DNA from: Larkinella terrae
GTDB lineage: Bacteria > Bacteroidota > Bacteroidia > Cytophagales > Spirosomataceae
Assembly (NCBI RefSeq): GCF_009668025.1
Contig: NZ_WJXZ01000014.1
Span: 888,448-952,447, forward strand
DNA: 64,000 bases
Direction of reading: 5' to 3'
A model generated the notes under the pieces. It saw nothing but the letters and a program-made list of their open reading frames with translations. It was not told the DNA's origin and searched no databases. Each line of letters opens with the position of its first letter. Positions within the stretch are counted from its first letter, which is position 1. Positions 1 through 64,000 of this stretch are shown piece after piece. A program made the translations under genes and the position numbers.

Positions 1-12
1 TCTGAAAAAAGC

Positions 13-49
13 CCGCCGAAAGCCGTTTTATCCAACGGTTTATAGGCGG
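13..49 (+). terminator. imperfect hairpin, possible terminator of an off-window gene
   Basis: The bases at 13-27 can pair with 34-49 (ccgcc..aaa..ccgtt against aacgg..ttt..ggcgg, with a G:U pair and a bulge) around a six-base loop. It could end a gene lying left of the window. No clean T-run follows, so this is weak. Confidence 0.3.
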
Positions 50-212
50 TTTGCCCTCCTGCCAGCGGCTGATTTCGGCCACTCGGCGACTATTTTTTTT
101 CCCCTTGCCCACAACCGCCCACTTTTGCATCGGCTTAAACAAAACGCCAGCGGGGACGCCGAAAACCGGTCAGAGTAGGCAGAGTAGTCAACCAGTTTAA
201 ACACAAAATCCA

Positions 213-356
213 ATGAAAAATCAAATCTCAAAAATCACCCTGAAAACGGATAAAATCATCGCATTATCGAAAAATCAGGCTCAGAACGTAGCTGGTGGCA
301 TGAAGCCGACGGCGCTGGGCTGTTCCACGAAGGGATATTGCCCGGCCGGAATCTAA
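213..356 (+). CDS. class I lanthipeptide-type precursor peptide (GG leader)
   Basis: This 47-residue reading frame has the layout of a Bacteroidota class I lanthipeptide precursor. The leader is Lys-rich with the spaced pattern K-I-x-L-x(3)-K-I-I-x-L (residues 7-18) and ends in the double-glycine motif VAGG (26-29). The 18-residue core that follows holds two Cys (C37 and C43), plus Thr and Ser, which are possible partners for thioether rings. In known systems LanB and LanC modify such peptides and a C39-type transporter cuts after GG. None of those enzymes is visible here, so they would lie left of the window or elsewhere. The start is the only ATG in frame, and a hairpin region follows the stop. 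The match to the leader family is from memory. Ring formation is inference. Confidence 0.72.
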   Translation: MKNQISKITLKTDKIIALSKNQAQNVAGGMKPTALGCSTKGYCPAGI

Positions 357-371
357 TCAAAGTACAAAAAT

Positions 372-421
372 GAAAACCGCTGAAAATCCCCGGTTGAGTA
401 GGCGGTTTTCCCAAAACCGCC
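372..421 (+). terminator. two overlapping, mutually exclusive hairpins after the precursor peptide
   Basis: Bases 372-380 (gaaaaccgc) pair perfectly with 402-410 (gcggttttc). The same right arm, as 401-409 (ggcggtttt), can instead pair with 413-421 (aaaaccgcc) across a three-base loop. Only one of the two can form at a time. This lies between the precursor peptide and the EamA gene, so a terminator or attenuator is likely. Confidence 0.45.
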
Positions 422-449
422 ACCACCAGGCGGGTGTAAATTCAAAATC

Positions 450-1361
450 ATGACAACAAATCAGAAGGCATACCTGGCGCTGGGCGTCGTCTGTCTCGTT
501 TGGGGAACAACCTATCTGGGCATGCGCATTGGCGTGCAGACGTTTCCGCCCCTATTATTCTCCGGGATTCGGCATACGGTTGCGGGATTGTCGCTTTTTA
601 TCTTCCTGCTGACGACCCGGAAATTGGCAAAAATCAGCTGGCGGGACTTTTCCCGGCAAGCCATTCCGGGCGTATTGATGATCGGTCTCGGCAACGGGCT
701 GGTGGGCTGGAGTGAGCGGTATATTCCCAGCGGACTGGCCGCGCTGATCGTTTCGATCATGCCGGTTTACGTGGTTGCCATCAATTATTTTTCCGGAATC
801 GACACCCGACTGCTGAACAGAAACCGGTTGGTGGGATTGCTGCTGGGCTGCCTCGGCATCGGACTTATTTTCCGCGATAATGTTCAGGATCTGGCCAATC
901 CCGATTATTTTAAGGGGGTTCTGGTGTCGTTTGGAGCGTGTTTGTCGTGGGCTTCGGGGAGCATTTACGTAAAGCAAAAACCGACCGCTACCAACGCGCT
1001 GATCAACTCGGCAATCCAGTTGACCAGCGGAGGGCTGGTGCTGTTACTCGGCGGTTTTCTGTTTGACAATCTCCAGGAAATCGATACGGTTTCTGCCCAA
1101 AGTATTTATGCGCTGATTTACCTGATTCTTTTCGGCTCGCTACTGGCCTACATGTGTTTTCTGTACGCGCTGAAACGATTGCACGTGGAACTGGTCTCGA
1201 TTTACGCCTACATCAATCCGTTCATTGCGCTGATTTTGGGCTCCCTCGTCCTCGGCGAATCCATCACCTGGATCACCGGACTGGCGCTCCTGACAACCCT
1301 GTCGGGCGTCTGGTACCTGAGCAAAAGCTATTCGGCAACCCCCAGAATGGCGGTTAAATGA
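450..1361 (+). CDS. EamA/DMT-family transporter
   Basis: A 303-residue polytopic membrane protein of the drug/metabolite transporter superfamily. It has about ten hydrophobic segments arranged as two EamA repeats (roughly residues 8-140 and 150-290), the usual length for the family. Repeat one begins with the typical V-W-G-T-T-Y-L-G stretch near residue 18, and the second carries the characteristic G-E-S-I-T-W motif close to the C terminus. Family members export amino acids, metabolites or drugs through the inner membrane; the substrate cannot be read from the sequence. It stands alone on the plus strand and converges on the dioxygenase gene, with a large inverted repeat just past the stop codon. 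Confidence 0.88.
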   Translation: MTTNQKAYLALGVVCLVWGTTYLGMRIGVQTFPPLLFSGIRHTVAGLSLFIFLLTTRKLAKISWRDFSRQAIPGVLMIGLGNGLVGWSERYIPSGLAALIVSIMPVYVVAINYFSGIDTRLLNRNRLVGLLLGCLGIGLIFRDNVQDLANPDYFKGVLVSFGACLSWASGSIYVKQKPTATNALINSAIQLTSGGLVLLLGGFLFDNLQEIDTVSAQSIYALIYLILFGSLLAYMCFLYALKRLHVELVSIYAYINPFIALILGSLVLGESITWITGLALLTTLSGVWYLSKSYSATPRMAVK

Positions 1362-1378
1362 AAGGATAAATGAATCAT

Positions 1379-1465
1379 AAATGTAAACTATTGAACGCCA
1401 AATGTAAAAGTAACGGTTTTGCACTCCGACTTCACTTTACATTTGGCGTTCAACAGTTTACATTT
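1379..1465. repeat. long imperfect inverted repeat between convergent genes
   Basis: The arms 1379-1411 and 1434-1465 are near-perfect reverse complements of about 32 bp, built on the word aaatgtaaactattgaacg. The loop is 22 bases. Its position 17 bp past the EamA stop suggests a bidirectional terminator or transcript-end structure. The word is not found elsewhere in the window. Confidence 0.7.
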
Positions 1466-1485
1466 GAAATTACTTCTGCCTAATC

Positions 1486-1548
1486 CTATTCGTTCAATGC
1501 CTGTATGCAGGACAGAACCACTTCCTGTGCAGCCGTTTGCTGTGCCAT
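1486..1548 (-). pseudogene. possible N-terminal remnant of a SnoaL/NTF2-like protein
   Basis: A 20-codon frame (M-A-Q-Q-T-A-A-Q-E-V-V-L-S-C-I-Q-A-L-N-E, then TAG) resembles the first residues of SnoaL-like (NTF2-fold) proteins I remember from Cytophagales, which continue after the A-L-N motif. The frame stops at once and no continuation is visible downstream. It could equally be a chance frame, since the codons upstream of the ATG are also open. Confidence 0.3.
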
Positions 1549-1668
1549 TTTCTCACGGTTTAGTTGCTGGTAACTGACTAACCAGCTCAGCCGTCGATTG
1601 CTGATGAAAAACCGGCCGGGGAGAACTACCGACCGATTTACCGCCGGATCGTCAATTTTGAGGTTTGA

Positions 1669-2550
1669 TCAACCGATTTTGACCGAAGTCATCGTGAGCG
1701 AACCCGCAACGGCGCGGTCGTTAAAGAACGAAACCGGGTCCTTGCTGCCTTTCAAACCCAGACTATACAGCAGGGGCAGGTAATGTTCAGGGGTCGGAAT
1801 GGCCAGCAACGCTTCTTTGCCGAGCGTTGTATAATTGATCATCGGCTGAAAGTCGCCCGCGCTGATGAGGTTTTTGAAGGTGTCGTTGAGGGAGTTCGCC
1901 CATTCGTAACCGTAGTTCGGTACGTCCATTTTATCCCAGGCCACCATCCGCAGGTTGTGAACCATGTTTCCGCTGCCGATGATCAAAACGCCTTTTCGCC
2001 GGAGCGCGTACAGTTCTTTGGCCAGATCAAAATGGTATTGCGGCCCCTTGGTGTAGTCGATGCTCAGCTGCAAAACCGGAATTTTCGCGTCCGGATACAT
2101 GTGCCGCACGATCGTCCAGGTGCCGTGATCCAGGCCCCAGTCGTGATCCAGTTCGACCTGCGCGGAGTGGAGCAGCGAAACCGTTTCTTTGGCTAAAACC
2201 GGGTTGCCGGGTGCCGGATACTGCACATCGAACAGCGCCTGCGGAAAACCGCCGAAGTCGTGGATGGTTTTCGGAAAATTCATGGCGGTAATTTTGGTGC
2301 CCCGGGTAAACCAGTGGGCCGAAACCACCAGAACCGCCGACGGTGTCGGTATCTCCTTTGCCATCGTTTTCCAGCGACGGCTAAACTCATTATCCTGAAT
2401 GCCGTTCATCGGCGAGCCGTGGCCGACGAACAAAACCGGCATCAGTGTGCCCTGTTCTTCCAGACCATCGGTAAATTTCCTGAATTCGGGTAAGCTATTC
2501 ATACTCAGTATTCCTGTTAAAATTGTCTTGACAAATTGATTTCGTTTCAT
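1669..2550 (-). CDS. ygiD: 4,5-DOPA dioxygenase-like extradiol ring-cleavage enzyme (LigB/YgiD family)
   Basis: A 293-residue member of the LigB-type class III extradiol dioxygenases. The family signature V-G-H-G-S-P-M-N sits near residue 43, followed by S-A-H-W (about 79) and a later D-H-G-T-W motif; these His residues bind the catalytic Fe or Zn. YgiD relatives open the catechol ring of DOPA-like substrates in vitro; the natural substrate is uncertain. The N-terminal 35 residues are a basic/hydrophobic extension, possibly a weak export signal, seen in some Bacteroidota homologues. It lies 14 bp after the Rossmann-protein gene on the same strand, so the two are probably co-transcribed under the nearby Crp/Fnr regulator. 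Confidence 0.85.
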   Translation of the reverse strand: MKRNQFVKTILTGILSMNSLPEFRKFTDGLEEQGTLMPVLFVGHGSPMNGIQDNEFSRRWKTMAKEIPTPSAVLVVSAHWFTRGTKITAMNFPKTIHDFGGFPQALFDVQYPAPGNPVLAKETVSLLHSAQVELDHDWGLDHGTWTIVRHMYPDAKIPVLQLSIDYTKGPQYHFDLAKELYALRRKGVLIIGSGNMVHNLRMVAWDKMDVPNYGYEWANSLNDTFKNLISAGDFQPMINYTTLGKEALLAIPTPEHYLPLLYSLGLKGSKDPVSFFNDRAVAGSLTMTSVKIG

Positions 2551-2564
2551 GCCAGTAACTTTTA

Positions 2565-3068
2565 CTACGCCAGCGGTTTGCTCAGCGACCGAATCGGGTT
2601 GAAACCGGCGGTTTGGAAGAGGGAAAAAACCGTATTCAAGGCCGCCGGGTGGACTCCGGCGATCAACACATCCGCCGGGTTTTCATCGCTGAAGGAGTTG
2701 ATCACATTAACGACTTTCGAGTTTGGTAACTCGTTCTGCCAGTCATCCCCGGTGGTTTGATTTAAAAAATCGGAAAAGCGAATGACGATTTTTCCGGTTG
2801 CCACGTCCCGGATGCGGTCGGCCAGCTCGTTGACGGGCTGATCCGATTCGCCCACCAGAATCATGTCGGCTTCCCAGGTCGCGTTTACCGGACAATCGAT
2901 TACCTCCATATCGGCGGTTGGCGTATTGCGGAGGATTCGGTTAAAAAGCGCCTGAGCTTTAGCGGGTTCGCGGTCAAACAACAACAGCCGAAAAGGCCCG
3001 CTGGCCAGTTGGGTGACCAGTTCTTTTTCCGGACTTCCGATTCCGAGTAAAACAATTGTCGGTTTCAT
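2565..3068 (-). CDS. Rossmann-fold NAD(P)-binding protein
   Basis: A 167-residue protein that opens with a beta-strand and glycine-rich turn (I-V-L-L-G-I-G-S-P) typical of a nucleotide-binding Rossmann fold. It then has a strand ending in D-R-E-P, where an acidic residue could contact a cofactor ribose. It resembles small reductases of the F420-dependent NADP oxidoreductase type, which join a Rossmann domain to little else; enzymatic function is not assignable. I chose the ATG at 3068 rather than the longer frame reaching 3173, because the extra 35 residues look non-coding and the fold begins at this Met. It is followed after 14 bp by the dioxygenase. Confidence 0.7.
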   Translation of the reverse strand: MKPTIVLLGIGSPEKELVTQLASGPFRLLLFDREPAKAQALFNRILRNTPTADMEVIDCPVNATWEADMILVGESDQPVNELADRIRDVATGKIVIRFSDFLNQTTGDDWQNELPNSKVVNVINSFSDENPADVLIAGVHPAALNTVFSLFQTAGFNPIRSLSKPLA

Positions 3069-3179
3069 GGTGAACGTTACGATTGTTGAGTGGTTAATTA
3101 CACCACAAAAGTACGCGCACCGGCCGGGCGAAAACGATGGCTTAAGACAAGAAAAACCGTTGTACCAGATCAATGAAAT

Positions 3180-3761
3180 TTACTCTTCGGACGGTTTTCG
3201 GCCGCGAATTCGGCTCAGGAAAGCGGGCGTGATGCCCAGGTAGGAAGCAATCATGTGCTGCGGAACCCGCTGAGCAATATCGGGATACCGCTGGACAAAC
3301 TCCCGGTATTTTTCTTCCGCCGACTGGCTCAGCGAATTGACCAGACGGCGGTGCGTAGCGACGTAATTATTCTGCAAAATAAGCCGCAGGTACCGTTCCA
3401 TTTTGGTCACTACCTGCACCATCCGTTCGTTCGACGCCTGATCGAGCAGCAGCAGTTCCGCATCTTCCAGGGCTTCAATGTTGTACCGCGATGGCTCGCC
3501 GGTCAGGTAGCTGTACAGATCCGACGCCCACCAGCCTTCCGGCGCAAACTGCACGATGTGTTCCACGCCTTTTTCATCGACGGTATAAACGCGTAGCAGT
3601 CCTTTGTCGACAAACGCGATGTATTTGTCGACGTCGCCCTCCTGCAACAAAAATTGTTTCCGGCGCAGTTTTTTGGGAATAAAGAGGGTTTTCAGAAATG
3701 CAAACTCGTCGTCAGTCAGCTCGACCAGGTGGGAAATATGACGGAAAAGACGGTCGTACAT
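3180..3761 (-). CDS. Crp/Fnr-family transcriptional regulator
   Basis: A 193-residue regulator with a cNMP-binding-like beta barrel (residues about 20-125, including Q-E-G-D-V-D-K-Y and the turn V-D-K-G-L-L-R) and a C-terminal helix-turn-helix (about 165-190, ending in S-Y-L-G-I-T-P-A-F-L-S-R-I-R). The latter is the usual recognition helix of Bacteroidota Crp/Fnr-like proteins. No Cys cluster is present, so it is not an FNR-type iron-sulfur sensor. Such proteins often control neighbouring redox or stress genes, and here the dioxygenase pair follows 111 bp downstream on the same strand. The effector is unknown. Confidence 0.87.
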   Translation of the reverse strand: MYDRLFRHISHLVELTDDEFAFLKTLFIPKKLRRKQFLLQEGDVDKYIAFVDKGLLRVYTVDEKGVEHIVQFAPEGWWASDLYSYLTGEPSRYNIEALEDAELLLLDQASNERMVQVVTKMERYLRLILQNNYVATHRRLVNSLSQSAEEKYREFVQRYPDIAQRVPQHMIASYLGITPAFLSRIRGRKPSEE

Positions 3762-3810
3762 GGTGCAATGCCGGGAATGATCCGCATCAAAAGTATTAAT
3801 TATTTGGGCA

Positions 3811-4707
3811 TTACGGTTTTTGTTTCAGATTGGACAGATCGGGTGGGAGCGGAATGACATCGGTTTCACCGGCAAGGATCGGGAAGTTCTGGTTTCGCCA
3901 ATCCTGTTTGGCCTGTTCAATCCGTTCGAGACTGGTCGCCACAAAATTCCAGTAAATATGCCGCCCTTCAGGAAACGGCTCACCGCCAAATACATAAACC
4001 GTGCTGTTGGCGTGAATCACGAATTCGCACAGCTGGCTGTTTTTGGCCACCAGAATGCGTTTGGGTTCGTAGGTGAAACCTTCGCTTTCGATGCTGCCTT
4101 CCAGAATATACAGACCAGCTTCGCCGACTAATTCGTCGCCAATCCGGATGGTTTGCGTTGTTGGGCTTTTGATTTCCAGAAAGAAAAGCGGACTATAAAC
4201 CGGCACGGGCGACTGGCGACCGAAAGCCGCGCCCGCAATCAGTTTGTAGGCAACGCCGTCGGTTTCCCAGGCCGGGATTTCGTCGGCCGCAGCGTGGTAA
4301 AAGGTTGGCTCCATCTCCGCCAGATCCTGCGGCAGGGCTACCCAGATTTGCAAACCGTGCAGCGTTTTGTCCGAATGGCGCAGGTGGAGCGGGGTTCGCT
4401 CGGAGTGAACGATGCCTTTTCCCGCCGTCATCCAGTTGACCTGCCCGGGTGTAATTTCAACTTCCGTGCCGAGCGTGTCTTTGTGGAGAATGGCGCCGTC
4501 GAAGAGATACGTTAGTGTCGAAAGGCCAATGTGCGGATGCGGACCAATGTCGATGTTTTCGTGATCGCTCAGCTTGGCGGGCCCCATGTGGTCGATGAAA
4601 ATGAATGGACCTACCATTCGTTTGTCGCGAAACGGCAGCAACCGGCCCACCAGAAAATGGCCGATGTCGGCCGGGCGTTCTTCGATAATGATGTTGATGT
4701 TCGACAT
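3811..4707 (-). CDS. pirin family protein (bicupin)
   Basis: A 298-residue pirin: an N-terminal cupin with the metal-binding sequence G-P-H-P-H-I-G-L (about residue 58) and a later G-K-G-I-V-H-S-E-R-T motif, then a less conserved C-terminal cupin. These His and Glu residues bind Fe in characterised pirins, some of which are quercetin 2,3-dioxygenases. I moved the start from 4737 to the ATG at 4707, because the protein family begins at about this point (M-S-N-I-N-I-I). A second, distinct pirin lies at 43580-44434. It lies 49 bp upstream of the Crp/Fnr gene and could share its transcript. Confidence 0.88.
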   Translation of the reverse strand: MSNINIIIEERPADIGHFLVGRLLPFRDKRMVGPFIFIDHMGPAKLSDHENIDIGPHPHIGLSTLTYLFDGAILHKDTLGTEVEITPGQVNWMTAGKGIVHSERTPLHLRHSDKTLHGLQIWVALPQDLAEMEPTFYHAAADEIPAWETDGVAYKLIAGAAFGRQSPVPVYSPLFFLEIKSPTTQTIRIGDELVGEAGLYILEGSIESEGFTYEPKRILVAKNSQLCEFVIHANSTVYVFGGEPFPEGRHIYWNFVATSLERIEQAKQDWRNQNFPILAGETDVIPLPPDLSNLKQKP

Positions 4708-4799
4708 GAAAAGGCGATTCGTACAATGCAGGAGCAAATTACGAAAAGTTGGGCAAGCTCTCAGGGTGTCTGGCTTCGCTGCGTCGAAGTTGTGCGGAC

Positions 4800-5303
4800 T
4801 TACATTCGCCGTTCGTGGTGAATCGCGATGCTGTAACCGCTGTAATTTCCGGCGATGCCGTTGCCCGCATCCGCCGGTTTGAAACTGACGACAATCTTGT
4901 CCTTATAAAAAATCTGCCGTTCCGTAAACTCCGCTCCCGCGACGGTTTCGGCCGGTTTAAATCCCATTGCGATCAATTCTTGCCGTAAAACCGCCTGTGT
5001 CGCTTTCGAGGGTTGCTGAAAGTTCAGCAGGCCCAACTGGCCGTTGCAAATATACTGGATCAAGGTAACTGTCTGATTAAACGGGCTCACATACAGAAAC
5101 GGCTGATATTCATAAATAACGGCCGGATTTGCCACGCTTTCGGAGCGGTTTTTTAACATAAAGCCTTTGCGGAACAGGCAGGAGTCAAACTGGGCGGTTT
5201 TCAGGCAGGTGATGTCGATGAGCTCCCGCATGGTGATGCGCTGGGCAAAAACCGGTCGGCTGAAGGCAAACAATCCAAGCAAGAGGCAGAAAAAACGTTT
5301 CAT
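4800..5303 (-). CDS. secreted protein of unknown function
   Basis: A 167-residue protein with a clear signal peptide (M-K-R-F-F-C-L-L-L-G-L-F-A-F, cleavage after V-F-A-Q near residue 21). The mature part has two Cys about ten residues apart (near 34 and 43), possibly a disulfide, and alternating hydrophobic segments that suggest a small beta-rich periplasmic domain. I recognise no family. It ends 92 bp before the pirin start. A 13-bp palindrome (gcaaatgatttgc, 5330-5342) lies just upstream of its start and could be an operator. Confidence 0.7.
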   Translation of the reverse strand: MKRFFCLLLGLFAFSRPVFAQRITMRELIDITCLKTAQFDSCLFRKGFMLKNRSESVANPAVIYEYQPFLYVSPFNQTVTLIQYICNGQLGLLNFQQPSKATQAVLRQELIAMGFKPAETVAGAEFTERQIFYKDKIVVSFKPADAGNGIAGNYSGYSIAIHHERRM

Positions 5304-5396
5304 GTCGGCAAATATTTTTTGTTATACAAGCAAATGATTTGCCAAAAAAGTACCCGGAGATGTATTGGCATAAACTAATTAACCGTCGAAAAAAGC

Positions 5397-5547
5397 TTTA
5401 TTAGCCCACTGCTTTAGCAGTGGGTAAAGCGGAACGATAACCGAATTAAACAACCGTTTTAACGGTTTCGCATCTGGAAAAACCGTTAAAACGGTTCCGT
5501 ACCATCACAGCATTTACCGCCCCCGGTTTTAACCGGGGGCTAATAAA
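5397..5547. repeat. nested palindromic element with 11-bp terminal inverted repeats
   Basis: Perfect terminal inverted repeats tttattagccc (5397-5407) and gggctaataaa (5537-5547) enclose four hairpins: cccactgc/gcagtggg (5405-5424), aaccgttttaacggtt (5452-5467), aaccgttaaaacggtt (5480-5495) and cccccggttttaaccggggg (5520-5539). The middle two are near copies in opposite order. The architecture is that of a non-coding miniature repeat (MITE-like), and no ORF is present. It occupies most of the gap between the secreted protein and the sugar transporter. Confidence 0.65.
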
Positions 5548-5599
5548 TGGTTCTCTTGCCTGTTATTTAATTTATTTCAATTTGTCCGTCGGGACGTAA

Positions 5600-6844
5600 T
5601 TAATGCACTTTTGAAAACCGGGCGCCGAAGAGGAAAATGACAGTATAACAAATGATGGGCAGGTAATAGGCCGCTGCCACGTCGTAATCGGCCACGGCAC
5701 CCATCGCAAACGGGAAAAACGCGCCCCCGCAGACTCCCATCGAAATAAACGAAGCCCCTTGTTGCGTATGGGGTCCCAGATTTTTAAGACCCAAGCTAAA
5801 AATGGTCGGGAACATGATGCTGAAAAAGAAATTGAGCATCAGCAGGGCGATGAAGGACGGCCAGCCCCAGCTTTGGGCCACAATCAGACACATGACAATA
5901 TTGCAGGCGGCAAAAATGGCGAGCAGCGAGTTCGGCGCAATAAACCGCATCAGGAATGTACCCACAAACCGTCCGGCCAACATCAAGGCCATGAACAATA
6001 CCATGTAATTCCCGGCAGTTGCGTCGGAGAAGCCCATTTTTTCGTGGCCGTAATTGATGAAAAAGGCCCAGGTACCGCCTTGTGCGGCCACATTGAAAAA
6101 CTGCGCAATAACCGCCCAAACGAAATGCCGGTGTTGAAAAAGACTTTTCTCCGGTTCGAGATCGACGTTCGCAGCATCCGGATCACCAGCAACTGCTGCG
6201 TGTGGATCATTGAGTGCAGGAACTTTGACAAACGAAAACAACACCGCAATTCCCGCGATGACACTGCCGATCGCGATGTACAGCATTTTGACCGAAGTCA
6301 GATCGGTACTTCCTTCCGTGTTGTTCCGTAACAAAAAATAGGAGCCGATCGCCGGACCCATGATCGCGCCTAATGCGTTGAATGCCTGCGCAAAATTGAT
6401 CCGCTGATCGCTGGTCCGCTGGTCGCCCAACGATGCTACAAACGGGTGTGCCACGGTTTCAAGCGTTGAAAGACCGCATCCTAAAATGAATAACGCCAGC
6501 CCGAAATACGGAAAAGACGCGGCACTGGCCGCGGGTACAAACAAAAAAGAACCGGTAGCAAAAAGTCCCAATCCCAGCAAAACCCCGGCTTTGTACCCAA
6601 ACCGCTTCATGAACAAACCGGCAGGAATTCCCATCACGAAGTAGGCGCCGAAAATGGCAAACTGAACGAAAGCCGACTGGGTTTTGGTCAGACTTAAAAC
6701 ATGCTGAAAGTGTTTGTTGAGAACGTCGCCCATCGTAATGGCGATTCCCCAGAACATAAACAACGAAGTGACGAAGACCAGAGTGACGAGGTATTTGTTT
6801 TCAGTGAAAGCCGCTGGCTTTGGGTTACTTACACTTGACTGCAT
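5600..6844 (-). CDS. sugar MFS transporter, FucP/GluP type
   Basis: A 414-residue major facilitator protein of the fucose:H+ symporter (FHS) subfamily, with about twelve transmembrane segments. The family signature can be seen: F-V-Q-F-A-I-F-G-A-Y-F-V-M-G-I-P-A-G after TM1, R-F-G-Y-K-A-G-V-L-L-G-L after TM2, and N-F-A-Q-A-F-N-A-L-G-A in the middle of the N half. Characterised members take up L-fucose, glucose or galactose with protons across the inner membrane; the actual sugar is unknown. It stands alone, with an empty 150-bp gap upstream and the nested palindromic repeat downstream. Confidence 0.85.
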   Translation of the reverse strand: MQSSVSNPKPAAFTENKYLVTLVFVTSLFMFWGIAITMGDVLNKHFQHVLSLTKTQSAFVQFAIFGAYFVMGIPAGLFMKRFGYKAGVLLGLGLFATGSFLFVPAASAASFPYFGLALFILGCGLSTLETVAHPFVASLGDQRTSDQRINFAQAFNALGAIMGPAIGSYFLLRNNTEGSTDLTSVKMLYIAIGSVIAGIAVLFSFVKVPALNDPHAAVAGDPDAANVDLEPEKSLFQHRHFVWAVIAQFFNVAAQGGTWAFFINYGHEKMGFSDATAGNYMVLFMALMLAGRFVGTFLMRFIAPNSLLAIFAACNIVMCLIVAQSWGWPSFIALLMLNFFFSIMFPTIFSLGLKNLGPHTQQGASFISMGVCGGAFFPFAMGAVADYDVAAAYYLPIICYTVIFLFGARFSKVH

Positions 6845-6942
6845 GGGTAAGGAGTTGGTTTAAGCGACGTACTCTTTTAAGTAATCAATACAATTGCTGG
6901 ACAATGTAACGCTTAATTTTAACTTGGTAAATTACTACATCA

Positions 6943-6973
6943 AAAAAGCCAGCCCGATTGGAGCTGGCTTTTT
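6943..6973 (-). terminator. rho-independent terminator of the protease gene
   Basis: An 11-bp perfect stem (aaaaagccagc at 6943-6953 with gctggcttttt at 6963-6973) encloses a nine-base loop, and a run of T follows on the minus strand. It lies 24 bp past the stop of the anti-sigma/protease gene. Confidence 0.85.
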
Positions 6974-6996
6974 GTTTCGGTAAAACCGTTGATGGC

Positions 6997-8139
6997 TTAT
7001 TTTTCGTGCTTGAAAACCTTCACCATGTAGACATTTTCCTGGATTTTTTTGATCTGGTCCTTGCGGGCGAGTTTGGCGAGACCGTTTTTGCGGCTCATCC
7101 GAATCGAGTTGTTTTTGAGCGAATCGGTCGGAATGGCGGAAATGGCCCGGAACAAATAATCGGTTTTGATCGCGAACGTGGCGCCTTCCGACGAGGTCTG
7201 CTTGCCGCTTATGATCCCGATTACGTTGCCTTTTTCGTCGAGCAGCGGCCCGCCGGAGTTCCCCGGGTTCACGCTGATGGCAACCTGATAAGCCGTGGAA
7301 TCGCCCCGGTAACCGGTTTGTGAACTCAGATACCCTTCGCCGTAGACCACTTCTTCGCGCGGGAAACCCAGTGTAAAGACGCGCTCGCCAAGGTCGGAGG
7401 GAGCCGCTTCAAAACCGTAGGGCAGGGCGGCTTTTACCCGGAAAGAACTGTCTTCGTGAATCTGCAAAATCGCCAGATCGTATTTGTTATCGGCGTAAAC
7501 AACTTTGGCTTTGTAAATATCCCCCCGCGTACTTTGAATATACACCGAGTCGGCATCCTGAATGATGTGCGTGTTGGTAACCAGATAACCGTCCGGCGAC
7601 AACAGAAATCCGGAACCGGCCACCTGACCGGGGTTGATCTGCAAAGCGCGTTCGCGGGCGTTCAAATCTTGCAAAATCGCATTCTGCGACCGCCGGATGG
7701 CCTGCAAATCCCGGCGCATCATGCTGTATTGCTCCTGCTGTTTGTGGCTCGACTGGTACTGACGAATCAGCATCAGCGTTCCGAAAGTCGTGATGAGAGC
7801 CACCGAAGCCGCCACCGCCAGAATCGGACGGTAGGTCTGCCACAATTGCCGGATGGTGCCGCCGTTGCGGTGCAGTTTCCGGACTTTCGAAAGTTGATTG
7901 ACCTCTTCGCGGACACAGTCCATATCCAGATTGGCGTGAATCCGGTTCAGTCGGCTCCGAAAATCCGTCCGTTGGCCGTAGTTTTTCATGGCCTTGACCA
8001 GTTGCTGCTGTTCGAGCGCGCGTTGCGCCAAAACCGGGTCCGACCGGCGGAGCGCTTCAAATTCCAGCCGCTCGGTTTCGGTCAGCTCGTTGCGGAGCCA
8101 TCTGTCGATCCAGTCGGTGAATTTCTGGTTGTCAATCAT
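6997..8139 (-). CDS. anti-sigma-like N-terminus fused to a trypsin-like (S1C) periplasmic protease
   Basis: A 380-residue protein with three parts. Residues 1-90 are charged and helical and look like the cytoplasmic sigma-binding part of Bacteroidota anti-sigma factors (W-L-R-N-E-L-T-E-T-E-R near 14-24). One transmembrane helix follows at about 107-127, then a short coiled coil. From about 170 comes a trypsin-like domain of the DegP class with a full triad: His191 (T-N-T-H-I-I), Asp221 (K-Y-D-L-A-I-L) and Ser295 (N-P-G-N-S-G-G-P). There is no PDZ domain. It starts one base after the stop of the ECF sigma gene, so the pair is translationally linked. The topology places the protease in the periplasm, where it could sense envelope damage. 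That role is inference; the fusion is seen directly. Confidence 0.85.
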   Translation of the reverse strand: MIDNQKFTDWIDRWLRNELTETERLEFEALRRSDPVLAQRALEQQQLVKAMKNYGQRTDFRSRLNRIHANLDMDCVREEVNQLSKVRKLHRNGGTIRQLWQTYRPILAVAASVALITTFGTLMLIRQYQSSHKQQEQYSMMRRDLQAIRRSQNAILQDLNARERALQINPGQVAGSGFLLSPDGYLVTNTHIIQDADSVYIQSTRGDIYKAKVVYADNKYDLAILQIHEDSSFRVKAALPYGFEAAPSDLGERVFTLGFPREEVVYGEGYLSSQTGYRGDSTAYQVAISVNPGNSGGPLLDEKGNVIGIISGKQTSSEGATFAIKTDYLFRAISAIPTDSLKNNSIRMSRKNGLAKLARKDQIKKIQENVYMVKVFKHEK

Positions 8140-8140
8140 A

Positions 8141-8716
8141 TTACTCTTCTTTAAAGACGGAAAAAAACAACCGTTTCAGCCGCATCAGGCACTTGTACTT
8201 CTGCGTTTTGGCGTTATCGGCGTTGGTATAGCCAAACTTTTCGGTAATATCCTGCATCGACAGGTGGTGGATGTAAAAGTCCTCCAGCAGCGTCCGGCAG
8301 GGTTCTCCCAGGCGGTCGAGTGAATCGGCCATCAGATCGAACTGGCGGTCGCGGGCTTCGTGGTCGGTCAGGTCATCGTCAACATCCGCCCGCTCGTCGG
8401 TGTCCCAGAGGGAATTCCCGTTCCGGTTTCGCGTCGACAACTGCTTGAGCCAGAGCCGACGGCTTACCGAATAGAGGTAGGTTTTTAACTGACAATGCAA
8501 CTCCAGCGAATCCCGGCTTACTTTCTCGTACAGGACGATCAACGTTTCCTGATAAATATCTTTGGCATCATCTTCGGTGCCGCTGTTATTCAGAATCAGG
8601 TTCATCACCATCGGAAAATACCGTTTATACAGCTCTTCCAGCACCGCGTCTGAACCGTTGGCTAATCCCGCAAGCAATTGGTCGTCAGATAAATGCGAAC
8701 GGTTGGATTCTGTCAT
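8141..8716 (-). CDS. ECF-type RNA polymerase sigma factor
   Basis: A 191-residue sigma-70-family factor of the extracytoplasmic function class. Region 2 (about residues 25-95) holds the acidic helix G-T-E-D-D-A-K-D-I-Y-Q-E and the pattern L-K-T-Y-L-Y-S-V-S-R-R-L-W. Region 4 (about 125-185) carries a helix-turn-helix around L-S-M-Q-D-I-T-E-K-F-G-Y. Such factors redirect RNA polymerase to stress promoters and are held by a membrane anti-sigma factor, here probably the gene that follows after one base. A TAnnTTTG box and a 9-bp inverted repeat lie upstream, compatible with autoregulation. Confidence 0.9.
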   Translation of the reverse strand: MTESNRSHLSDDQLLAGLANGSDAVLEELYKRYFPMVMNLILNNSGTEDDAKDIYQETLIVLYEKVSRDSLELHCQLKTYLYSVSRRLWLKQLSTRNRNGNSLWDTDERADVDDDLTDHEARDRQFDLMADSLDRLGEPCRTLLEDFYIHHLSMQDITEKFGYTNADNAKTQKYKCLMRLKRLFFSVFKEE

Positions 8717-8748
8717 TGGTTCCTTGCATACTTAATACGATTCCGGGT

Positions 8749-8799
8749 CAAATGTAACCCAAAAATAAATTTTAATTTTTTTAAAAAAACTTGGGTTAC
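8749..8799 (-). promoter_or_regulatory. promoter and inverted repeat upstream of the ECF sigma gene
   Basis: On the minus strand the box TACATTTG (8749-8756) matches the Bacteroidota -7 consensus TAnnTTTG, with the start codon about 33 bp downstream. An A/T tract upstream (8762-8790) is bounded by the perfect inverted repeat gtaacccaa/ttgggttac (8754-8762 and 8791-8799), which could be a regulator site shared with the divergent lipoprotein gene. No good -33 box is seen. Confidence 0.45.
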
Positions 8800-8859
8800 C
8801 TAATGGCCTTTACCCGTATTAAGGGCTGAGATTTATTAACACTTAAACTGACTACTCTC

Positions 8860-9045
8860 ATGAAACGTATTGTAAAATCTGTATTGTTCGTTGCAACGAT
8901 GGTTTCTTTGGCAGCTGCTTGCCAGTCTAAAAAAGCTGAAGATACAACTTCAACGACCGATTCAACTGCAATGTCTTCAGACTCTTCTATGATGTCTGAC
9001 ACGACGATGGCAACGGATAGCGCTGCTGCTGATTCAGCAAAATAA
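8860..9045 (+). CDS. small Ser/Thr/Asp-rich lipoprotein
   Basis: A 61-residue protein. Residues 1-20 form a lipoprotein signal peptide with the lipobox L-A-A-A-C, so Cys21 would be lipidated. The remaining 40 residues are a disordered, low-complexity stretch of Ser, Thr, Asp, Ala and Met. It contains no domain. It starts 143 bp from the divergent ECF sigma gene and is followed by a good terminator, so it is a one-gene unit. Being next to an ECF locus, it may belong to that regulon. Similar tiny lipoproteins are common in Cytophagales, and their role is not known to me. Confidence 0.75.
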   Translation: MKRIVKSVLFVATMVSLAAACQSKKAEDTTSTTDSTAMSSDSSMMSDTTMATDSAAADSAK

Positions 9046-9068
9046 GCATTACGCTACTATAACGTACG

Positions 9069-9095
9069 AAAGCCGCTCAGCAATGGGCGGCTTTT
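9069..9095 (+). terminator. rho-independent terminator
   Basis: The stem aaagccgc (9069-9076) and gcggcttt (9087-9094) with a T-run ends the small lipoprotein gene, 23 bp after its stop. Confidence 0.85.
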
Positions 9096-9219
9096 CTGTT
9101 TTTATGCCCTTCTGCTTCCGAAAAACCACCTGATCTATCTAAAAACGTCCTTGTTCCGGATTTCTAAGCAGCGTCAAATGGTTATGCTTATCTAGACTAG
9201 TAAAAAATAATACCTCATA

Positions 9220-9254
9220 TTTGTTGTTTATTTAGAAATAGTCTAATTAATTTG
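9220..9254 (+). promoter_or_regulatory. candidate promoter and iron/haem operator of the hmu operon
   Basis: A TTTG box (9220-9223) and a degenerate -7 box TTAATTTG (9247-9254) flank the inverted repeat ttaga-aatag-tctaa (9232-9246). The spacing of 23 bp is slightly longer than the usual 19-21. The TTAGA/TCTAA halves recall DtxR-type iron-repressor boxes. No binding protein is identified. Confidence 0.4.
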
Positions 9255-9278
9255 TGCCTACCAAATGACCGAAGCGCC

Positions 9279-10142
9279 ATGGCGAAGAAATTCTGTTTAA
9301 TTATTTTATTACTGATTACCCGAGTCTCAGCGTATGCGCAGGACGTTTCGAAAACCGATCGCATCGTTTCACTGAATGGTACTGTAACCGAAATTCTTTG
9401 CGACCTGGGGCTGCAAAACCAGATTGTGGGCGTCGATATAACCAGTACGTATCCGGCGGCTATGGATAAAATGCCCAAAGTCGGCCACAACCGCAACATC
9501 GGTGCCGAAGCGGTGCTGGCTCTGCGCCCGACGGTTATTTTGGCCGCGAAAGCCAACGGCAGCATGGATATTAAACCGGAAGTACTGCAGCAATTCAAAA
9601 GTGCCGGGGTGAAAACGCTGATTTTTGATCAGGAAGCGAGCGTGGCCGGAACCAAAGCGCTGATCCATGAAGTCGCCAAAGCCGTGGGCGCAACCGCCAA
9701 AGCGACGGCGCTAACCCGCAAGCTGGACGCCGATCTGGCTAAAGTGAAAAAACCGGCCAAAGCCCAGAAAGTCCTCTTCATTTACGCCCGGGGCACCGGC
9801 ACCATGATGGTCTCGGGCCGGAATACGCCAATCGAAAAGATTGTTCAACTGGCCGGTGCGCAGAATGCTTTCAACGATTTTGACAATTATAAACCGCTGA
9901 CTCCCGAAGCGCTGGTCGTCGGCAATCCGGATGTTATCCTGCTGTTTACGAGCGGTTTGGAAAGCCTGGGCGGCATCGAAGGTTTGCTGAAAGTGCAGGG
10001 AATTGCCCAAACCAACGCGGGCAAAAACCGCCGGGTGATTGAAATGGATGGCCAACTGCTGACCGGTTTCAGCCCGCGTCTGGGCCTGGCCGTGCAGGAA
10101 TTGAGCCGAAAACTGAACCCCGAATTATCCCTGAAAAACTAA
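9279..10142 (+). CDS. hmuT: haem ABC transporter, substrate-binding protein HmuT
   Basis: A 287-residue periplasmic binding protein of the haem/siderophore class. It has a signal peptide (M-A-K-K-F-C-L-I-I-L-L-L, ending A-Y-A-Q near residue 21). The core starts with R-I-V-S-L-N-G-T-V-T-E-I and continues with V-G-H-N-R-N-I-G-A-E and L-R-P-T-V-I-L-A, as in HmuT/ChuT. It would deliver haem from the outer-membrane receptor to the HmuUV permease. I chose the ATG at 9279 rather than 9252, because the signal peptide begins there. It is the first gene of a plus-strand operon, 17 bp before hmuU. Confidence 0.88.
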   Translation: MAKKFCLIILLLITRVSAYAQDVSKTDRIVSLNGTVTEILCDLGLQNQIVGVDITSTYPAAMDKMPKVGHNRNIGAEAVLALRPTVILAAKANGSMDIKPEVLQQFKSAGVKTLIFDQEASVAGTKALIHEVAKAVGATAKATALTRKLDADLAKVKKPAKAQKVLFIYARGTGTMMVSGRNTPIEKIVQLAGAQNAFNDFDNYKPLTPEALVVGNPDVILLFTSGLESLGGIEGLLKVQGIAQTNAGKNRRVIEMDGQLLTGFSPRLGLAVQELSRKLNPELSLKN

Positions 10143-10159
10143 CGACTCCGACCGATTCT

Positions 10160-11266
10160 ATGCAAGCTGACCTGCCAAATACGCTGACTGTTGCCCCGTC
10201 GAAACGGTCTGCCCCAACCGGGTTACCCCGCGCTAAAGGCTGGTGGCTGAACGGGTTGCTGATCGTGCTGCTGGTGGTCGTGATGATCTGGTCGGTGGGC
10301 ATCGGCGCCGTATCGATTCCGATTCCGGACGTGCTGGCGATTCTGTTTAATAAAATGGGCTGGAACATTGGCGTCGTCGAACCGCAGCAGGAAACTGTGT
10401 TGACCGTGATTCGCCTGCCGCGAATTCTGCTGGGCGTGCTGGTGGGGGGCGTACTCGGCATTTCGGGGGCGGCCATTCAGGGCTTATTCCGCAACCCGCT
10501 GGCCGATCCGGGCCTGATCGGTATTTCGTCGGGAGCCTCCGTCATGGCGGTTTTGATGATCGTCCTGCAACTGAAGATTTTTCAGGATCTGTCGTCGCTC
10601 TCCGGTTTATACGCGCTGTCGCTGGCGGCTTTTGCCGGTGCGGTTTGTACAACATTGCTGGTCTATACACTGGCACGTAAGAACGGCCGAACGGTTGTTT
10701 CAACGATGTTACTGGTCGGAATAGCCATCAACGTATTGTGCGAATCGTTGCGCGGTTTGATGATGTACCTGGCCGATGAAGCGCAGTTGCGGGCCATTTC
10801 CTACTGGAGTCTGGGCAGTTTGGGCGGGGCGAGTTGGGAAGTACTGCAGGTTGCCGCGCCATTTTTACTGATCCCGATCCTGTTGATGCCCCGGTTGAGC
10901 AAACCCATGAATGCGTTCGCACTGGGCGAAAGTCAGGCGGGCCATTTGGGCGTCGATGTCTCGAAACTGAAACGGAATGTCATTATTCTGGCGACCTTAG
11001 GCGTCGGCGTTGCGGTGGCGGTTTCGGGCGTGATCGGTTTTATCGGGCTGGTCATTCCGCACCTGATTCGTCAGATTTCGGGGGCCAACCACCGGACGGT
11101 TTTACCGGCTTCCGCCCTGTTGGGAGCCATTGTCCTGACGTTGTCGGACCTGGTAGCCCGGACCATCGTAGCCCCGGCCGAATTACCGATCGGGATCATC
11201 ACCGGCATGATCGGCGCGCCCACTTTCCTGTTCATGCTGGTACGGGGCGCGGGCGGTCGGGCCTAA
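10160..11266 (+). CDS. hmuU: haem ABC transporter permease HmuU (FecCD family)
   Basis: A 368-residue inner-membrane permease with about ten transmembrane helices. FecCD family features are R-L-P-R-I-L-L-G-V-L-V-G-G (about 90), N-P-L-A-D-P-G-L-I-G-I, the cytoplasmic loop Y-W-S-L-G-S-L-G-G, and the C-terminal G-F-I-G-L-V-I-P-H-L-I-R, where the ATPase docks. It forms the channel for haem with HmuT and HmuV. It follows hmuT by 17 bp. The gap to hmuV (90 bp) holds a palindromic word repeat. Confidence 0.9.
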   Translation: MQADLPNTLTVAPSKRSAPTGLPRAKGWWLNGLLIVLLVVVMIWSVGIGAVSIPIPDVLAILFNKMGWNIGVVEPQQETVLTVIRLPRILLGVLVGGVLGISGAAIQGLFRNPLADPGLIGISSGASVMAVLMIVLQLKIFQDLSSLSGLYALSLAAFAGAVCTTLLVYTLARKNGRTVVSTMLLVGIAINVLCESLRGLMMYLADEAQLRAISYWSLGSLGGASWEVLQVAAPFLLIPILLMPRLSKPMNAFALGESQAGHLGVDVSKLKRNVIILATLGVGVAVAVSGVIGFIGLVIPHLIRQISGANHRTVLPASALLGAIVLTLSDLVARTIVAPAELPIGIITGMIGAPTFLFMLVRGAGGRA

Positions 11267-11269
11267 ATA

Positions 11270-11350
11270 GTTTAGACGGTTTACGGTTTTTGGTTTACAG
11301 TTGCCTGACGCAAACACGTACCGAAAACGATAAACCGAAAACCAAAAACA
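11270..11350. repeat. imperfect palindrome of GGTTTA/CGGTTTT words inside the hmu operon
   Basis: The left part (tttacggtttttggtttacag) and the right part (aaaccgaaaaccaaaaaca) are imperfect reverse complements. The word CTGTAAACCAAAAACCGTA recurs near 49207. It lies between hmuU and hmuV and could form an mRNA hairpin. Confidence 0.5.
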
Positions 11351-11356
11351 AATTTC

Positions 11357-12193
11357 ATGCTGGAAGCGCAACATATCACGCATCAGATCAACCGGAAAAC
11401 GCTGCTGGACGACGTATCGTTGGTGGTGCGGCCGGGCGAATTGGTGGCCGTGGTCGGGGCCAATGGCGCCGGGAAATCGACGCTGCTGAAAACGATCAGC
11501 CGGGAATTGACGCCCACCCAGGGGGAGGTGTTGATCGACAAAAAACCGCTCAACCGGTTTTCGTCCCTGGAGCTGGCCCGGCGACGGGCGGTTTTGGCAC
11601 AACAGAACCCGCTGGTGTTCGAGTTCAGCGTATACGAATTGGTGATGATGGGGCGGTATCCGCATTTTGAAGGTCACCCGCGTTCCGAAGATCTGGCGAT
11701 TGTCGATTTTGCGCTGGAGCGAACCGGCATTGCTCATCTGGCCGGACGGACCGTTCCGACGCTTTCAGGCGGGGAGCAGCAGCGGGTTCACCTCGCCAAA
11801 ATTCTGGCCCAGTTGATGGAAATCGAGGAAATCGATCAGGCCGAAGCGCCCATCCGCCAGACCAAATACCTGCTGCTCGACGAACCGACTACGGGCCTCG
11901 ATTTCTATTATCAGCATAGTTTGCTGGAAGTGGCCAGCGAACTCACCAAGCGCGGCTACGGCGTTGTCGCGATTTTGCACGACCTCAATCTGGTGATGCA
12001 ATACGCCGATAAAGTGCTGTTACTCAAGGAAGGGAAAGCCCTGACGTTTGGCAAACCGGCCTCGGTACTGACAACGGAATCCATTTTTAACGCATTCAAT
12101 TTATCCGTTCATATTATTCACCAACCGGAACTGGACAGTCCGCTGATTGTCCATACCCGGCAAACCGTTCCTCTCCCGACTCAAATTAGCTAA
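11357..12193 (+). CDS. hmuV: haem ABC transporter ATP-binding protein HmuV
   Basis: A 278-residue ABC ATPase. Walker A is G-A-N-G-A-G-K-S (about 36-43), the Q-loop is A-Q-Q-N-P, the signature is L-S-G-G-E-Q-Q-R (about 137) and Walker B is L-L-L-D-E-P-T-T-G-L-D, followed by the switch His in A-I-L-H-D-L-N. This order and the length are typical of HmuV/FhuC. It powers haem import with HmuU. An insertion of about 15 residues before Walker B (rich in Glu and Ile) is a lineage detail. It precedes hmuS by 9 bp. Confidence 0.92.
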   Translation: MLEAQHITHQINRKTLLDDVSLVVRPGELVAVVGANGAGKSTLLKTISRELTPTQGEVLIDKKPLNRFSSLELARRRAVLAQQNPLVFEFSVYELVMMGRYPHFEGHPRSEDLAIVDFALERTGIAHLAGRTVPTLSGGEQQRVHLAKILAQLMEIEEIDQAEAPIRQTKYLLLDEPTTGLDFYYQHSLLEVASELTKRGYGVVAILHDLNLVMQYADKVLLLKEGKALTFGKPASVLTTESIFNAFNLSVHIIHQPELDSPLIVHTRQTVPLPTQIS

Positions 12194-12202
12194 CGAAACA
12201 AC

Positions 12203-13255
12203 ATGACAACGACCGTTCTTGATCTGAAAAAACAATATGCGGCATTCAAAGCCGAAAACCCGAAAGTGCGCATTCGCGACGCAGCTCAACAATTGGGCAT
12301 TAGCGAAGCCGAACTGGTTGCCACGGGCGTCGGCGAAACGGCTACGCAACTGGAAGGCGATTTTCGGGAATTATTGAAAGAAGTGCCGACGCTGGGGTAC
12401 GTCATGGCGCTCACCCGCAACGAAAGCGTGGTGCACGAACGCAAAGGCGAATACCTGAACGTGTCATTCAACGGCCACGTTGGGCTGGTGCTGGGCGAAG
12501 ACATCGATCTGCGGTTGTTTCTGGCTACCTGGAAATTCGGTTTTGCCGTACACGAAAACGATCGCAAGAGCCTGCAGTTTTTTGCCAGCGATGGCGAGGC
12601 CGTTCATAAAATTTACCTGACGGAGAAGAGTAACGAAGCCGCCTACGACGCCCTCGTTGCGAAATATCGGTCGGCCGACCAGTCCGGTAATCTGGAGATT
12701 GAACCCAAACCGGAAGCCGTTGTGCCAACGCCGGATTCTGAAATCGACGTGGTGGCTTTCCAGGAAGCCTGGCTAAACCTGAAAGACACGCACGAGTTTT
12801 TTGGCATGCTGCGGAAAAATAAGGTATCCCGGCTGCAGGCCATGCAGTTTGCGCCCGAAGGTTACGCCCTGCCGATCACGATGGATGCGGTGAAAAATGT
12901 CTTTACCGAAGTTTCCAAAACCGGTCTGCCAATCATGATTTTTGTCGGAAACCGGGGATGTATCCAAATCCATACGGGCGAAGTGCGGAAGCTGGTGGCG
13001 ATGGGGCCGTGGTTCAACGTGCTCGATCCGCAGTTTAACCTCCACCTGCGTGAAGACCACGTGGCGTCGGCCTGGGTGGTGAAGAAGCCAACCACTGATG
13101 GGATCGTCACGAGTCTGGAATTATACGATGCGGAAGGCAACCAGATTGCGTTGGTTTTTGGAAAACGCAAACCCGGAATTCCCGAAAAAACCGAGTGGCG
13201 TGAGGTCGTTGCGCAAACGGCTTTGGCTAACCCTGTCAGCGGTCAAAGACCCTGA
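12203..13255 (+). CDS. hmuS: haemin-degrading factor / haem chaperone (HemS/HmuS family)
   Basis: A 350-residue cytoplasmic protein with the two tandem HemS domains (about 1-165 and 185-340) expected for this family, which binds or degrades imported haem. Motifs include L-G-Y-V-M-A-L-T-R-N-E near 67 and W-F-N-V-L-D-P-Q-F-N-L-H-L-R near 271. The last residues, P-V-S-G-Q-R-P, and the TGA stop are encoded by the first unit of a 71-bp repeat array, which suggests that the repeat replaced the original end of the gene. It closes the hmuTUVS block, 9 bp after hmuV. Confidence 0.87.
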   Translation: MTTTVLDLKKQYAAFKAENPKVRIRDAAQQLGISEAELVATGVGETATQLEGDFRELLKEVPTLGYVMALTRNESVVHERKGEYLNVSFNGHVGLVLGEDIDLRLFLATWKFGFAVHENDRKSLQFFASDGEAVHKIYLTEKSNEAAYDALVAKYRSADQSGNLEIEPKPEAVVPTPDSEIDVVAFQEAWLNLKDTHEFFGMLRKNKVSRLQAMQFAPEGYALPITMDAVKNVFTEVSKTGLPIMIFVGNRGCIQIHTGEVRKLVAMGPWFNVLDPQFNLHLREDHVASAWVVKKPTTDGIVTSLELYDAEGNQIALVFGKRKPGIPEKTEWREVVAQTALANPVSGQRP

Positions 13256-13549
13256 CAGCGGTGGTCTCCAGATCAACGAAAATGATACGCTGAAAAGCTC
13301 ACCGCTGTCAGGGTCTTTGACCGCTGACAGGGTGGTCTCTAGATCAACGAAAATGATGCCCTGAAAAGCTCACCGCTGTCAGGGTCTTTGACCGCTGACA
13401 GGGTGGTCTCTAGATCAACGAAAATGATGCCCTGAAAAGCTCACCGCTGTCAGGGTCTTCGACCGCTGACAGGGTGGTCTCCAGATCAACGAAAATGATA
13501 CGCTGAAAAGCTCACCGCTGTCAGGGTCTTCGACCGCTGACAGGGTGGA
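13230..13549 (+). repeat. 71-bp tandem array with CCGCTGWCAGGG palindromes; first block inverted
   Basis: Units begin at 13230, 13301, 13372, 13443 and 13514 (the last is partial), an exact period of 71 bp. Each unit has a 33-bp palindromic block (two CCGCTGWCAGGG-type words) followed by a 38-bp spacer ending in gctgaaaagctc. In units 2-5 the block starts accgctgtcaggg. In unit 1 the block is its exact reverse complement, while the spacer keeps the same orientation. The array overlaps the end of hmuS and runs toward hmuY. Confidence 0.9.
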
Positions 13550-13681
13550 GAACGCCGAACTTGTGAACGTACTGGTCTTTCGAACGAACATCAATTTGTG
13601 CAAACTGCGGGGAGTCTGCCGGTGGAGCGTCGACATGGAAGACCGGGATTGTGTTTGATTACAAAGAAGCTAAATAAAACC

Positions 13682-14287
13682 GTGAACAAAATTTCTGTAC
13701 TACTCTTTAGTCTCGTAGTTGGTGCTTCATTGTTCTGCCAACCGCTCCAGGCTCAATCGCTTAAGGTTAACACCGTCAGCGACTTACCTGCCGATCCGGC
13801 CAGCAACGACCCCCAATCGGGCCGACCGATGGGATCGACCAACCGGTTTACATTTTTCAACTTTAAGGACGGCAAGCAGGTCCCGAACAGCGATTCGGCA
13901 ACCAACATATGGGACATTGGCATTCGGGCGACCACGATCATCGTCAACGGTGGAACCGGGCGGTCGGGACAGGGGGGCGCTTACATCCACACCGGAACGC
14001 TCGAAAGCCTGAGTGCAGTGCCGGAAACGGCAACCTTTGCCGGTGACGAAAACGCCAACAAACTGGCCATTCCGACCGGTTCGGGCAACGGCTGGTACAC
14101 CTACGGCGGAGGGGTCATTTCCCCGACAAACGACAAAGTGCTGGTCATTCGGACGGGCGACGGAAAATACGCCAAAGTACAGATTCTGAGCTACTACAAA
14201 GGTGGGCCCGATGGGCCGGGGAGCGAAAGCCGGTTTTATACCTTCCGGTACGTGTATCAGCCCGACGGCAGCAAAAAACTGAATTAA
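13682..14287 (+). CDS. hmuY: HmuY-family haem-binding protein
   Basis: A 201-residue secreted protein with an N-terminal signal peptide (residues 1-25, ending L-Q-A-Q). HmuY features include W-D-I-G-I-R-A-T-T-I-I-V-N-G-G near 77, G-S-G-N-G-W-Y near 138, and V-L-V-I-R-T-G-D-G-K-Y-A-K-V-Q-I-L-S-Y-Y just before a C-terminal F-R-Y-V-Y-Q-P-D-G. HmuY proteins capture haem outside the outer membrane and hand it to a TonB receptor. The start is the GTG at 13682: frames reaching further upstream run through non-family sequence, while the signal peptide begins here. It follows the repeat array and belongs to the hmu operon. Confidence 0.85.
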   Translation: MNKISVLLFSLVVGASLFCQPLQAQSLKVNTVSDLPADPASNDPQSGRPMGSTNRFTFFNFKDGKQVPNSDSATNIWDIGIRATTIIVNGGTGRSGQGGAYIHTGTLESLSAVPETATFAGDENANKLAIPTGSGNGWYTYGGGVISPTNDKVLVIRTGDGKYAKVQILSYYKGGPDGPGSESRFYTFRYVYQPDGSKKLN

Positions 14288-14331
14288 CCGATTCCTATCC
14301 ACCCGTTTTATCGGATTACGAACAACTTGCC

Positions 14332-14688
14332 ATGATCAACCGCGACACCTGTTTTATTACGCTGGCCCAGACTGAATTCGGCGAAGTCCACCTTTGCCGG
14401 GGGTGCAAAGCCAACCTCAGTTTCCGGTTCAACAACATTTTCCAGATCATGTCGCCGGGCGAATTCCGGCAACTGTTTCGGCACGTTGAATCAGTCGATG
14501 TCGACGGTTTTTTTGGTCAGCCGATCACGGAATCCAGTGGCGAAATCCGGCGGCTTTACCTCGGCACGACCGTGGAACCGCTCTACTTCTGTTTTACAAA
14601 ACCGGAGCTGGAAAACCTGCGTGGCATTCTGAACGACGCCATGTCGCGGCTCAACACGCTGGAAAAAGCGTGGACCGAATTGAATTGA
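14332..14688 (+). CDS. small conserved protein with CxxC (probably DUF6686)
   Basis: A 118-residue cytoplasmic-looking protein. Near residue 23 it has L-C-R-G-C, a CxxC pair that could bind metal, followed by an F-R-F-N-N-I-F segment and a C-terminal helix. I recall a family of this form (DUF6686) in Bacteroidota near haem or iron genes, but the assignment is from memory. It starts 44 bp after hmuY, in the same direction, and a terminator follows, so it is likely the last gene of the operon. Confidence 0.65.
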   Translation: MINRDTCFITLAQTEFGEVHLCRGCKANLSFRFNNIFQIMSPGEFRQLFRHVESVDVDGFFGQPITESSGEIRRLYLGTTVEPLYFCFTKPELENLRGILNDAMSRLNTLEKAWTELN

Positions 14689-14763
14689 TTTTTCCTGCCC
14701 CGACCGACCCGAAAAACCGGGGTAATAAGATAATACAGTAAAAGCTTATAGTGAGTAGGATAG

Positions 14764-14798
14764 AAAAAGCAGTGTCTTTGACGCTGCTTTTTTTTTAA
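14764..14798 (+). terminator. rho-independent terminator of the hmu operon
   Basis: A nine-pair stem (agcagtgtc with gacgctgct, one G:T pair), a three-base loop and a run of eight or more T lie 80 bp past the small CxxC gene. Confidence 0.85.
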
Positions 14799-14921
14799 AT
14801 GAACAATTCGTCAGAACTTTGATGGTAATAGAGACTCGACAAAAGACGTTAGACAGGAGACGAACGATGCGGATCACTTAAAACGTAGCCGCCGGTTTTT
14901 TACTCTTTTGTTGCTCTTTAC

Positions 14922-16094
14922 ATGTCTTTAATCAAAATGCTTATGAGTAAACCGTATCACATCCGGCGATTCGCCATTCTGATTGTTGCTGGAATCGCTC
15001 TTCTGGTTACATCCTGTAAAAAAGACGAGGTAGAAAGCTTAAAACCTTCCCTGGCGATCCCGCTGGTCTATGATAGTACCGGTTTTAGTTACAATAGCGA
15101 ACCGCTCAAACCCCTCATTCAACAATACACGAATTTAATTCAGGAAGCCGAAAAAGGCCGCCAGACCGGCACGTACGTTTCGGAAGAAACGCTCAATGCG
15201 GCTTTTACCCAGGGGAATTTCAGTTTGCAATCGGCGACAACGCCTTATTACACCAGCCAGTTACGTGCCCAGAACAACGGGTTTTTCGCCGAATTATCGA
15301 AAGCAAGTGGCGGAAATTTTTATCCGTTCGACCGGAGTTGGGAAGGGGGCGTTTACAGGGGTTACCTGTTTGATGAATACGGACTGGAAATGGGGCAGAT
15401 GATCGAAAAAGGCATGTACGGGGCAACCTTATACAACTACGCCGTGTCGCTGATCCATGGAACATTTACAACCGCTACCGCCGACCAGATTCTGTTTTTA
15501 TACGGTTCCAATCCGAAATTTTTCAACAGTGACAACAGCAAATTCTACAGCAATCCCGACAAGTTAATGGCCGCTTATGCCGCCCAGCGGGATGACGCAA
15601 CCGGAACGGGTTTATACAGCCAGATCCGCCTGGCTTTTATTACGCTTCAGGCGGCATTAAAAGGTGGTGAGGATTACAATGAATACCGGGATGAAGCGCT
15701 GGCTGCGATCAAGCTCAATTGGGAAAAAACCAACGCAGCTACGGTTATTCACATTCTTCAGGAAGCGACTGCGCTTTTAAACGCTACCGATCAGGACGAT
15801 CAGAAGCGGGCCGAATCGCTGCATTTAATCAGCGAAGCCATCGGATTTCTGCACGGCTGGCGAACTATCGATATCACCAATAAAACCATAACCGATGCAC
15901 AGATTGACGACATTCTGGTGGTGTTAAAAGCGCCCTATAACCGATCGTCTGCCGTTTATCGTTTCGTTACCAATTCAGCCGAAGAAGCACCGAAACTGAA
16001 AGAAGCAATCGGCAAAATCCAGGCCGTATACGGTTTTACGAATGACGAAGTGGAAAGCTTCCGCCATAATTACGTCGCTGAGCAGGGACGGTAG
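14922..16094 (+). CDS. lipoprotein, probably DUF4856 (haem/iron-linked)
   Basis: A 390-residue lipoprotein: the signal ends in L-L-V-T-S-C-K-K, with the lipidated Cys near 32. The mature protein is largely helical, with repeated aromatic motifs such as F-Y-P-F-D-R-S-W-E-G-G-V-Y-R-G-Y. I believe this is DUF4856, which is often found next to HmuY and TonB genes in Bacteroidota; the family call is from memory. A role in haem or iron handling is inferred from context only. The preceding terminator suggests its own promoter. It converges on the second HmuY gene. Confidence 0.7.
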   Translation: MSLIKMLMSKPYHIRRFAILIVAGIALLVTSCKKDEVESLKPSLAIPLVYDSTGFSYNSEPLKPLIQQYTNLIQEAEKGRQTGTYVSEETLNAAFTQGNFSLQSATTPYYTSQLRAQNNGFFAELSKASGGNFYPFDRSWEGGVYRGYLFDEYGLEMGQMIEKGMYGATLYNYAVSLIHGTFTTATADQILFLYGSNPKFFNSDNSKFYSNPDKLMAAYAAQRDDATGTGLYSQIRLAFITLQAALKGGEDYNEYRDEALAAIKLNWEKTNAATVIHILQEATALLNATDQDDQKRAESLHLISEAIGFLHGWRTIDITNKTITDAQIDDILVVLKAPYNRSSAVYRFVTNSAEEAPKLKEAIGKIQAVYGFTNDEVESFRHNYVAEQGR

Positions 16095-16100
16095 ATCATG

Positions 16101-16182
16101 AATGAACAATTAACAATGAATAATGAAAGCAGATAAGATAGCTCTAATTTGACTGTTCATTATTCATTGTTAATTATTCATT
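16101..16182. repeat. 27-bp inverted repeat, AACAATGAA word family
   Basis: Arms 16101-16127 and 16156-16182 are reverse complements built from aatgaacaattaacaatgaa words. The same words recur at 23226-23301 and 33675-33750. It sits between convergent genes. Confidence 0.75.
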
Positions 16183-16269
16183 TAACTTCTAAAACTTATC
16201 CGCAAAACTGGCTACTACATTACGCGGTTTTTGCGGATTCACGGCAAGTCGCCGGTGTAATAAACCGTT

Positions 16270-17664
16270 TTATACTTTTTTAACCAGTTTGTACTCGATG
16301 TTCGGATACCCGCGCACCCCACCGTCGGACGAAGTATAATTCATAAACCGTACTTTATAAACATTTCCTGCGGCATCTTTAATGACATAAAACCGGTCTG
16401 TTTTAACCCCCGCCGGAACGCCGTTTGGTCCGGCGGATGTCCGCCAGTTACTACCAATCACATTACGATCTTTCTTGAACGTCGTTGTCGTAATGTTCGC
16501 TTCCGAGAAGGCATCATATGAAGCGGTGGTCGTTAAAACTTCAGCTGCCTCGACACCGCCGAGATGGTTGATAAAGACGTAATCTGCGTAGGTATACGGA
16601 ACCGATTCGGTCGCACTGAGGGCTGCTTTATACGTTGCCAGGGTCCATTCCATGTCCCAGTCCGTTTTGGCGGGTTCAACCGGTGTAAGTCCTTTTTCGA
16701 AGGAAACATAGCTGAAGTTAAATTTCGCGTCTTTCGTGACATCCAGGGTTTTGAAAGTGGTTTCGGCAATCTGGGCGTATTGCAGGGTATAGCCAGTTCC
16801 TTTCCGAATGATTCGGACCTTATACCAGGCTTTGGCGGTGGTGCCTGAATTGCCCGGATTGATAATGTATACCTTGTTCTCCGCATCGGTTGCCGAGATT
16901 GTTTTAATAACGGTTTTGGTAATGTCGCCTTCCGGATCATCGACGTTGTCGAAACTGCCGGTTCCCTGACTCAAAATCAGGATGTTGCGCAGCCCGACGG
17001 TATCGGCGGCCGTTACCTGGGTGAGGTCCGTTTTGGTTAATTCATTGGCCGTAGCCCCCGTTGTTCCATTGATGACCACCCGGAAGTCCGTGCCGCCGTA
17101 GAAACCCAGGTCCCAACTGTTGCGGGCTATCGACGTTTGGGCGTTGTTGCTAAAGTCGACAAAAACGGAATTAATCGCGCTGGAACCGCCCTCGCCACCG
17201 TTCAGTTTCAAGGAAGAACCGGTCGATACGATGGACGAGAATTTAAGCGTCGAAGTGGTTTTCGTACCTACTAAAACCGGACTGGCCGCTGTCTTAATCG
17301 TGAAATTGATGGTTTCTTTTCCGCTCAGGAAAAGGTTCGCGCCTTTGGTTACTTTGAACGAACCCGTGCTGCTGCCGGCCGGGATGGTCACCGTCAGGCT
17401 GTTGTTCGTCGCGGCCGGGTTGGTCGTAAACTGCGTTCCGTACGCAATACCACTTGGCGCCAGGTCGATGGTGATGGCAGTGGCGGTTTCGGCGCTGCGG
17501 GTCAGCGTCAGTTTAATTTCAGCCTCCGTTTTATCCGAGTCGAAACCCTGCTCGGCAGCATCAAAATTAACCAGGTTGTCGGGCAGCGGGGGATCATCCT
17601 GCTTGCAGGCATTTATCGCAATACTGAAAATGAATAAGGCTAAAAGAGAGCGTACTTTGTTCAT
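16270..17664 (-). CDS. HmuY-family lipoprotein with N-terminal beta domain
   Basis: A 464-residue lipoprotein (signal ending in A-I-N-A-C at residue 20). Residues 25-150 look like a beta-sandwich domain, possibly Calx-beta-like, with several T-x-T strands. From about 150 the sequence follows HmuY, with N-S-W-D-L-G-F-Y near 182 and T-D-W-D-M-E-W-T later. HmuY proteins bind haem at the cell surface and pair with a TonB receptor. It is 126 bp downstream of the TonB receptor on the same strand. It is longer than the 201-residue HmuY at 13682 because of the added domain and a longer C half. Confidence 0.8.
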   Translation of the reverse strand: MNKVRSLLALFIFSIAINACKQDDPPLPDNLVNFDAAEQGFDSDKTEAEIKLTLTRSAETATAITIDLAPSGIAYGTQFTTNPAATNNSLTVTIPAGSSTGSFKVTKGANLFLSGKETINFTIKTAASPVLVGTKTTSTLKFSSIVSTGSSLKLNGGEGGSSAINSVFVDFSNNAQTSIARNSWDLGFYGGTDFRVVINGTTGATANELTKTDLTQVTAADTVGLRNILILSQGTGSFDNVDDPEGDITKTVIKTISATDAENKVYIINPGNSGTTAKAWYKVRIIRKGTGYTLQYAQIAETTFKTLDVTKDAKFNFSYVSFEKGLTPVEPAKTDWDMEWTLATYKAALSATESVPYTYADYVFINHLGGVEAAEVLTTTASYDAFSEANITTTTFKKDRNVIGSNWRTSAGPNGVPAGVKTDRFYVIKDAAGNVYKVRFMNYTSSDGGVRGYPNIEYKLVKKV

Positions 17665-17695
17665 GGATGTATTGATTTATTTGGTATTGATTGTT

Positions 17696-17790
17696 TTAGT
17701 GACGATTGACGGCCGACGATAGACCATTGACGACCGACGATAGACCATTGACGATCGACGATTGACAATGGTCTATCGTCAATGGTCATT
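17696..17790. repeat. GACCATTGACGAT word repeat with hairpin
   Basis: Several tandem copies of gaccattgacgat-type words are followed by the reverse complement (caatggtctatcgtcaatgg). Related blocks are at 49107-49140 and 54546-54653. It fills the gap between the TonB receptor and the HmuY lipoprotein. Confidence 0.7.
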
Positions 17791-20067
17791 TTACCTCCCC
17801 CACTGAAAATTCAGCCCCAGGAAATAAGACCGGCCGTAACTCAGGGGGACGGCTCCGCCCGTGCTGTGGGCGCCACCGACATCGGTCGAGGTGTTGTTCA
17901 GGCGCGTGACGTTTAACAGGTTTTTCGCGCCCGTATTCAGGGTGACGTATTTCGTAATGGATTTGCTGATGGTCAGGTCAGCCCAGTGATAATCAGCAGT
18001 TTCGGCCAGGTGGGTGGCGGTTTTTCCGTCCGGGCCCATCAGGGTTTCGTAGGAAGGCCGTTTGCCGGTGTACTTGTAAAACAGACTGACTTTGGTGTCA
18101 ATTTTCCGAAAATGGTAGGTCAGGTTGGAATTGATCTCCGGCGACCAGACAAATTCCGGTAAACTGTTGTCGCTCAGGGTCAGGCTGTTGTAGCGACCGA
18201 CGTGCGAAAAGCCCAGCGTCAGTTGCAGATTCCTGGTATACAGCGAGTTGTTGAAGGTTCCGCCGGTGGTTTTAAACCGATCGACGTTGATCGTCCGCAT
18301 GACACCCGGATTGCCCGGATCAACGCCGTAACTGATCAGGTTGTGGAAGTCGTTGTAAAAACCGGTCAGCGTGGAGGTGATGCGTAGCGTGCCGGTGGTT
18401 ACCGACCGCCAGGTGATCGAACCGTTGAAGCTGTTGGAATATTCAGCCTTCAGATTCGGGTTTCCGGTAATGGAGTGGCTGGCATCAAAGAAATTAAAGT
18501 ACAATTCACGCAAAGCCGGAGAGCGAAAACCGCGGGCGTAAGCCAGCCGCAGATCGGTGTTTTTGTGTAAGGTAATTTTGGTATTCAGCGACGGAATAAC
18601 CGGTGGCGCGTCATAAACCGAGTTTTTAATAAACCGTAAACCGGGTCGGATGGTGACGGCCGGCGTCGGTTTGATCTCCGAGGAAACGAACAGCGCGTAA
18701 TCGCCGATCGTGGGCGACCCCAGAATCCGGGCACCCGAAGCGCTTTCCACGTTGATATCGACGCCCGGTTGCAGCGAAACCATCGACGATACCTTGTACT
18801 GAAGCGTTGTCCGGAAAATCCTGCTGTCAAATCCCGAAACGTCCTGCTCGCCCTGCCCCAGCGAAAGCGTCCGTTTGCCGGTATTGAAGTCGATGTTGGT
18901 GGTTTGCGTCCGGCGGCTGTAGTCCGTATACGACAGAATGCTATTCAGTTGCAGCCGTTCGCCCGCCCGCCAGTCGCCCTGAATCTGGTGGGTAAATCGG
19001 GTCGAAATGTATTTCTGATCCCGCGCCTGATTGGTGTTGACGTTGACGGCCCCGAGTGCCTTTATGGTTTCGTCGACCGCATCGAGCCGGTACCAGAGGT
19101 TCACTTTGTCGGTGCGGTACCCAAATTTGACGTTGCCGAGCAACTGGTCTTTCCCGTGCCATTCCTGCGTACGCGTGACGGATTTTCCCTGCCAGCCGCC
19201 GAAATCGTTGCGCGTTCCACCCACAGAAGCGTTCCAGCCGTTTTTCTGCCAGGTTATGCCAAGGTTCTGATTGTGAGAGCCTTTGCCGTCAAATGTGTTG
19301 TATTCCCGGCCAACGGTTTCTTCCTGAACCCGGCCCGAAACCGAAAACCGGTCGTTCCCCGGTTTTTTGGTAATGATGTTGATAATGCCCGCCAGCGCAT
19401 CGGTGCCGTAAGAAACCGACATGGGGCCTTCCACGATTTCGACACGCTCGATGGTATTGATATCGATCTGATTGAGACTCTCGCGGGTGTCGCCCCGGTC
19501 GACCATCGGAACCCCGTCGAGCAAGATTTTTACGTTCCGGCCCGACATGCCCATCAGTTGAATATCCGAGGTGCCGAGCGTCGCGTCGTTCGAAAACCGG
19601 ATGCCAAGTTCGTTGTTCAGCACGCCGATCAGGTTGGTAGCGCCCCGGAGTTGAATTCGCTCCTTGTCGATGGTGCGAATCTGGTAAACCGACTGGCTAA
19701 TGGATTGCGGCTGGTATTGGCCGGTAACGACCACATCGTCCAGTTGCCGGGCCGATTCGTTGAGGGTTGTTGCCGGAATGCTGACGGTTTCGCCCGCTTT
19801 AATCCGGACCGGAGCGGTTTTGGTTTCGAGGCCAAGGGACTGAATGACAAGCGTATAACGGCCTTCGGGCGCTTCGATAGAATAATTGCCTTCCGAATCA
19901 ATGGTGGTACCGTACCGCGTTGATTTCAGTGAGGCCGTGGCAGAGACGGCCGGTTTGCCGTCGGAAGTCAGAACCGTTCCGCGAATTTTTCCATTTTTAT
20001 CCTGCGCCATTACCGGCAATCGAAGTAAATGGAAGCAGCTAATCAAGAGGAAGAAGTGTCTCATCAT
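17791..20067 (-). CDS. TonB-dependent outer-membrane receptor, likely haem receptor
   Basis: A 758-residue outer-membrane receptor. It has a signal peptide (about 1-22), a carboxypeptidase-regulatory-like domain (about 27-105), the plug with the L-L-D-G-V-P-M-V motif (about 130-235) and a 22-strand-type barrel to the end. It lies next to an HmuY lipoprotein and opposite hmuTUVS, so haem is the most probable ligand, with HmuY supplying it and TonB driving uptake. No binding His motif was confirmed. Tandem 23-bp repeats and a TAnnTTTG box stand directly upstream of the start. Met2 at 20064 is an alternative start. Confidence 0.85.
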   Translation of the reverse strand: MMRHFFLLISCFHLLRLPVMAQDKNGKIRGTVLTSDGKPAVSATASLKSTRYGTTIDSEGNYSIEAPEGRYTLVIQSLGLETKTAPVRIKAGETVSIPATTLNESARQLDDVVVTGQYQPQSISQSVYQIRTIDKERIQLRGATNLIGVLNNELGIRFSNDATLGTSDIQLMGMSGRNVKILLDGVPMVDRGDTRESLNQIDINTIERVEIVEGPMSVSYGTDALAGIINIITKKPGNDRFSVSGRVQEETVGREYNTFDGKGSHNQNLGITWQKNGWNASVGGTRNDFGGWQGKSVTRTQEWHGKDQLLGNVKFGYRTDKVNLWYRLDAVDETIKALGAVNVNTNQARDQKYISTRFTHQIQGDWRAGERLQLNSILSYTDYSRRTQTTNIDFNTGKRTLSLGQGEQDVSGFDSRIFRTTLQYKVSSMVSLQPGVDINVESASGARILGSPTIGDYALFVSSEIKPTPAVTIRPGLRFIKNSVYDAPPVIPSLNTKITLHKNTDLRLAYARGFRSPALRELYFNFFDASHSITGNPNLKAEYSNSFNGSITWRSVTTGTLRITSTLTGFYNDFHNLISYGVDPGNPGVMRTINVDRFKTTGGTFNNSLYTRNLQLTLGFSHVGRYNSLTLSDNSLPEFVWSPEINSNLTYHFRKIDTKVSLFYKYTGKRPSYETLMGPDGKTATHLAETADYHWADLTISKSITKYVTLNTGAKNLLNVTRLNNTSTDVGGAHSTGGAVPLSYGRSYFLGLNFQWGR

Positions 20068-20074
20068 GAATCTG

Positions 20075-20138
20075 AATAGTTCTTATTTAGACTGATTAAC
20101 TATTCTTATTAAGACTGATTATAATTTAGGCAAAGGTA
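20075..20138 (-). promoter_or_regulatory. promoter with tandem 23-bp operator repeats before the TonB receptor
   Basis: On the minus strand, the box TACCTTTG (20131-20138) matches the Bacteroidota -7 consensus. Right after it lie two adjacent 23-bp direct repeats (20098-20120 and 20075-20097), each with aatcagtct(a/t)aataagaa. Such repeats at or past the transcription start suit a repressor, and an iron or haem regulator is the obvious guess. Confidence 0.55.
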
Positions 20139-20402
20139 CAATATCCTTTGAGCAATTCTACTGTTCGGGATTTTTTTTGAAAAATTTTGCTAAAATGCTG
20201 ACTGTCAATGGGGATTTACGAATTCGAAGTAAAGGCGAGAAAAAACGTAGCTGATGGGTTGATGCGTTACACTTTGTTGCGATGCCGCTTAGCATCCGAT
20301 AGTCGTAATAATTTCGAATTGAAAATAGGTTAATCCATCCTCAAAAACCGTATTCGGCGGATGAATGAGCGAACGGTTTTAGCAGACCGGTAAACGATTC
20401 AA

Positions 20403-21680
20403 TTACACCAGAATCATGAATTCCGTCCAGCCGTCGGGATTGGTTTTGAGCGAAAACGGAAAACCGTGGTTCAGCAGAATGTCGCGCGTCAGGGTGAGAC
20501 CAATGCCCTGGCCGTCGGGTTTGGTGCTGAAAAAAGGATTGAACAGATTGGTTTCCAGATCCGGGCTGATCGGTTTGCCATTGTCGAGAATACTCAGTTT
20601 TTTGTCGGAAATGAAAACCTCGACAATCTCCCCCGCCGAACACGCTTCAATGGCGTTTTTGATGATGTTCACCAGCACCTGCTCCATTTGCACGGTGTCC
20701 ACCGACACGGCCACCGATTCAGTTTGCAGCGAATAACGAAGCAAAACCCCTTTAGCGTCGACCTGGGGCTGCATCAGCCGTCCCACGTTCCGGGCAATTT
20801 CGACCAGATCGGCGGTGTTTTTCTGGGGCAGCGGCAACCGGACTACGTCGGCAAACCGGCGCATGAACTGATTCAGCCGGTCGTTGCGCTCGATGGCGAT
20901 CTGGAGGGCGTGGTTGACGTCTTCCTCTTCCGGCGCATCCATGTAGGTTTTGGTCACATTCAGGATGGAATTGATCGCGCCGATGGAATTGTTCACTTCG
21001 TGGGCCATCATCCGGATCACCTTGCTGTAAGCTTTCTTTTCGGATTCCAGAATTTCGCTCGTCAGTTCTTCGATCAGCAGAAAATCGCGCCGAAAACCGC
21101 GGTCCATAAAGTGAGAGCGCTGCACGCGGTAGGTTTCAATACCGGTTCCTTTCAGAATTTTCGTCTCATGCTCGTCGCTTAGCTGGTTCAGCAACGGGTG
21201 ATTGATTTCGGACAAATGGCGGCCGAGTAATTCGGAATGCGTCAGTTGGAGTAAGCCAGCCGCTTTCGGATTGGCGGAGGAAATTCGCCGGTCGAAATCA
21301 AAAATCAGCGTGGCGATGGGGGAGGCTTCGATGAGCTTTTCCAGAAAAAACTGCTGTTCCATTTGTTTGGTGCGTTCTTCACGAAGCTGGTCGATCATGA
21401 GGTTATAGACTTCGATCAGACCGTCGACTTCCCGGTTGCCGGTTGGCACAAATTTGATCGTAAAATCCTGGTCCTTAATTGCTTCAATCCCGGACGAAAT
21501 GAACGCTGATGGTTGCCCAAAAGCCTGGTAAATCTGAATGGCGAGTACCACCGAGACCAGCACCAGCACTTCCGAAACGATAAACAACAGCTTGTCTTCC
21601 TGAAGCCATTTAAAAATGAGAAAGATCAGAGCCGCGTGAATCGCGACCATGAACAACAGGTATTTCGTTCGGAGGGACAT
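20403..21680 (-). CDS. sensor histidine kinase (NtrY-like, HAMP-PAS)
   Basis: A 425-residue membrane kinase. Two transmembrane segments lie near 8-25 and 31-52, followed by a HAMP-like stretch, a PAS domain (about 110-215) and the HisKA/HATPase core. The phospho-acceptor is His227 in M-M-A-H-E-V-N-N-S. The N box is N-I-I-K-N-A-I-E-A, the G1 box is L-D-N-G-K-P-I and the G2 box is G-Q-G-I-G-L-T. It has no periplasmic sensor domain of any size, so it may sense a membrane or cytoplasmic signal. It is the last gene of the efflux operon and would phosphorylate the sigma54 regulator just upstream. Confidence 0.9.
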   Translation of the reverse strand: MSLRTKYLLFMVAIHAALIFLIFKWLQEDKLLFIVSEVLVLVSVVLAIQIYQAFGQPSAFISSGIEAIKDQDFTIKFVPTGNREVDGLIEVYNLMIDQLREERTKQMEQQFFLEKLIEASPIATLIFDFDRRISSANPKAAGLLQLTHSELLGRHLSEINHPLLNQLSDEHETKILKGTGIETYRVQRSHFMDRGFRRDFLLIEELTSEILESEKKAYSKVIRMMAHEVNNSIGAINSILNVTKTYMDAPEEEDVNHALQIAIERNDRLNQFMRRFADVVRLPLPQKNTADLVEIARNVGRLMQPQVDAKGVLLRYSLQTESVAVSVDTVQMEQVLVNIIKNAIEACSAGEIVEVFISDKKLSILDNGKPISPDLETNLFNPFFSTKPDGQGIGLTLTRDILLNHGFPFSLKTNPDGWTEFMILV

Positions 21681-21685
21681 CTGGA

Positions 21686-21801
21686 CTATGATTACACTGA
21701 TAATTTATGATAACGGTGATTAATTGTAATTGAATGATTTGATAGATGATATGTAAACTGCTCAGCTATCAAATTAATCATATAAATTACCGTAATCATA
21801 G
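21686..21801. repeat. inverted repeat between regulator and kinase genes
   Basis: The outer arms ctatgattac (21686-21695) and gtaatcatag (21792-21801) are perfect reverse complements, and the interior holds further A/T-rich pairs (ataatttatga and tcatataaatta). It fills the gap between the response regulator and kinase genes. Confidence 0.65.
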
Positions 21802-21811
21802 TTCAGGACAC

Positions 21812-23194
21812 TTAATCCGCGTTCCCATCAAACGGAATTCCATATTTTTCCAGCCGTCGGTACAGCGCAAACCGTGTAATGCCCAGCGCCCGGGCCACTT
21901 TCGAAACCCGGTTGTTGTAAAAATCCATCGCCCGGCGAATCATCTGAAATTCCAGCTCGTCGAGCGTGATCGTGCCGACTTCGGGCAGTGGGCGAAGGGC
22001 CTGGGGCTGCGGGTTTTGGGCGATATGTTTCTGGAAATCGGCGATGCCCAGCTCATCCGTTGTGGAGAGCAAAACCGTTCGTTCGACGATGTTCTTCAAC
22101 TGCCGAATGTTACCCAGCAAGGCCAGGTTGCGGGCCCACTTCAATGCTGTTGGGTTAACTCGCAGGTTCGGACGTTCATAAATGGTTTTCAGGTTGTTGA
22201 CAAAGTAGGTAACCAGGGGCGGAATATCGTCGGGCCGTTCGCGCAGGGCCGGGAGCTTGACGGTGATGAGGTTGATGCGGTAAAACAGGTCTTCGCGGAA
22301 CGTTCCTTTGGCGACCATTTCTTCCAGATTCCGGTTGGTGGCGCAAATGACCCGCACATCGACGGTTTTGCTCCGGCTGCTGCCCAGCGGTTCGAACGTC
22401 CGGTCCTGCAAAACCCGCAGCAGTTTGACCTGGCTCGACAGGTCCAGATCGCCGATTTCGTCCAGAAAAATGCTGCCTTTGTTGGCGAGTTCAAACCGCC
22501 CGACGCGGTCGGATTTGGCGTCGGTAAACGCGCCCCGCATGTGTCCGAAGAGTTCGCTTTCAAACAGTGTCGATGAAATACCGCCCAGATTGACCTTCAC
22601 GAACGGTTTGTTCCGGCGTCGGCTGTTCTGGTGAATGGCTTCGGCGATGAGCTCCTTACCCGTTCCGCTTTCGCCCGTAATCAAAACCGGGGCGTCGGTG
22701 GGAGCCACGCGGCCGATGGTTTCCAGAATGCCGAGTAGCTTGGAATCTTCCCCCACAATGTGCTCAAACTGGTACTGCTGGTCGAGTTTTTTGCGGCTGG
22801 GCGAGACGGGCTGAACCGGTTTTTGCTGCGCCAGATTCAGAATGGTGCGAATGGACTGAAGTACATAGTCGTTCTGCCAGGGTTTGGTGATAAAATCCTT
22901 CGCACCGGCTTTCATGCCCTGCACCGCCAGATCGATGGTTCCCCAGCCCGTAATCAGCACCACCGGAAGCGCCGGATAGTGCGCCCGAATCACGTTCAGA
23001 AGTTTCATGCCTTCGTCGCCGGAGGTTTCGATGGAGAAATTCATGTCCAGCAACACCAGCTCCGGCGTTTCGGCTGCAAGCGTTTCCAGCGCCTTGACAG
23101 GGTTTTCGGCCGTTTTCACCACAAAACCGTCCCTCCGCAGCAGGAGCGAAAGCGAAGTCTGAACCGCAATATCGTCGTCGATGATGAGAAGCAT
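21812..23194 (-). CDS. sigma54-dependent response regulator (NtrC family)
   Basis: A 460-residue regulator with a receiver domain (residues 1-125; the phospho-Asp is in L-L-L-D-M-N and the conserved Lys in I-T-K-P-W), a sigma54-activating AAA+ domain (about 150-385) and a Fis-type HTH at the C terminus (A-L-G-I-T-R-F-A-L-Y-R-R-L). Walker A is G-E-S-G-T-G-K-E. The sigma54-contact loop is G-A-F-T-D-A, not the textbook G-A-F-T-G-A; I recall this variant from Bacteroidota homologues. I start at the ATG at 23194, where the REC strand begins, rather than 23230. It likely activates the efflux operon it lies in. Confidence 0.93.
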   Translation of the reverse strand: MLLIIDDDIAVQTSLSLLLRRDGFVVKTAENPVKALETLAAETPELVLLDMNFSIETSGDEGMKLLNVIRAHYPALPVVLITGWGTIDLAVQGMKAGAKDFITKPWQNDYVLQSIRTILNLAQQKPVQPVSPSRKKLDQQYQFEHIVGEDSKLLGILETIGRVAPTDAPVLITGESGTGKELIAEAIHQNSRRRNKPFVKVNLGGISSTLFESELFGHMRGAFTDAKSDRVGRFELANKGSIFLDEIGDLDLSSQVKLLRVLQDRTFEPLGSSRSKTVDVRVICATNRNLEEMVAKGTFREDLFYRINLITVKLPALRERPDDIPPLVTYFVNNLKTIYERPNLRVNPTALKWARNLALLGNIRQLKNIVERTVLLSTTDELGIADFQKHIAQNPQPQALRPLPEVGTITLDELEFQMIRRAMDFYNNRVSKVARALGITRFALYRRLEKYGIPFDGNAD

Positions 23195-23225
23195 TGGGGA
23201 AATTACTAATGAATCGGTCCAAATT

Positions 23226-23301
23226 AACAATGAACAATTAACAATGAATATCCGTGACGCAGAATAGCCGATTGTTCATTATTCATTGTTAATTATTCAT
23301 T
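23226..23301. repeat. AACAATGAA word inverted repeat
   Basis: Left words aacaatgaacaattaacaat (from 23226) pair with ttcattgttaattattcatt-type words ending at 23301. It shares sequence with 16101-16182. It lies between the distal permease and the regulator gene. Confidence 0.75.
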
Positions 23302-23306
23302 CAATT

Positions 23307-24461
23307 TTACTCTTCATGCAACGCGACTGCTGGTTGAATCCGGGCGGCCAGGCGGCTGGGGAACAGGGCGCAAATTGTGACAATCAGGTAGATGACGGCG
23401 ACTGAAATGGCAATGGCAGTCAGGTAGATACCGGCCTGAATGTCGAATACATTCATCAGCGGAAACTGCATCGCAAACAGCAGGCCGATCAGCAGGGCAA
23501 AGGTCGCCAGGACCCAGATTTCGCTGATGAATTGTTCCGAAATGCCGTTGCCGGTGGCTCCCAGCGCCCGGCGCAAACCGATTTCGCCCCGGCGTTTGGC
23601 AATGCTCAGGTTCAGGACACCGAACAAACCGAGGGCGACGTTGACCAGCAGGAAGCCCGACACGATCAGGAAAATAATCACCGGCACGAGCGTCAGGTTG
23701 TGCGTGGTTTTCCGTGAATCCGTCAAATGGTCGACTTCAACGCTCCAGCCGGTCAGCTGGGTCGTGATGGCTTTTACTATTTTCGCTTCAAAAACCGCAT
23801 CGGTTCCCGGTTTTACCCGAATCATCAGCAGATCGTTCCATTTGGTGCTGGCGTCCAGCAATTCAAATAAAGCCGGTTTGTCGGCCATAAATTCGCCCTT
23901 CGACTTGAACGTGTTGACCACACCGATTACCTTAAACCGCTCGCCAATGATTTTCCCCACCGGTTTTTCATCGCCAAACAGCCCTTCTTTCAATTTTTTA
24001 TTGATAACCACCGGCGTGTATTTGCCAACACTATCGGCGCTCCGGTACCAACGCCCTTCCACAACCGGAATCGCCATTGTTTTGGCAAAATTTTCATCCG
24101 TTGCGAAAAAATCCGCAATGACGTTCTTTTTATTATACTCCACACCGTTGTTCATCCTACTCTGCGAAAACGGAAAGTTGGTGCTCATGCGGGAAGCGGC
24201 TTCGACCTCGGGATAAGCCTTCAGGTGCTGCAAAACCCGCTCTATTTTTTCGGCCACTTCAACGGTATCCTGATTGTTGTTCAGGCTGATGGCCCAGGCG
24301 TTCTGGTATTCGAACCCCAGTGGTTCTCGGTAATTCCGGACGTTGAACACAATCAGTGACGTGAGTCCGAAGAGGACCAGAAACGAAGCCCAGATCTCCA
24401 CCAACAGCAGCGAGTGGGCCCGCTTTTTATTCCAGATTAATTTAAAAAGATGACGGATCAT
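23307..24461 (-). CDS. ABC transporter permease (FtsX/MacB type)
   Basis: A 384-residue permease of the MacB/FtsX superfamily. One N-terminal transmembrane helix (about 18-38), a large periplasmic domain (about 40-250) and three C-terminal helices ending near 375 match the family. The conserved R-R-G-E-I-G-L-R-R-A-L-G-A-T motif (cytoplasmic coupling helix) is present. The start is the ATG at 24461; the longer frame reaching 24527 runs through a word repeat. With the preceding permease it would form a heterodimer served by the ATPase at 25912-26574. The proteins it moves are unknown. Confidence 0.88.
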   Translation of the reverse strand: MIRHLFKLIWNKKRAHSLLLVEIWASFLVLFGLTSLIVFNVRNYREPLGFEYQNAWAISLNNNQDTVEVAEKIERVLQHLKAYPEVEAASRMSTNFPFSQSRMNNGVEYNKKNVIADFFATDENFAKTMAIPVVEGRWYRSADSVGKYTPVVINKKLKEGLFGDEKPVGKIIGERFKVIGVVNTFKSKGEFMADKPALFELLDASTKWNDLLMIRVKPGTDAVFEAKIVKAITTQLTGWSVEVDHLTDSRKTTHNLTLVPVIIFLIVSGFLLVNVALGLFGVLNLSIAKRRGEIGLRRALGATGNGISEQFISEIWVLATFALLIGLLFAMQFPLMNVFDIQAGIYLTAIAISVAVIYLIVTICALFPSRLAARIQPAVALHEE

Positions 24462-24477
24462 GGTTTTATTGAGTGAA

Positions 24478-24550
24478 TGAGTGGTTGTGTGATTGAGCGA
24501 ATGTGAAATCGAGCGATGTCTCTTCACTCAATCGCTATTCACTCAATCAC
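24478..24550. repeat. GAGTGAATGAGTG word inverted repeat
   Basis: Words like gagtgaatgagtgg and gattgagcgaatg on the left are matched by ttcactcaatcgctattcac on the right. The family recurs at 25805-25905. It sits between the two permease genes. Confidence 0.7.
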
Positions 24551-24553
24551 TCA

Positions 24554-25801
24554 TTAAGATTTGAGCGCTTCCGCAATGTTGAGTTTTGACATGCGCAGGG
24601 CGGGCACAACGCCCGACAGAAGTCCGAAGACCAGACACACCAGCAGGCTGATTAAGAACACGTTGACGTTGATGGTCAGGTCGGCGTAGGCAATCATGCC
24701 ACTGCTGTTGATGAGCTGGATCACGATCAACGTCAGGATGAGGGCGATGCCTCCGCCGAGGAACGTGATGAAAATGTTTTCGATGATGAACTGCCACATC
24801 AGGGTTCGGATTGGCGCACCGAAGGCTTTCCGAATGCCGATTTCCGACGCCCGTTCCATAATCCGGCTGACATTGACATTCACCAGGTTAATCGCCGGAA
24901 GGCCCATGAGCATCAGCATAATGAACGCAAGGACGCCGAAAAAGACGGTTTTTATCCCCTTGTTTCCATCCATGAGCGTTCCGAGGAAGTTCTCCAGATA
25001 GGGTTCGCTTTTCACTTCCAGAACCGCAAACTTGAAGCCATCCTGAACGCCCGGCAGCGGGATTCGGGCGATGTGACTCTGGAATTCAGCCTGCACGGTT
25101 TTTAGGTCGGACTTCTTTTTCGCGAGTAAAATCGCTACATAATTGCCCCGCATACCGGTTCGCTGGTAGTTGCTTTTGGGGGCGGTATACGGATAATAGA
25201 CGTCAGCGTAGGTGAACGGCCGCGTCACGGGACTTCCTTTCACGACCCCAATAACCCGGTAGTGAAGGTTCTCAATTTCAACGTCTTTACCAATCACCGA
25301 CTCGTTTGTATTTCCGAAATAATGCTTTTTGAAGTCGTCGGTAATCACGACGATCTGGTCGCTGTTGGCAATATTCTGGTCGTTATACGGTTTGCCTTCC
25401 AGAAAGTCGAAGTCGGTCACTTCCCAGAAATCGGCGTCGGTAAATTTGGTGTTCAGCTTGATTTTCTGCGAACCGACGTAGGCGTTGGAGCTATTGACGA
25501 AGGTGCAGATCGTAACCCGCTCGACGGTTTTCAGCGATTTGGCGTATTCCGTCAGAAACCTGAAGCTCATCGGCCCCGAATTCCGGGACGTCCGACCTGA
25601 ATCCATTTGCATCATTTGCATGACGTAGAGGGACCGGTCGCGCTTGGTTTCCGGGTAATGCGTTCCGAACAGGTGGTCCAGAAACGACGTCAGCACCATC
25701 AGCACCGTTAGGGTCAGGCTGATGCCAAAGAGCGTAATGAAGGTGTAAAACGGATGCCGCAGCAACACCTTCCAGGCGATTTTTATGTAGTTTGATAGCA
25801 T
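24554..25801 (-). CDS. ABC transporter permease (FtsX/MacB type)
   Basis: A 415-residue permease with an N-terminal helix (about 15-40), a MacB_PCD periplasmic domain (about 45-270) and three C-terminal helices. It carries the FtsX coupling motif R-A-S-E-I-G-I-R-K-A-F-G-A (about 325). It is the first of the two permease genes and is separated from its ATPase by a palindromic gap. Known relatives move peptides, lipoproteins or drugs across the inner membrane. A MacB-like role with the HlyD and TolC partners here fits best. Confidence 0.89.
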   Translation of the reverse strand: MLSNYIKIAWKVLLRHPFYTFITLFGISLTLTVLMVLTSFLDHLFGTHYPETKRDRSLYVMQMMQMDSGRTSRNSGPMSFRFLTEYAKSLKTVERVTICTFVNSSNAYVGSQKIKLNTKFTDADFWEVTDFDFLEGKPYNDQNIANSDQIVVITDDFKKHYFGNTNESVIGKDVEIENLHYRVIGVVKGSPVTRPFTYADVYYPYTAPKSNYQRTGMRGNYVAILLAKKKSDLKTVQAEFQSHIARIPLPGVQDGFKFAVLEVKSEPYLENFLGTLMDGNKGIKTVFFGVLAFIMLMLMGLPAINLVNVNVSRIMERASEIGIRKAFGAPIRTLMWQFIIENIFITFLGGGIALILTLIVIQLINSSGMIAYADLTINVNVFLISLLVCLVFGLLSGVVPALRMSKLNIAEALKS

Positions 25802-25804
25802 GTC

Positions 25805-25905
25805 TATTGAGTGAATTAGTGAATTAGTGATTGAGTGGATGGTTGACTGAGTAAATAGAAAAGCGTGATTTTTAATCTATTCACTCAATCACTCATTCGC
25901 TCATT
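25805..25905. repeat. GAGTGAATGAGTG word inverted repeat
   Basis: Repeated gagtgaattagtg-type words (25808-25850) are followed by reverse-complement words (ttcactcaatcactcattcg near 25880-25899). It shares the word with 24478-24550. It lies between the ATPase and the first permease. Confidence 0.7.
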
Positions 25906-25911
25906 CGCAAT

Positions 25912-26574
25912 TCATTGCACCTGCGTGCCGTCGAAAAGGCGGATGAGTCGGTGCGTGCGTTTGGCCATGCTTTCGTCGTGGGTAACCATTACGATCGTGG
26001 CGCCTTCGTTGTTGAGGCTTTGCAGAATGTTCATGATTTCGTTGCCCATCGCGCTGTCGAGGTTACCGGTCGGTTCGTCGGCCAGGATGATTTCCGGTTT
26101 GCCGACAATGGCGCGGGCGATGGCCACGCGCTGTTTCTGTCCACCCGACAATTGCTTTGGAAAGTGCTTGGTACGGTTGCTCAACCCCACTTTCTCCAGC
26201 GCTTCCTTGGCGTAAGCCTGACGCGGTTTTCCGTTGGTCGAGCGGTAAAGCAGCGGAATTTCCACATTATCGACCACCGACAGATCGTTGATCAGGTGGA
26301 AACTCTGGAAGATAAAACCGATCTTCTGATTCCGCAGGTGCGCCAGCTCCTTGTCGCGGTACGACGCCACCCGCTGCCCGTCCAGTTCGACGGTTCCTTT
26401 CGACGGTTCGTCGAGCAGGCCCATGATGTTGAGCAGCGTCGATTTGCCACAGCCCGACGGCCCCATGATCGAGACGAATTCGCCCTTGTGGATGTTCAGG
26501 TTGATGTTGTTCAGCGCCAGCGTCTCGATGCTGCTGGTGCGGTACACTTTTTCGATGTTTGTGAGGTTGATCAT
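25912..26574 (-). CDS. ABC transporter ATP-binding protein (MacB/LolD type)
   Basis: A 220-residue ATPase. Walker A is G-P-S-G-C-G-K-S-T (about 38-46), the signature is L-S-G-G-Q-K-Q-R (about 142) and Walker B is I-I-L-A-D-E-P-T-G-N-L-D, with the H-loop in V-M-V-T-H-D. The D-E-P-T-G-N-L-D form is typical of the LolD/MacB branch. It would power the two FtsX-type permeases that follow. The order adaptor, TolC, ATPase, permease, permease suggests tripartite efflux. Confidence 0.92.
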   Translation of the reverse strand: MINLTNIEKVYRTSSIETLALNNINLNIHKGEFVSIMGPSGCGKSTLLNIMGLLDEPSKGTVELDGQRVASYRDKELAHLRNQKIGFIFQSFHLINDLSVVDNVEIPLLYRSTNGKPRQAYAKEALEKVGLSNRTKHFPKQLSGGQKQRVAIARAIVGKPEIILADEPTGNLDSAMGNEIMNILQSLNNEGATIVMVTHDESMAKRTHRLIRLFDGTQVQ

Positions 26575-26598
26575 GTTAGTATTTGATTTTTTGTTTTG

Positions 26599-26669
26599 CC
26601 CCTAAATCTCCTAAAGGGGACTTTTGTATCCAGCTATTGCGTCCTAGTCCCCTTTAGGGGATTTAGGGG
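26599..26669. repeat. CCCCTAAAGGGG inverted repeat overlapping the TolC stop codon
   Basis: Arms 26599-26620 and 26648-26669 are 22-bp near-perfect reverse complements. The right arm contains the TAA stop of the TolC-family gene (codons CCC TAA at its end). A related element is at 32196-32261. Confidence 0.8.
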
Positions 26670-28105
26670 TGTATCTTTTCATTCCGTTCAAAATCGTACA
26701 AAGTCAGCAGACGAATGGTGTAAAAAGCTGTCCAGTAATCGCGTAAGGCCAGAATGGCGTCGCGCCGGGCGCGGTCTTTTTCCTGCATCGCAATGCCCAG
26801 ATCGGTTACGCTCAAATCGCTCAGAATGAAGCGGTTCTGGGCAATCTGGTACCGTTGCTGACCAATTCCATCGGCTTCGGCGGTGAGTTTTACCTGTTGC
26901 TGGAGCATTTGCAACAGCGTTACCTGGGTGTAAATGGCCTGTTCAAACGTCAGTTTATCCTGCTCCACCGACTGCCGGGTCAGTTGCTGATTGGCTTTGG
27001 CGGTTTCAGTACGAGCCTGCGCGCGGCCCCAGGTCATGATGGGTAGCACAAACTGAATTTCCAGGTATTCCCGGTCCTGGGGACGAATATAAATATCCCC
27101 CAGATTGGCGCCCCGGTTCGACAACCCAAAAGCCGCCTGGACGGTCGCGTTCAGGCCGTTGTCTTTGCGGGCTTTATCGACATCGCGCTGGGCTTCCAGG
27201 GCTCTCCGCCGGAACGCAATGGCGTCGGAGCGGTTGCTGAATGCCTCTTTAATGGCGCTTTCCACATTGATACTCAGCTCTCTGATCTGCACCGGAACCA
27301 CTAATTCAAGCTTCCGGTCGTCACGATACCCAATATACGAACGCAAACTCAGGGAAGCGGTTTCTGCGTTCTGGCGGGCCGATGCGTATTCTTTTTTGGC
27401 CGTTAAAACGCTCATTTGCAACTGCAAAATATCGTTTTGGGAAATCTTGCCGAGCTCGAGTTTGTGTTGGGCAATTTTGTAGAGCGTGTCGCTGTTGCTC
27501 AGGTTTTTTTCGGCAATCTGCAAATTCACCTGGGCCACCAGCAAGTCAAAATAATAGCCCGTTGCCAAAACCGTTACTTTTTCCATCGACTCGATAAAAA
27601 ACTGCGTGCTTTCCTCGTATTTCAACGGCTCAATTTTTCGGTCCCACTTCATGGCGTTGAACTGGAACAGCGGCTGGGTGATTCCGACGGCAAACGGAAT
27701 TCCGTTGTATAACCGGTTATCGCGCTGAAAATCATCAAACCGCTGGATCTGTTTCTGCACGAAAACCGACCCGCCCGTCAGCGCAATGTTTTGCGTCAGC
27801 GCCAGATTCAGAATGGAATTGTTGTTGGAAATGGGCTGAAAACTGATCGTACCGTCCGGCTGCGTGACCTGTGTGAACGACCGCTGAAAGTTCGGCAGCG
27901 AACCGTTCAGGCTCAGCTGCGGCTTGAAACCGGCTAGAAAAGTACGGTATTGCCAGTAACTCGTTTGCTTCTGCGTAGCTGCCTGTTTCCCCGCAATCGA
28001 CTGCGTTTTCGCCATCTGCACCACATCCTCCAGTGTAAATTGCTGGGGCTGCGCATAAGCAATAGAGGCATTCAACAACAAAATGAATAAGAACACATTT
28101 TTCAT
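26663..28105 (-). CDS. TolC-family outer-membrane efflux protein
   Basis: A 480-residue protein with a signal peptide (M-K-N-V-F-L-F-I-L-L-L, cleaved after A-Y-A-Q) and the long alpha-helical, Gln/Ala-rich repeats of the TolC family. Two OEP halves can be seen (about 25-220 and 240-470). It would form the outer-membrane channel for the export of substrates delivered by the adaptor and ABC permeases. I start at the ATG at 28105, preceded by an A-rich ribosome-binding stretch, rather than at 28126, where the frame overlaps the adaptor stop. The final codons, CAC CCC TAA, come from the palindromic repeat. Confidence 0.88.
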   Translation of the reverse strand: MKNVFLFILLLNASIAYAQPQQFTLEDVVQMAKTQSIAGKQAATQKQTSYWQYRTFLAGFKPQLSLNGSLPNFQRSFTQVTQPDGTISFQPISNNNSILNLALTQNIALTGGSVFVQKQIQRFDDFQRDNRLYNGIPFAVGITQPLFQFNAMKWDRKIEPLKYEESTQFFIESMEKVTVLATGYYFDLLVAQVNLQIAEKNLSNSDTLYKIAQHKLELGKISQNDILQLQMSVLTAKKEYASARQNAETASLSLRSYIGYRDDRKLELVVPVQIRELSINVESAIKEAFSNRSDAIAFRRRALEAQRDVDKARKDNGLNATVQAAFGLSNRGANLGDIYIRPQDREYLEIQFVLPIMTWGRAQARTETAKANQQLTRQSVEQDKLTFEQAIYTQVTLLQMLQQQVKLTAEADGIGQQRYQIAQNRFILSDLSVTDLGIAMQEKDRARRDAILALRDYWTAFYTIRLLTLYDFERNEKIHP

Positions 28106-28118
28106 TGGTAATTTTTCC

Positions 28119-29381
28119 TTATTCATTAGAGCCGTTGTCTATCGTAATTTCCTCCAAATGCTCAAATTCGCTCAAATCAGTGAGGATAACTTTTTCGCCG
28201 GGCTGGATGCCGCTTTTCACCTCCACGTAATCGAAGTTGGATAAACCGGTTTGAATTTCCCGACGTTGGGCGACGCCTTTGTCGTTGAGCACATAAACGT
28301 ATTGCACTTTCTTGCCCTTGAACGCCGGACCATTCGCAACCCGAACGGCTTTGGCGGTGCGATTCGTGACCACAAAGACCTCCACTTTCATGTTGGGCCG
28401 CAGCGATGCGTGGTGATTGTTGTCCAGTTGCACCACGAATTGCACGACGCCGTTTTTCACCGACGGTTTTACCTGTGTAATCAGACCGCGTAAATTGATT
28501 TCGTTTACTTTGACGATGACCGGCAAACCGGCTTTGACCTGATCGGCGTAAATATCGGAGCACGAGCCTTCGATCCGAAAACTGCCCAAATCGGCTAATT
28601 TCGCCAGAATTTCACCCTCGTTGACCGCCGATCCGATGTTTTCGTTGACCCAGGTCAGCACGCCGGGCCGGTCGGCAACGATGTTGGCCTGTTTTAGTTT
28701 GTGATCCAGTTCTTTCAGATTTTTCTCTTCGATCTGGGCCTGCAGGATCGTCTCTTTCAGACTGGCGCCCATCGACTGCCGGTTGTACGAGAGATCGTTT
28801 TCCAGCTTGGTTTTTTCCAGTTCGGCAATGCGGAGGTTATTTTCGGCCCGGGTGACGTCCTCCTGGGTCCGACCACCCACTTTTTGCAACCGCCGGGTAT
28901 CTTCCAGTTCGGCTTTTAACCGGTTGATGTTGAGAGATTTGATCTTATCATCCGCTTCGGCATCGAACAGGTTTTTGTCCAGCTTCATCCGCTGCTGCTC
29001 AATGCTGTTGCGTTTGAGCGCCAGTTGATCCTGCATTTTTTCGAAATCGATGATGGTCATGGATTTGTCCATATCCAGAATGGCCTGACCGGGTTTGATC
29101 TGGGTGCCGGGTGTCAGCAGCACGCGCCGGATGCTGGCCCGGATGGGGCTGGTGATGATTTGCTCGTAAGCCGGAATGACTTCGCCGGTTGCATTCAGTG
29201 AATTCTCGACTGGGCCAAGTTCCGCCGTTGCGGTCCGGATCCGCGACGCTTCGATGGAGGTTTTCAGGACATTTCGGAAGAAGTAAATGGCGACCAGAAC
29301 AACGATCAATGCGATGACCGCAATGAGGTAGTTTTTGGTCCGGCTTTGTCTGACGATTTCGGGGGCTAGTTCTCTGTCCAT
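28119..29381 (-). CDS. HlyD/MacA-type periplasmic adaptor protein
   Basis: A 420-residue membrane-fusion protein. It has one N-terminal transmembrane helix (about 16-36), a first beta-barrel/lipoyl segment (about 60-110), a long coiled-coil hairpin (about 115-230), the second lipoyl half and a C-terminal beta domain. Such adaptors bridge inner-membrane permeases and TolC. It is the first gene of the operon, just downstream of a sigma54-type promoter. Its stop lies 13 bp from the TolC start. The partner permeases here are FtsX-type, so MacA is the closest model. Confidence 0.9.
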   Translation of the reverse strand: MDRELAPEIVRQSRTKNYLIAVIALIVVLVAIYFFRNVLKTSIEASRIRTATAELGPVENSLNATGEVIPAYEQIITSPIRASIRRVLLTPGTQIKPGQAILDMDKSMTIIDFEKMQDQLALKRNSIEQQRMKLDKNLFDAEADDKIKSLNINRLKAELEDTRRLQKVGGRTQEDVTRAENNLRIAELEKTKLENDLSYNRQSMGASLKETILQAQIEEKNLKELDHKLKQANIVADRPGVLTWVNENIGSAVNEGEILAKLADLGSFRIEGSCSDIYADQVKAGLPVIVKVNEINLRGLITQVKPSVKNGVVQFVVQLDNNHHASLRPNMKVEVFVVTNRTAKAVRVANGPAFKGKKVQYVYVLNDKGVAQRREIQTGLSNFDYVEVKSGIQPGEKVILTDLSEFEHLEEITIDNGSNE

Positions 29382-29407
29382 TTGTTGTTTTACCTTGACA
29401 GAGGTAA

Positions 29408-29424
29408 TTCAAATGGTGTGCCAG
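29408..29424 (-). promoter_or_regulatory. sigma54-type (-24/-12) promoter of the efflux operon
   Basis: On the minus strand CTGGCAC then ACCAT then TTGAA matches the -24/-12 consensus YTGGCACGrnnnTTGCW closely; the -24 element is perfect and the -12 has GA instead of GC. It ends 26 bp before the adaptor start codon. The operon it heads encodes an NtrC-type sigma54 activator. Confidence 0.7.
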
Positions 29425-29477
29425 TGGTTAACTAATTGAATTTGAGTTGATTATGCGTTTGCTTGGTTTTCTAAAGT

Positions 29478-29503
29478 GTGCGGTTTCGCACGGGTTGTGC
29501 GGG
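29478..29503. promoter_or_regulatory. candidate upstream activator site for the NtrC-type regulator
   Basis: The palindrome GTGCG-GTTT-CGCAC (29478-29491), followed by a further half site TTGTGCGGG, lies about 55-80 bp upstream of the sigma54 promoter. This is the usual place for an enhancer bound by NtrC-family regulators. Confidence 0.45.
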
Positions 29504-29513
29504 TTTGAACTAT

Positions 29514-29537
29514 AAAAAAGCCTCGCTTTGGCGAGGC
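29514..29537 (-). terminator. rho-independent terminator of the S9 peptidase gene
   Basis: The stem gcctcgc (29520-29526) and gcgaggc (29531-29537) is followed on the minus strand by a run of T (29519-29514). It lies about 130 bp past the peptidase stop, after the CCGCTG repeat block. Confidence 0.75.
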
Positions 29538-29569
29538 ATAAAATTTAAATAGTAGTGTAAAACGAGAAA

Positions 29570-29673
29570 CCGCTGATGGGGCTTCAATCGCTGACAGGGC
29601 TTCGACCGCTGATCGGGCTTCTAACCGCTGATCGGGCTTCAACCGCTGACAGGGCCTTTGGCCGCTGTCAGGG
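29570..29673. repeat. CCGCTGWCAGGG-family repeat cluster at the end of the S9 gene
   Basis: At least six copies of the 12-bp word, exact or degenerate (ccgctgatgggg, tcgctgacaggg, ccgctgatcggg twice, ccgctgacaggg, ccgctgtcaggg), are spaced 18-19 bp apart. The last copy (29662-29673) contains the TGA stop of the peptidase. Confidence 0.8.
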
Positions 29674-31677
29674 TTTTTTGTCGGCCAGTTGAACGGTTTT
29701 TACGTCTACGGTAATTTCCTTCAGGCGTTTGGCGACGTTTTCTGGCATGGATTCCTGGTAACGGCCGCCGAGGTGTTTGGCCAGAAATTTCTCCGCCATC
29801 GCCAGCATGGCCATGTTGTTGACGGGCCGCTGAAAACCGTGTCCTTCGTCGGGTGCGCACAGGTACTCGACCGGGAAACCGCGCTCGCGGAGGGCAATCA
29901 CGATCTGGTCGGACTCGGCTTTGTTGACGCGCGGATCGTTGGCACCCTGCACCACCAGCAACGGCGATTTGATCTTATCCGCCGAAAACAAGGGCGACTG
30001 TTTCATCAACTGCGCTTTGCCTTCGGGTGTGTTGGGGTCGGCCATCCGTTCATACAGGCGTTTGCGTTCGGATTCCCAATAGGGCGGAATGGAGTTCAGG
30101 AGCGTGATGATGTTGGAAGGTGCAACAATGGCGACCCCGGCCGCGTAAACATCGGGCGTGAAAGCCAGGCCGGCCAGCGTGGCATAACCGCCGTACGAAC
30201 CGCCCATGATGCCGACACGCTTCGGATCAGCAATGCCCTGATCGATCAAATATTTGACGCCCCAGGTAATGTCGTCCTGCATTTTTTCGCCCCACTGCTT
30301 GTTGCCCGCGTTCAGAAAGGCTTTGCCGTAACCGGTAGAGGCCCGGAAATTCATCGACAAAACCGCATAGCCGCGGTTCGCCAGAAACTGGTGGTACGCA
30401 TTGTAACCCCAGACATCACGGCCCCAGGGTCCGCCATGCGGGAAGATCACCACCGGCAGATTTCGGGGATCACGGCCTTTGGGCAGCGTCAGAAAAGCCG
30501 GGATTTCCAGCCCGTCCGACGATTTGTAACGAACTGCTTCCATGCGCGCCAGATCGTTGATCGGCAGTTTGGGGCGGGGGCGGTATTGAAACGTCAATTC
30601 CTTGGTTTTGCGGTCGAACAGAAAGGTTGCCCCGGGGTCCGTGTCGCTCGTGGCCGAAAGCAACCAGTATTGTTCGTCGTTCGTGGAAGAGCCAAAATAG
30701 ATGTCTACGCCCGGCAACTCCCGAAGAATGAACTGAAAATCTTTCTCAAAGACCTTGTCCTTCCAGTACCGGCGCAGTCGGTCGTCCGTATAAGTTGTAA
30801 AAATAGGCTCTTTGGTAACTTCGGAAATGGCAATACCCCCAAAATCCACCTTTTTCAGCGGATCGGATTCAACCGATTGTTCTTTCAGCGTAACCGGATT
30901 GAGCAGAATCAGCTTCTGAAGATCATTTTTGTCCTTGTTGGTAACGAGGTAAAACCGCTGGTTATCTTTGTGAAAACCAACCGGATAACTGGTTTCATTA
31001 ATGGAAGAGGAATAAATTTTGGTCATCCCGGCATCATCGACGCGCAGAATTTCCGAACTGCCGTCGGCCGCCGTGCTGGTGGCTAGCCGGAGTTTGTCGT
31101 CCCAGTCGAAAAACCAGCCCGAAATATGTTCGGTGTTCTTGCGGACGAGCGTTTTTTCACCGGTGGTCAGATTCAGTTTGTAGAGGTCGTGCCAGGCTTT
31201 GTCGCGATCGTTCAGGCCCACATACAAGGAGTTTGGATCCGTTTTGGGAGCCCGGTATATCAGCACCCGAACCCCTTTCAGATTCGTCAGATCCCGGGCT
31301 GTGGGCACATCCTGACCGGTTTTTAGCGCTTCGGACGGATCGACGGCGTATACATTGAAGTTTTCGTCACCTCCTTTATCCTGCGAAAAAAGCAGGAATT
31401 TGCCGTTGCGCGACCAGAAATAATCGCGGATGGGACGCAGCGTGTCGGCGGTCATCGGTTTGGCCGACGTAAACGGATCATCGCGCTTTTTAACCCAGAT
31501 GTTGCGGGTTCCTTTATACGGTTTGATGAACGACATGTAGGCACCATCGGGCGAAAGCTGGGCACCGGTAATTTCCGGATCGCCGAAAATCAGTTGCCGA
31601 TCGATGAGTGCCGGAATCTGGGCCATTGCCGCGGAAGCCAGCCAAAATGTGAGAAAGAGCAGCGCAAGCTTCTTCAT
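29668..31677 (-). CDS. S9-family prolyl oligopeptidase-like serine peptidase
   Basis: A 669-residue protein with a signal peptide (about 1-20, ending A-A-M-A), a seven-bladed-propeller-like N part (about 30-400) and a C-terminal alpha/beta-hydrolase catalytic domain. The nucleophile Ser494 sits in G-G-S-Y-G-G-Y-A; the acid is probably in A-N-D-P-R-V and the His in E-G-H-G-F. These peptidases cleave short peptides, often after Pro, or act as acylaminoacyl peptidases. The stop codon lies inside a CCGCTGTCAGGG repeat, which contributes the C-terminal Pro. It is a one-gene unit. Confidence 0.9.
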   Translation of the reverse strand: MKKLALLFLTFWLASAAMAQIPALIDRQLIFGDPEITGAQLSPDGAYMSFIKPYKGTRNIWVKKRDDPFTSAKPMTADTLRPIRDYFWSRNGKFLLFSQDKGGDENFNVYAVDPSEALKTGQDVPTARDLTNLKGVRVLIYRAPKTDPNSLYVGLNDRDKAWHDLYKLNLTTGEKTLVRKNTEHISGWFFDWDDKLRLATSTAADGSSEILRVDDAGMTKIYSSSINETSYPVGFHKDNQRFYLVTNKDKNDLQKLILLNPVTLKEQSVESDPLKKVDFGGIAISEVTKEPIFTTYTDDRLRRYWKDKVFEKDFQFILRELPGVDIYFGSSTNDEQYWLLSATSDTDPGATFLFDRKTKELTFQYRPRPKLPINDLARMEAVRYKSSDGLEIPAFLTLPKGRDPRNLPVVIFPHGGPWGRDVWGYNAYHQFLANRGYAVLSMNFRASTGYGKAFLNAGNKQWGEKMQDDITWGVKYLIDQGIADPKRVGIMGGSYGGYATLAGLAFTPDVYAAGVAIVAPSNIITLLNSIPPYWESERKRLYERMADPNTPEGKAQLMKQSPLFSADKIKSPLLVVQGANDPRVNKAESDQIVIALRERGFPVEYLCAPDEGHGFQRPVNNMAMLAMAEKFLAKHLGGRYQESMPENVAKRLKEITVDVKTVQLADKKP

Positions 31678-31791
31678 AGGAACGGATGGTAGCGATTGAC
31701 GGGTAAGTTACTGATTTTTTATAAACTGTAGCCTAATAGACGGGTTAATCAAAGGATAGCATCCGTTTCTCACACCAAAAAACTCAGTAGC

Positions 31792-32181
31792 ATGAGCAAA
31801 ATTCAGCGCGTTAATCCGGACGGAATGATGAAAAGCCCGGCGTTTTCGCAGGCCATCATCACGGAAGGCAGTGGAAAAACCATCTACATCGGCGGACAAA
31901 ATGCCGTCAACGAAAAAGGCGAACTGGTGGGCAAAGGCGACCTGGCCGCACAAACCGAGCAGGTGCTCAAGAATGTCCAGACCGCTCTGGAAGCCTGCGG
32001 GGCCACTTGGGATCATGTGGTCAAAATGACCATTTACGTGGTTCAGGGACAGGACATCCGGGCGGGTTTTGCCGCATCGCAGAAATTCCTGAAAACCGCC
32101 CCAACCATCTCCGTGCCTTTCGTCTCCGGATTAGGCAATCCCGATTACCTGGTCGAAATCGACGTAGTGGCGTTTGTTTGA
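31792..32181 (+). CDS. RidA family protein (enamine/imine deaminase)
   Basis: A 129-residue RidA/YjgF/YER057c protein. Family features are S-P-A-F-S-Q-A near the start, a glycine-rich I-Y-I-G-G-Q-N-A strand, Q-T-E-Q-V-L-K-N-V and a C-terminal P-D-Y-L-V-E-I-D-V-V-A. RidA hydrolyses reactive enamine/imine intermediates released by PLP enzymes. The canonical catalytic Arg near residue 105 is not seen in the expected G-x-x-x-R-x-V form, so a related activity is possible. It stands alone, divergent from the S9 peptidase. Confidence 0.85.
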   Translation: MSKIQRVNPDGMMKSPAFSQAIITEGSGKTIYIGGQNAVNEKGELVGKGDLAAQTEQVLKNVQTALEACGATWDHVVKMTIYVVQGQDIRAGFAASQKFLKTAPTISVPFVSGLGNPDYLVEIDVVAFV

Positions 32182-32195
32182 GAGACTGTCTTCTT

Positions 32196-32261
32196 GCCCC
32201 CAACCCCCTAAAGGGAGCTCTCAAATCTGGATATTTAAGCCCCCTTTAGGGGGTTGGGGGC
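32196..32261. repeat. CCCCCAACCCCCTAAAGGG inverted repeat
   Basis: Perfect 20-bp arms (32196-32215 and 32242-32261) follow the RidA gene by 15 bp. It belongs to the same CCCCTAAAGGGG family as 26599-26669 and probably ends the transcript. Confidence 0.8.
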
Positions 32262-32299
32262 AGACCGAAATAAGGAAAATCCTGAATTTCAGACAGCCA

Positions 32300-32344
32300 T
32301 TAAGAGTTATGAGTTAAATGCGTCAGCCAATTCATAACTCTTAA
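32300..32344. repeat. TTAAGAGTTATGAG inverted repeat
   Basis: Arms ttaagagttatgag (32300-32313) and ttcataactcttaa (32331-32344) differ at one position. It lies between RidA and the monooxygenase. Confidence 0.65.
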
Positions 32345-32469
32345 CTCTTTCCCACTCGGTCGGGTTGAATCGGAGGCTCGTCGCCCAAATGCGACGGTTC
32401 ACGAAAAACAATGGGCATTGATCGGGCTGTCGTTCTACTTTTGAGCTATCAACCCAGACAGCACGAGAC

Positions 32470-33672
32470 ATGACTACGCCCCAGAAAGCCCTCATCATTG
32501 GTTGCGGCATTGCCGGTCCGGTAATGGCCCTTTTTTTGCAGCAGGTAGGAATCGAATCCGAGATTTACGAAGCGCAACCCGCCGGGATGGATGAAGCGGG
32601 CGCGTTTCTGAACCTGGCACCCAACGGCGTCAATGTATTGAAAAACCTTGACATCGACCACCTGCTGGAAGCCGACGGTTTTCATTCGGAGGGAATGGAT
32701 TTTTTCAACGGCGACGGAAAACAGCTGGCTCAACTGGAAAGCAGCGATGAGGAGCAGCGGTTTGGCAGCCGCAACGTTATGATCAAGCGGGGGCAGTTGC
32801 ATCAGATTTTGCGCGACGAAGCGATCCGCCGGGGCATTCCGGTGCGTTTCGGGAAAAAGCTCAGGAATATTCAGCTAAATGGTTTTCAGGGCATTACGGC
32901 TCAATTTGAAGACAATTCTGCGGCCGAAGGGAATTTCCTGATCGGCTGCGATGGCATTCATTCCCGAACCCGCCAACTGGTTTTTCCGAATGCGCCCCAA
33001 CCGGCCTACACGGGCATGGTCGATTGTGGCGGATTTGCCCAGTTGCCATCCGGACTGTCGACTTCCGGAGCCATGCAGATGATATTCGGGAAAAAAGCCT
33101 TTTTCGGTTACATCGCGAAACCGGATGGCGAAGTATACTGGTTCAGCAACGTCGCCTGGCCCAAAGAGCCGAAGCGCAACGAACTGAACGCCATTTCGGC
33201 CGATGGCTGGCGGCAGCGCCTGCTTCAAAATCACCGCCACGATCCGGCTCACATTCTGGAAATCATTGAATCGACGCCGGGTGAAATCGGCAAATGGCCG
33301 GTGTATGACATGCCGTCGCTGCCGACCTGGCACAAAGGGCTGGTTTGCCTGATTGGCGATGCCGCCCACGCGACTTCCCCGCATTCCGGTCAGGGGGCGT
33401 CGATGGCGCTGGAAGATGCCGCGGTGCTGGCCCAGTGTCTGCGCGATTCGCTGAAGGTCGAGCATGCCTTTGCGCGTTTCGAGCACCTGCGCAAGGAGCG
33501 GGTGGAGAAAATTGTCCGCCAGGCCCGGCGCACCGGCAACGGGAAAATGGTTTCGAATCCCGTGGCCATCTGGTTCCGCGATCTGGTCCTGCCGTTTTTC
33601 ATCAAACTAGGCGCGAAAGCCTCGGAAGAAGTGCTTTCGTATAAAGTGGAGTGGGAGAAAGAGGTTGCTTGA
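32470..33672 (+). CDS. FAD-dependent monooxygenase (PHBH-type)
   Basis: A 400-residue flavoprotein monooxygenase. The dinucleotide-binding motif G-C-G-I-A-G-P-V-M-A starts at residue 12, the D-G motif lies in I-G-C-D-G-I-H-S-R-T-R (about 162) and the second FAD motif is G-D-A-A-H-A-T-S-P-H-S-G-Q-G (about 297). It would hydroxylate an aromatic or polyketide-like substrate with NAD(P)H and O2; relatives include TetX-like enzymes. The substrate cannot be read. It is preceded by two palindromic repeats and followed by a third. Confidence 0.87.
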   Translation: MTTPQKALIIGCGIAGPVMALFLQQVGIESEIYEAQPAGMDEAGAFLNLAPNGVNVLKNLDIDHLLEADGFHSEGMDFFNGDGKQLAQLESSDEEQRFGSRNVMIKRGQLHQILRDEAIRRGIPVRFGKKLRNIQLNGFQGITAQFEDNSAAEGNFLIGCDGIHSRTRQLVFPNAPQPAYTGMVDCGGFAQLPSGLSTSGAMQMIFGKKAFFGYIAKPDGEVYWFSNVAWPKEPKRNELNAISADGWRQRLLQNHRHDPAHILEIIESTPGEIGKWPVYDMPSLPTWHKGLVCLIGDAAHATSPHSGQGASMALEDAAVLAQCLRDSLKVEHAFARFEHLRKERVEKIVRQARRTGNGKMVSNPVAIWFRDLVLPFFIKLGAKASEEVLSYKVEWEKEVA

Positions 33673-33674
33673 GA

Positions 33675-33750
33675 AATGAATAATGAATAATGAACAATGA
33701 ACACAGCATTAAATAAGCATAGCGATCAGGCTTACATTCATTGTTCATTC
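33675..33750. repeat. AATGAATAATGAACAATGAA word repeat
   Basis: Tandem aatgaataatgaataatgaac words (33675-33701) are matched by the partial reverse complement cattcattgttcattc (33735-33750). It shares the word with 16101 and 23226. It lies between convergent genes. Confidence 0.65.
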
Positions 33751-33759
33751 TAAGCGAAA

Positions 33760-35025
33760 TTATTCCAGCGCCTGATAAACTGCGACTTTGAATTTTCGCC
33801 GAAACTCGGTTGAATGGGCGTAGGGCTGTACGTTGGTGAAAATCAGCAGAACCAGGTTTTCCTTGGGGTCGATGGTGTATTCAGAACAGTACATGCCACC
33901 CCACCCAAACGATCCCGGACTTGTTTCATCGCCATAGCTACTCTCTGGTGTAACAAGCTGAAAACCAAGTCCGAACTTGTCATTGTAAGCACTGGTTTTT
34001 GACTCGCCGATCTGGTTTCGCAGCATCATCTCCACGGTTTTTCGACCCAGAATCCGCTTGTTGTTAAAGGTGCCGCCGTTGAGCATCATCTGGCAGAATT
34101 TGGCGTAGTCTTCCACCGTACTCACCAAACCGGCTCCACCCGAAAAATACGTTTTGGCGCCTTCCACCGCGAACGACCGATAGGAATTGTTTTCGTGGAG
34201 ACTGAGCGGTTTTTCGGCATTGCTTTTAGAGTACAGTTCAACCAGGCGGCTGGCTTTGCTGGCGGGCAGGTAAAAGTAGGTGTCGTTCATGCCGATCGGT
34301 TCCAGAACGCGTTCCCGCAGAGCAACGTCCAGCGGTTTTCCGGACAGAATTTCGACCAGGCGGCCAATGATGTCGGTGTTAAGCCCATAGACAAACTCTT
34401 CCCCAGGATCTTTGGTAAGCGGTCGGGCGGCAATCCGGTTGACGACCTCTTCCAGTTTATCGGGCTGTAACGAATTGAAAAACGGCACTTTAAACTCAGG
34501 GCGCTGGTCGAGCGGGTGTTCGTACGGAATACCGGCGTTGTGGCTCAGCAGATGCCGGACAGTGATGTCCCGTTTGGCGGGCCGGGTTTCGTACGTCCCT
34601 TTCTCTTTGTCCGAACTGACCAGTACCCGTGGATTTTTGAAAGCCGGAATGTACTTGGAAATTGGGTCGTCGAGCAGAAATTTTTCTTCCTCGAATAACG
34701 TCATTAGTGCCACCGTCACCACGGCTTTCGACTGGGAGGCGATTCGGTAAATATCGTCGCGTTTGAGCGGGGTTTTCTTTTCTAAATTGCTGTACCCGAA
34801 GGCTTTGTAATGAACAATTTTGCCGTTTCGGGCCACGAATGTGACGGCATTGGGAGCCAGCCCTTTGTCCACGAAATCCTGCAAATAGTTGTCCAGGCGT
34901 TTCAGTCGGTCGGCCGAAAAACCGGCATCGGCGGGGGATTTGGCGGTGGTAAAAGTCTGGGCGGGCGATTGGGCAAAAGCAACCTGCGCGGTGAGCAGGA
35001 AGCCCAAAAGGAGGCATTTAAACAT
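33760..35025 (-). CDS. serine hydrolase (class C beta-lactamase-like)
   Basis: A 421-residue secreted serine hydrolase with a signal peptide (about 1-18, ending V-A-F-A-Q). The S-x-x-K motif is S-Q-S-K (about residue 93) and the Y-x-N motif is Y-G-L-N (about 208), as in beta-lactamase class C and DD-peptidase/esterase relatives (EstB). Activity on peptidoglycan, esters or beta-lactams cannot be told apart. It has no visible partner: the next gene on the strand lies 88 bp upstream and encodes an unrelated Uma2 protein. Confidence 0.86.
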   Translation of the reverse strand: MFKCLLLGFLLTAQVAFAQSPAQTFTTAKSPADAGFSADRLKRLDNYLQDFVDKGLAPNAVTFVARNGKIVHYKAFGYSNLEKKTPLKRDDIYRIASQSKAVVTVALMTLFEEEKFLLDDPISKYIPAFKNPRVLVSSDKEKGTYETRPAKRDITVRHLLSHNAGIPYEHPLDQRPEFKVPFFNSLQPDKLEEVVNRIAARPLTKDPGEEFVYGLNTDIIGRLVEILSGKPLDVALRERVLEPIGMNDTYFYLPASKASRLVELYSKSNAEKPLSLHENNSYRSFAVEGAKTYFSGGAGLVSTVEDYAKFCQMMLNGGTFNNKRILGRKTVEMMLRNQIGESKTSAYNDKFGLGFQLVTPESSYGDETSPGSFGWGGMYCSEYTIDPKENLVLLIFTNVQPYAHSTEFRRKFKVAVYQALE

Positions 35026-35113
35026 GTACGGTTTTTGAAGTTATAAGGTAAAGGCGTAATTTCCCTCAAAAATGAGAAAAAGAATGGTCTCAGATTGAGT
35101 AGAGACGGAAATT

Positions 35114-35707
35114 TTACAAAATCACCTCCATCTCAAAGCCCTCCAAAACCGCTTCGCCCGAAAGCGTCAACCGCTCGCCCGTCCGAATTTCGATGGAACC
35201 GTTTTCCCGATAAATAGTTACGGTTTTATCAATCCGATCGATAAGCCAGCCGAGTCGGCAGCCATTTTCACGGTATTCTTCCATCTTGGCTTTAAGCTCC
35301 CGAATGGAATCTTTTTTTGACCGGATTTCGATGACAAAATCTGGGCAGATGGGGGCAAATTTCTCCCGTTTGGCTTCCGGTAATTGGTTCCAACGGTTTT
35401 TCTGAATCCAGGATACGTCCGGCGACCGAATCGCCGAATTGGATAGGGTAAAACCGGTCGACGAGTCAAATACGTAACCGGTCTGTTTTTTTCGGTTCCA
35501 GATGACCACATCTGCGGACATCTCTGAATTATAACGTCCTGTTTCTGATCCGGTGGGGGGCATAAGAATAATGTTTCCATCGGCATCACGTTCCAGACGC
35601 AGATCCCGGTTGGCCTGACACAGGGCAAAAAAATAGTCATCGTCAAACTGATATTGACTAGGTGGATGAAGTGTCAGGTGGTCGGATTTCTGAATTGTGG
35701 CAACCAT
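35114..35707 (-). CDS. Uma2-family (PD-(D/E)XK) endonuclease-like protein
   Basis: A 197-residue protein of the Uma2 (DUF820) family. The core shows the conserved S-P-D-V-S-W (about 97) and P-D-F-V-I-E-I-R-S-K-K-D, followed by K-A-K-M-E-E-Y-R-E-N-G-C and G-W-L-I-D. These Asp, Glu and Lys residues make the restriction-endonuclease-like active site. The family is widespread in Bacteroidota and cyanobacteria, usually without known function. It starts close to a TATATTTG box (35724-35731, minus strand). Confidence 0.85.
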   Translation of the reverse strand: MVATIQKSDHLTLHPPSQYQFDDDYFFALCQANRDLRLERDADGNIILMPPTGSETGRYNSEMSADVVIWNRKKQTGYVFDSSTGFTLSNSAIRSPDVSWIQKNRWNQLPEAKREKFAPICPDFVIEIRSKKDSIRELKAKMEEYRENGCRLGWLIDRIDKTVTIYRENGSIEIRTGERLTLSGEAVLEGFEMEVIL

Positions 35708-35847
35708 AGGAAACGACTTTTGTCAAATATAACACAAATGGCGTACACCTGCGCCAGTTGACATCAAACCGCCTTCCAATTTCAAATCTCCCGAAAGTAA
35801 ATCCTCATACTTTATTGTGAAATTTTCCAAAAAAATCAATGTGTAAT

Positions 35848-35877
35848 TTTGACGCATTGAATCTTTGTGTACTTTTG
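35848..35877 (+). promoter_or_regulatory. Bacteroidota-type promoter (TTTG / TAnnTTTG)
   Basis: TTTG (35848-35851), 18 bp, then TACTTTTG (35870-35877) matches the -33/-7 pattern of Bacteroidota housekeeping promoters well. The esterase gene begins 73 bp downstream. Confidence 0.6.
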
Positions 35878-35950
35878 ATACAATGATGCACTGCAAACCG
35901 AAAGGTCGTTCGGTTTTATAAGTAATGCGGTTTTTAATTGTCAGATAATC

Positions 35951-36841
35951 ATGGTATTAGCCCGGCTTTTTGTTTTACTGATCATACTTGCTATTCCATT
36001 TCGGACGTTGGGTGCGAAGGTCGATACGCTTGAAATTCAGAGCGCCGTCATGAAGCGAACCTTGCGGGCGGCCGTGGTCCTTCCGGAACGTTATGGCGAG
36101 AAGAAATCGAGGAGAGCAAATCAGGCCTTCCCGGTTTTGTACCTGCTCCACGGCGGCACGGGCGGTTTCCGCGACTGGCTGACCAAAACGCCCGACAAAT
36201 CCCTGCTTCACAGGCTGGCCGACCAGTATAACCTGATCATTGTGACGCCCGATGGCGATCCGACCAGCTATTATTTCGATAGTCCGCTGGTGGAAAGCAG
36301 TCAGTTCGAGACGTTTATTTCGAAAGAAGTGGTCGAGAAAATTGACAATACCTACCGCACGATCCGCGACCGCAAAGGCCGGGTCATTGCAGGCTTGTCG
36401 ATGGGTGGACATGGTGCAATGTTCATTTCGAGTCGTCATCCGGAGTTGTACGCGGCCGCCGGGAGCATGAGCGGAGTGATGAACATCCATACGGCAACCT
36501 GGAAAGTAGCCGCCGATTTCGCCAAATCCCGCGCAGAAAACCTTGCCCGCTTGCTGGGACCGCCGAAAGATGGCAATTCGCCGTATCCGGGCCTTACAAT
36601 GGTGACCCTTGCCGATCGGCTGAAAGCCAACAACTTACCTTTAATTTTCGATATCGGCGTGGATGATTTTCTCATCGAAGGAAACCGGGACCTGCACCGC
36701 CAACTGGTCGAAAACAAAACGCTCCACGACTACACCGAACGCCCCGGCGCGCATACCTGGGAATATTGGGAAAATGCGCTGCCGTATCAGGTATTGTTTT
36801 TTAGTAAAATCCTGAAAGCCACTAATACGCTTATCCCGTAA
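35951..36841 (+). CDS. alpha/beta-hydrolase-fold esterase (esterase D-like)
   Basis: A 296-residue secreted esterase with a signal peptide (about 1-20). Motifs are the L-L-H-G-G-T-G-G oxyanion segment, the nucleophile elbow G-L-S-M-G-G-H-G (about 157), an Asp in D-I-G-V-D-D-F and a His in G-A-H-T-W-E-Y-W. The form is that of the putative esterase (Esterase D / feruloyl esterase) family. A similar protein without a signal lies at 62890-63708. It is followed after 55 bp by the type B carboxylesterase and may be co-expressed with it. Confidence 0.87.
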   Translation: MVLARLFVLLIILAIPFRTLGAKVDTLEIQSAVMKRTLRAAVVLPERYGEKKSRRANQAFPVLYLLHGGTGGFRDWLTKTPDKSLLHRLADQYNLIIVTPDGDPTSYYFDSPLVESSQFETFISKEVVEKIDNTYRTIRDRKGRVIAGLSMGGHGAMFISSRHPELYAAAGSMSGVMNIHTATWKVAADFAKSRAENLARLLGPPKDGNSPYPGLTMVTLADRLKANNLPLIFDIGVDDFLIEGNRDLHRQLVENKTLHDYTERPGAHTWEYWENALPYQVLFFSKILKATNTLIP

Positions 36842-36896
36842 AATCACAGCGGCCACCCGACCGGTTTCGAAATGCATTAACCCTTTTACAACCTAT

Positions 36897-38534
36897 ATGA
36901 AAATCAGTGTTCTATTGTTTGCTGCGTCAGTCCTTGCCCTGCCTCTTCGGAGTGCGGGGCAAGGCAAAAAAGAAACCACGGCGCCCATTGTGGCCGGAAA
37001 AGAGGTGGCCGTTGTGCAAACTGAGTCCGGCAAAGTCCGGGGTTACGTCCATAACGGGACGGTAACATTCAAAGGCATTCCGTACGCCAAAGCCGAACGC
37101 TTTATGGCACCCACCAAACCGGATTCGTGGACGGGTGTTCGGAGTTCGATGAGTTACGGACCCGTTTGTCCGCTGATGGACCCCACCACCTCGGTTCAGG
37201 ACGAATCGGAGTTTGTGTATCACCACGATTGGGGTTATCCAAGCGAAGATTGTCTTCGGTTGAATATCTGGTCGTCGGGAATAAATGATTCGAAAAAACG
37301 CCCGGTGATGGTCTGGCTGCACGGTGGAGGGCACACCGCCGGTTCTTCGCAGGAGTTGCCCTCATACGACGGCGAAAACATCAGCAAGAAGGGCGATGTG
37401 GTGCTGGTTTCCGTCAATCACCGGCTGAATATCCTGGGATTTCTGGATTTATCGGCTTACGGCGCCAAATACAAAGCGTCTTCCAACACCAGCATTATGG
37501 ATCTGGTGGCGGCTTTGGAATGGGTGAAGGCCAACATTGCCAACTTTGGGGGCGACCCAAACAATGTTACCATTTTCGGGCAATCGGGCGGGGGCGGCAA
37601 GGTCAATACGCTGCTCTATACACCCTCAGCGAAAGGACTTTTTCACAAAGCCATCATTCAAAGTGGCGGTTTAGGCCTGCATTTTCAGGAGCAGTCGGTT
37701 ACAAAGCGGATTGGGGCCGCCGTGCTCGAAGAGCTACAACTGCAACCGGCGAATGTGGGTGATATTCAGAAGGTTCCGTACGAAAAACTGGCTGCTGCCG
37801 GAAAGAAAGCGGTTCAGAAAGTACAGGAACAGCTGAAAACCGAAGGCAAACCGCTGACGGTTTTTGGATTGATGTGGAAACCCACGTTGGACGGAAGTTT
37901 TCTGCCCTACCAGCCCACCGATCCGGCGGCACAAAGCATTTCGGCCACGGTTCCATTGCTGATCGGTTCGACTAAAAACGAATTTATGACGTCGCTGCGT
38001 ACACCCGATAGTAACGCGTTGACGGCGGAAGAGGTGAAAAGTATGCTGCAAAAACAGCACGGCGACCAGACGGATGCGTACATAGCCGCCGTTAAAAAAG
38101 CGTACCCCGCCGACACCAAACCATCGGATCTGCTCGACATCGATGGCATGTTCCGGCGGAGCGCGATTAAAATGGCCGACCTGAAAGCCAGCTCGCCGGC
38201 CCCGGTTTTTATGTATCTGTTTACCTGGCAGTCGCCGGTTTTGGAAGGACGATACAAGGCCGTTCACTGCATGGAAATTCCGTTTGTGATGAACAACATC
38301 GCCCGGTGTGAAGAAATGACCGGCGGCACGAAAGCGGCTTATGATTTGGCCGACAGAATGAGCCAGTCCTGGATTAATTTAGCCCGCAGCGGCAACCCGG
38401 GGCACAAAGGGCTACCGAACTGGCAGAAATACACGTCGGCCAATGGCGCAACAATGCTGTTTGATAATCAGTGTGTTGAGAAATACCACCACGACAAAGC
38501 CGTGCTGGCGATCGGTCCGCAGATTTCGCTGTAA
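36897..38534 (+). CDS. type B carboxylesterase
   Basis: A 545-residue secreted carboxylesterase/lipase with a signal peptide (about 1-21, ending R-S-A-G-Q). The hallmark motifs are S-E-D-C-L-R-L-N-I-W (about 116), the G-G-G-H oxyanion hole and F-G-Q-S-G-G-G-G-K, where the nucleophilic Ser is near 229. The length is standard. The natural ester is unknown. It shares a 55-bp gap with the preceding esterase and converges on pyrB. Confidence 0.9.
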   Translation: MKISVLLFAASVLALPLRSAGQGKKETTAPIVAGKEVAVVQTESGKVRGYVHNGTVTFKGIPYAKAERFMAPTKPDSWTGVRSSMSYGPVCPLMDPTTSVQDESEFVYHHDWGYPSEDCLRLNIWSSGINDSKKRPVMVWLHGGGHTAGSSQELPSYDGENISKKGDVVLVSVNHRLNILGFLDLSAYGAKYKASSNTSIMDLVAALEWVKANIANFGGDPNNVTIFGQSGGGGKVNTLLYTPSAKGLFHKAIIQSGGLGLHFQEQSVTKRIGAAVLEELQLQPANVGDIQKVPYEKLAAAGKKAVQKVQEQLKTEGKPLTVFGLMWKPTLDGSFLPYQPTDPAAQSISATVPLLIGSTKNEFMTSLRTPDSNALTAEEVKSMLQKQHGDQTDAYIAAVKKAYPADTKPSDLLDIDGMFRRSAIKMADLKASSPAPVFMYLFTWQSPVLEGRYKAVHCMEIPFVMNNIARCEEMTGGTKAAYDLADRMSQSWINLARSGNPGHKGLPNWQKYTSANGATMLFDNQCVEKYHHDKAVLAIGPQISL

Positions 38535-38570
38535 CCCTAATTTACTCGCGGACTTTAGTTCGTGGGTACA

Positions 38571-39491
38571 TTACATCTGGGCGAGCAGATACAAAACCGC
38601 CATCCGGACGGCCACGCCGTTTTCGACCTGATCCAGAATAATAGAATGGTGCGAATCGGCCGCGTCGGACGTTAGCTCGACGCCCCGGTTGATGGGGCCG
38701 GGGTGCATCAGCACAATCGGTCGGTCGAGTTCGTCCAGCATCTTTTTAGAAATACCGTAATAGAGAGAATATTCGCGCAACGACGGGAAATACTTGATCT
38801 GCTGCCGCTCCAGCTGAATCCGGAGTACGTTGGCAACGTCGCACCAGTTAAGTGCTTCCCGAACGTCGTGGCTCACCTTCACGCCCAGCTCATTGATGTA
38901 TTTGGGAATCAGCGTGGTAGGCCCGCAAACCATCACTTCTGCGCCCTGTTTTTGCAGGCAGAAAATGTTCGACAGTGCCACGCGCGAGTGCAGAATGTCA
39001 CCGATAATCGCGACGCGTTTCCCCGCCACATCGCCCAGTTTGTCCTGAATTGAAAACGAATCGAGCAGCGCCTGCGTCGGGTGTTCGTGCGTGCCGTCGC
39101 CCGCGTTGACGACGTTGGCCTGAATCCGGTCCGAGAGGTAATGCGGGGCGCCGGGGCTGCTGTGGCGCATCACAATCATATCGACCTTCATGGCCAGAAT
39201 GTTGTTGACGGTATCCAGCAACGTTTCGCCTTTTTTCACCGAACTGCCCGAAGCCGAAAAATTGACGACATCGGCCGATAACCGCTTTTCGGCCAGTTCG
39301 AACGATAGGCGGGTGCGGGTCGAATTTTCAAAAAAAACATTGGCAATCGTGATGTCACGCAACGACGGCACTTTCTTGATGGGTCGGTTAATGACGTCTT
39401 TGAACTCGCGAGCCGTCCCTAAAATCAACTGAATGTCGTTCTCGGTCAGGTTCTTAATGCCCAGCAGGTGTCGGACGCTGAGTTGTTGCAT
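38571..39491 (-). CDS. pyrB: aspartate carbamoyltransferase, catalytic subunit
   Basis: A 306-residue enzyme of pyrimidine synthesis (carbamoyl phosphate plus aspartate to carbamoyl aspartate). The carbamoyl-phosphate loop S-T-R-T-R (about 55) and H-P-T-Q-A-L-L-D (about 137) are intact, as is H-P-G-P-I-N-R-G near 267. The start is the ATG at 39491: the longer frame reaching 39614 adds 41 residues with no family match. No pyrI regulatory gene is adjacent. It converges on the carboxylesterase. Confidence 0.95.
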   Translation of the reverse strand: MQQLSVRHLLGIKNLTENDIQLILGTAREFKDVINRPIKKVPSLRDITIANVFFENSTRTRLSFELAEKRLSADVVNFSASGSSVKKGETLLDTVNNILAMKVDMIVMRHSSPGAPHYLSDRIQANVVNAGDGTHEHPTQALLDSFSIQDKLGDVAGKRVAIIGDILHSRVALSNIFCLQKQGAEVMVCGPTTLIPKYINELGVKVSHDVREALNWCDVANVLRIQLERQQIKYFPSLREYSLYYGISKKMLDELDRPIVLMHPGPINRGVELTSDAADSHHSIILDQVENGVAVRMAVLYLLAQM

Positions 39492-39715
39492 GGCGCGAAT
39501 GAGGAGGAAAAGTTTGACAAAGATAGTTCTTGCTGCGCCGGTTTTCAAATTCGGGGGCATCCTGTTTCGGATTTGCGGGCCGAAAGTTGGAATAACGAAG
39601 CCAGTGCCTTTCACAGACCGTTTACACAGAAGTCCGGAGCAATTTGCCCAAACCGGCTGACTTTCGTGCTAACTTCTTTATTTTTAAGCCGGTACTCAAT
39701 CAATGAATCGGCCCT

Positions 39716-40672
39716 ATGCTCCGCGAGGTATTTGTTTTTCTGGGAAAGTTATACCGGTTTTTTATTTCTCTTGTGCTGATAGCGTTGCTGAGTGGGTTTG
39801 CCTGGGTCTTGTGGCATTTTTACGAAGACGAACGGGTGCAGAGTCAGTTTCTGAGGGAAGGAAAAGTGGTGGAAGTACGGGTTGCCGATATCGATGTTTC
39901 ACGACGTTCTTGGCGGGATATTTTTGGCAATGTGACGTACGTTACGGTCCCGTATCGCCAGAAAAGCTACAACGTTCGGGTTGTCCGCGACACGGCCTGG
40001 GTGAGTTCGGGCGACCGGATCAAATTGCTGTACCACCCGCAACGCGACGAGTTTCGCCAGCAGGCCTACGAACGAAAACCGGGGCGAATGGTCTCGCGGT
40101 TTATCCACTGGAGTTCGGTCAGTGGATTCAGCAAGGAGAACAAAATACTGGTCAGTTTTCTGGTGGTAATCACTTGTTTATTCTTTCTCGTCGGCGGTTT
40201 TCTCGTTAACCTGACCGGCTGGACTTTCCTGCAAACCGTCGCCCGATTGATGCTGGTCATTGTCTTGGGAATTGCCGCCCTGTTTTTCACCTACGACACC
40301 TGGGTGTATCTGCAATATTACCAGCACGTCAAGAAAAACGGTCAGCCTATGGATGTAACGGTTTTGGAAACTGACCGGAACCGCGTCGGCCGGGGGACCA
40401 ACAACACCGGTTTTGAACTCTACGTTTACGATGCCACATTCAAGTACCGGAACGACACGCGGGTGGCTCCAATCACGGAAGATGAATACGACGCACTGAA
40501 ACCGAAAGATCAACTGCGGGTTCTGTATGATTCAAAGCTGGATGATTTCATGTCGGCCACTTACTCGGGCGACTATTCGCGGGCTATTATACCGGTTTTT
40601 TTCTGGTTTCTATTCCTTGTGCTTTTCTGGAATTCGGTGTTAAAGCCGGGAAAAAAGCCGAATTCAATGTGA
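39716..40672 (+). CDS. membrane protein with two DUF3592-like domains
   Basis: A 318-residue membrane protein: transmembrane segments lie near 12-32, 142-165, 172-195 and 291-310. Between them are two similar soluble beta domains (about 45-115 and 215-285), each with a D-x-L-x-V-L-Y-D or D-R-I-K-L-L-Y-H strand, as in DUF3592. It is thus an internal duplication. The function is unknown. It is flanked by pyrB (divergent) and a minus-strand membrane protein. Confidence 0.65.
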   Translation: MLREVFVFLGKLYRFFISLVLIALLSGFAWVLWHFYEDERVQSQFLREGKVVEVRVADIDVSRRSWRDIFGNVTYVTVPYRQKSYNVRVVRDTAWVSSGDRIKLLYHPQRDEFRQQAYERKPGRMVSRFIHWSSVSGFSKENKILVSFLVVITCLFFLVGGFLVNLTGWTFLQTVARLMLVIVLGIAALFFTYDTWVYLQYYQHVKKNGQPMDVTVLETDRNRVGRGTNNTGFELYVYDATFKYRNDTRVAPITEDEYDALKPKDQLRVLYDSKLDDFMSATYSGDYSRAIIPVFFWFLFLVLFWNSVLKPGKKPNSM

Positions 40673-40741
40673 TTTTAAACCCAGTTGGATGTAGTTTAAT
40701 TTAATCGGTAAAACCGTTATTCGGAGATCTTGTCAGAAATT

Positions 40742-41293
40742 TCACTTCGGTCTTTTTTTTGCCTTAAAACCGCTCAATAAGTCACTCAGAAGCGAAAGGT
40801 TTATGGCGATATAGCCGATCAGGAGAACCGGAATTATGTAAATGGAATACAGCTTCACAGAATAGGTTCCGATGACGTAATCGGTCCAATAGGTTGAAAA
40901 GTTATAAACGGGAAAGTTAATCAATACGTAGCGAATGGATTGGGTAATCGGATTGAAAATAAAAAAAGCCAGCAGCATAACTGGCAGAAAAATAAGCTCA
41001 TAACGTAAAATAGCTGACCAGGATGGCTGAATGGTATCGATTTTAAGTAGCGTATGGACGAGGTCAATTAAGAAAAGAATAACAACCAGCGTAGCTAATT
41101 CGGGAATAATGCCACCCCGAAGTACAACGTATATATATCCTAATATTCCGCCATATTTGGATACAATTCTCCAATTTTTTTCAAAAGAAAAGGTCCAGTT
41201 GATTACTAAGGTAAGGAAAGCGACGGATAATAAGATGGCAATCGCGTAACCCGGTTTTTTAAAATAGCGTTTGGTTAGGTAAATATTTTCCAT
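40742..41293 (-). CDS. small polytopic membrane protein, unknown
   Basis: A 183-residue protein with about four hydrophobic helices (near 12-32, 48-82, 94-116 and 140-168) and few charged residues. I know of no family. I start at M-E-N-I-Y (41293) rather than 41323. The gene is visibly more A/T-rich than its neighbours, so horizontal acquisition is possible. No partner gene is evident. Confidence 0.6.
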   Translation of the reverse strand: MENIYLTKRYFKKPGYAIAILLSVAFLTLVINWTFSFEKNWRIVSKYGGILGYIYVVLRGGIIPELATLVVILFLIDLVHTLLKIDTIQPSWSAILRYELIFLPVMLLAFFIFNPITQSIRYVLINFPVYNFSTYWTDYVIGTYSVKLYSIYIIPVLLIGYIAINLSLLSDLLSGFKAKKRPK

Positions 41294-41432
41294 CGTTATA
41301 CATTTATATAAAATGCATAACAAGGTAAAGAATTAATTTTAAAATAAGTAACAAGGTTTAACCGGTAAATGAGTAGTTGAGTTTACAATAAAATAAATAA
41401 AGAATCCAACCGGAAAAGTAGTAGGGACGTTT

Positions 41433-42983
41433 TTACTCCAACACCACGCAACCGTATGCCGGAACCCGAACGTTGCCATCATTCCCAAATTTAGCGTCAC
41501 CGACGGTATCCAGCACGATTTTTTTGCCCTCCGCAATTTCGATAGGATACAGCACCACATCCAGCCTGCGTTTGGTCAGGTTATGAATGACCAGAACGGA
41601 CCGGTTTTTCGATTTTCGGGTAAACGCAATCACGTTTTTCTGCCGGATTTCGCTGACTTCCAGCTTACTCAGATTGTCGTTCAAAACCGGGTGACTGTTG
41701 CGGAAGTGAATCAGCCGCTTATAGTGATTGTAGAGCGAATCCGGGTCGGTTTGCTGCTGCGCCAGGGGCATAACCGTTGCATCGGTGGAGTAGCTAGGTC
41801 GGCGCCAACGGCTTCGTTCCCTGTCCTTCTTTTTTTCATCCCACAAAAAAGGCTCCCGGATATTCTCATCGGGCTTCGCGCCCAGCATCCCGATTTCTTC
41901 CCCGTAATAAACGTACGGATTGCCGGGCAAGGTCAGTAACAGATTGGCGGCTACTTTCAGGTGGTTCTGGTTGCCGTTCAACAGGCTGCCAATCCGGCTT
42001 TGGTCGTGGTTGGACAGCATAATGGCGTCGATAAAATTCGGATTGACCTCCGCAAAAATGGAATGATTGCGCGCCAGCATCTGAACCACTTCCGCCGTAT
42101 CCCGCTCCTTGTACGGAATTTCCTGCAACGCCAGGCTGAGATCGAAATTGAAATTGGCCTTCAATCCCCGGAAATACGGCGCAATGCGCTCGGCCCGCGT
42201 CCAGACTTCGCCCACGGTATAAACGCCCGGTTTGGCCGCTTCCATAACCTGGCCAAATTCCTCCCAAAACTGGTGATTTTTCGGTTCTTCCCAGTCCGGA
42301 TAAATGTGTCGGGCCGCATCAAGCCGAAAACCGTCGACGCCGACGTCGGTCAGCCAGAATTTTCCGGCTTTGTAAATTTCTTCGCGAACCTTCGGGTTAT
42401 CGTAATTCAGATCCGGCATGCCGCTCCAGAACAGGGCGTAGTATTTTTCCGAAAACGGCGCGCCTGGCACGCGGTGCCAGGGGTTTTTCTCCTGCGAGTC
42501 GGCGGTTATTTCCCGGGTCGCAATGTTCAGGGAATCAATCTCTTTCTGCGTCATCCAGACGTACCAGTCGTGATACGGATTGTCCTTACCCTTGCAGGCT
42601 TCCACAAACCACGGATGCCGACGGCTGGTGTGGTTGATGACGAAATCCAGGATGACCTTCATGCCGCGTCGGTGCGCTTCGCTGACCAGCCGCCGGAAAT
42701 CGTCCATCGTGCCGTATTCGGGGGCAATGCCGTAATAATCAGTTACATCGTACATGTGATAACTGGGCGACGGATTGATGGGCATGAGCCAGATGGCCGA
42801 GATGCCGAGGTCTTTCAGGTAGTCGAGTTTTGACGTAACGCCGTTCAGGTCGCCAATACCATCGCCGTTGGAATCACAAAACGCGCGAACGAAAATTTCG
42901 TAATGCACCCCGGTTTGGCCGGTTGGCGTTGGAGTGGAAGTCGAAGGAGTTGATGTATCTTGGGCGGATAAATCCTCAATCAT
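41433..42983 (-). CDS. GH13 alpha-amylase/alpha-glucosidase family protein
   Basis: A 516-residue glycoside hydrolase of family 13. The four conserved regions are present: D-F-V-I-N-H-T (I), G-F-R-L-D-A-A-R-H with the nucleophile Asp (II), V-G-E-V-W-T with the acid Glu (III) and S-N-H-D-Q-S-R (IV). The N-terminal (beta/alpha)8 part runs to about 400, followed by a C-terminal beta domain. The N terminus starts with an odd Thr/Ser/Pro-rich linker (T-S-T-P-S-T-S-T-P) and no signal peptide, as if the export signal were lost; a GTG at 43022 is an alternative start. Substrate specificity is not assignable. Confidence 0.85.
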   Translation of the reverse strand: MIEDLSAQDTSTPSTSTPTPTGQTGVHYEIFVRAFCDSNGDGIGDLNGVTSKLDYLKDLGISAIWLMPINPSPSYHMYDVTDYYGIAPEYGTMDDFRRLVSEAHRRGMKVILDFVINHTSRRHPWFVEACKGKDNPYHDWYVWMTQKEIDSLNIATREITADSQEKNPWHRVPGAPFSEKYYALFWSGMPDLNYDNPKVREEIYKAGKFWLTDVGVDGFRLDAARHIYPDWEEPKNHQFWEEFGQVMEAAKPGVYTVGEVWTRAERIAPYFRGLKANFNFDLSLALQEIPYKERDTAEVVQMLARNHSIFAEVNPNFIDAIMLSNHDQSRIGSLLNGNQNHLKVAANLLLTLPGNPYVYYGEEIGMLGAKPDENIREPFLWDEKKKDRERSRWRRPSYSTDATVMPLAQQQTDPDSLYNHYKRLIHFRNSHPVLNDNLSKLEVSEIRQKNVIAFTRKSKNRSVLVIHNLTKRRLDVVLYPIEIAEGKKIVLDTVGDAKFGNDGNVRVPAYGCVVLE

Positions 42984-43143
42984 GGGATCGGAAATTGATT
43001 CAGAAAGTAAACTTCGGAGCACAAGCCAGGGTTTTTGAAGACCGGTTTTTCTTCAAATGCGACAAGTTAATCTCTAAATAAGGCTTTCCTTCGCTTCTGA
43101 CCAAGTTTTTAATTCGCCGGACTGATCAAAATTATCAACTTAG

Positions 43144-43220
43144 TTGCTCCCAACAAGTCTATTTGTTACCAACAAGACTAATTGCTCCCAACAAGTCTAC
43201 TTGTTATCAACAAGACTTTA
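43144..43220 (+). repeat. 38-bp tandem repeat of CAACAAGTCT words
   Basis: Two near-identical units begin at 43144 and 43182 (ttgctcccaacaagtcta...). Each contains the short inverted pairs aacaag/cttgtt. No coding sense is seen. Confidence 0.7.
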
Positions 43221-43235
43221 ATAGTCATCAACAAT

Positions 43236-43425
43236 TCCAACGGACTTGACTATGGATAACCCCCAATAAAATTGGGGGAGACACGATAAGAAACCGGGCC
43301 ACCAACCCCGGAGGGGTTGACTGCTGCGAGATAAGTCAACCCCCTCGGGGTTGGTACTGCACTTGGTAGTTGCTTGAAGTCCCCCAATTTTATTGGGGGT
43401 TATCCGTAGTGAAGCCCGTTGGGCT
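43236..43425. repeat. long nested inverted repeat with 26-bp perfect arms
   Basis: Perfect 26-bp arms (43254-43279 and 43380-43405, each self-palindromic: cccccaataaaattggggg) extend outward imperfectly to 43236 and 43425. They enclose a second inverted pair, ccaaccccggaggggttga (43302-43320) and tcaaccccctcggggttgg (43336-43354). This fills the largest gap of the window (43023-43579); no gene is seen there. Confidence 0.8.
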
Positions 43426-43579
43426 TCGGACTCAAGACTATTTATGGTGAAGCCTGTTAGGCTTTGGACTCTGGTTGTAAAAGTGTTGAATGGAAATTCA
43501 TGAACTAATTTTTCATAAATGATGTATATACATTAAATGTAATTACTTTTAAATCCGATTCTCTTAAACTTGCTATCTC

Positions 43580-44434
43580 ATGAAAACCGAACGCACCATC
43601 CAACAATTGATACCTGCTCCGCTGATGAGCATGGGTGAACTCCGGGTTCGTCAGCCGCTGCCTTCCGGTCGGTTAAGCTATCTCGACCCGTTCGTGTTGC
43701 TGCATCACGGGCATAGTTTCCTGAAAGAAAACGAAAATCCGGATCATTCGGGCGTTGGTCCGCATCCGCACCGGGGTTTTTCGCCGGTAACTTTTGTGTT
43801 CAAGGGGGGCGTGCGGCACCGCGACAGCCGGGGAAACGACCGCAGTGTGTACGAAGGCGGAACCCAGTGGATGAACGCCGGAATGGGCATCATGCACAGC
43901 GAACGCCCGCTTTCCGAAGAGCTGGAAATCATTCAGATGTGGGTCAATACGCCCACGGCGCACAAGAAGGATCAGCCAACGTATTATCCGTTATTGAAAG
44001 AAGAAACGCCCACGTTTGTCAGCGAAGATGGGAAAGTGACCATCAACGTCGTGTCGGGAGAATTGGTCGGTTTGAAAGGCCCGATTCCGACGTTTACGCC
44101 CATTAACTCGGCAACGCTGTACCTGAAAACCGGCGGCAAAATTTACCTGTCGTTGCCCGCCAGTCATAACGCGTTTCTGTATTTGCTGGACGGAAAATTG
44201 CGCGTCGGCGAACAGACGCAAGTCAATGCAAGGTACATGGTGGTTCCGGACAACGACGGCGAAGGCATCACCATCGAAGCGCTCGAAGATACCCGCGTGC
44301 TGTTGATGACGGGTGAACCGATTGGCGAGAAAATCATTGCTCAGGGACCGTTTGTGCTGAATAATGAGGTGGAGGTGATGGAAGCTTACCGCGATTATCG
44401 GATGGGGAAAATGGGCATATTGATCGAAGACTGA
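43580..44434 (+). CDS. pirin family protein (second copy)
   Basis: A 284-residue bicupin of the pirin family. The metal site is visible as G-P-H-P-H-R-G-F (about 57) and M-G-I-M-H-S-E-R (about 100). It is only distantly similar to the pirin at 3811-4707, and may be a separate paralogue. It is a one-gene plus-strand unit, with moeA starting 114 bp downstream. Characterised pirins are Fe-binding and some oxidise quercetin. Confidence 0.86.
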   Translation: MKTERTIQQLIPAPLMSMGELRVRQPLPSGRLSYLDPFVLLHHGHSFLKENENPDHSGVGPHPHRGFSPVTFVFKGGVRHRDSRGNDRSVYEGGTQWMNAGMGIMHSERPLSEELEIIQMWVNTPTAHKKDQPTYYPLLKEETPTFVSEDGKVTINVVSGELVGLKGPIPTFTPINSATLYLKTGGKIYLSLPASHNAFLYLLDGKLRVGEQTQVNARYMVVPDNDGEGITIEALEDTRVLLMTGEPIGEKIIAQGPFVLNNEVEVMEAYRDYRMGKMGILIED

Positions 44435-44547
44435 AAAAGAAGCAATCGCTTAGCGCGGGTTGTGGGCTATTTACAAAGTTTCTGGTAAATTCCCGGCAAT
44501 CCGCGTTTTTGCGTGCCGTTCTTTCGTTGTTTTGCAAAAAAAAGAAT

Positions 44548-45744
44548 ATGCTCTCCGTTACCGAAGCTTTTTCCCTCGTCCTGAAACATCCGCTGGTTCT
44601 ACCCGCCGAAACCATTCCGTTGGCCCAAGCCGCCGGGCGGGTGTTGCGCGAACCGCTCGTGGCCGACCGCGATCTGCCCCCGTTCGATCGGGTTTCGATG
44701 GACGGCATCGCCATTCGATACCAATCGTTTGCCAGCGGGCAGCGGCATTTCCGGGTGGCCGGAGCGCAATTTGCCGGGCAGCCCGCCCAGACGCTGGACG
44801 ACGAAACCGCCTGCCTGGAAGTGATGACCGGAGCCATGTTACCACTTGAAACGGACACGGTTATTCGGTACGAAGACATTCAGATAACGGAAGGCGTGGC
44901 CGAAATCCGCATCGAAACGGTGCTGCCGGGCCAGAATATTCATCAACGGGCGACGGATCGAAAACAAAACGACGAACTGGCTTCGGTCGGAACCCGACTC
45001 GGTCCGCCGGAAATGGCCGTTGCCGCGTCGGTTGGAAAAGCGATGGTTCTGGTGAGTCGCCTGCCCCGGATTGCGTTGATCTCGACCGGCGACGAACTGG
45101 TCGATGTATCGGAAACCCCGGAACCGTACCAGATTCGCCGGTCGAATACGTATCTGCTGCAAACGGTTTTGCAAACCGTCGGGGCCCAAACCGCCCTGCT
45201 GCATTTGCCCGATGACGCCGGGGCGATGGAAACCGAACTGAAATCGCTGTTGAATGACTACGATGCCCTGGTGCTGAGTGGCGGAGTTTCGGCCGGGAAA
45301 GCCGATTTTGTTCCGGGCGTGATGGAGCGTCTGGGCGTTCGGCAGGTCTTTCATCAGGTGGCGCAACGCCCCGGAAAACCGCTGTGGTTTGGGGCATCGG
45401 AAGCCGGAAAAGTGGTTTTTGGATTGCCGGGAAATCCGGTTTCGACCTTTTTGTGCGCTTACCGGTACTTGCTGCCGTGGCTCAACGCGTCGCTGGGCCT
45501 GCGGTTGTCACAGCCGACCGTCGCCCGCCTGAGCCAACCGGTTATGTTTCAACCCCGATTGACGTATTATTTACCGGTCAGTTTGTCAATCAGTCCGGAT
45601 GGGTCGTGGCTGGCGGAGCCGTTGCCCGGTAGCGGCTCGGCAGATTACGCAAACCTGCTGCAATGCGACGGTTTTATGGAATTACCGTCCGAACAATCCG
45701 CGTTTAAGGCCGGTGAGGCCTTCCCGGTTTATACGTTCCGTTAA
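44548..45744 (+). CDS. moeA: molybdopterin molybdenumtransferase MoeA
   Basis: A 398-residue MoeA that inserts molybdate into adenylated molybdopterin. Typical motifs are D-R-V-S-M-D-G (about 49), M-T-G-A-M-L-P, V-L-S-G-G-V-S-A-G-K (about 250) and F-G-L-P-G-N-P-V-S (about 295). I start at the ATG at 44548; the longer frame reaching 44509 adds 13 unlikely residues. No other moa, mob or mod gene is seen in this window, so it is an orphan relative to its usual cluster. Confidence 0.9.
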   Translation: MLSVTEAFSLVLKHPLVLPAETIPLAQAAGRVLREPLVADRDLPPFDRVSMDGIAIRYQSFASGQRHFRVAGAQFAGQPAQTLDDETACLEVMTGAMLPLETDTVIRYEDIQITEGVAEIRIETVLPGQNIHQRATDRKQNDELASVGTRLGPPEMAVAASVGKAMVLVSRLPRIALISTGDELVDVSETPEPYQIRRSNTYLLQTVLQTVGAQTALLHLPDDAGAMETELKSLLNDYDALVLSGGVSAGKADFVPGVMERLGVRQVFHQVAQRPGKPLWFGASEAGKVVFGLPGNPVSTFLCAYRYLLPWLNASLGLRLSQPTVARLSQPVMFQPRLTYYLPVSLSISPDGSWLAEPLPGSGSADYANLLQCDGFMELPSEQSAFKAGEAFPVYTFR

Positions 45745-45954
45745 GGAATGAAAACCCGGTGGCTGGCGATATTCTTGGTTTGAAATTTAGTTAACGATTT
45801 GGAGTTTAAGTAGCTTACAAGTATACTATTGTTTGCTGATGAAATACTTATTGATCATTGGTAATCAATTTATTACCTATTCGTGGCCGGTTTTTTGATT
45901 ATGTGAAAGAAAGGGATTAGGTTTATTCTCTAAATCTATCCACACGGTTCACGA

Positions 45955-47865
45955 ATGAGATTATTTCTGCTTTTTGTCCTGGTATTTATTGCCTGTACAG
46001 GCAATAATTTTGCCCAGACATTTACTTTTTCCAATCTTCCGATTGTCAGTATCAATACCAATAACCAGACAATTACGGACGAGCCCGGCATCCTGGCGGA
46101 CCTGAAAATTATCAATAACGCCAGTGGAATCAACAGCCTGTCCGATCCGCCAAACGAGCACAACGGCAAGGCCAAGGTGGAATTCCGGGGGTGCAGCAGC
46201 CAGAACTTTCCAAAAAAATCGTACGGTTTTGAACTCCGCGATCCCGCCAACACCGCCAATGATTTGAAGGACGACCTGTTTGGTTTTCCGACGGAAAGCG
46301 ACTGGGTTCTGAATGCGTCGTATTCGGATAAAACGTTTATGCGGGACGCCCTGACGTTTTACATGTCGAACCTCACTGGCAACTATGCGTCGCGCACCAA
46401 ATACGTCGAATTGGTGATTGATGGACAATATCAGGGGATTTATGTGCTCGAAGAACGGGTTAAGCGGGACGCAGGCCGGGTGGATGTTAAAAAGCTGGAC
46501 CCCGCAGACAACAGCCTTCCTAAACTGTCGGGCGGTTACATTGTCAAGATTGACAAAGCCTGCGGGAACAACGACCCCGGCCACCGCTGGGCTTCGGATT
46601 ACGCAAGTCCGGGAGCAAATCCGAGTGCGCGACACATCTGGGCTACGCACGCGCCCAACGATAAGGACATTACGACCGATCAATTCAATTACATCAAAAG
46701 TTACATTCAGGCGTTTGAAACCGCTGCCAATGGCCCGACGGTTTGTGATGCGATCAACGGTTATAGTAAATACATTTCGGACGATGCCTTTATCGATCAT
46801 TTTTTGCTTCAGGAAATGACGAGCAATGCCGACGCTTACCGGTTTAGCTCCTTTTTTTCCAAACAGCGCGATAACGAGGGTGGGAAATTGCGGGCCGGAC
46901 CGATTTGGGACATGAGCCAGGCATATGGCTATCTGACCACTCCTTTTTTGGGAAACACCCAGAGCTATCAGGGCTGGCGCTATTTGGGGCCGGGCGATCC
47001 GTCTTTTCCAGTGCCGTTTTTCTGGGGTCAGTTGCTGAGTTGTTGTAATTACCGGGATAAATTGATTGCCCGCTACCAGCAACTCCGGCAAACGACCTTG
47101 AAAACTGCCACGCTGATTGCTTTTATCGACAGCCAGTATGCCTTACTGAATCAGGGAGCGTATGATCGGAATTTCCAGAAATGGCCGATCCTTGGGGTTC
47201 CCATCTGGACCGACGAGCCGTCTTATACCGGTGCCACACTGCTTGATGAAGTCAATTACCTGAAAACCTGGATCACCAACCGCCTGAATTGGATGGATTC
47301 CAACATCGCGTCGGTTTCGAATGCAACTTGTGCGCTGCCGGTCGTCTTTTCCGGTTTTAGCCTGAACAAAAGGGAGGAAGACGTGGTTGTTGCCTGGTCG
47401 ACGAGCTCAGAATTTAACAACGATCATTTTGTCGTGGAACGAAGTACGAATGCCGCCGAGTTTTTTAGCCTGGGCGAGGTGCCCGGACGAGGTAATCCTG
47501 ATGGAGTAGAAAGCTACCAGTTTATCGATAGTTCGCCCTTCCAGGGAATCAATTATTACCGGATTCGGCAGGTAGACGTCAACGGACACGTTGACTTTAC
47601 GCCGGTTAAAGCCATCAATACCAACGAAGACAGGCTGTTTCCCGAATTTTATCCGAACCCGGCCACCGACTTACTCGTTCTGAAAGGAATTGAGCCGGGG
47701 GCTACGATTCAGGTCATGGATAGCCAGGGCCGGGTGAAAGAACAATTTAAAATCACGCAACCGGAACAGCAGCTTTCCACCCGGAATTATGCGACGGGTT
47801 TGTATATTTTACATATCAATGCGCCGGGGCAATACCGTACGTTCAAATTCATCGTCAGAAAATAA
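45955..47865 (+). CDS. CotH-kinase-family protein with type IX secretion tail
   Basis: A 636-residue secreted protein. After a signal peptide (about 1-21) comes a CotH domain (about 35-430) with G-Q-Y-Q-G-I-Y-V-L-E-E-R (about 153) and G-P-I-W-D-M-S-Q-A-Y-G (about 320), where spore-coat CotH kinases carry W-D-F-D. A beta-rich segment (about 460-550) and a C-terminal sorting domain follow (Y-P-N-P-A-T-D near 565, ending G-L-Y-I-L-H-I-N... F-K-F-I-V-R-K). This tail marks type IX secretion, so the protein probably leaves the cell or sits on the surface. The substrate of phosphorylation, if active, is unknown. Confidence 0.85.
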   Translation: MRLFLLFVLVFIACTGNNFAQTFTFSNLPIVSINTNNQTITDEPGILADLKIINNASGINSLSDPPNEHNGKAKVEFRGCSSQNFPKKSYGFELRDPANTANDLKDDLFGFPTESDWVLNASYSDKTFMRDALTFYMSNLTGNYASRTKYVELVIDGQYQGIYVLEERVKRDAGRVDVKKLDPADNSLPKLSGGYIVKIDKACGNNDPGHRWASDYASPGANPSARHIWATHAPNDKDITTDQFNYIKSYIQAFETAANGPTVCDAINGYSKYISDDAFIDHFLLQEMTSNADAYRFSSFFSKQRDNEGGKLRAGPIWDMSQAYGYLTTPFLGNTQSYQGWRYLGPGDPSFPVPFFWGQLLSCCNYRDKLIARYQQLRQTTLKTATLIAFIDSQYALLNQGAYDRNFQKWPILGVPIWTDEPSYTGATLLDEVNYLKTWITNRLNWMDSNIASVSNATCALPVVFSGFSLNKREEDVVVAWSTSSEFNNDHFVVERSTNAAEFFSLGEVPGRGNPDGVESYQFIDSSPFQGINYYRIRQVDVNGHVDFTPVKAINTNEDRLFPEFYPNPATDLLVLKGIEPGATIQVMDSQGRVKEQFKITQPEQQLSTRNYATGLYILHINAPGQYRTFKFIVRK

Positions 47866-47896
47866 ACTTCAAACTCCGCCGGAAAAAACTGTTTTG

Positions 47897-47922
47897 AGGT
47901 GCCGCGCGAGGCACCTTTTTTT
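47897..47922 (+). terminator. rho-independent terminator
   Basis: The stem aggtgcc/ggcacct with a six-base loop and a T-run lies 32 bp past the CotH stop. Confidence 0.88.
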
Positions 47923-47945
47923 CTGTAAAAAGACAAGACAACGCT

Positions 47946-47953
47946 TAACTTTG
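47946..47953 (+). promoter_or_regulatory. candidate -7 box (TAACTTTG)
   Basis: TAACTTTG fits TAnnTTTG and lies about 40 bp before the GTG start at 47994. A -33 box is not clear. Confidence 0.35.
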
Positions 47954-47993
47954 TTATCAGGTATCGTGGTCCCTTTTTATCGCTATCATTTCA

Positions 47994-49097
47994 GTGAAAC
48001 CGCTGTTGTTTTTTCTGGGCTTTTTCGTTGTGCAACTGGCGTGGGCCCGGCAGGAACCGGTTTGGATTGCATTCAGGAAAGAGCCGGTTCTGGTAAAAAA
48101 CGCCACGTTTTCGCTGCTCCGGATCAGGGACGAACGGAACGGGAAATCACAGCTTGGGTCTATTTTGTCCGCATCCAAAGGCAATCTTCCCGTTCGGAGT
48201 AACGACGATGTGACGGATGTTTTCGACGATCTGCTGCGCCCCGGTTTTCAGCCCGATTCCACGCGGGTGCCGGTCATTATTCGCATTCGGGAATTTACCT
48301 TCACGGAAAAAATTAAAACCGATGCCCAGGCCGACGGCACCTGCCGACTGGAACTGGCGTTCGATGTCATGCGGGATGGAAAACCCATTCAGTTAACGAC
48401 TTACACCGCCCGGACGATTTACACCCGCTCGTTTGGACAAACCGATCGGCTGGAACTGGTGGCCCGCAAAGCGCTGGAAAGCGCGGCCCAATACCTGTCC
48501 AACTGGATCAAAGTCAACCGCGACAAAAGCCCGGCGCTGGTGAAAGGGATTAAATTTGCGTACATCGACTACAGCATTCAACAGGCATCGGGCGATACGG
48601 TTTTTTATCACCCGCTCCGCCCGCTGACCTGGGATGACTTTCAGGGCGAACCCCGGCTGAGCAGCCGGAGTGCGGCCTCGATTTTTCCGACTTTTTCCTA
48701 CGACGGCCGAAGCCGCTGGGTCAATGGCTACCTGCTGGTGGAACTGACGTTCAAGACGTTTATGGTCAAAAATATGTCGTGGGTGCGGCCGGGAAACAAG
48801 GACGATTACGGTCTGCGGCACGAGCAAAAACACTTCGATATTGTCAAATTGATTGTGGAACGGTTCAAGCAACGCATTGCTTCCGACGAACACATGGACC
48901 TAGACGATTACAACAGCCGCGTGCAGTTTCTGTATCTGGAAGCCTACCGCGACATGAACCGGTGGCAGCAGCAATACGACGACGAAACCCAGCACGGCCT
49001 CAACCACGCGGAACAGGAACGCTGGAGCCAGAAAGTCGCCAGCGACCTGCGCAATGCCGAAGACCTGACGGCCATTATGATTTCAAACCGGCAGTGA
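47994..49097 (+). CDS. secreted HExxH (DUF922-like) zinc-protease candidate
   Basis: A 367-residue secreted protein with a signal peptide (V/M-K-P-L-L-F-F-L-G-F-F, ending W-A-R-Q). In the second half a zincin-like motif, H-E-Q-K-H-F-D (about 281), stands within a helix, as in DUF922, a family annotated as secreted Zn-dependent proteases. The start codon is GTG. A third metal ligand was not located with certainty. It follows the terminator of the CotH gene and has its own candidate promoter. Confidence 0.65.
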   Translation: MKPLLFFLGFFVVQLAWARQEPVWIAFRKEPVLVKNATFSLLRIRDERNGKSQLGSILSASKGNLPVRSNDDVTDVFDDLLRPGFQPDSTRVPVIIRIREFTFTEKIKTDAQADGTCRLELAFDVMRDGKPIQLTTYTARTIYTRSFGQTDRLELVARKALESAAQYLSNWIKVNRDKSPALVKGIKFAYIDYSIQQASGDTVFYHPLRPLTWDDFQGEPRLSSRSAASIFPTFSYDGRSRWVNGYLLVELTFKTFMVKNMSWVRPGNKDDYGLRHEQKHFDIVKLIVERFKQRIASDEHMDLDDYNSRVQFLYLEAYRDMNRWQQQYDDETQHGLNHAEQERWSQKVASDLRNAEDLTAIMISNRQ

Positions 49098-49106
49098 GTG
49101 GTTGGG

Positions 49107-49256
49107 GATAGACCATTGACGATCGACCATCGACGATTGTGGGAAAGACGAGTCTGCGCTCGCATACCTGGCAAGATGCAGATTATGAAAGTTAGCTATA
49201 GACTCTGAACTGTAAACCAAAAACCGTATACCGTAAACGATACACCAAATACCGCA
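49107..49256. repeat. word-repeat region (GACCATTGACGAT and CTGTAAACCAAAAACC words)
   Basis: Words of the GACCATTGACGAT family (49107-49140) are followed by ctgtaaaccaaaaaccgta-type words (49207-49250) that also occur at 11270-11350. No closed hairpin was found. Confidence 0.45.
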
Positions 49257-49257
49257 T

Positions 49258-50271
49258 ATGCCCATTTCCCTCCGTTTCCACCGTTTCGACCTCCGACTGA
49301 AACACACCTTTACCATTGCCCACGATTCCCGCGACGTGCAGCCGACGCTCATCGTTGAGTTGCAGGACGGTCCGCTGAGCGGTTTTGGCGAGGCCACTTC
49401 CAACAAATACTACGGCATTACGATCGATCGGATGATCGACGCACTGGAAGGAATTCGCGGACTGATCGAAGCCAGCGAGTGGAAAACCGCCGAAGAACTC
49501 TGGCAATTGAGCCATGCGCAACTGAAAGATAACCCGTTCGCGCAGTGCGCGTTAGACGAAGCCGCGCACGATCTCATCGCCAAACGGGCCGGAAAACCGC
49601 TCTACCGGCACTGGAATCTGAACGCCGATCACAATCCCATTACGGACTATACCATCGGCATCGATTCGGTGGAAGTCATGGTTCGGAAAATGCAGGAACT
49701 TCCCTGGCCGCTTTATAAAATTAAACTCGGCACACCCAACGATCTGGCCATCGTTCGGGAACTTCGCAACCATACCGATGCGGTTTTTCGCGTCGATGCC
49801 AACTGCGCCTGGACGGCCGAAACCACCATTCAAAATGCGCTTGTTCTGAAGGACTTAGGGGTCGAGTTTATCGAACAACCCCTCAAAGCCGACGATTGGG
49901 AAGGCATGCAGCGCGTAATGCAGGAGAGCGTTTTACCGGTGATTGCCGACGAAAGTTGCATCATAGAAAGCGATGTGGAACGTTGCGCGGGGTATTTTCA
50001 CGGCGTCAATATCAAACTGACCAAATGCGGAGGACTGACGCCCGCCCGGCGCATGATCGACAAAGCCCGGCAGTTGGGGTTAAAAGTTATGGTGGGCTGC
50101 ATGAACGAAACCAGCGTCGGCATTTCGGCCATCGCGCAGTTGCTGCCTCTGCTCGATTACGTGGACATGGACGGAACGCTGCTCATTGCCAACGACCCGG
50201 CTACGGGCGTGACTTTTGACTTCGGGCGGGTGGTGTACGCGAATGAAAACGGAACGGGCGCGAACCTATGA
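49258..50271 (+). CDS. L-Ala-D/L-Glu (dipeptide) epimerase
   Basis: A 337-residue enolase-superfamily enzyme. The catalytic Lys pair is K-I-K-L-G (about 158), the metal ligands are in D-A-N-C-A-W-T (about 181), I-E-Q-P-L and D-E-S-C, and the second Lys in N-I-K-L-T-K-C-G. The C-terminal D-M-D-G motif is typical of dipeptide epimerases, which invert L-Ala-D-Glu to L-Ala-L-Glu when recycling murein. It overlaps the next gene by four bases (ATGA). The serine hydrolase and NlpC/P60 enzymes nearby support a muropeptide role. Confidence 0.87.
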   Translation: MPISLRFHRFDLRLKHTFTIAHDSRDVQPTLIVELQDGPLSGFGEATSNKYYGITIDRMIDALEGIRGLIEASEWKTAEELWQLSHAQLKDNPFAQCALDEAAHDLIAKRAGKPLYRHWNLNADHNPITDYTIGIDSVEVMVRKMQELPWPLYKIKLGTPNDLAIVRELRNHTDAVFRVDANCAWTAETTIQNALVLKDLGVEFIEQPLKADDWEGMQRVMQESVLPVIADESCIIESDVERCAGYFHGVNIKLTKCGGLTPARRMIDKARQLGLKVMVGCMNETSVGISAIAQLLPLLDYVDMDGTLLIANDPATGVTFDFGRVVYANENGTGANL

Positions 50272-51332
50272 CGAATCATTTTTCAATTGACCACCTGCCC
50301 GGCCGAACCATTAACCTCGACGGGCAGGAATATTTGTTTTTCAGCGGAACGTCGTACCTCGGAATCGCGCAGAACCCATCATTTCGGGCGGGGCTGGCCG
50401 AAGGAATGGCGCGGTACGGAACGGTTTTTGGCTCGTCGCGTAACGGAAATCTGCAACTCCGCATTTATGAAGAGGCCGAGGCTAAACTGGCCGAGTTTGC
50501 CCGCGCCGAAGCGGCTTTGACCCTGTCGTCGGGCATGCTGGCGGGTCAGGCCGTAGTGAGTTGGCTCAAGGCGCAGGATTTTGGCTTCATTTACGGCCCG
50601 AACGCCCACCCGGCCATCTGGCAGGAACCGACGCTCACGCTGCCGCAACTGTCGTTCGACGCCTGGACCCGGCAACTAACCGACCTGTTGGCAGCCGCAA
50701 CCTCGCAGCATGTCGTCATTGCGGTAAATTCCGTAGACGCTTTGTTTTCATTGGATTATTCGTTCGATTGGGTAAATCAACTGCCCGATAGTCAGCAGAT
50801 TACCTTGCTGGTCGATGATTCGCACGGCCTGGGTATCATTGGGCCGGAAGGCAGCGGAATTCGCTCCCGGATTCCGGATCGGCCCAACGTCCGGCTGATC
50901 ATCACCGCGTCGCTGGCGAAGGCGATGGGGTTGCCGGGCGGGGTTATTTTTTCCGATTCAGAAACGCTGAACGCGATTCGCCGGACGGCTTTTTTCGGCG
51001 CCTGCTCACCCATACCTCCGGCCTACCTCTATGCGTTTTGTCAGTCACAGAACCTTTACCTTTCAGCTTTTAAACAACTGGTGGAAAATATTCGCCGGTT
51101 CGAAAACCGGGTCGGAAGTTCGGATTTATTCCAGCATATTCCTGACTATCCGGTCTTTTATACTGCGCAGGATCGGTTATATTCGTCCTTGTTATCGAAT
51201 CGGATTTTTGTGTATTCGTTCGCTTATCCATCGCCCACTGACAAGCCCAATACCCGCATCGTCATCAATGCGTTACACCGACCCGAGGACATCGAACAAT
51301 TAGGCGAAAAGCTGTATGGAAAAACAGGATGA
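50268..51332 (+). CDS. PLP-dependent alpha-oxoamine synthase-like aminotransferase
   Basis: A 354-residue fold-type I PLP enzyme of the class I/II group, close to 8-amino-7-oxononanoate synthase. It shows V-D-D-S-H-G-L-G-I-I-G (PLP-binding Asp and His, about 181) and T-A-S-L-A-K-A-M-G, where the Lys would carry PLP. It overlaps the epimerase by four bases and the serine hydrolase by 17, so the three are one translational unit. A role in amino-acid recovery from muropeptides is inferred. Homologous pairs with dipeptide epimerase are known to me from other Bacteroidota. Confidence 0.82.
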   Translation: MTNHFSIDHLPGRTINLDGQEYLFFSGTSYLGIAQNPSFRAGLAEGMARYGTVFGSSRNGNLQLRIYEEAEAKLAEFARAEAALTLSSGMLAGQAVVSWLKAQDFGFIYGPNAHPAIWQEPTLTLPQLSFDAWTRQLTDLLAAATSQHVVIAVNSVDALFSLDYSFDWVNQLPDSQQITLLVDDSHGLGIIGPEGSGIRSRIPDRPNVRLIITASLAKAMGLPGGVIFSDSETLNAIRRTAFFGACSPIPPAYLYAFCQSQNLYLSAFKQLVENIRRFENRVGSSDLFQHIPDYPVFYTAQDRLYSSLLSNRIFVYSFAYPSPTDKPNTRIVINALHRPEDIEQLGEKLYGKTG

Positions 51333-52605
51333 ATGCATCGGGAACATTAGTCAGAAAATCAGCCGTTTAACGCTCTTTTTTTTACTTTTCATTTCGGTTT
51401 TCCAGTCCGCGAAGGCGCAGCACACCGACAAGTTTCTGGAAGAACTGCTGAAAAAAAATCCGGAGCTGTTTGGGCGTATTCTCAAAGATCCGGCCAAATA
51501 CGACGTTCAGATTCTGTACACGCAGATCAACCGCGACCAACAGAACCGCCCGCTGTTCAAAAGTTACCGCTATAGGCTCGACAAAGACCGGTATTTTTAT
51601 CCTGCCAGCACCGTCAAATTTCCGGCGGTTTTACTGGCGCTGGAGAAGATCAATCAGCTCAGCAAAACACACCCTGGTTTATCGATTTACACGCCTATGC
51701 TGACCGACTCTTCCGAGGCTTATCAGACAGCGAGTCGGAGCGATTTGTCGGCCAAAGATGGACTGCCGTCGGTGGCGCAGTACAGCAAAAAGATCTTTCT
51801 TGCCAGCGACAACAACGCTTTTAACCGGCTGTATGAATTCATTGGCCCCTGTGAGTTTAACGAAAAACTGCGCGACAAAGGCTACCGCAACCTGCGGATG
51901 ACCCACCGGCTTTCGCTTCCGTTAACCCCCGAACAAAACCGCCACACGAATGCCATTACCTTCGCGAGATCCGATACTGTTTTTTACCGGCAACCGGCGG
52001 AGGTATGCGATAAAATTGTGAAACCTGACAAACCGATTCGCCGGGGAACTGGCTATATGAAGGACGGAACGCTGGTGAAAGAGCCGTTCGATTTTACCGA
52101 AAAAAACTATTTTTCGCTGGAGGATCAGCAGGAAATGTTGCGGGCGGTTTTGTTTCCCGATGACGTTCCGGCCCGTGAAAAATTCGATCTCACTTCTGAC
52201 GATTACCGGTTTTTATACCGCTACATGTCCGAACTGCCGCGGGAGTCGACCTATCCAAAATACGACACCACTTTTTACGACAGCATCGCCAAGTTTCTGG
52301 TCTTTGGCGATACGAAAAGCAAAATACCGCCCTCAATCCGGATCTTCAATAAAATTGGCGGGGCTTACGGTTACCTGATCGACAACGCGTACATTGTGGA
52401 TTTCGACAAAGGAGTGGAGTTTCTGCTGTCGGCGGTAATTTACTGCAACGACGACGGAATTTTCAATGATGATAAATACGATTACCAGACAATCGGTTAT
52501 CCCTTTCTGGCCAACCTCGGACGAATCATTTTTGACTATGAAGCGGAGCGGAAACGAGCTAATCAGCCGGATCTGAGCCGGTTTCGGGTGAGTTATGAGC
52601 CATAG
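51316..52605 (+). CDS. serine hydrolase (class A beta-lactamase fold)
   Basis: A 429-residue secreted serine hydrolase. The signal/anchor is near 17-34 (ending A-K-A-Q). The S-x-x-K motif is S-T-V-K in P-A-S-T-V-K-F-P (about 99), and a class-A-like S-D-N-N follows near 157. The enzyme probably acts on peptidoglycan or a related amide. It overlaps the previous gene by 17 bases and is translated from the upstream ATG in a different frame. It belongs with the epimerase operon. Confidence 0.82.
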   Translation: MEKQDECIGNISQKISRLTLFFLLFISVFQSAKAQHTDKFLEELLKKNPELFGRILKDPAKYDVQILYTQINRDQQNRPLFKSYRYRLDKDRYFYPASTVKFPAVLLALEKINQLSKTHPGLSIYTPMLTDSSEAYQTASRSDLSAKDGLPSVAQYSKKIFLASDNNAFNRLYEFIGPCEFNEKLRDKGYRNLRMTHRLSLPLTPEQNRHTNAITFARSDTVFYRQPAEVCDKIVKPDKPIRRGTGYMKDGTLVKEPFDFTEKNYFSLEDQQEMLRAVLFPDDVPAREKFDLTSDDYRFLYRYMSELPRESTYPKYDTTFYDSIAKFLVFGDTKSKIPPSIRIFNKIGGAYGYLIDNAYIVDFDKGVEFLLSAVIYCNDDGIFNDDKYDYQTIGYPFLANLGRIIFDYEAERKRANQPDLSRFRVSYEP

Positions 52606-52723
52606 GGCAGGTTCAGGCTGAATTGGTAACGGTTCAGTCAGGGAAATTGACGATTCATGTAACCATTGGTTGAGTTTCGAAGCGTTCAACGCTAGGTTTG
52701 CAGCGAACAAAACAACTTTACCA

Positions 52724-53185
52724 ATGAAAAGAATTCTCATTTTCCTGTTTGTACTCGGTGCAATTGTCGCTTGCAAAAAAGATAACAACGATCCAACCCC
52801 CGACCAACCGGCTGAACCGGCGGCTAAAGTGGTGGGTAGCTATAAATTGACTTCTTTTCATTTCATCAATGGCGCCAATGAAGTCGAATTGGAAAAGTTA
52901 CCGGTTTTGGAAGGCAATAAAACGGTTGCCTCCGGAACGGCCAAAATCACCAAAAAATCGGATGGAAAAGCCACGCTCGATTTGACCCTTTTCATCGAGG
53001 GAGAAGGCAATATTCCCGTTCTGGAAAAATTTGACATTGAAATCCGCGAATCCGGCAAAGTTTTCGGCCTCTACTCCGACGGCGAACGGATTGGCGACGC
53101 CGACGGCGGTTTTATCATCTTCAACATATCCGGAAAATCCGAGAAGGGCGACGACCTGTTGCTTTCTTTCAATGCAAATAAATAG
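52724..53185 (+). CDS. small lipoprotein, beta-rich, unknown
   Basis: A 153-residue lipoprotein: the signal has the lipobox A-I-V-A-C (Cys17). The mature part, after a D-P-T-P-D-Q-P linker, is a string of short beta strands that suggests a lipocalin-like barrel. I start at M-K-R-I-L (52724) rather than at 52670. It sits between the serine hydrolase and the NlpC/P60 enzyme, so an envelope role is likely. I recognise no specific family. Confidence 0.6.
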   Translation: MKRILIFLFVLGAIVACKKDNNDPTPDQPAEPAAKVVGSYKLTSFHFINGANEVELEKLPVLEGNKTVASGTAKITKKSDGKATLDLTLFIEGEGNIPVLEKFDIEIRESGKVFGLYSDGERIGDADGGFIIFNISGKSEKGDDLLLSFNANK

Positions 53186-53274
53186 TATACGGTTTTCGGT
53201 GGCTGTCGCGCGATTACAATTGCATTAGCCATAACCATAAACTGAAAACCGTAGCCAAAACCTCCACACCCGTA

Positions 53275-53304
53275 AAAGCCAGATTCGTATTCGTCTCTGG
53301 CTTT
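53275..53304 (+). terminator. hairpin after the lipoprotein gene
   Basis: The perfect stem aaagccaga (53275-53283) and tctggcttt (53296-53304) has a weak T-run, so it is a moderate terminator. Confidence 0.6.
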
Positions 53305-53417
53305 CGTATTTTTGTGAAAACAGCCTGTTCTGAACGAAAAATGATGGTTTGTGTGCGGGTTACGGTTTTTGTCAATTATCTTTCTCTTCGAATTTTACCT
53401 GCTGGTTGTAACGTGTC

Positions 53418-54542
53418 ATGAAACGAATTTGTATCGGTTTTTTGCTGCTCTGTATGATGGCTGCCGACGGTTTTGCGCAAACGCTTCCTCAACTTGTCGA
53501 TGCGGTTCGGAAGCAGTTTGCACCGGATAAACGCGTGGCCATTTTCAACGTTGAAGTCGATTCTACCGGCCAGTTGACGGGGTTTACGAATTTGCCGGAG
53601 GCCAAACAGGCCTTGTTGAGCCAGCTCAAGGCCGCCGATATTCCCGTGGTCGATCAGATCCAGCTGCTGCCGGCGGCCTCACTGGGCGAGAAAATTTACG
53701 CCATCGCCAATGTTTCGGTTGCCAACCTGCGGTCGAACGCCCGAAATGCCGCCGAACTGTCGACGCAGGCGCTGTTGGGTATGCCGTTGAAGGTTTGGGA
53801 CAAAGACCGGAGCTGGTACCAGGTGCAAACACCCGATCAATACATCGCCTGGACGGACGCGGGAGCCATTCAACTCATGACCAAAGCCGATTTTGAGCAG
53901 TGGCAATCCGCCGAGAAAGTCATTTTTACGCGCCCTTTTGGTTTTGTCTATAGCCAGCCCGACAAACGCTCCCAAACCGTATCCGATATTGTGGCGGGAA
54001 ACACGCTGGTTCTGGTCAGCGAGCAGCGGCAGTATTTTCAGGTCCGGTATCCCGACGGCCGGACGGGCTATGTTCCCAAGCGCGAAGCGGAGCGGTTTGA
54101 CCGCTGGCAGGCTGCGTCCAGACCCACCGAAGAAGCATTGGTCAGCACGGCGAAACGCTTCATGGGCATTCCGTATTTGTGGGGCGGTACCTCGGTGAAA
54201 GGCATGGATTGCAGCGGTTTTACCAAAACCGTCTACATGCTCAACGGGCAGCTATTGCCGCGCGATGCCTCGCAGCAGGTCAATGTGGGTGAGGAAATCG
54301 CTACACCGGGGAAAAACTTCGCCGAGCTTAGACCGGGTGACCTGCTTTTCTTCGGCGAACCCGCCACCGGCGACAAACCCGAGCGCGTGGTTCACGTCGG
54401 CATGTGGATCGGTAACAACGAGTTTATTCACTCATCCGGCCACATTCGCATCACGAGCGTCGATCCGTCGGCCCCCAACTTTGACGTCTATGAACTGAAC
54501 CGGTTTCTGCGCGCGAAGCGGGTGGCGAAAAATGGGATTTGA
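53418..54542 (+). CDS. NlpC/P60 (C40) peptidase with SH3-like domains
   Basis: A 374-residue secreted cell-wall peptidase. It has a signal peptide (about 1-21), two SH3b-like segments (about 95-160 and 165-225), then the catalytic NlpC/P60 domain. The Cys is in M-D-C-S-G-F-T-K (about 258), the His in V-V-H-V-G-M-W (about 322), and a second His in H-S-S-G. Such enzymes cut the gamma-D-Glu-diaminopimelate bond of peptidoglycan, releasing L-Ala-D-Glu. That product fits the epimerase at 49258, so the two may act in one pathway. Confidence 0.88.
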   Translation: MKRICIGFLLLCMMAADGFAQTLPQLVDAVRKQFAPDKRVAIFNVEVDSTGQLTGFTNLPEAKQALLSQLKAADIPVVDQIQLLPAASLGEKIYAIANVSVANLRSNARNAAELSTQALLGMPLKVWDKDRSWYQVQTPDQYIAWTDAGAIQLMTKADFEQWQSAEKVIFTRPFGFVYSQPDKRSQTVSDIVAGNTLVLVSEQRQYFQVRYPDGRTGYVPKREAERFDRWQAASRPTEEALVSTAKRFMGIPYLWGGTSVKGMDCSGFTKTVYMLNGQLLPRDASQQVNVGEEIATPGKNFAELRPGDLLFFGEPATGDKPERVVHVGMWIGNNEFIHSSGHIRITSVDPSAPNFDVYELNRFLRAKRVAKNGI

Positions 54543-54545
54543 TGG

Positions 54546-54653
54546 TGACCATTGACGATAGACCATTGACGATTGACCATCGACTAAGGACAATTGACCA
54601 TTGGCAAAAGCCATAGGCTTATTAGCGTCCAATTAATGGTCAATGGTCAATCG
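54546..54653. repeat. GACCATTGACGATAGACC word repeat
   Basis: Three tandem gaccattgac words are followed after 50 bp by the inverted form (aatggtcaatggtcaatcg). It is related to 17696-17790. It directly follows the NlpC/P60 stop. Confidence 0.7.
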
Positions 54654-54688
54654 TCTCTTGTCTCACCGCTTTTATCTCGATAAAAATC

Positions 54689-55552
54689 ATGCCACCTCCA
54701 GTCCCGGTTTACAAACTTCAGGCTTTTCCGAGGCACGAGCCCAACGCACTTTTTTACATGACGCGGCTGGAAAAGCTGGTGCAGGAATTAAAGGGAATCG
54801 ACAAACCGCACTCGCACACGTTTTACCTGGTGATGTGGATCATTAAAGGCAGTGGCACGCATACGATCGACTTCAAAACCTATTCCATTGCGCCCCGGCA
54901 GCTTTATTTTCTGACGCCCGGCCAGGTCCACAGCTGGCAATTGTCGCAGGACATCGAAGGTTTCAACCTGTTTTTTGAAGCAAATTTTTTTCGGAGCCGG
55001 TTCAGAAACCGCTTGTTTCAATACTCTTTTTTTCATTCGCACCAGCACCAGCCACTGCTGGAAGTGGAGAATTCACCGGCTCTGTTTCAGGATTTGTTTC
55101 AATATGCCTGGCAGGAATACGACTCGCGGCAACCCAACCGGCCGGAGGTTTTTCTTTCATTTGTCCATCTCATCCTGGAAACCGCCAACCGGTTGTATAC
55201 GGAGCGGCAAACGGACACGGAAATCCATTTGTTCGACCGGATTCGGCAGTATGAAGAATTGCTGGAACAGCAGTTTCTGACGGTTCGGGAGGTGGCGTCG
55301 TATGCCGAACAGATGCATTTAACCCCCAATTACCTCAATTTTATCTGTAAAAAAGTGTTGGGAAAAACCGCCAGCCAACTCTGGCACGAACGACTGATTA
55401 TCGAAGCGCAACGCCTGTTGACGCACACGGCGCAATCGGTCAAGGAAATCGGGTTTCGGCTGGGCTTTGAAGATCCTTCCTATTTTGTCCGGTTTTTCAA
55501 AAAGCACACCCGCCAGACGCCCGCCGAGTTTCGCCAGACTATTTCTGCGTAA
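54689..55552 (+). CDS. AraC-family transcriptional regulator
   Basis: A 287-residue regulator with an N-terminal cupin-like domain (about 30-110) and a C-terminal AraC double HTH (about 185-285). The latter shows H-L-T-P-N-Y-L-N-F-I-C-K-K (first HTH) and G-F-E-D-P-S-Y-F-V-R-F-F-K-K (second). The sensed ligand is unknown. It stands alone after a palindromic word repeat. Confidence 0.87.
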   Translation: MPPPVPVYKLQAFPRHEPNALFYMTRLEKLVQELKGIDKPHSHTFYLVMWIIKGSGTHTIDFKTYSIAPRQLYFLTPGQVHSWQLSQDIEGFNLFFEANFFRSRFRNRLFQYSFFHSHQHQPLLEVENSPALFQDLFQYAWQEYDSRQPNRPEVFLSFVHLILETANRLYTERQTDTEIHLFDRIRQYEELLEQQFLTVREVASYAEQMHLTPNYLNFICKKVLGKTASQLWHERLIIEAQRLLTHTAQSVKEIGFRLGFEDPSYFVRFFKKHTRQTPAEFRQTISA

Positions 55553-55656
55553 TCGTTGATTTGTACCATACCTCTCCGGTTTTGTCTTTCCGTTTGGAAA
55601 AACCGCCTGGTACCTTTGCCCTGTACTCACGAACTAACTCGATGAGTACGTGAGCC

Positions 55657-56064
55657 ATGCTAAAAGACAATCGATTATACAGCGTCGTATTCAATAAATG
55701 CCCCCGCTGCCACCAGGGCGACTTTTTCGTCACTAGCAGCGCCTACAGCCGCCGGTTCGACGACATGCACGAAACGTGCGAGCATTGCGGGGAAGTGCTC
55801 ATGCCCGAACCGGGCTTCTACTGGGGTTCGATGTTCGTGAGTTATGCGTTTTACACCCTGTACACCCTGGCAACCTTCTTTACGTTTGTCACCTGGCTGA
55901 AGGTTGATCTGGATTATTACCTGATCGGTCTGGTTCCAACGCTGGTGTTGCTGACGCCGTACTTTTTCCGGCTGGCCCGCCGTTCGTGGCTGACCTTTTT
56001 CATTGCGTATGATCCGCAGAAAAACCGGCGAACGGAAGGGAAGCAACTGAAAGTTTCGGCTTGA
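55657..56064 (+). CDS. DUF983 family membrane protein
   Basis: A 135-residue protein with a zinc-ribbon-like pair of motifs (C-P-R-C-H near 14 and C-E-H-C-G near 44) and two transmembrane helices (about 60-82 and 88-108). This is the layout of DUF983, a family of unknown function found in Bacteroidota and alphaproteobacteria. The stop is followed after 10 bp by a CCGCTGACAGGG repeat cluster. Confidence 0.8.
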   Translation: MLKDNRLYSVVFNKCPRCHQGDFFVTSSAYSRRFDDMHETCEHCGEVLMPEPGFYWGSMFVSYAFYTLYTLATFFTFVTWLKVDLDYYLIGLVPTLVLLTPYFFRLARRSWLTFFIAYDPQKNRRTEGKQLKVSA

Positions 56065-56073
56065 CTAACTCCA

Positions 56074-56313
56074 CCGCTGACAGGGTGTCGTGCCCTGACA
56101 GCGGTCGAAGACCCTGTCAGCGGCTGGTTAGCTATTTATTGGAAACAATATTGCTATTACTGAATAGAAAGGAAAACACAGTCAGCGTCTGGCTAATTAA
56201 TTGCCGCTGGCCGGGTCTTTCTTTTTTATAAGTATTTGAATAAAAAGAGGTTAATAAGCCATCTTGCCGCTGACAGGGTCTTCGACCGTATCGACGGCCC
56301 GGCGCTGTCAGGG
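56074..56313. repeat. CCGCTGWCAGGG-family repeat cluster between convergent genes
   Basis: Copies are at 56074-56085, 56093-56104 (inverted), 56112-56123 (inverted) and 56267-56278, plus gcgctgtcaggg at 56302-56313. Degenerate copies lie between them. It spans the whole gap between DUF983 and the sugar isomerase, both of which end into it. Confidence 0.8.
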
Positions 56314-56318
56314 CAGGG

Positions 56319-57155
56319 CTACTTCAATCCCTGCAGAAAGGCCACGCTTTCCGGCATTTGCTCCATCGAGCGCGACGATTCGTCTTCGATGAAAAAGTGC
56401 TTGACGCCGGATTTTTTGGCTTGTTTCATGATCTCGGCGATACCCAGATCGCCTTTGCCAATCGCTACGTTTGATTCCACATCGACGTGGCCGGTGTTGT
56501 TACCGGGCGTGCCGGGTTTGCGGTCTTTCAGGTGCATCAGCGGGAAGCGGTGCGGGTATTTTTTCAGGAGCGCAATCGGGTCCTGACCCGGGTGCTTCAC
56601 CCAGAAAACATCCATTTCAAAATTTACGTACTGCGGTTCGAGGTTTTCGGCCAGGTAATCGAAAAATGTGCCGTCTTTGTAAGGTTGAAATTCGTAGCCG
56701 TGAATGTGGTAACAAAAGGAAAGCCCGTGATCTTTCAGCAGTTTACCGGCGGTATTGAGCACATCCGACGCTTTTTTGGCATCTTCCAGCGTAAAGACGT
56801 CGCCATTGTGGGGAATCCAGGCACACATTACGTATTTGACACCCAGTGCTTTAGCCTCATCGATCACCTTCGGCACGTTGTTCGCCAGATCCTCATACGA
56901 CGCCCCGGTGCTAATCGGTTTCAGCCCATTTTTATCGAGTAATTTCCGGAAATCCGCGTAGGAGAGTCCATACGTTCCGGCGAGTTCAACCTCCCGAAAT
57001 CCCATTTCCCGGACTTTCGCCATCGTACCGGCCACGTCTTTCGGAAACTGCGCCCGAAAACTATACAACTGCAGGCCCACCGGAGATTTCGGCTGCGCGA
57101 AGCCCGAAGCGGCCAGGCCGACAACAAACAGAGTAGAAAACAGAAGCTTTTTCAT
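56319..57155 (-). CDS. secreted sugar phosphate isomerase/epimerase (TIM-barrel)
   Basis: A 278-residue protein with a signal peptide (about 1-20, ending S-G-F-A-Q) and an AP-endonuclease-2-like TIM barrel. Typical features are G-L-Q-L-Y-S-F-R near the start, M-G-F-R-E-V-E-L-A-G, and metal-ligand-type residues in Y-H-I-H-G-Y-E and V-N-F-E-M-D-V. Bacteroidota carry many exported members of this family, which act on sugars. The substrate is unknown. It ends five bases before a repeat cluster. Confidence 0.87.
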   Translation of the reverse strand: MKKLLFSTLFVVGLAASGFAQPKSPVGLQLYSFRAQFPKDVAGTMAKVREMGFREVELAGTYGLSYADFRKLLDKNGLKPISTGASYEDLANNVPKVIDEAKALGVKYVMCAWIPHNGDVFTLEDAKKASDVLNTAGKLLKDHGLSFCYHIHGYEFQPYKDGTFFDYLAENLEPQYVNFEMDVFWVKHPGQDPIALLKKYPHRFPLMHLKDRKPGTPGNNTGHVDVESNVAIGKGDLGIAEIMKQAKKSGVKHFFIEDESSRSMEQMPESVAFLQGLK

Positions 57156-57267
57156 AGGTTACGGAATTAGGGTTAGCTGATGGGTCGGAGGAATAGTTAA
57201 TCAATTATCATGGTTAATCCCGCTACGGCGGACCGTTTTAATCTGCGAAATCCGGGTTCAGATGGCT

Positions 57268-57675
57268 TTATTTCACCGCCCGCACTTTCTTCACATCCTC
57301 CGCCGAAACCGCTTCGGCTTTGTTGCCAAAACTACTGCGAATAAAGGTCAGGACGTCGGAAATCTCCTTGTCGGACAGAAAATCGTGGGCGGGCATCACG
57401 TTATCGAATGTCTCGCCGTTGATTTCAATGGGCTCCTGTAATCCTTTCAGAATCACATTGATAAGCCGAGTTTTGTCCCCCGTTACCCATTCGGATTGCT
57501 TCAGGGGAGGATTCAGATTCGGTACGCCGGAACCATCAACCTGGTGACAGGACAGGCAATATTGTTCATATACTTGCTGCCCCGGCCCGGCAACGGGTTT
57601 TGGCGCTGGTTTTTTGGTTTGTGCGAAAATAGAGGAAGTCAGAAAGCAAAGACCCAATGCAAACACAATTCTCAT
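57268..57675 (-). CDS. small c-type cytochrome
   Basis: A 135-residue cytochrome c. A signal peptide (about 1-18) is followed by the haem motif C-L-S-C-H (about 41), and a Met ligand is likely in M-P-A-H-D. The fold is a class I monohaem domain. It lies downstream of the two membrane/periplasmic proteins at 57767-60697 and upstream of the isomerase on the same strand, so it may serve as their electron partner. Confidence 0.86.
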   Translation of the reverse strand: MRIVFALGLCFLTSSIFAQTKKPAPKPVAGPGQQVYEQYCLSCHQVDGSGVPNLNPPLKQSEWVTGDKTRLINVILKGLQEPIEINGETFDNVMPAHDFLSDKEISDVLTFIRSSFGNKAEAVSAEDVKKVRAVK

Positions 57676-57766
57676 AATGCAAATTTGACTTTTTGTAAAG
57701 ATAGTCGGGAAGGAGAAGGAACAAAAGGAGTGAGCAAAAAAGCACCTGATCGGCCCGGGCCTTCTT

Positions 57767-59446
57767 TTACATCAATCCATCCTTCACCTGCGTATCAAAA
57801 ACGCCCGTTAGCACCCGTCCATTGCGTTTGACCTGCACCCAAATCCGGTAATGACCCGACCGGGGAAAGGCGTACGGAAATTCCACCATGTTATTGACCT
57901 TCATCTGGTGCGACATCGCAGGCATGGCGGCCATCAAAACCGCATTTTTTTCGGCTTCGGGCAATGTTTTCAAGTGAGAAACATACCGGTCGATGCTATC
58001 GCGGAACGCCTTCGCGTCGGGGTAATGAAAGCTGCGCGTCGTGTCGGCAATGCGATCGACCAGAAACGATTCGGCGGCCATCGAGTACGTTCCGACCGGG
58101 TGCAGGTGAATGTAAACCGTGCCATCGGACCGGACAATGGCCGCGTGACCGCCCATGCCCAGATAAGGCTCCAAAGGCGCGGGTTTGCCCAGCGAGTCGG
58201 CAACGGCGAATTTGAGGAGATACGGCGTACCGGTTTCCAGGATCTGGGCGGGTTTATCGGTCCAGAGCATCGTTGAACCATCGGCCAGCTTCGAACTGGC
58301 GCCCGGGATGCCGCACAGAACCATGTCGTCAGTGAGGTGGGGGAGACCCACGGCATTGGCTTTTACGCCCATCGGTTCCGTTACGAGCCAACTGTCGTCG
58401 CTGTCCGTTTGCAAACCGGAAGCGGTTTTAGAGCGAACAGCCGGGATTGAAATCGTATCCGTCAAGGTTTCCGAAAAACCGCTTCGAAAAACAACATCGG
58501 CATACAGCAAATACTGACCGGCGGGCAGATTCGGTAGATTCGAGCGGAAATCGGTCGTGCTGCTCCGGTCGGGGTGGAGGTGGGCAAACGCGTCTAATCC
58601 CGGTGTCCGAACCAGAAAAACGTGCATGAGTTTGCCGTGATCGGGAACCAGAAAATTCAGGCGACGGCGCTTGATGCCGCCTTCTGCAAAGTGGGACGTA
58701 TCGATCCGAATGGTCAGCTCCGCTTGTCCGGAGGTTGTCAGCGCTACTTTTGATTCGACGGGCATCGGCGCATACAATTCGTGATTCCGGTAGTCGTCGG
58801 CCCAACTGGTCCACCAGGTTCGCCAGCCGGTTAGCCCAACGCCCAGCAGCAGCGCGGCAATGCCCATGCCAACCAGGCGTTTCCGCCGAAGCGAAACCGA
58901 GACCGACTGCCCGGGTTTCAGGGTTCCGTCGGCCAGACTTGCCCCGACGGTGGTGATGAACAGGATCACCAGCAAAAGTCCGAGGGCCGCCAGACCCAAG
59001 CCGGTGCCGGTGGGCATGGGTTGCATTTTCGTCGGAATCGACAAAACCGGGGCTATAATCGTGGCTTTGCCATCGGGACCGTCGAGTTTTAATTCGACGC
59101 TGGACGAACCGGAATCCATCATCCAGACGACGCCTTCAAAGCGGTTTTCGGCAAGGGGTTGTAGCTCATCGTGAACCGGAGCGCCTTCGTCGCCGGAGGA
59201 AAAATAGATTGGCCGGGCCTGCAGCGTTTTAACGCGGCCACTCTCCACAAAAACCGTTATTTTGGCGGTTCCCGGCACCACATCCGGCGGAATCACACTC
59301 ACCAGCACCTGGTACTTTCCGGCCTGTTTCTGCACCAGAACCCCTGGGCTGCCGACGTGGGCCCGCGCAACGAGTGAATGGACGAATGTTAGAATGAGTG
59401 AATAGACCAGTATTCGGAGCGAAAAAGTCCTGATGATTGCCTGCAC
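57767..59446 (-). CDS. secreted His/Met-rich protein with HLHP motifs, metal-handling candidate
   Basis: A 559-residue protein with an N-terminal hydrophobic signal (about 10-28), a transmembrane helix near 148-170 and a second near 190-207. The outer half holds two H-L-H-P motifs, F-A-H-L-H-P-D (about 290) and Y-I-H-L-H-P-V (about 448), and a Met/His stretch (M-A-A-M-P-A-M-S-H-Q-M). Similar HLHP proteins that I recall occur beside copper genes. The start codon is GTG. It is 42 bp from the polytopic partner and 91 bp before the cytochrome c. Copper binding is a guess. Confidence 0.6.
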   Translation of the reverse strand: MQAIIRTFSLRILVYSLILTFVHSLVARAHVGSPGVLVQKQAGKYQVLVSVIPPDVVPGTAKITVFVESGRVKTLQARPIYFSSGDEGAPVHDELQPLAENRFEGVVWMMDSGSSSVELKLDGPDGKATIIAPVLSIPTKMQPMPTGTGLGLAALGLLLVILFITTVGASLADGTLKPGQSVSVSLRRKRLVGMGIAALLLGVGLTGWRTWWTSWADDYRNHELYAPMPVESKVALTTSGQAELTIRIDTSHFAEGGIKRRRLNFLVPDHGKLMHVFLVRTPGLDAFAHLHPDRSSTTDFRSNLPNLPAGQYLLYADVVFRSGFSETLTDTISIPAVRSKTASGLQTDSDDSWLVTEPMGVKANAVGLPHLTDDMVLCGIPGASSKLADGSTMLWTDKPAQILETGTPYLLKFAVADSLGKPAPLEPYLGMGGHAAIVRSDGTVYIHLHPVGTYSMAAESFLVDRIADTTRSFHYPDAKAFRDSIDRYVSHLKTLPEAEKNAVLMAAMPAMSHQMKVNNMVEFPYAFPRSGHYRIWVQVKRNGRVLTGVFDTQVKDGLM

Positions 59447-59488
59447 GATGCCTTGTTTTAACGCTTAATTCATAACTTTTAACCCGCT

Positions 59489-60697
59489 CTACCGCTGCAC
59501 CCGTTTCATCCAGTTGCCCCACAACAGTCCAACGCGCGCCGAAAGGATAGCGCACAGGATGGCAACGCCAATTCCCTTTAAAAAACCGGCCGTCGACTGA
59601 AGCCAGTACGGGTGGAACGTGTGGTGATACGGCGAGGTCGGATCATCGCTGTACGACATGGAATCGGAGAGAAAAAACCAGTTGCGGGCGTTGGGAGACG
59701 TATGCAGAAACGCGCCAAAATACCACTGCACTACACTGATAATCAGTACGAATGCCGTTCCGGTGAAGACTGCCAGCAGCCAGTCGTTAATCTGGCCGTT
59801 ACCAAACCGGTGAAGCAGTTTATCCAGCACAAAACCGGGAATGACAAGCAACAGCGGAAAAACAAACGCCTGATAATGCGTAATCGGATTCAAAACCGGG
59901 CCGAGTCGGGGCGTTGCCGGGAAAAGCGGCAGAATCCAGCTTGGAATCAGCATGGCGAGCATGTAGGCAATGGCCGTAATGGTGATCGGATACCGTAAGG
60001 GCGATGCGCGCCCGACCGCCAGTAGATAGAACGGAAACGCAATGCCCATCGTGATGTATGCCGAGGAATGGTGCGAGGCCCAGGGCCCCAGCTTTTCGGC
60101 CAGCATGGTGTAGAGGATGCTCAGCAGCAAACCGGCCGCAATCGTAAACATGATTTTGAGCTGGTTCGCCTGTTGTTTATTCCTGGAATTATCGGAAAAT
60201 GGACTGTTTGTCAGGCTGTTGGAAAACCGGTTTTGTAACGCCAGCACGCCGATCATGGCCCCGAACTGCACCGTCATCATCCCCACCAGCAAAACCGTAT
60301 GCGGAGGAGTAAGGATCTGAACGTCAAGTCCGTAGGTGTTGTGCCACCAATCGTCGAAGGGGGCGGATGTGAGCATGGTCAGCGCCCCCCAGACGCAGTA
60401 CATGGCGCCCAGCGAGCCGTAGAAAATACCCCAGAACCGGACCGAATGCGTCCGTTCGGTGTTTCGTCGGGCAAAGGTCAGCTGCAGAATCTTGACTCCC
60501 GAAAACAAGCCGGCCACGACGGCCCCAACGTACATCAGTAAATGCGGGGGCGCAAACAACCCGTCACGACCGATGCTCATGTGCCACATGATGTCCCAGA
60601 GTAAGCCCCAGACAATGCAGAGCGAAGAGAACACGACGGCATAAATGTACGTGGGTATTTTGGTTAGCGTAACGCTGGGTGACAGGGTGGCTTGCAT
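59489..60697 (-). CDS. polytopic membrane protein with duplicated D-x3-H...D...PPH motif
   Basis: A 402-residue protein of about nine transmembrane helices. Two similar motifs stand in the N half: W-D-I-M-W-H...G-R-D...A-P-P-H (Asp35, His39, Asp45, His52) and F-D-D-W-W-H...G-L-D...T-P-P-H (Asp115, His119, Asp125, His133). They look like a duplicated metal-binding site. More His lie in W-A-S-H-H-S-S and Y-H-H-T-F-H-P. I know no named family. With the HLHP protein and cytochrome c it forms a probable operon. Confidence 0.65.
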   Translation of the reverse strand: MQATLSPSVTLTKIPTYIYAVVFSSLCIVWGLLWDIMWHMSIGRDGLFAPPHLLMYVGAVVAGLFSGVKILQLTFARRNTERTHSVRFWGIFYGSLGAMYCVWGALTMLTSAPFDDWWHNTYGLDVQILTPPHTVLLVGMMTVQFGAMIGVLALQNRFSNSLTNSPFSDNSRNKQQANQLKIMFTIAAGLLLSILYTMLAEKLGPWASHHSSAYITMGIAFPFYLLAVGRASPLRYPITITAIAYMLAMLIPSWILPLFPATPRLGPVLNPITHYQAFVFPLLLVIPGFVLDKLLHRFGNGQINDWLLAVFTGTAFVLIISVVQWYFGAFLHTSPNARNWFFLSDSMSYSDDPTSPYHHTFHPYWLQSTAGFLKGIGVAILCAILSARVGLLWGNWMKRVQR

Positions 60698-60800
60698 GAA
60701 CGTTTCATCGGTTAGGAGAATGGTTGGTAAATATAGGAAAAAGGCCCTAGTAACGCTATTTTCGGAATGTGCCGGAACCAGAATATACTACTGCGTTTAA

Positions 60801-60831
60801 CCAGAAAAAGGCCCATCGGGCCTTTTTCTGG
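60801..60831 (-). terminator. perfect 14-bp palindrome, terminator
   Basis: The arms 60801-60814 (ccagaaaaaggccc) and 60818-60831 are exact reverse complements with a three-base loop, lying 28 bp past the DUF6582 stop. The A and T tracts on both sides allow termination from either direction. Confidence 0.8.
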
Positions 60832-60859
60832 TGTAGATGAATCGTATCAAAAAACGGTG

Positions 60860-61108
60860 TCAATCGGCCTTGATTTCGATGTCGTGCTTTTTGGCCGCCC
60901 TTCGAATCCGCTCTCTGATCGTTTCTACCTCGTCCGGATCGTACTTGGCCGCGTTGTCTTTGTGGTTGATGTACGACCACGCTGCCCGAACGTGTTCCGG
61001 CGTATCAATTGGGTACTTTTTGTTGGTCGGGTCGGCAAACGTTACGTCGCCATATTGATGCTGCCCCTCTTTCGGACTCACATCCTCCCGTCGATCAATT
61101 TTGTTCAT
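60860..61108 (-). CDS. DUF6582-like small protein
   Basis: An 82-residue soluble protein rich in charged residues (Y-P-I-D-T-P-E-H-V-R-A-A-W-S-Y-I-N near 33). I recall such short proteins as DUF6582; this is from memory. It has no signal and no partner gene. A perfect terminator palindrome follows it. Confidence 0.7.
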   Translation of the reverse strand: MNKIDRREDVSPKEGQHQYGDVTFADPTNKKYPIDTPEHVRAAWSYINHKDNAAKYDPDEVETIRERIRRAAKKHDIEIKAD

Positions 61109-61467
61109 AACGTTGATTGTTTTGTACTAACTCCCCTAACTCGCCTGACGTTAAAAAGTTGCCATTTGCTTCCGATAACAAGGTAAAGGCGCTGCTTTTC
61201 AGGCATAAGCAACTTCCTCACTGACTTGTAAGGACCGGTTTTTACATTCCAGACCGGGAAAACTGCCACCGGATAGCTTCGAAACCGACCGGGCATCTTG
61301 CGGACGCATCAATTGGCCGGGAAAAATGAAAAGCATTCGATTTATACGTCAGAAATAATACTAGATTAGCGCGTAAAAACGGGTGAAGAAGGTGACTGAT
61401 TACGTCGGTCTTTCCCTTTTTGCCCCTGTTTTTCGCTAAATCCTAAACTCATTTTAACCCGGTACGT
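61109..61467. other. intergenic gap without a recognised gene
   Basis: I see no reading frame with coding features and no strong palindrome in this 359-bp gap. It must hold the promoters of the divergent DUF6582 and alcohol-dehydrogenase genes, but no clear TAnnTTTG box was found. Confidence 0.5.
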
Positions 61468-62571
61468 ATGCGTTCTAAAGCGGCCCTTGCCACGGGCAAC
61501 GGAAGTTTTCAAATTGATTTTATCGAAGTGGGCGAACCGCAGGGCGACGAGGTTCTGGTCGAGCTGAAGGCTGCCGGAATCTGCCACACCGATTTCGACT
61601 CGATGTCGTGGAATAAACCGCTCGTGATGGGCCACGAAGGTGCGGGCATTGTCCGCAGCGTTGGCCCCGGTGTCCGCAAGGTCCAGCCCGGCGATGCAGT
61701 GATTCTGAACTGGGCGATTCCGTGCGGCCAGTGCTTTCAGTGCGCCGAAGGAAATCTGCACATCTGCGAGGTCAATTCGCCGGTAACATCGGGCAACCGC
61801 GCCAGCGGAGGACATGCCGCGCTGGAACGCACGATGTTCCAGAACCAGCCAATCGAACGCGCATTTAGCCTGGGTACATTGTCGGAATACACCGTCGTGC
61901 GGGAAGCCGCCGTCGTTAAAACCGGCATTGCAATTCCGTTCGCGTCGGCCGCCATTGTCGGTTGCGGAGTGATGACCGGTTTTGGCTCGGTAGTCAATGC
62001 CGCGCAGGTCAAACCGGGTCGTTCGGTGGTGGTACTGGGAACCGGTGGCGTCGGGCTGAACGTCATTCAGGGCGCACGAATTGCCGGGGCCGCGATGATT
62101 ATTGCGGTGGACATCAATGCCAACCGACTGGAAATGGCGAAGCAATACGGCGCAACTCACACCATTCAGCCTGAGCGCGACGATGTGGAACTGTTGCAGG
62201 TGGCGCAGCAGGTGAAAGGGCTGACGGGTGGCCGGGGAGCGGATTATGCCTTTGAATGCACGGCCATTCCCGAACTCGGTGCGGCTCCGCTGGCGATGGT
62301 CCGAAACGCCGGAATCGCCTGTCAGGTCAGCGGCATCGAGCAGAAAATCACCATCGACATGAACCTCTTCGAGTGGGATAAAATTTACATCAATCCGCTC
62401 TACGGCAAATGCCGCCCGGAAATCGACATTCCCATTTTGCTGAAGCTCTACCAGAAAGGCGACCTGAAGCTCGACGAAATGGTAACGCGAACCTACACCC
62501 TCGACGACCTGCAGCAAGCGTTTGACGACATGCGCAACGGTCTGAACGCGAAAGGCGTGGTGGTTTTTTAA
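61468..62571 (+). CDS. zinc-dependent alcohol dehydrogenase (MDR family)
   Basis: A 367-residue medium-chain dehydrogenase. The catalytic zinc is bound by C-H-T-D (about 39) and G-H-E-G-A-G (about 60), the structural zinc by [16 protein letters not shown], and the NAD(P) motif is L-G-T-G-G-V-G-L (about 192). It resembles class III/aryl-alcohol dehydrogenases. The preferred alcohol or aldehyde cannot be read. Confidence 0.93.
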
Positions 62572-62636
62572 TTCAATTTGCTCTAAAGGGGATTTATTTT
62601 AACGTGAACAAGGAGATGTTTGGCCCCATAGGGGTC

Positions 62637-62760
62637 TAATGTTTATAGAAAAACCAACTTTCCAAGCGTCCGACGCGTGCCATCGGTACGCCATTCAAGC
62701 TTAGTTGCGTACCGATGGCACGCTGATGCAGTAAGATAACCGCAATTCCTACAAACATTA
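62637..62760. repeat. nested inverted-repeat element (ACCGATGGCAC words)
   Basis: Outer arms taatgtttatag (62637-62648) and ctacaaacatta (62749-62760) differ at one base. Inner arms gcgtgccatcggtacgc (62675-62691) and its exact reverse complement (62707-62723) make a 17-bp perfect stem. A further cgtgccgatggcac palindrome follows at 62761-62774. It lies between the alcohol dehydrogenase and esterase genes; no gene is seen in the gap 62572-62889. Confidence 0.75.
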
Positions 62761-62889
62761 CGTGCCGATGGCACTGAAATGGCTTACGCTCAAGGAAATA
62801 ATACCATAGTTCGGGTTCATTTTAATAGTCAAATAGTATCCTAATCTCCCGTAGTCCGAGCCGACGTTTCGGGGTAAATTTCTTTCCAA

Positions 62890-63708
62890 ATGCTTACTCT
62901 TCCCTTCCGCACCATCGAGATTTCCGACCCCCGGTTTGAACACGAGGGCCTTCGTTACGTCACGGTTAAAACGCCCAATCTAAAAGGTCGTGGTGATTTA
63001 ACGGTCTGGTTACCAGATCCTGAGCTGTTGCAGCAAAAACTGGTACCGCTCGTGATCCTGCTACACGGTGTCTATGGCAGCCACTGGGCGTGGTCGCTGA
63101 AAGGTGGGGTTCACCGAACGGCGGACCGGCTGATTCGCGAAAACCGCATGCGCCCGATGATTCTCGCCATGCCGTCGGACGGATTGTGGGGCGATGGCAG
63201 CGGTTATTTACCCCACAACGGTTTTGACTTTGAGCGCTGGATTCTGGACGACGTGCCGAATGCCGTGGCCGCACTCGTTTCGCCGGAGTTGGCCGAAAAT
63301 TTCAAAAGCACGACCTGTATTGCCGGTTTGTCGATGGGCGGCTACGGCGCGCTGCGGCTGGCTGCCAGATACCCGGAGCGGTTTCGGGCGGTTTGCGGGC
63401 TGTCGTCCATTACGGAATCGGAACAACTGAGTCAGTTCGTGGAGGAACCGCTCCGCCATTACGTCCAAACCGATCCGGCAACGGAATCCGTTGCCCAGCT
63501 CATGCAACAAAACCGCGACCGGCTGCCCGCCATCCGGTTCGACTGCGGCACGGAAGATCAGTTGATCGAAGCCAACCGAACGCTCCACAAAACGCTGCTG
63601 GAGTGGCAGATTCCGCACCAGTACCAGGAAAATCCGGGCGGGCACGAATGGCCGTATTGGGAAAAGCACATCGCCGACGCGCTGCGGTTTTTCGATCAGC
63701 AGTTTTGA
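62890..63708 (+). CDS. alpha/beta-hydrolase-fold esterase (esterase D-like), cytoplasmic
   Basis: A 272-residue esterase with the oxyanion stretch L-L-H-G-V-Y-G, the nucleophile elbow G-L-S-M-G-G-Y-G (about 145), an acid in D-C-G-T-E-D-Q and the His in G-G-H-E-W-P-Y-W. It has the same overall pattern as 35951-36841 but lacks a signal peptide. The two are distant paralogues. It converges on a minus-strand gene cut by the window end. Confidence 0.85.
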   Translation: MLTLPFRTIEISDPRFEHEGLRYVTVKTPNLKGRGDLTVWLPDPELLQQKLVPLVILLHGVYGSHWAWSLKGGVHRTADRLIRENRMRPMILAMPSDGLWGDGSGYLPHNGFDFERWILDDVPNAVAALVSPELAENFKSTTCIAGLSMGGYGALRLAARYPERFRAVCGLSSITESEQLSQFVEEPLRHYVQTDPATESVAQLMQQNRDRLPAIRFDCGTEDQLIEANRTLHKTLLEWQIPHQYQENPGGHEWPYWEKHIADALRFFDQQF

Positions 63709-63719
63709 TTTTTTGTTGA

Positions 63720-64000
63720 TTACCAGGAAGTTGGAAGAAACGTACTCACATTGCTATCCGACTTCTGAAACCGCACAACGAAATTGGCTTTGCCGTTGCT
63801 GCCGGTTTTCAGCTCGTAATAATACGTTTGCTTTTTCAGTTCCGAGCGTTCCATTTTCCGGTTGATGTTCTGCTTGGGATAGCAGGAGTAAAAGCCCCGG
63901 TAACGGCCCTCCGTGGGCGTCGTCGTGAACGATCCGTCGGTTTCGTCGAAGTCGACGCGGCCTTTTTCGTAGCTGAAGGTTTCGGTTTTGCAGCCCGAGT
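63720..64000 (-). CDS. truncated C-terminal part of an unknown protein
   Basis: An open frame on the minus strand runs from the right window edge to a TAA stop at 63720-63722, giving about 92 codons of a C terminus. Its protein has a plausible beta-rich composition with two Cys (S-G-C-K near the visible start and Y-S-C-Y-P). The codon use is like that of its neighbours, so it is a real gene whose start lies beyond the window. No family is recognised. Confidence 0.7.
   Translation of the reverse strand, partial: SGCKTETFSYEKGRVDFDETDGSFTTTPTEGRYRGFYSCYPKQNINRKMERSELKKQTYYYELKTGSNGKANFVVRFQKSDSNVSTFLPTSW

Follow-up and report, generated by a model that had tools for sequence, protein, structure and literature searches.

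A 71-bp tandem array at the 3' end of hmuS in Larkinella terrae: a probable REPIN-like element of a RAYT-linked REP family

The array at the end of hmuS

In the analysed stretch of the Larkinella terrae genome (64,000 nucleotides, hereafter the window), the gene hmuS, with matches to the HemS (3e-86) and ChuX (4.1e-65) domains, ends within an array of palindromic blocks at positions 13230-13546. The array consists of one 33-nt block on the minus strand, followed by four tandem units of a 38-nt spacer and a block on the plus strand, with a period of 71. Three further stretches of the window contain related sequences. The features are listed below.

12203-13255, plus strand: hmuS (HemS and ChuX domains); last seven codons (PVSGQRP) and stop within the left REP arm
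13230-13262, minus strand: REP block, left arm of the inverted doublet, hmuS stop codon inside
13263-13300, no strand: 38-nt spacer, unit 1
13301-13333, plus strand: REP block, right arm, unit 1, TCTTTG
13334-13371, no strand: 38-nt spacer, unit 2, three substitutions
13372-13404, plus strand: REP block, unit 2, TCTTTG
13405-13442, no strand: 38-nt spacer, unit 3, same as the unit 2 spacer
13443-13475, plus strand: REP block, unit 3, TCTTCG
13476-13513, no strand: 38-nt spacer, unit 4, same as the unit 1 spacer
13514-13546, plus strand: REP block, unit 4, TCTTCG
29569-29674, plus strand: second family copy in the window, tandem degenerate half-blocks and one good block, at a gene end
56073-56124, no strand: third family copy, a plus half-site followed by a minus block at 56092-56124
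56266-56313, plus strand: variant block with a longer centre, half-sites at 56266 and 56301

The five blocks at an exact 71-bp period, as originally predicted, were borne out: block starts lie at 13230, 13301, 13372, 13443 and 13514, every step being exactly 71, and TRF run on the window reported 13226-13548 with period 71, 94% matches and a score of 530. The first block had been described as the perfect reverse complement of all the others. This is true of units 1 and 2, since 13230-13263 (34 nt) is perfectly reverse complementary to 13300-13333 and 13371-13404, but the match to 13442-13475 and 13513-13546 in units 3 and 4 is 97%. Similarly, the supposedly unchanged spacer is identical in units 1 and 4, but units 2 and 3 carry the same three substitutions. 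The left arm and units 1-2 have TCTTTG as the inner hexamer of the block, and units 3-4 have TCTTCG. The 13-mer half-site of the block was matched 23 times in the 64-kb window (at most two mismatches), compared with a mean of 2.19 and a maximum of 7 in 100 shuffles. No T run follows the block in the array, and an Rfam scan of the window at gathering thresholds gave no match.

The claim that the array rewrites the end of hmuS also held, as the stop codon TGA (13253-13255) lies in the left arm and the protein ends in ANPVSGQRP. The case is not unique: in the L. terrae loci examined, blocks contain the stop codons of 15 open frames (100 codons or longer), hmuS included. The hmuS orthologue of genome G008 ends in ALAVN and its stop precedes its element. 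The gap 3' of hmuS was compared in six other genomes of the genus. It was empty in G002 and G003 and contained a doublet with a different spacer in G008 and an extended hairpin with a variant pair in G006; G001 and G004 had other hairpins there. The small gene after hmuS (13562-13680) looks internally deleted and shortened relative to its orthologues; in G008 it has about 75 codons and no Pfam match.

The window contains further tandem repeats as well: repeats of 21 bp and 7 bp at 17700-17790 and 54546-54603, both of the TGACGAT/TGACCAT type, with an inverted copy after the first, and a 38-bp repeat at 43144-43217 built from the 19-nt unit CCAACAAGTCTAATTGTTA.

The repeated block is a REP

The half-site ACCGCTGWCAGGG (13 nt) occurs 143 times in the L. 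terrae genome (7.85 Mb, 22 contigs) and the block with two half-sites 101 times (at most two mismatches); the reversed control gave zero in both searches. As DNA, the block folds into a hairpin made of ACC, a bulged G, CTGTCAG, GGTC, a three-base loop, GACC, a second bulged G, CTGACAG and GGT. Its fold energy is -10.4 kcal/mol (z -4.54), and none of 200 shuffles folded as well.

Covariation was assessed on 190 distinct blocks from loci of four genus genomes, of which 168 were 33 nt long and were kept, and 22 were left out. Over 85 distinct 33-nt blocks, 93.4% of pair cells were paired (shuffled mean 86.2%, maximum 87.7%), and 94 two-sided Watson-Crick changes were found in five of the 14 pairs, both figures being uncorrected for kinship. 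The block is thus a bulged, covarying and dispersed hairpin, i.e. a repetitive extragenic palindrome (REP). The block lacks a GT[AG]G foot, as the tetranucleotide adjoins 2 of 190 blocks on one strand and 7 on the other, against a background of 7 and 1. CGTC beside the block was not enriched in the same 190 blocks, and an unsystematic look at the blocks identified no target-site duplication.

Blocks are usually arranged as opposed pairs. Among 78 pairs of neighbouring blocks in four genomes of the genus, 53 were (-)(+), 11 were (+)(-), 10 were (++) and 4 were (--); in L. terrae alone, (-)(+) accounted for 31 of 50. Gaps ranged from 18 to 177 nt in (-)(+) pairs and measured 5-8 nt in ten of the eleven (+)(-) pairs. 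Seven of the 53 (-)(+) doublets have arms of different length, leaving 46 that could be compared, and in 20 of these the two arms are identical, as against 2.6% across doublets. Arms were identical in none of the eleven (+)(-) pairs. This does not prove that the whole doublet is the moving unit, because spacers differ from doublet to doublet and homogenisation at the site could make arms alike.

One such (-)(+) doublet is formed in the window by the left arm, the first spacer and the first right arm, and the unit of spacer and right arm stands there in four copies. What looked like an 'inverted' block is this doublet's left arm, the spacer and right arm having probably been amplified in tandem. 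Comparable local amplification was seen at two other loci (L060 and L051), in L168 of Salinimicrobium nanhaiense with 11 copies, and in L218 of a Chitinophagaceae genome with seven close copies. The eleven S. nanhaiense copies (L168, 6142-7140) share one orientation, lie mostly 89-91 nt apart and are interleaved with another short palindromic repeat.

Genomic position of the blocks

Gene settings were derived from heuristic ORF calls in the L. terrae genome. According to these, 37 of 63 block clusters lie between co-directional genes, 21 between convergent and 5 between divergent ones. Many clusters are found within 12 nt of a stop codon, and at least two of the 63 are inside long open frames. 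At orthologous intergenic sites (L117/L138/L164, L054/L137, L080/L151 and L139/L165), the number and orientation of blocks differ between species, from which it seems that these sites have been repeatedly rebuilt.

RAYT genes and distribution of the family

In L. terrae, a gene for a REP-associated tyrosine transposase (RAYT) on contig C6 (1507295-1507924) sits between two doublets, and all four blocks have the hexamer TCTGCG. The RAYT genes of G002, G003 and G006 are likewise flanked, by more degenerate block copies. The HuH motif is NHFH and the tyrosine motif is YIHCNP or YIHNNP, NHFH and YIHxNP being invariant. The protein scored below cut-off against both NCBIfam REP_Tyr_transpos (E 8.4e-14, 51.7 bits, cut-off 80) and Pfam Y1_Tnp (14.4 bits, cut-off 23), and a PDB sequence search returned only an uninformative viral capsid match (E 0.063). 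In Salinimicrobium xinjiangense (L207), family hairpins with 0-5 mismatches stand on both sides of an interrupted RAYT-like gene, the open part of which, used as a query, retrieved the L. terrae homologue on C6.

RAYT homologues were detected at 1e-20 in 64 of 150 genomes of the taxonomic family. Identity of at least 73% was restricted to four of the 150, all in the genus and L. terrae among them, the next best being 55%. These four genomes contain 74, 32, 31 and 7 exact blocks, and the other five genomes of the genus contain 4, 1, 0, 0 and 0; two of the latter, which have 1 and 0 blocks, carry more distant RAYTs. Blocks occur in 10 of the 150 genomes overall, including G018, G042, G068 and G091. 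G008, G005 and G018 have blocks without a close RAYT, and in G018 there is no RAYT at 1e-20. At 26 further RAYT loci inspected by eye, hairpins (stems of at least 7 bp or REP-like matches, counted without a shuffled control) were seen on both sides in 20 and on one side in 6.

A block scan of named genomes found at least 88 stretches. The matches listed include Larkinella humicola, L. punicea, L. rosea and Larkinella sp. C7, the other Bacteroidota genera Salinimicrobium, Arcicella, Flectobacillus, Lacibacter, Paludibacter and Flavobacterium, and MAGs of Spirosomataceae, Bacteroidales and Chitinophagaceae.

Genes matching Y1_Tnp (PF01797), of which there are 28 in nine genomes of the genus, three of them in L. 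terrae, were considered as candidate mobilisers and rejected, as the half-site (at most one mismatch) was absent from all 28 loci to a distance of about 1.5 kb, or a shorter one near contig ends. Many of these genes look IS200-like by eye, and one at C1:397119 adjoins a different hairpin family. A second hairpin family, GCCCACGGTTNNAACCGTGGGC, at L. terrae C1:396842-396980 (L032, L117), has 11 copies (at most one mismatch), and an IS200-like Y1 gene adjoins two of these.

Stems extended by neighbouring DNA

The stems of some blocks continue into the DNA on either side. An extension score of at least 6 was reached by 19 of 190 Larkinella blocks, where about 0.3 would be expected from re-paired flanks. 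The hmuS site of G006 is one example: 17 nt of hmuS coding DNA that precede the hairpin recur inverted directly after it (17/17). The inverted copy was at chance level (10-11/17) in six orthologous hmuS regions (those of L. terrae, G000, and of G001, G002, G003, G004 and G008), and the sense copy remained recognisable (12-15/17) in four of the six. Altogether, five extension arms were compared with orthologues. Two of these were uninformative (the RAYT flank in L166, and L156) and three were usable, the other two being i) a 20-nt extension at C1:393626, common to G003 and G006, which L. terrae does not have (13/20, shuffled maximum 13), and ii) a perfect 20-nt extension in G003 at C4:219681, likewise missing from L. 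terrae (11/20).

Genus g5 (G110, G155 and G140; loci L318-L357) has RAYTs with a different core hairpin, represented by 87 palindromes (at most one mismatch). Of these, 44 were read in list order, mostly those with an exact core. Perfect extensions of 11-41 bp, differing from site to site, were present in 42 of the 44, and the remaining two had a score of 9 over 12 and a score of 4; the re-paired control gave 1.9 of 44 at a score of at least 6. Most sites agree in the first two to three bases of the extension, and the core may therefore slightly exceed the 25 nt used. Some g5 stems contain the stops of neighbouring ORFs. At each of two orthologous g5 gaps (L329/L343 and L344/L356), the stems are perfect in both species yet differ in sequence, which indicates that the two arms change together. 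Both flanks of one L357 hairpin are present in G145 and G130, but without a readable homologous empty site; for this reason, the polarity of extension in g5 rests only on the stops found in some stems.

Inverted duplication was also looked for around whole doublets. On the outside, a score of 4 was observed in 6 of 53 and none was higher (about 0.65 expected at 4), and the inner spacer ends of the 53 showed no excess at scores of 3 or more. Doublets therefore do not simply result from one such copying event.

Perfect hairpins of at least 14 bp without the REP core were found ten times in 11 Larkinella loci (247,758 bases in total). A 29-bp perfect hairpin of this kind is located on L. terrae C1 (L117, 5066-5127).

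Comparison with known systems

In Escherichia coli, BIMEs are mosaics of opposed bulged palindromes downstream of genes. The Larkinella array resembles them in its opposed bulged palindromes 3' of genes, but differs in phylum, sequence and foot, and in that its extra units all have one orientation.

REPINs are described as inverted REP doublets near RAYTs, with poorly conserved spacers and compensatory changes, and tandem clusters of near-identical REPIN units are known (PMC3116915). The Larkinella array shares with the REPINs of that account inverted doublets, differing spacers, compensatory changes, a nearby RAYT and tandem units. In contrast to them, the Larkinella family has another sequence, no GTAG-type foot, mutually dissimilar spacers and stem extensions made of host DNA. 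TnpAREP subclass 2.6 of Bacteroidetes, with the motif YIH[QN]NP, is reported to be flanked by 'atypical secondary structures' without GT[AG]G, copies of which occur elsewhere in the genome (PMC6006769). The Larkinella RAYT agrees with the subclass as presented there in its host phylum (Bacteroidota), the motif YIH[CN]NP and atypical foot-less hairpins; it has NHFH and LFERPF where the subclass has NH[LIV]H and WQ. On motifs, it is a tentative candidate for this subclass. Extension of the stem by site is a feature of Larkinella and g5 that is absent from the account of subclass 2.6 in the consulted part of PMC6006769.

CGTC-type REPs, families outside the GTAG type, are said to be without a dedicated transposase (PMC3733652). 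The Larkinella REPs resemble those so described in their non-GTAG status but differ in having a linked RAYT and in that CGTC is not enriched. The literature already covers REP/REPIN-RAYT systems, tandem clusters of REPINs and the atypical hairpins next to TnpAREP genes of Bacteroidetes. No description of the present repeat with its site-specific stem extension was found in the open-licence PMC papers searched, which is a weak sign of absence.

A model of the array and alternative explanations

We consider it very probable that the array is a REPIN- or BIME-like element whose REP family has a linked RAYT gene. The original proposal that a mobile palindrome inserted in both orientations is supported to the extent that the palindrome is a dispersed REP hairpin with a linked RAYT; its mobility is what we infer. 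Points that speak against the model are the lack of a GTAG-type foot and of target-site duplications, the RAYT scores below cut-off, the spacers that vary among doublets, and the blocks of G008, G005 and G018, which have no close RAYT. The RAYT may move or rebuild doublets. According to the model, a doublet would have arrived between hmuS and the next gene, and hmuS would have acquired its present 3' end and stop codon from it. Duplication of the 71-bp unit might then have come about by slippage or unequal exchange between the bounding GGTGG repeats, or by RAYT processing of an intermediate, and the copies could later have been partly homogenised. Slippage or exchange, and processing of intermediates, have likewise been suggested as origins of REP arrays elsewhere (PMC3733652).

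An error in the array itself or in its copy number has a very slight chance of being right. Although the L. terrae assembly is composed of 22 contigs, in which short reads could have mis-sized a 317-bp repeat, the array units differ from each other by substitutions, other unequal arrays of the same REP family exist, and G008 has a doublet at the same hmuS site. Judged from one genome per species, we give even less credence to a phase-variable switch, in which the first block was inverted by recombination between the palindromes and would still flip, altering hmuS or the genes after it. The arms of the array are indeed perfect inverted repeats, separated by 36 nt, and species differ in block orientation at some sites (for example L117 vs L138/L164, L054 vs L137, L139 vs L165). 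However, such differences can equally be explained by block replacement, and since opposed arms are the usual state throughout the genome (see the 53 of 78 pairs above), no flip is needed to account for an 'inverted' first block; the inversion originally offered as one of two readings is therefore superfluous. It is also quite improbable that the hairpins are maintained by selection alone, serving as terminators of transcription or as 3' ends of mRNAs, without transposition, and that this selection made the stems perfect. Clusters do lie close to stops and avoid divergent gaps (21 convergent, 37 co-directional and 5 divergent settings from heuristic ORFs), other hairpins fill the hmuS gap in G001 and G004, and compensatory changes would be predicted by selection as well. 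Against this, unrelated sites and several genera of Bacteroidota share the block, which also adjoins a RAYT gene, the array block has no T run after it, and perfect inverted copies of 17-20 nt of adjacent DNA, absent in orthologues, are hard to obtain by point mutation. Selection for perfect stems may nevertheless act in addition.

In the REPIN-like model, hairpins of the family would gain inverted neighbouring DNA by fold-back synthesis, either through template switching or through priming from the hairpin 3' end, and host-derived stem extensions would follow at sister sites, including hmuS in G006. Template switching in replication has been shown for RNA genes, where it produces reverse-complement copies that create or mend perfect stems (PMC8794818); the Larkinella and g5 extensions are like these copies, but recur around one repeat family. 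An unlikely alternative holds that the extensions are older terminator stems with REPs inserted in their loops, and not fresh copies. Extensions are located at gene ends, and long perfect hairpins without the core do exist (the ten found in 11 loci of the genus). Nevertheless, neighbouring ORF stops lie inside several g5 stems, and at the hmuS site an older terminator stem as the source was rejected, as the extension is coding sequence and its inverted half is at chance level (10-11/17) in all six orthologous regions.

As for the route of fold-back synthesis, we favour template switching at hairpins in Larkinella, where extension is occasional. In g5, extension is nearly universal among the hairpins read, which leaves room for a self-primed route. 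After RAYT cleavage or one-sided joining to a single-stranded target, the 3'-OH of a folded hairpin of this RAYT family would prime copying of the adjacent host strand, so that each insertion would build a perfect palindrome particular to its site, the arms reaching some 50 bp at most; tandem arrays like the present one would be by-products of repeated rounds. We regard this as a possible but rather doubtful scenario. It has been noted that the 3'-OH left by RAYT cleavage might prime replication, and the spread of REPs has been called poorly understood (PMC8266576). Should self-priming be true, REPs would spread in a manner resembling a rolling hairpin, the element capturing an inverted copy of its target.

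Significance

An odd array with an 'inverted palindrome' can thus be placed, with the high probability given above, within a repeat-plus-transposase system of Bacteroidota, the partner gene of which falls below the Pfam cut-off. Insertions give genes new ends, as in the 15 open frames including hmuS, and consequently have a bearing on protein C termini and transcript 3' ends. The site-specific inverted copies would preserve a trace of the copying reaction and open it to testing, as one can tell from the extension which side was copied.
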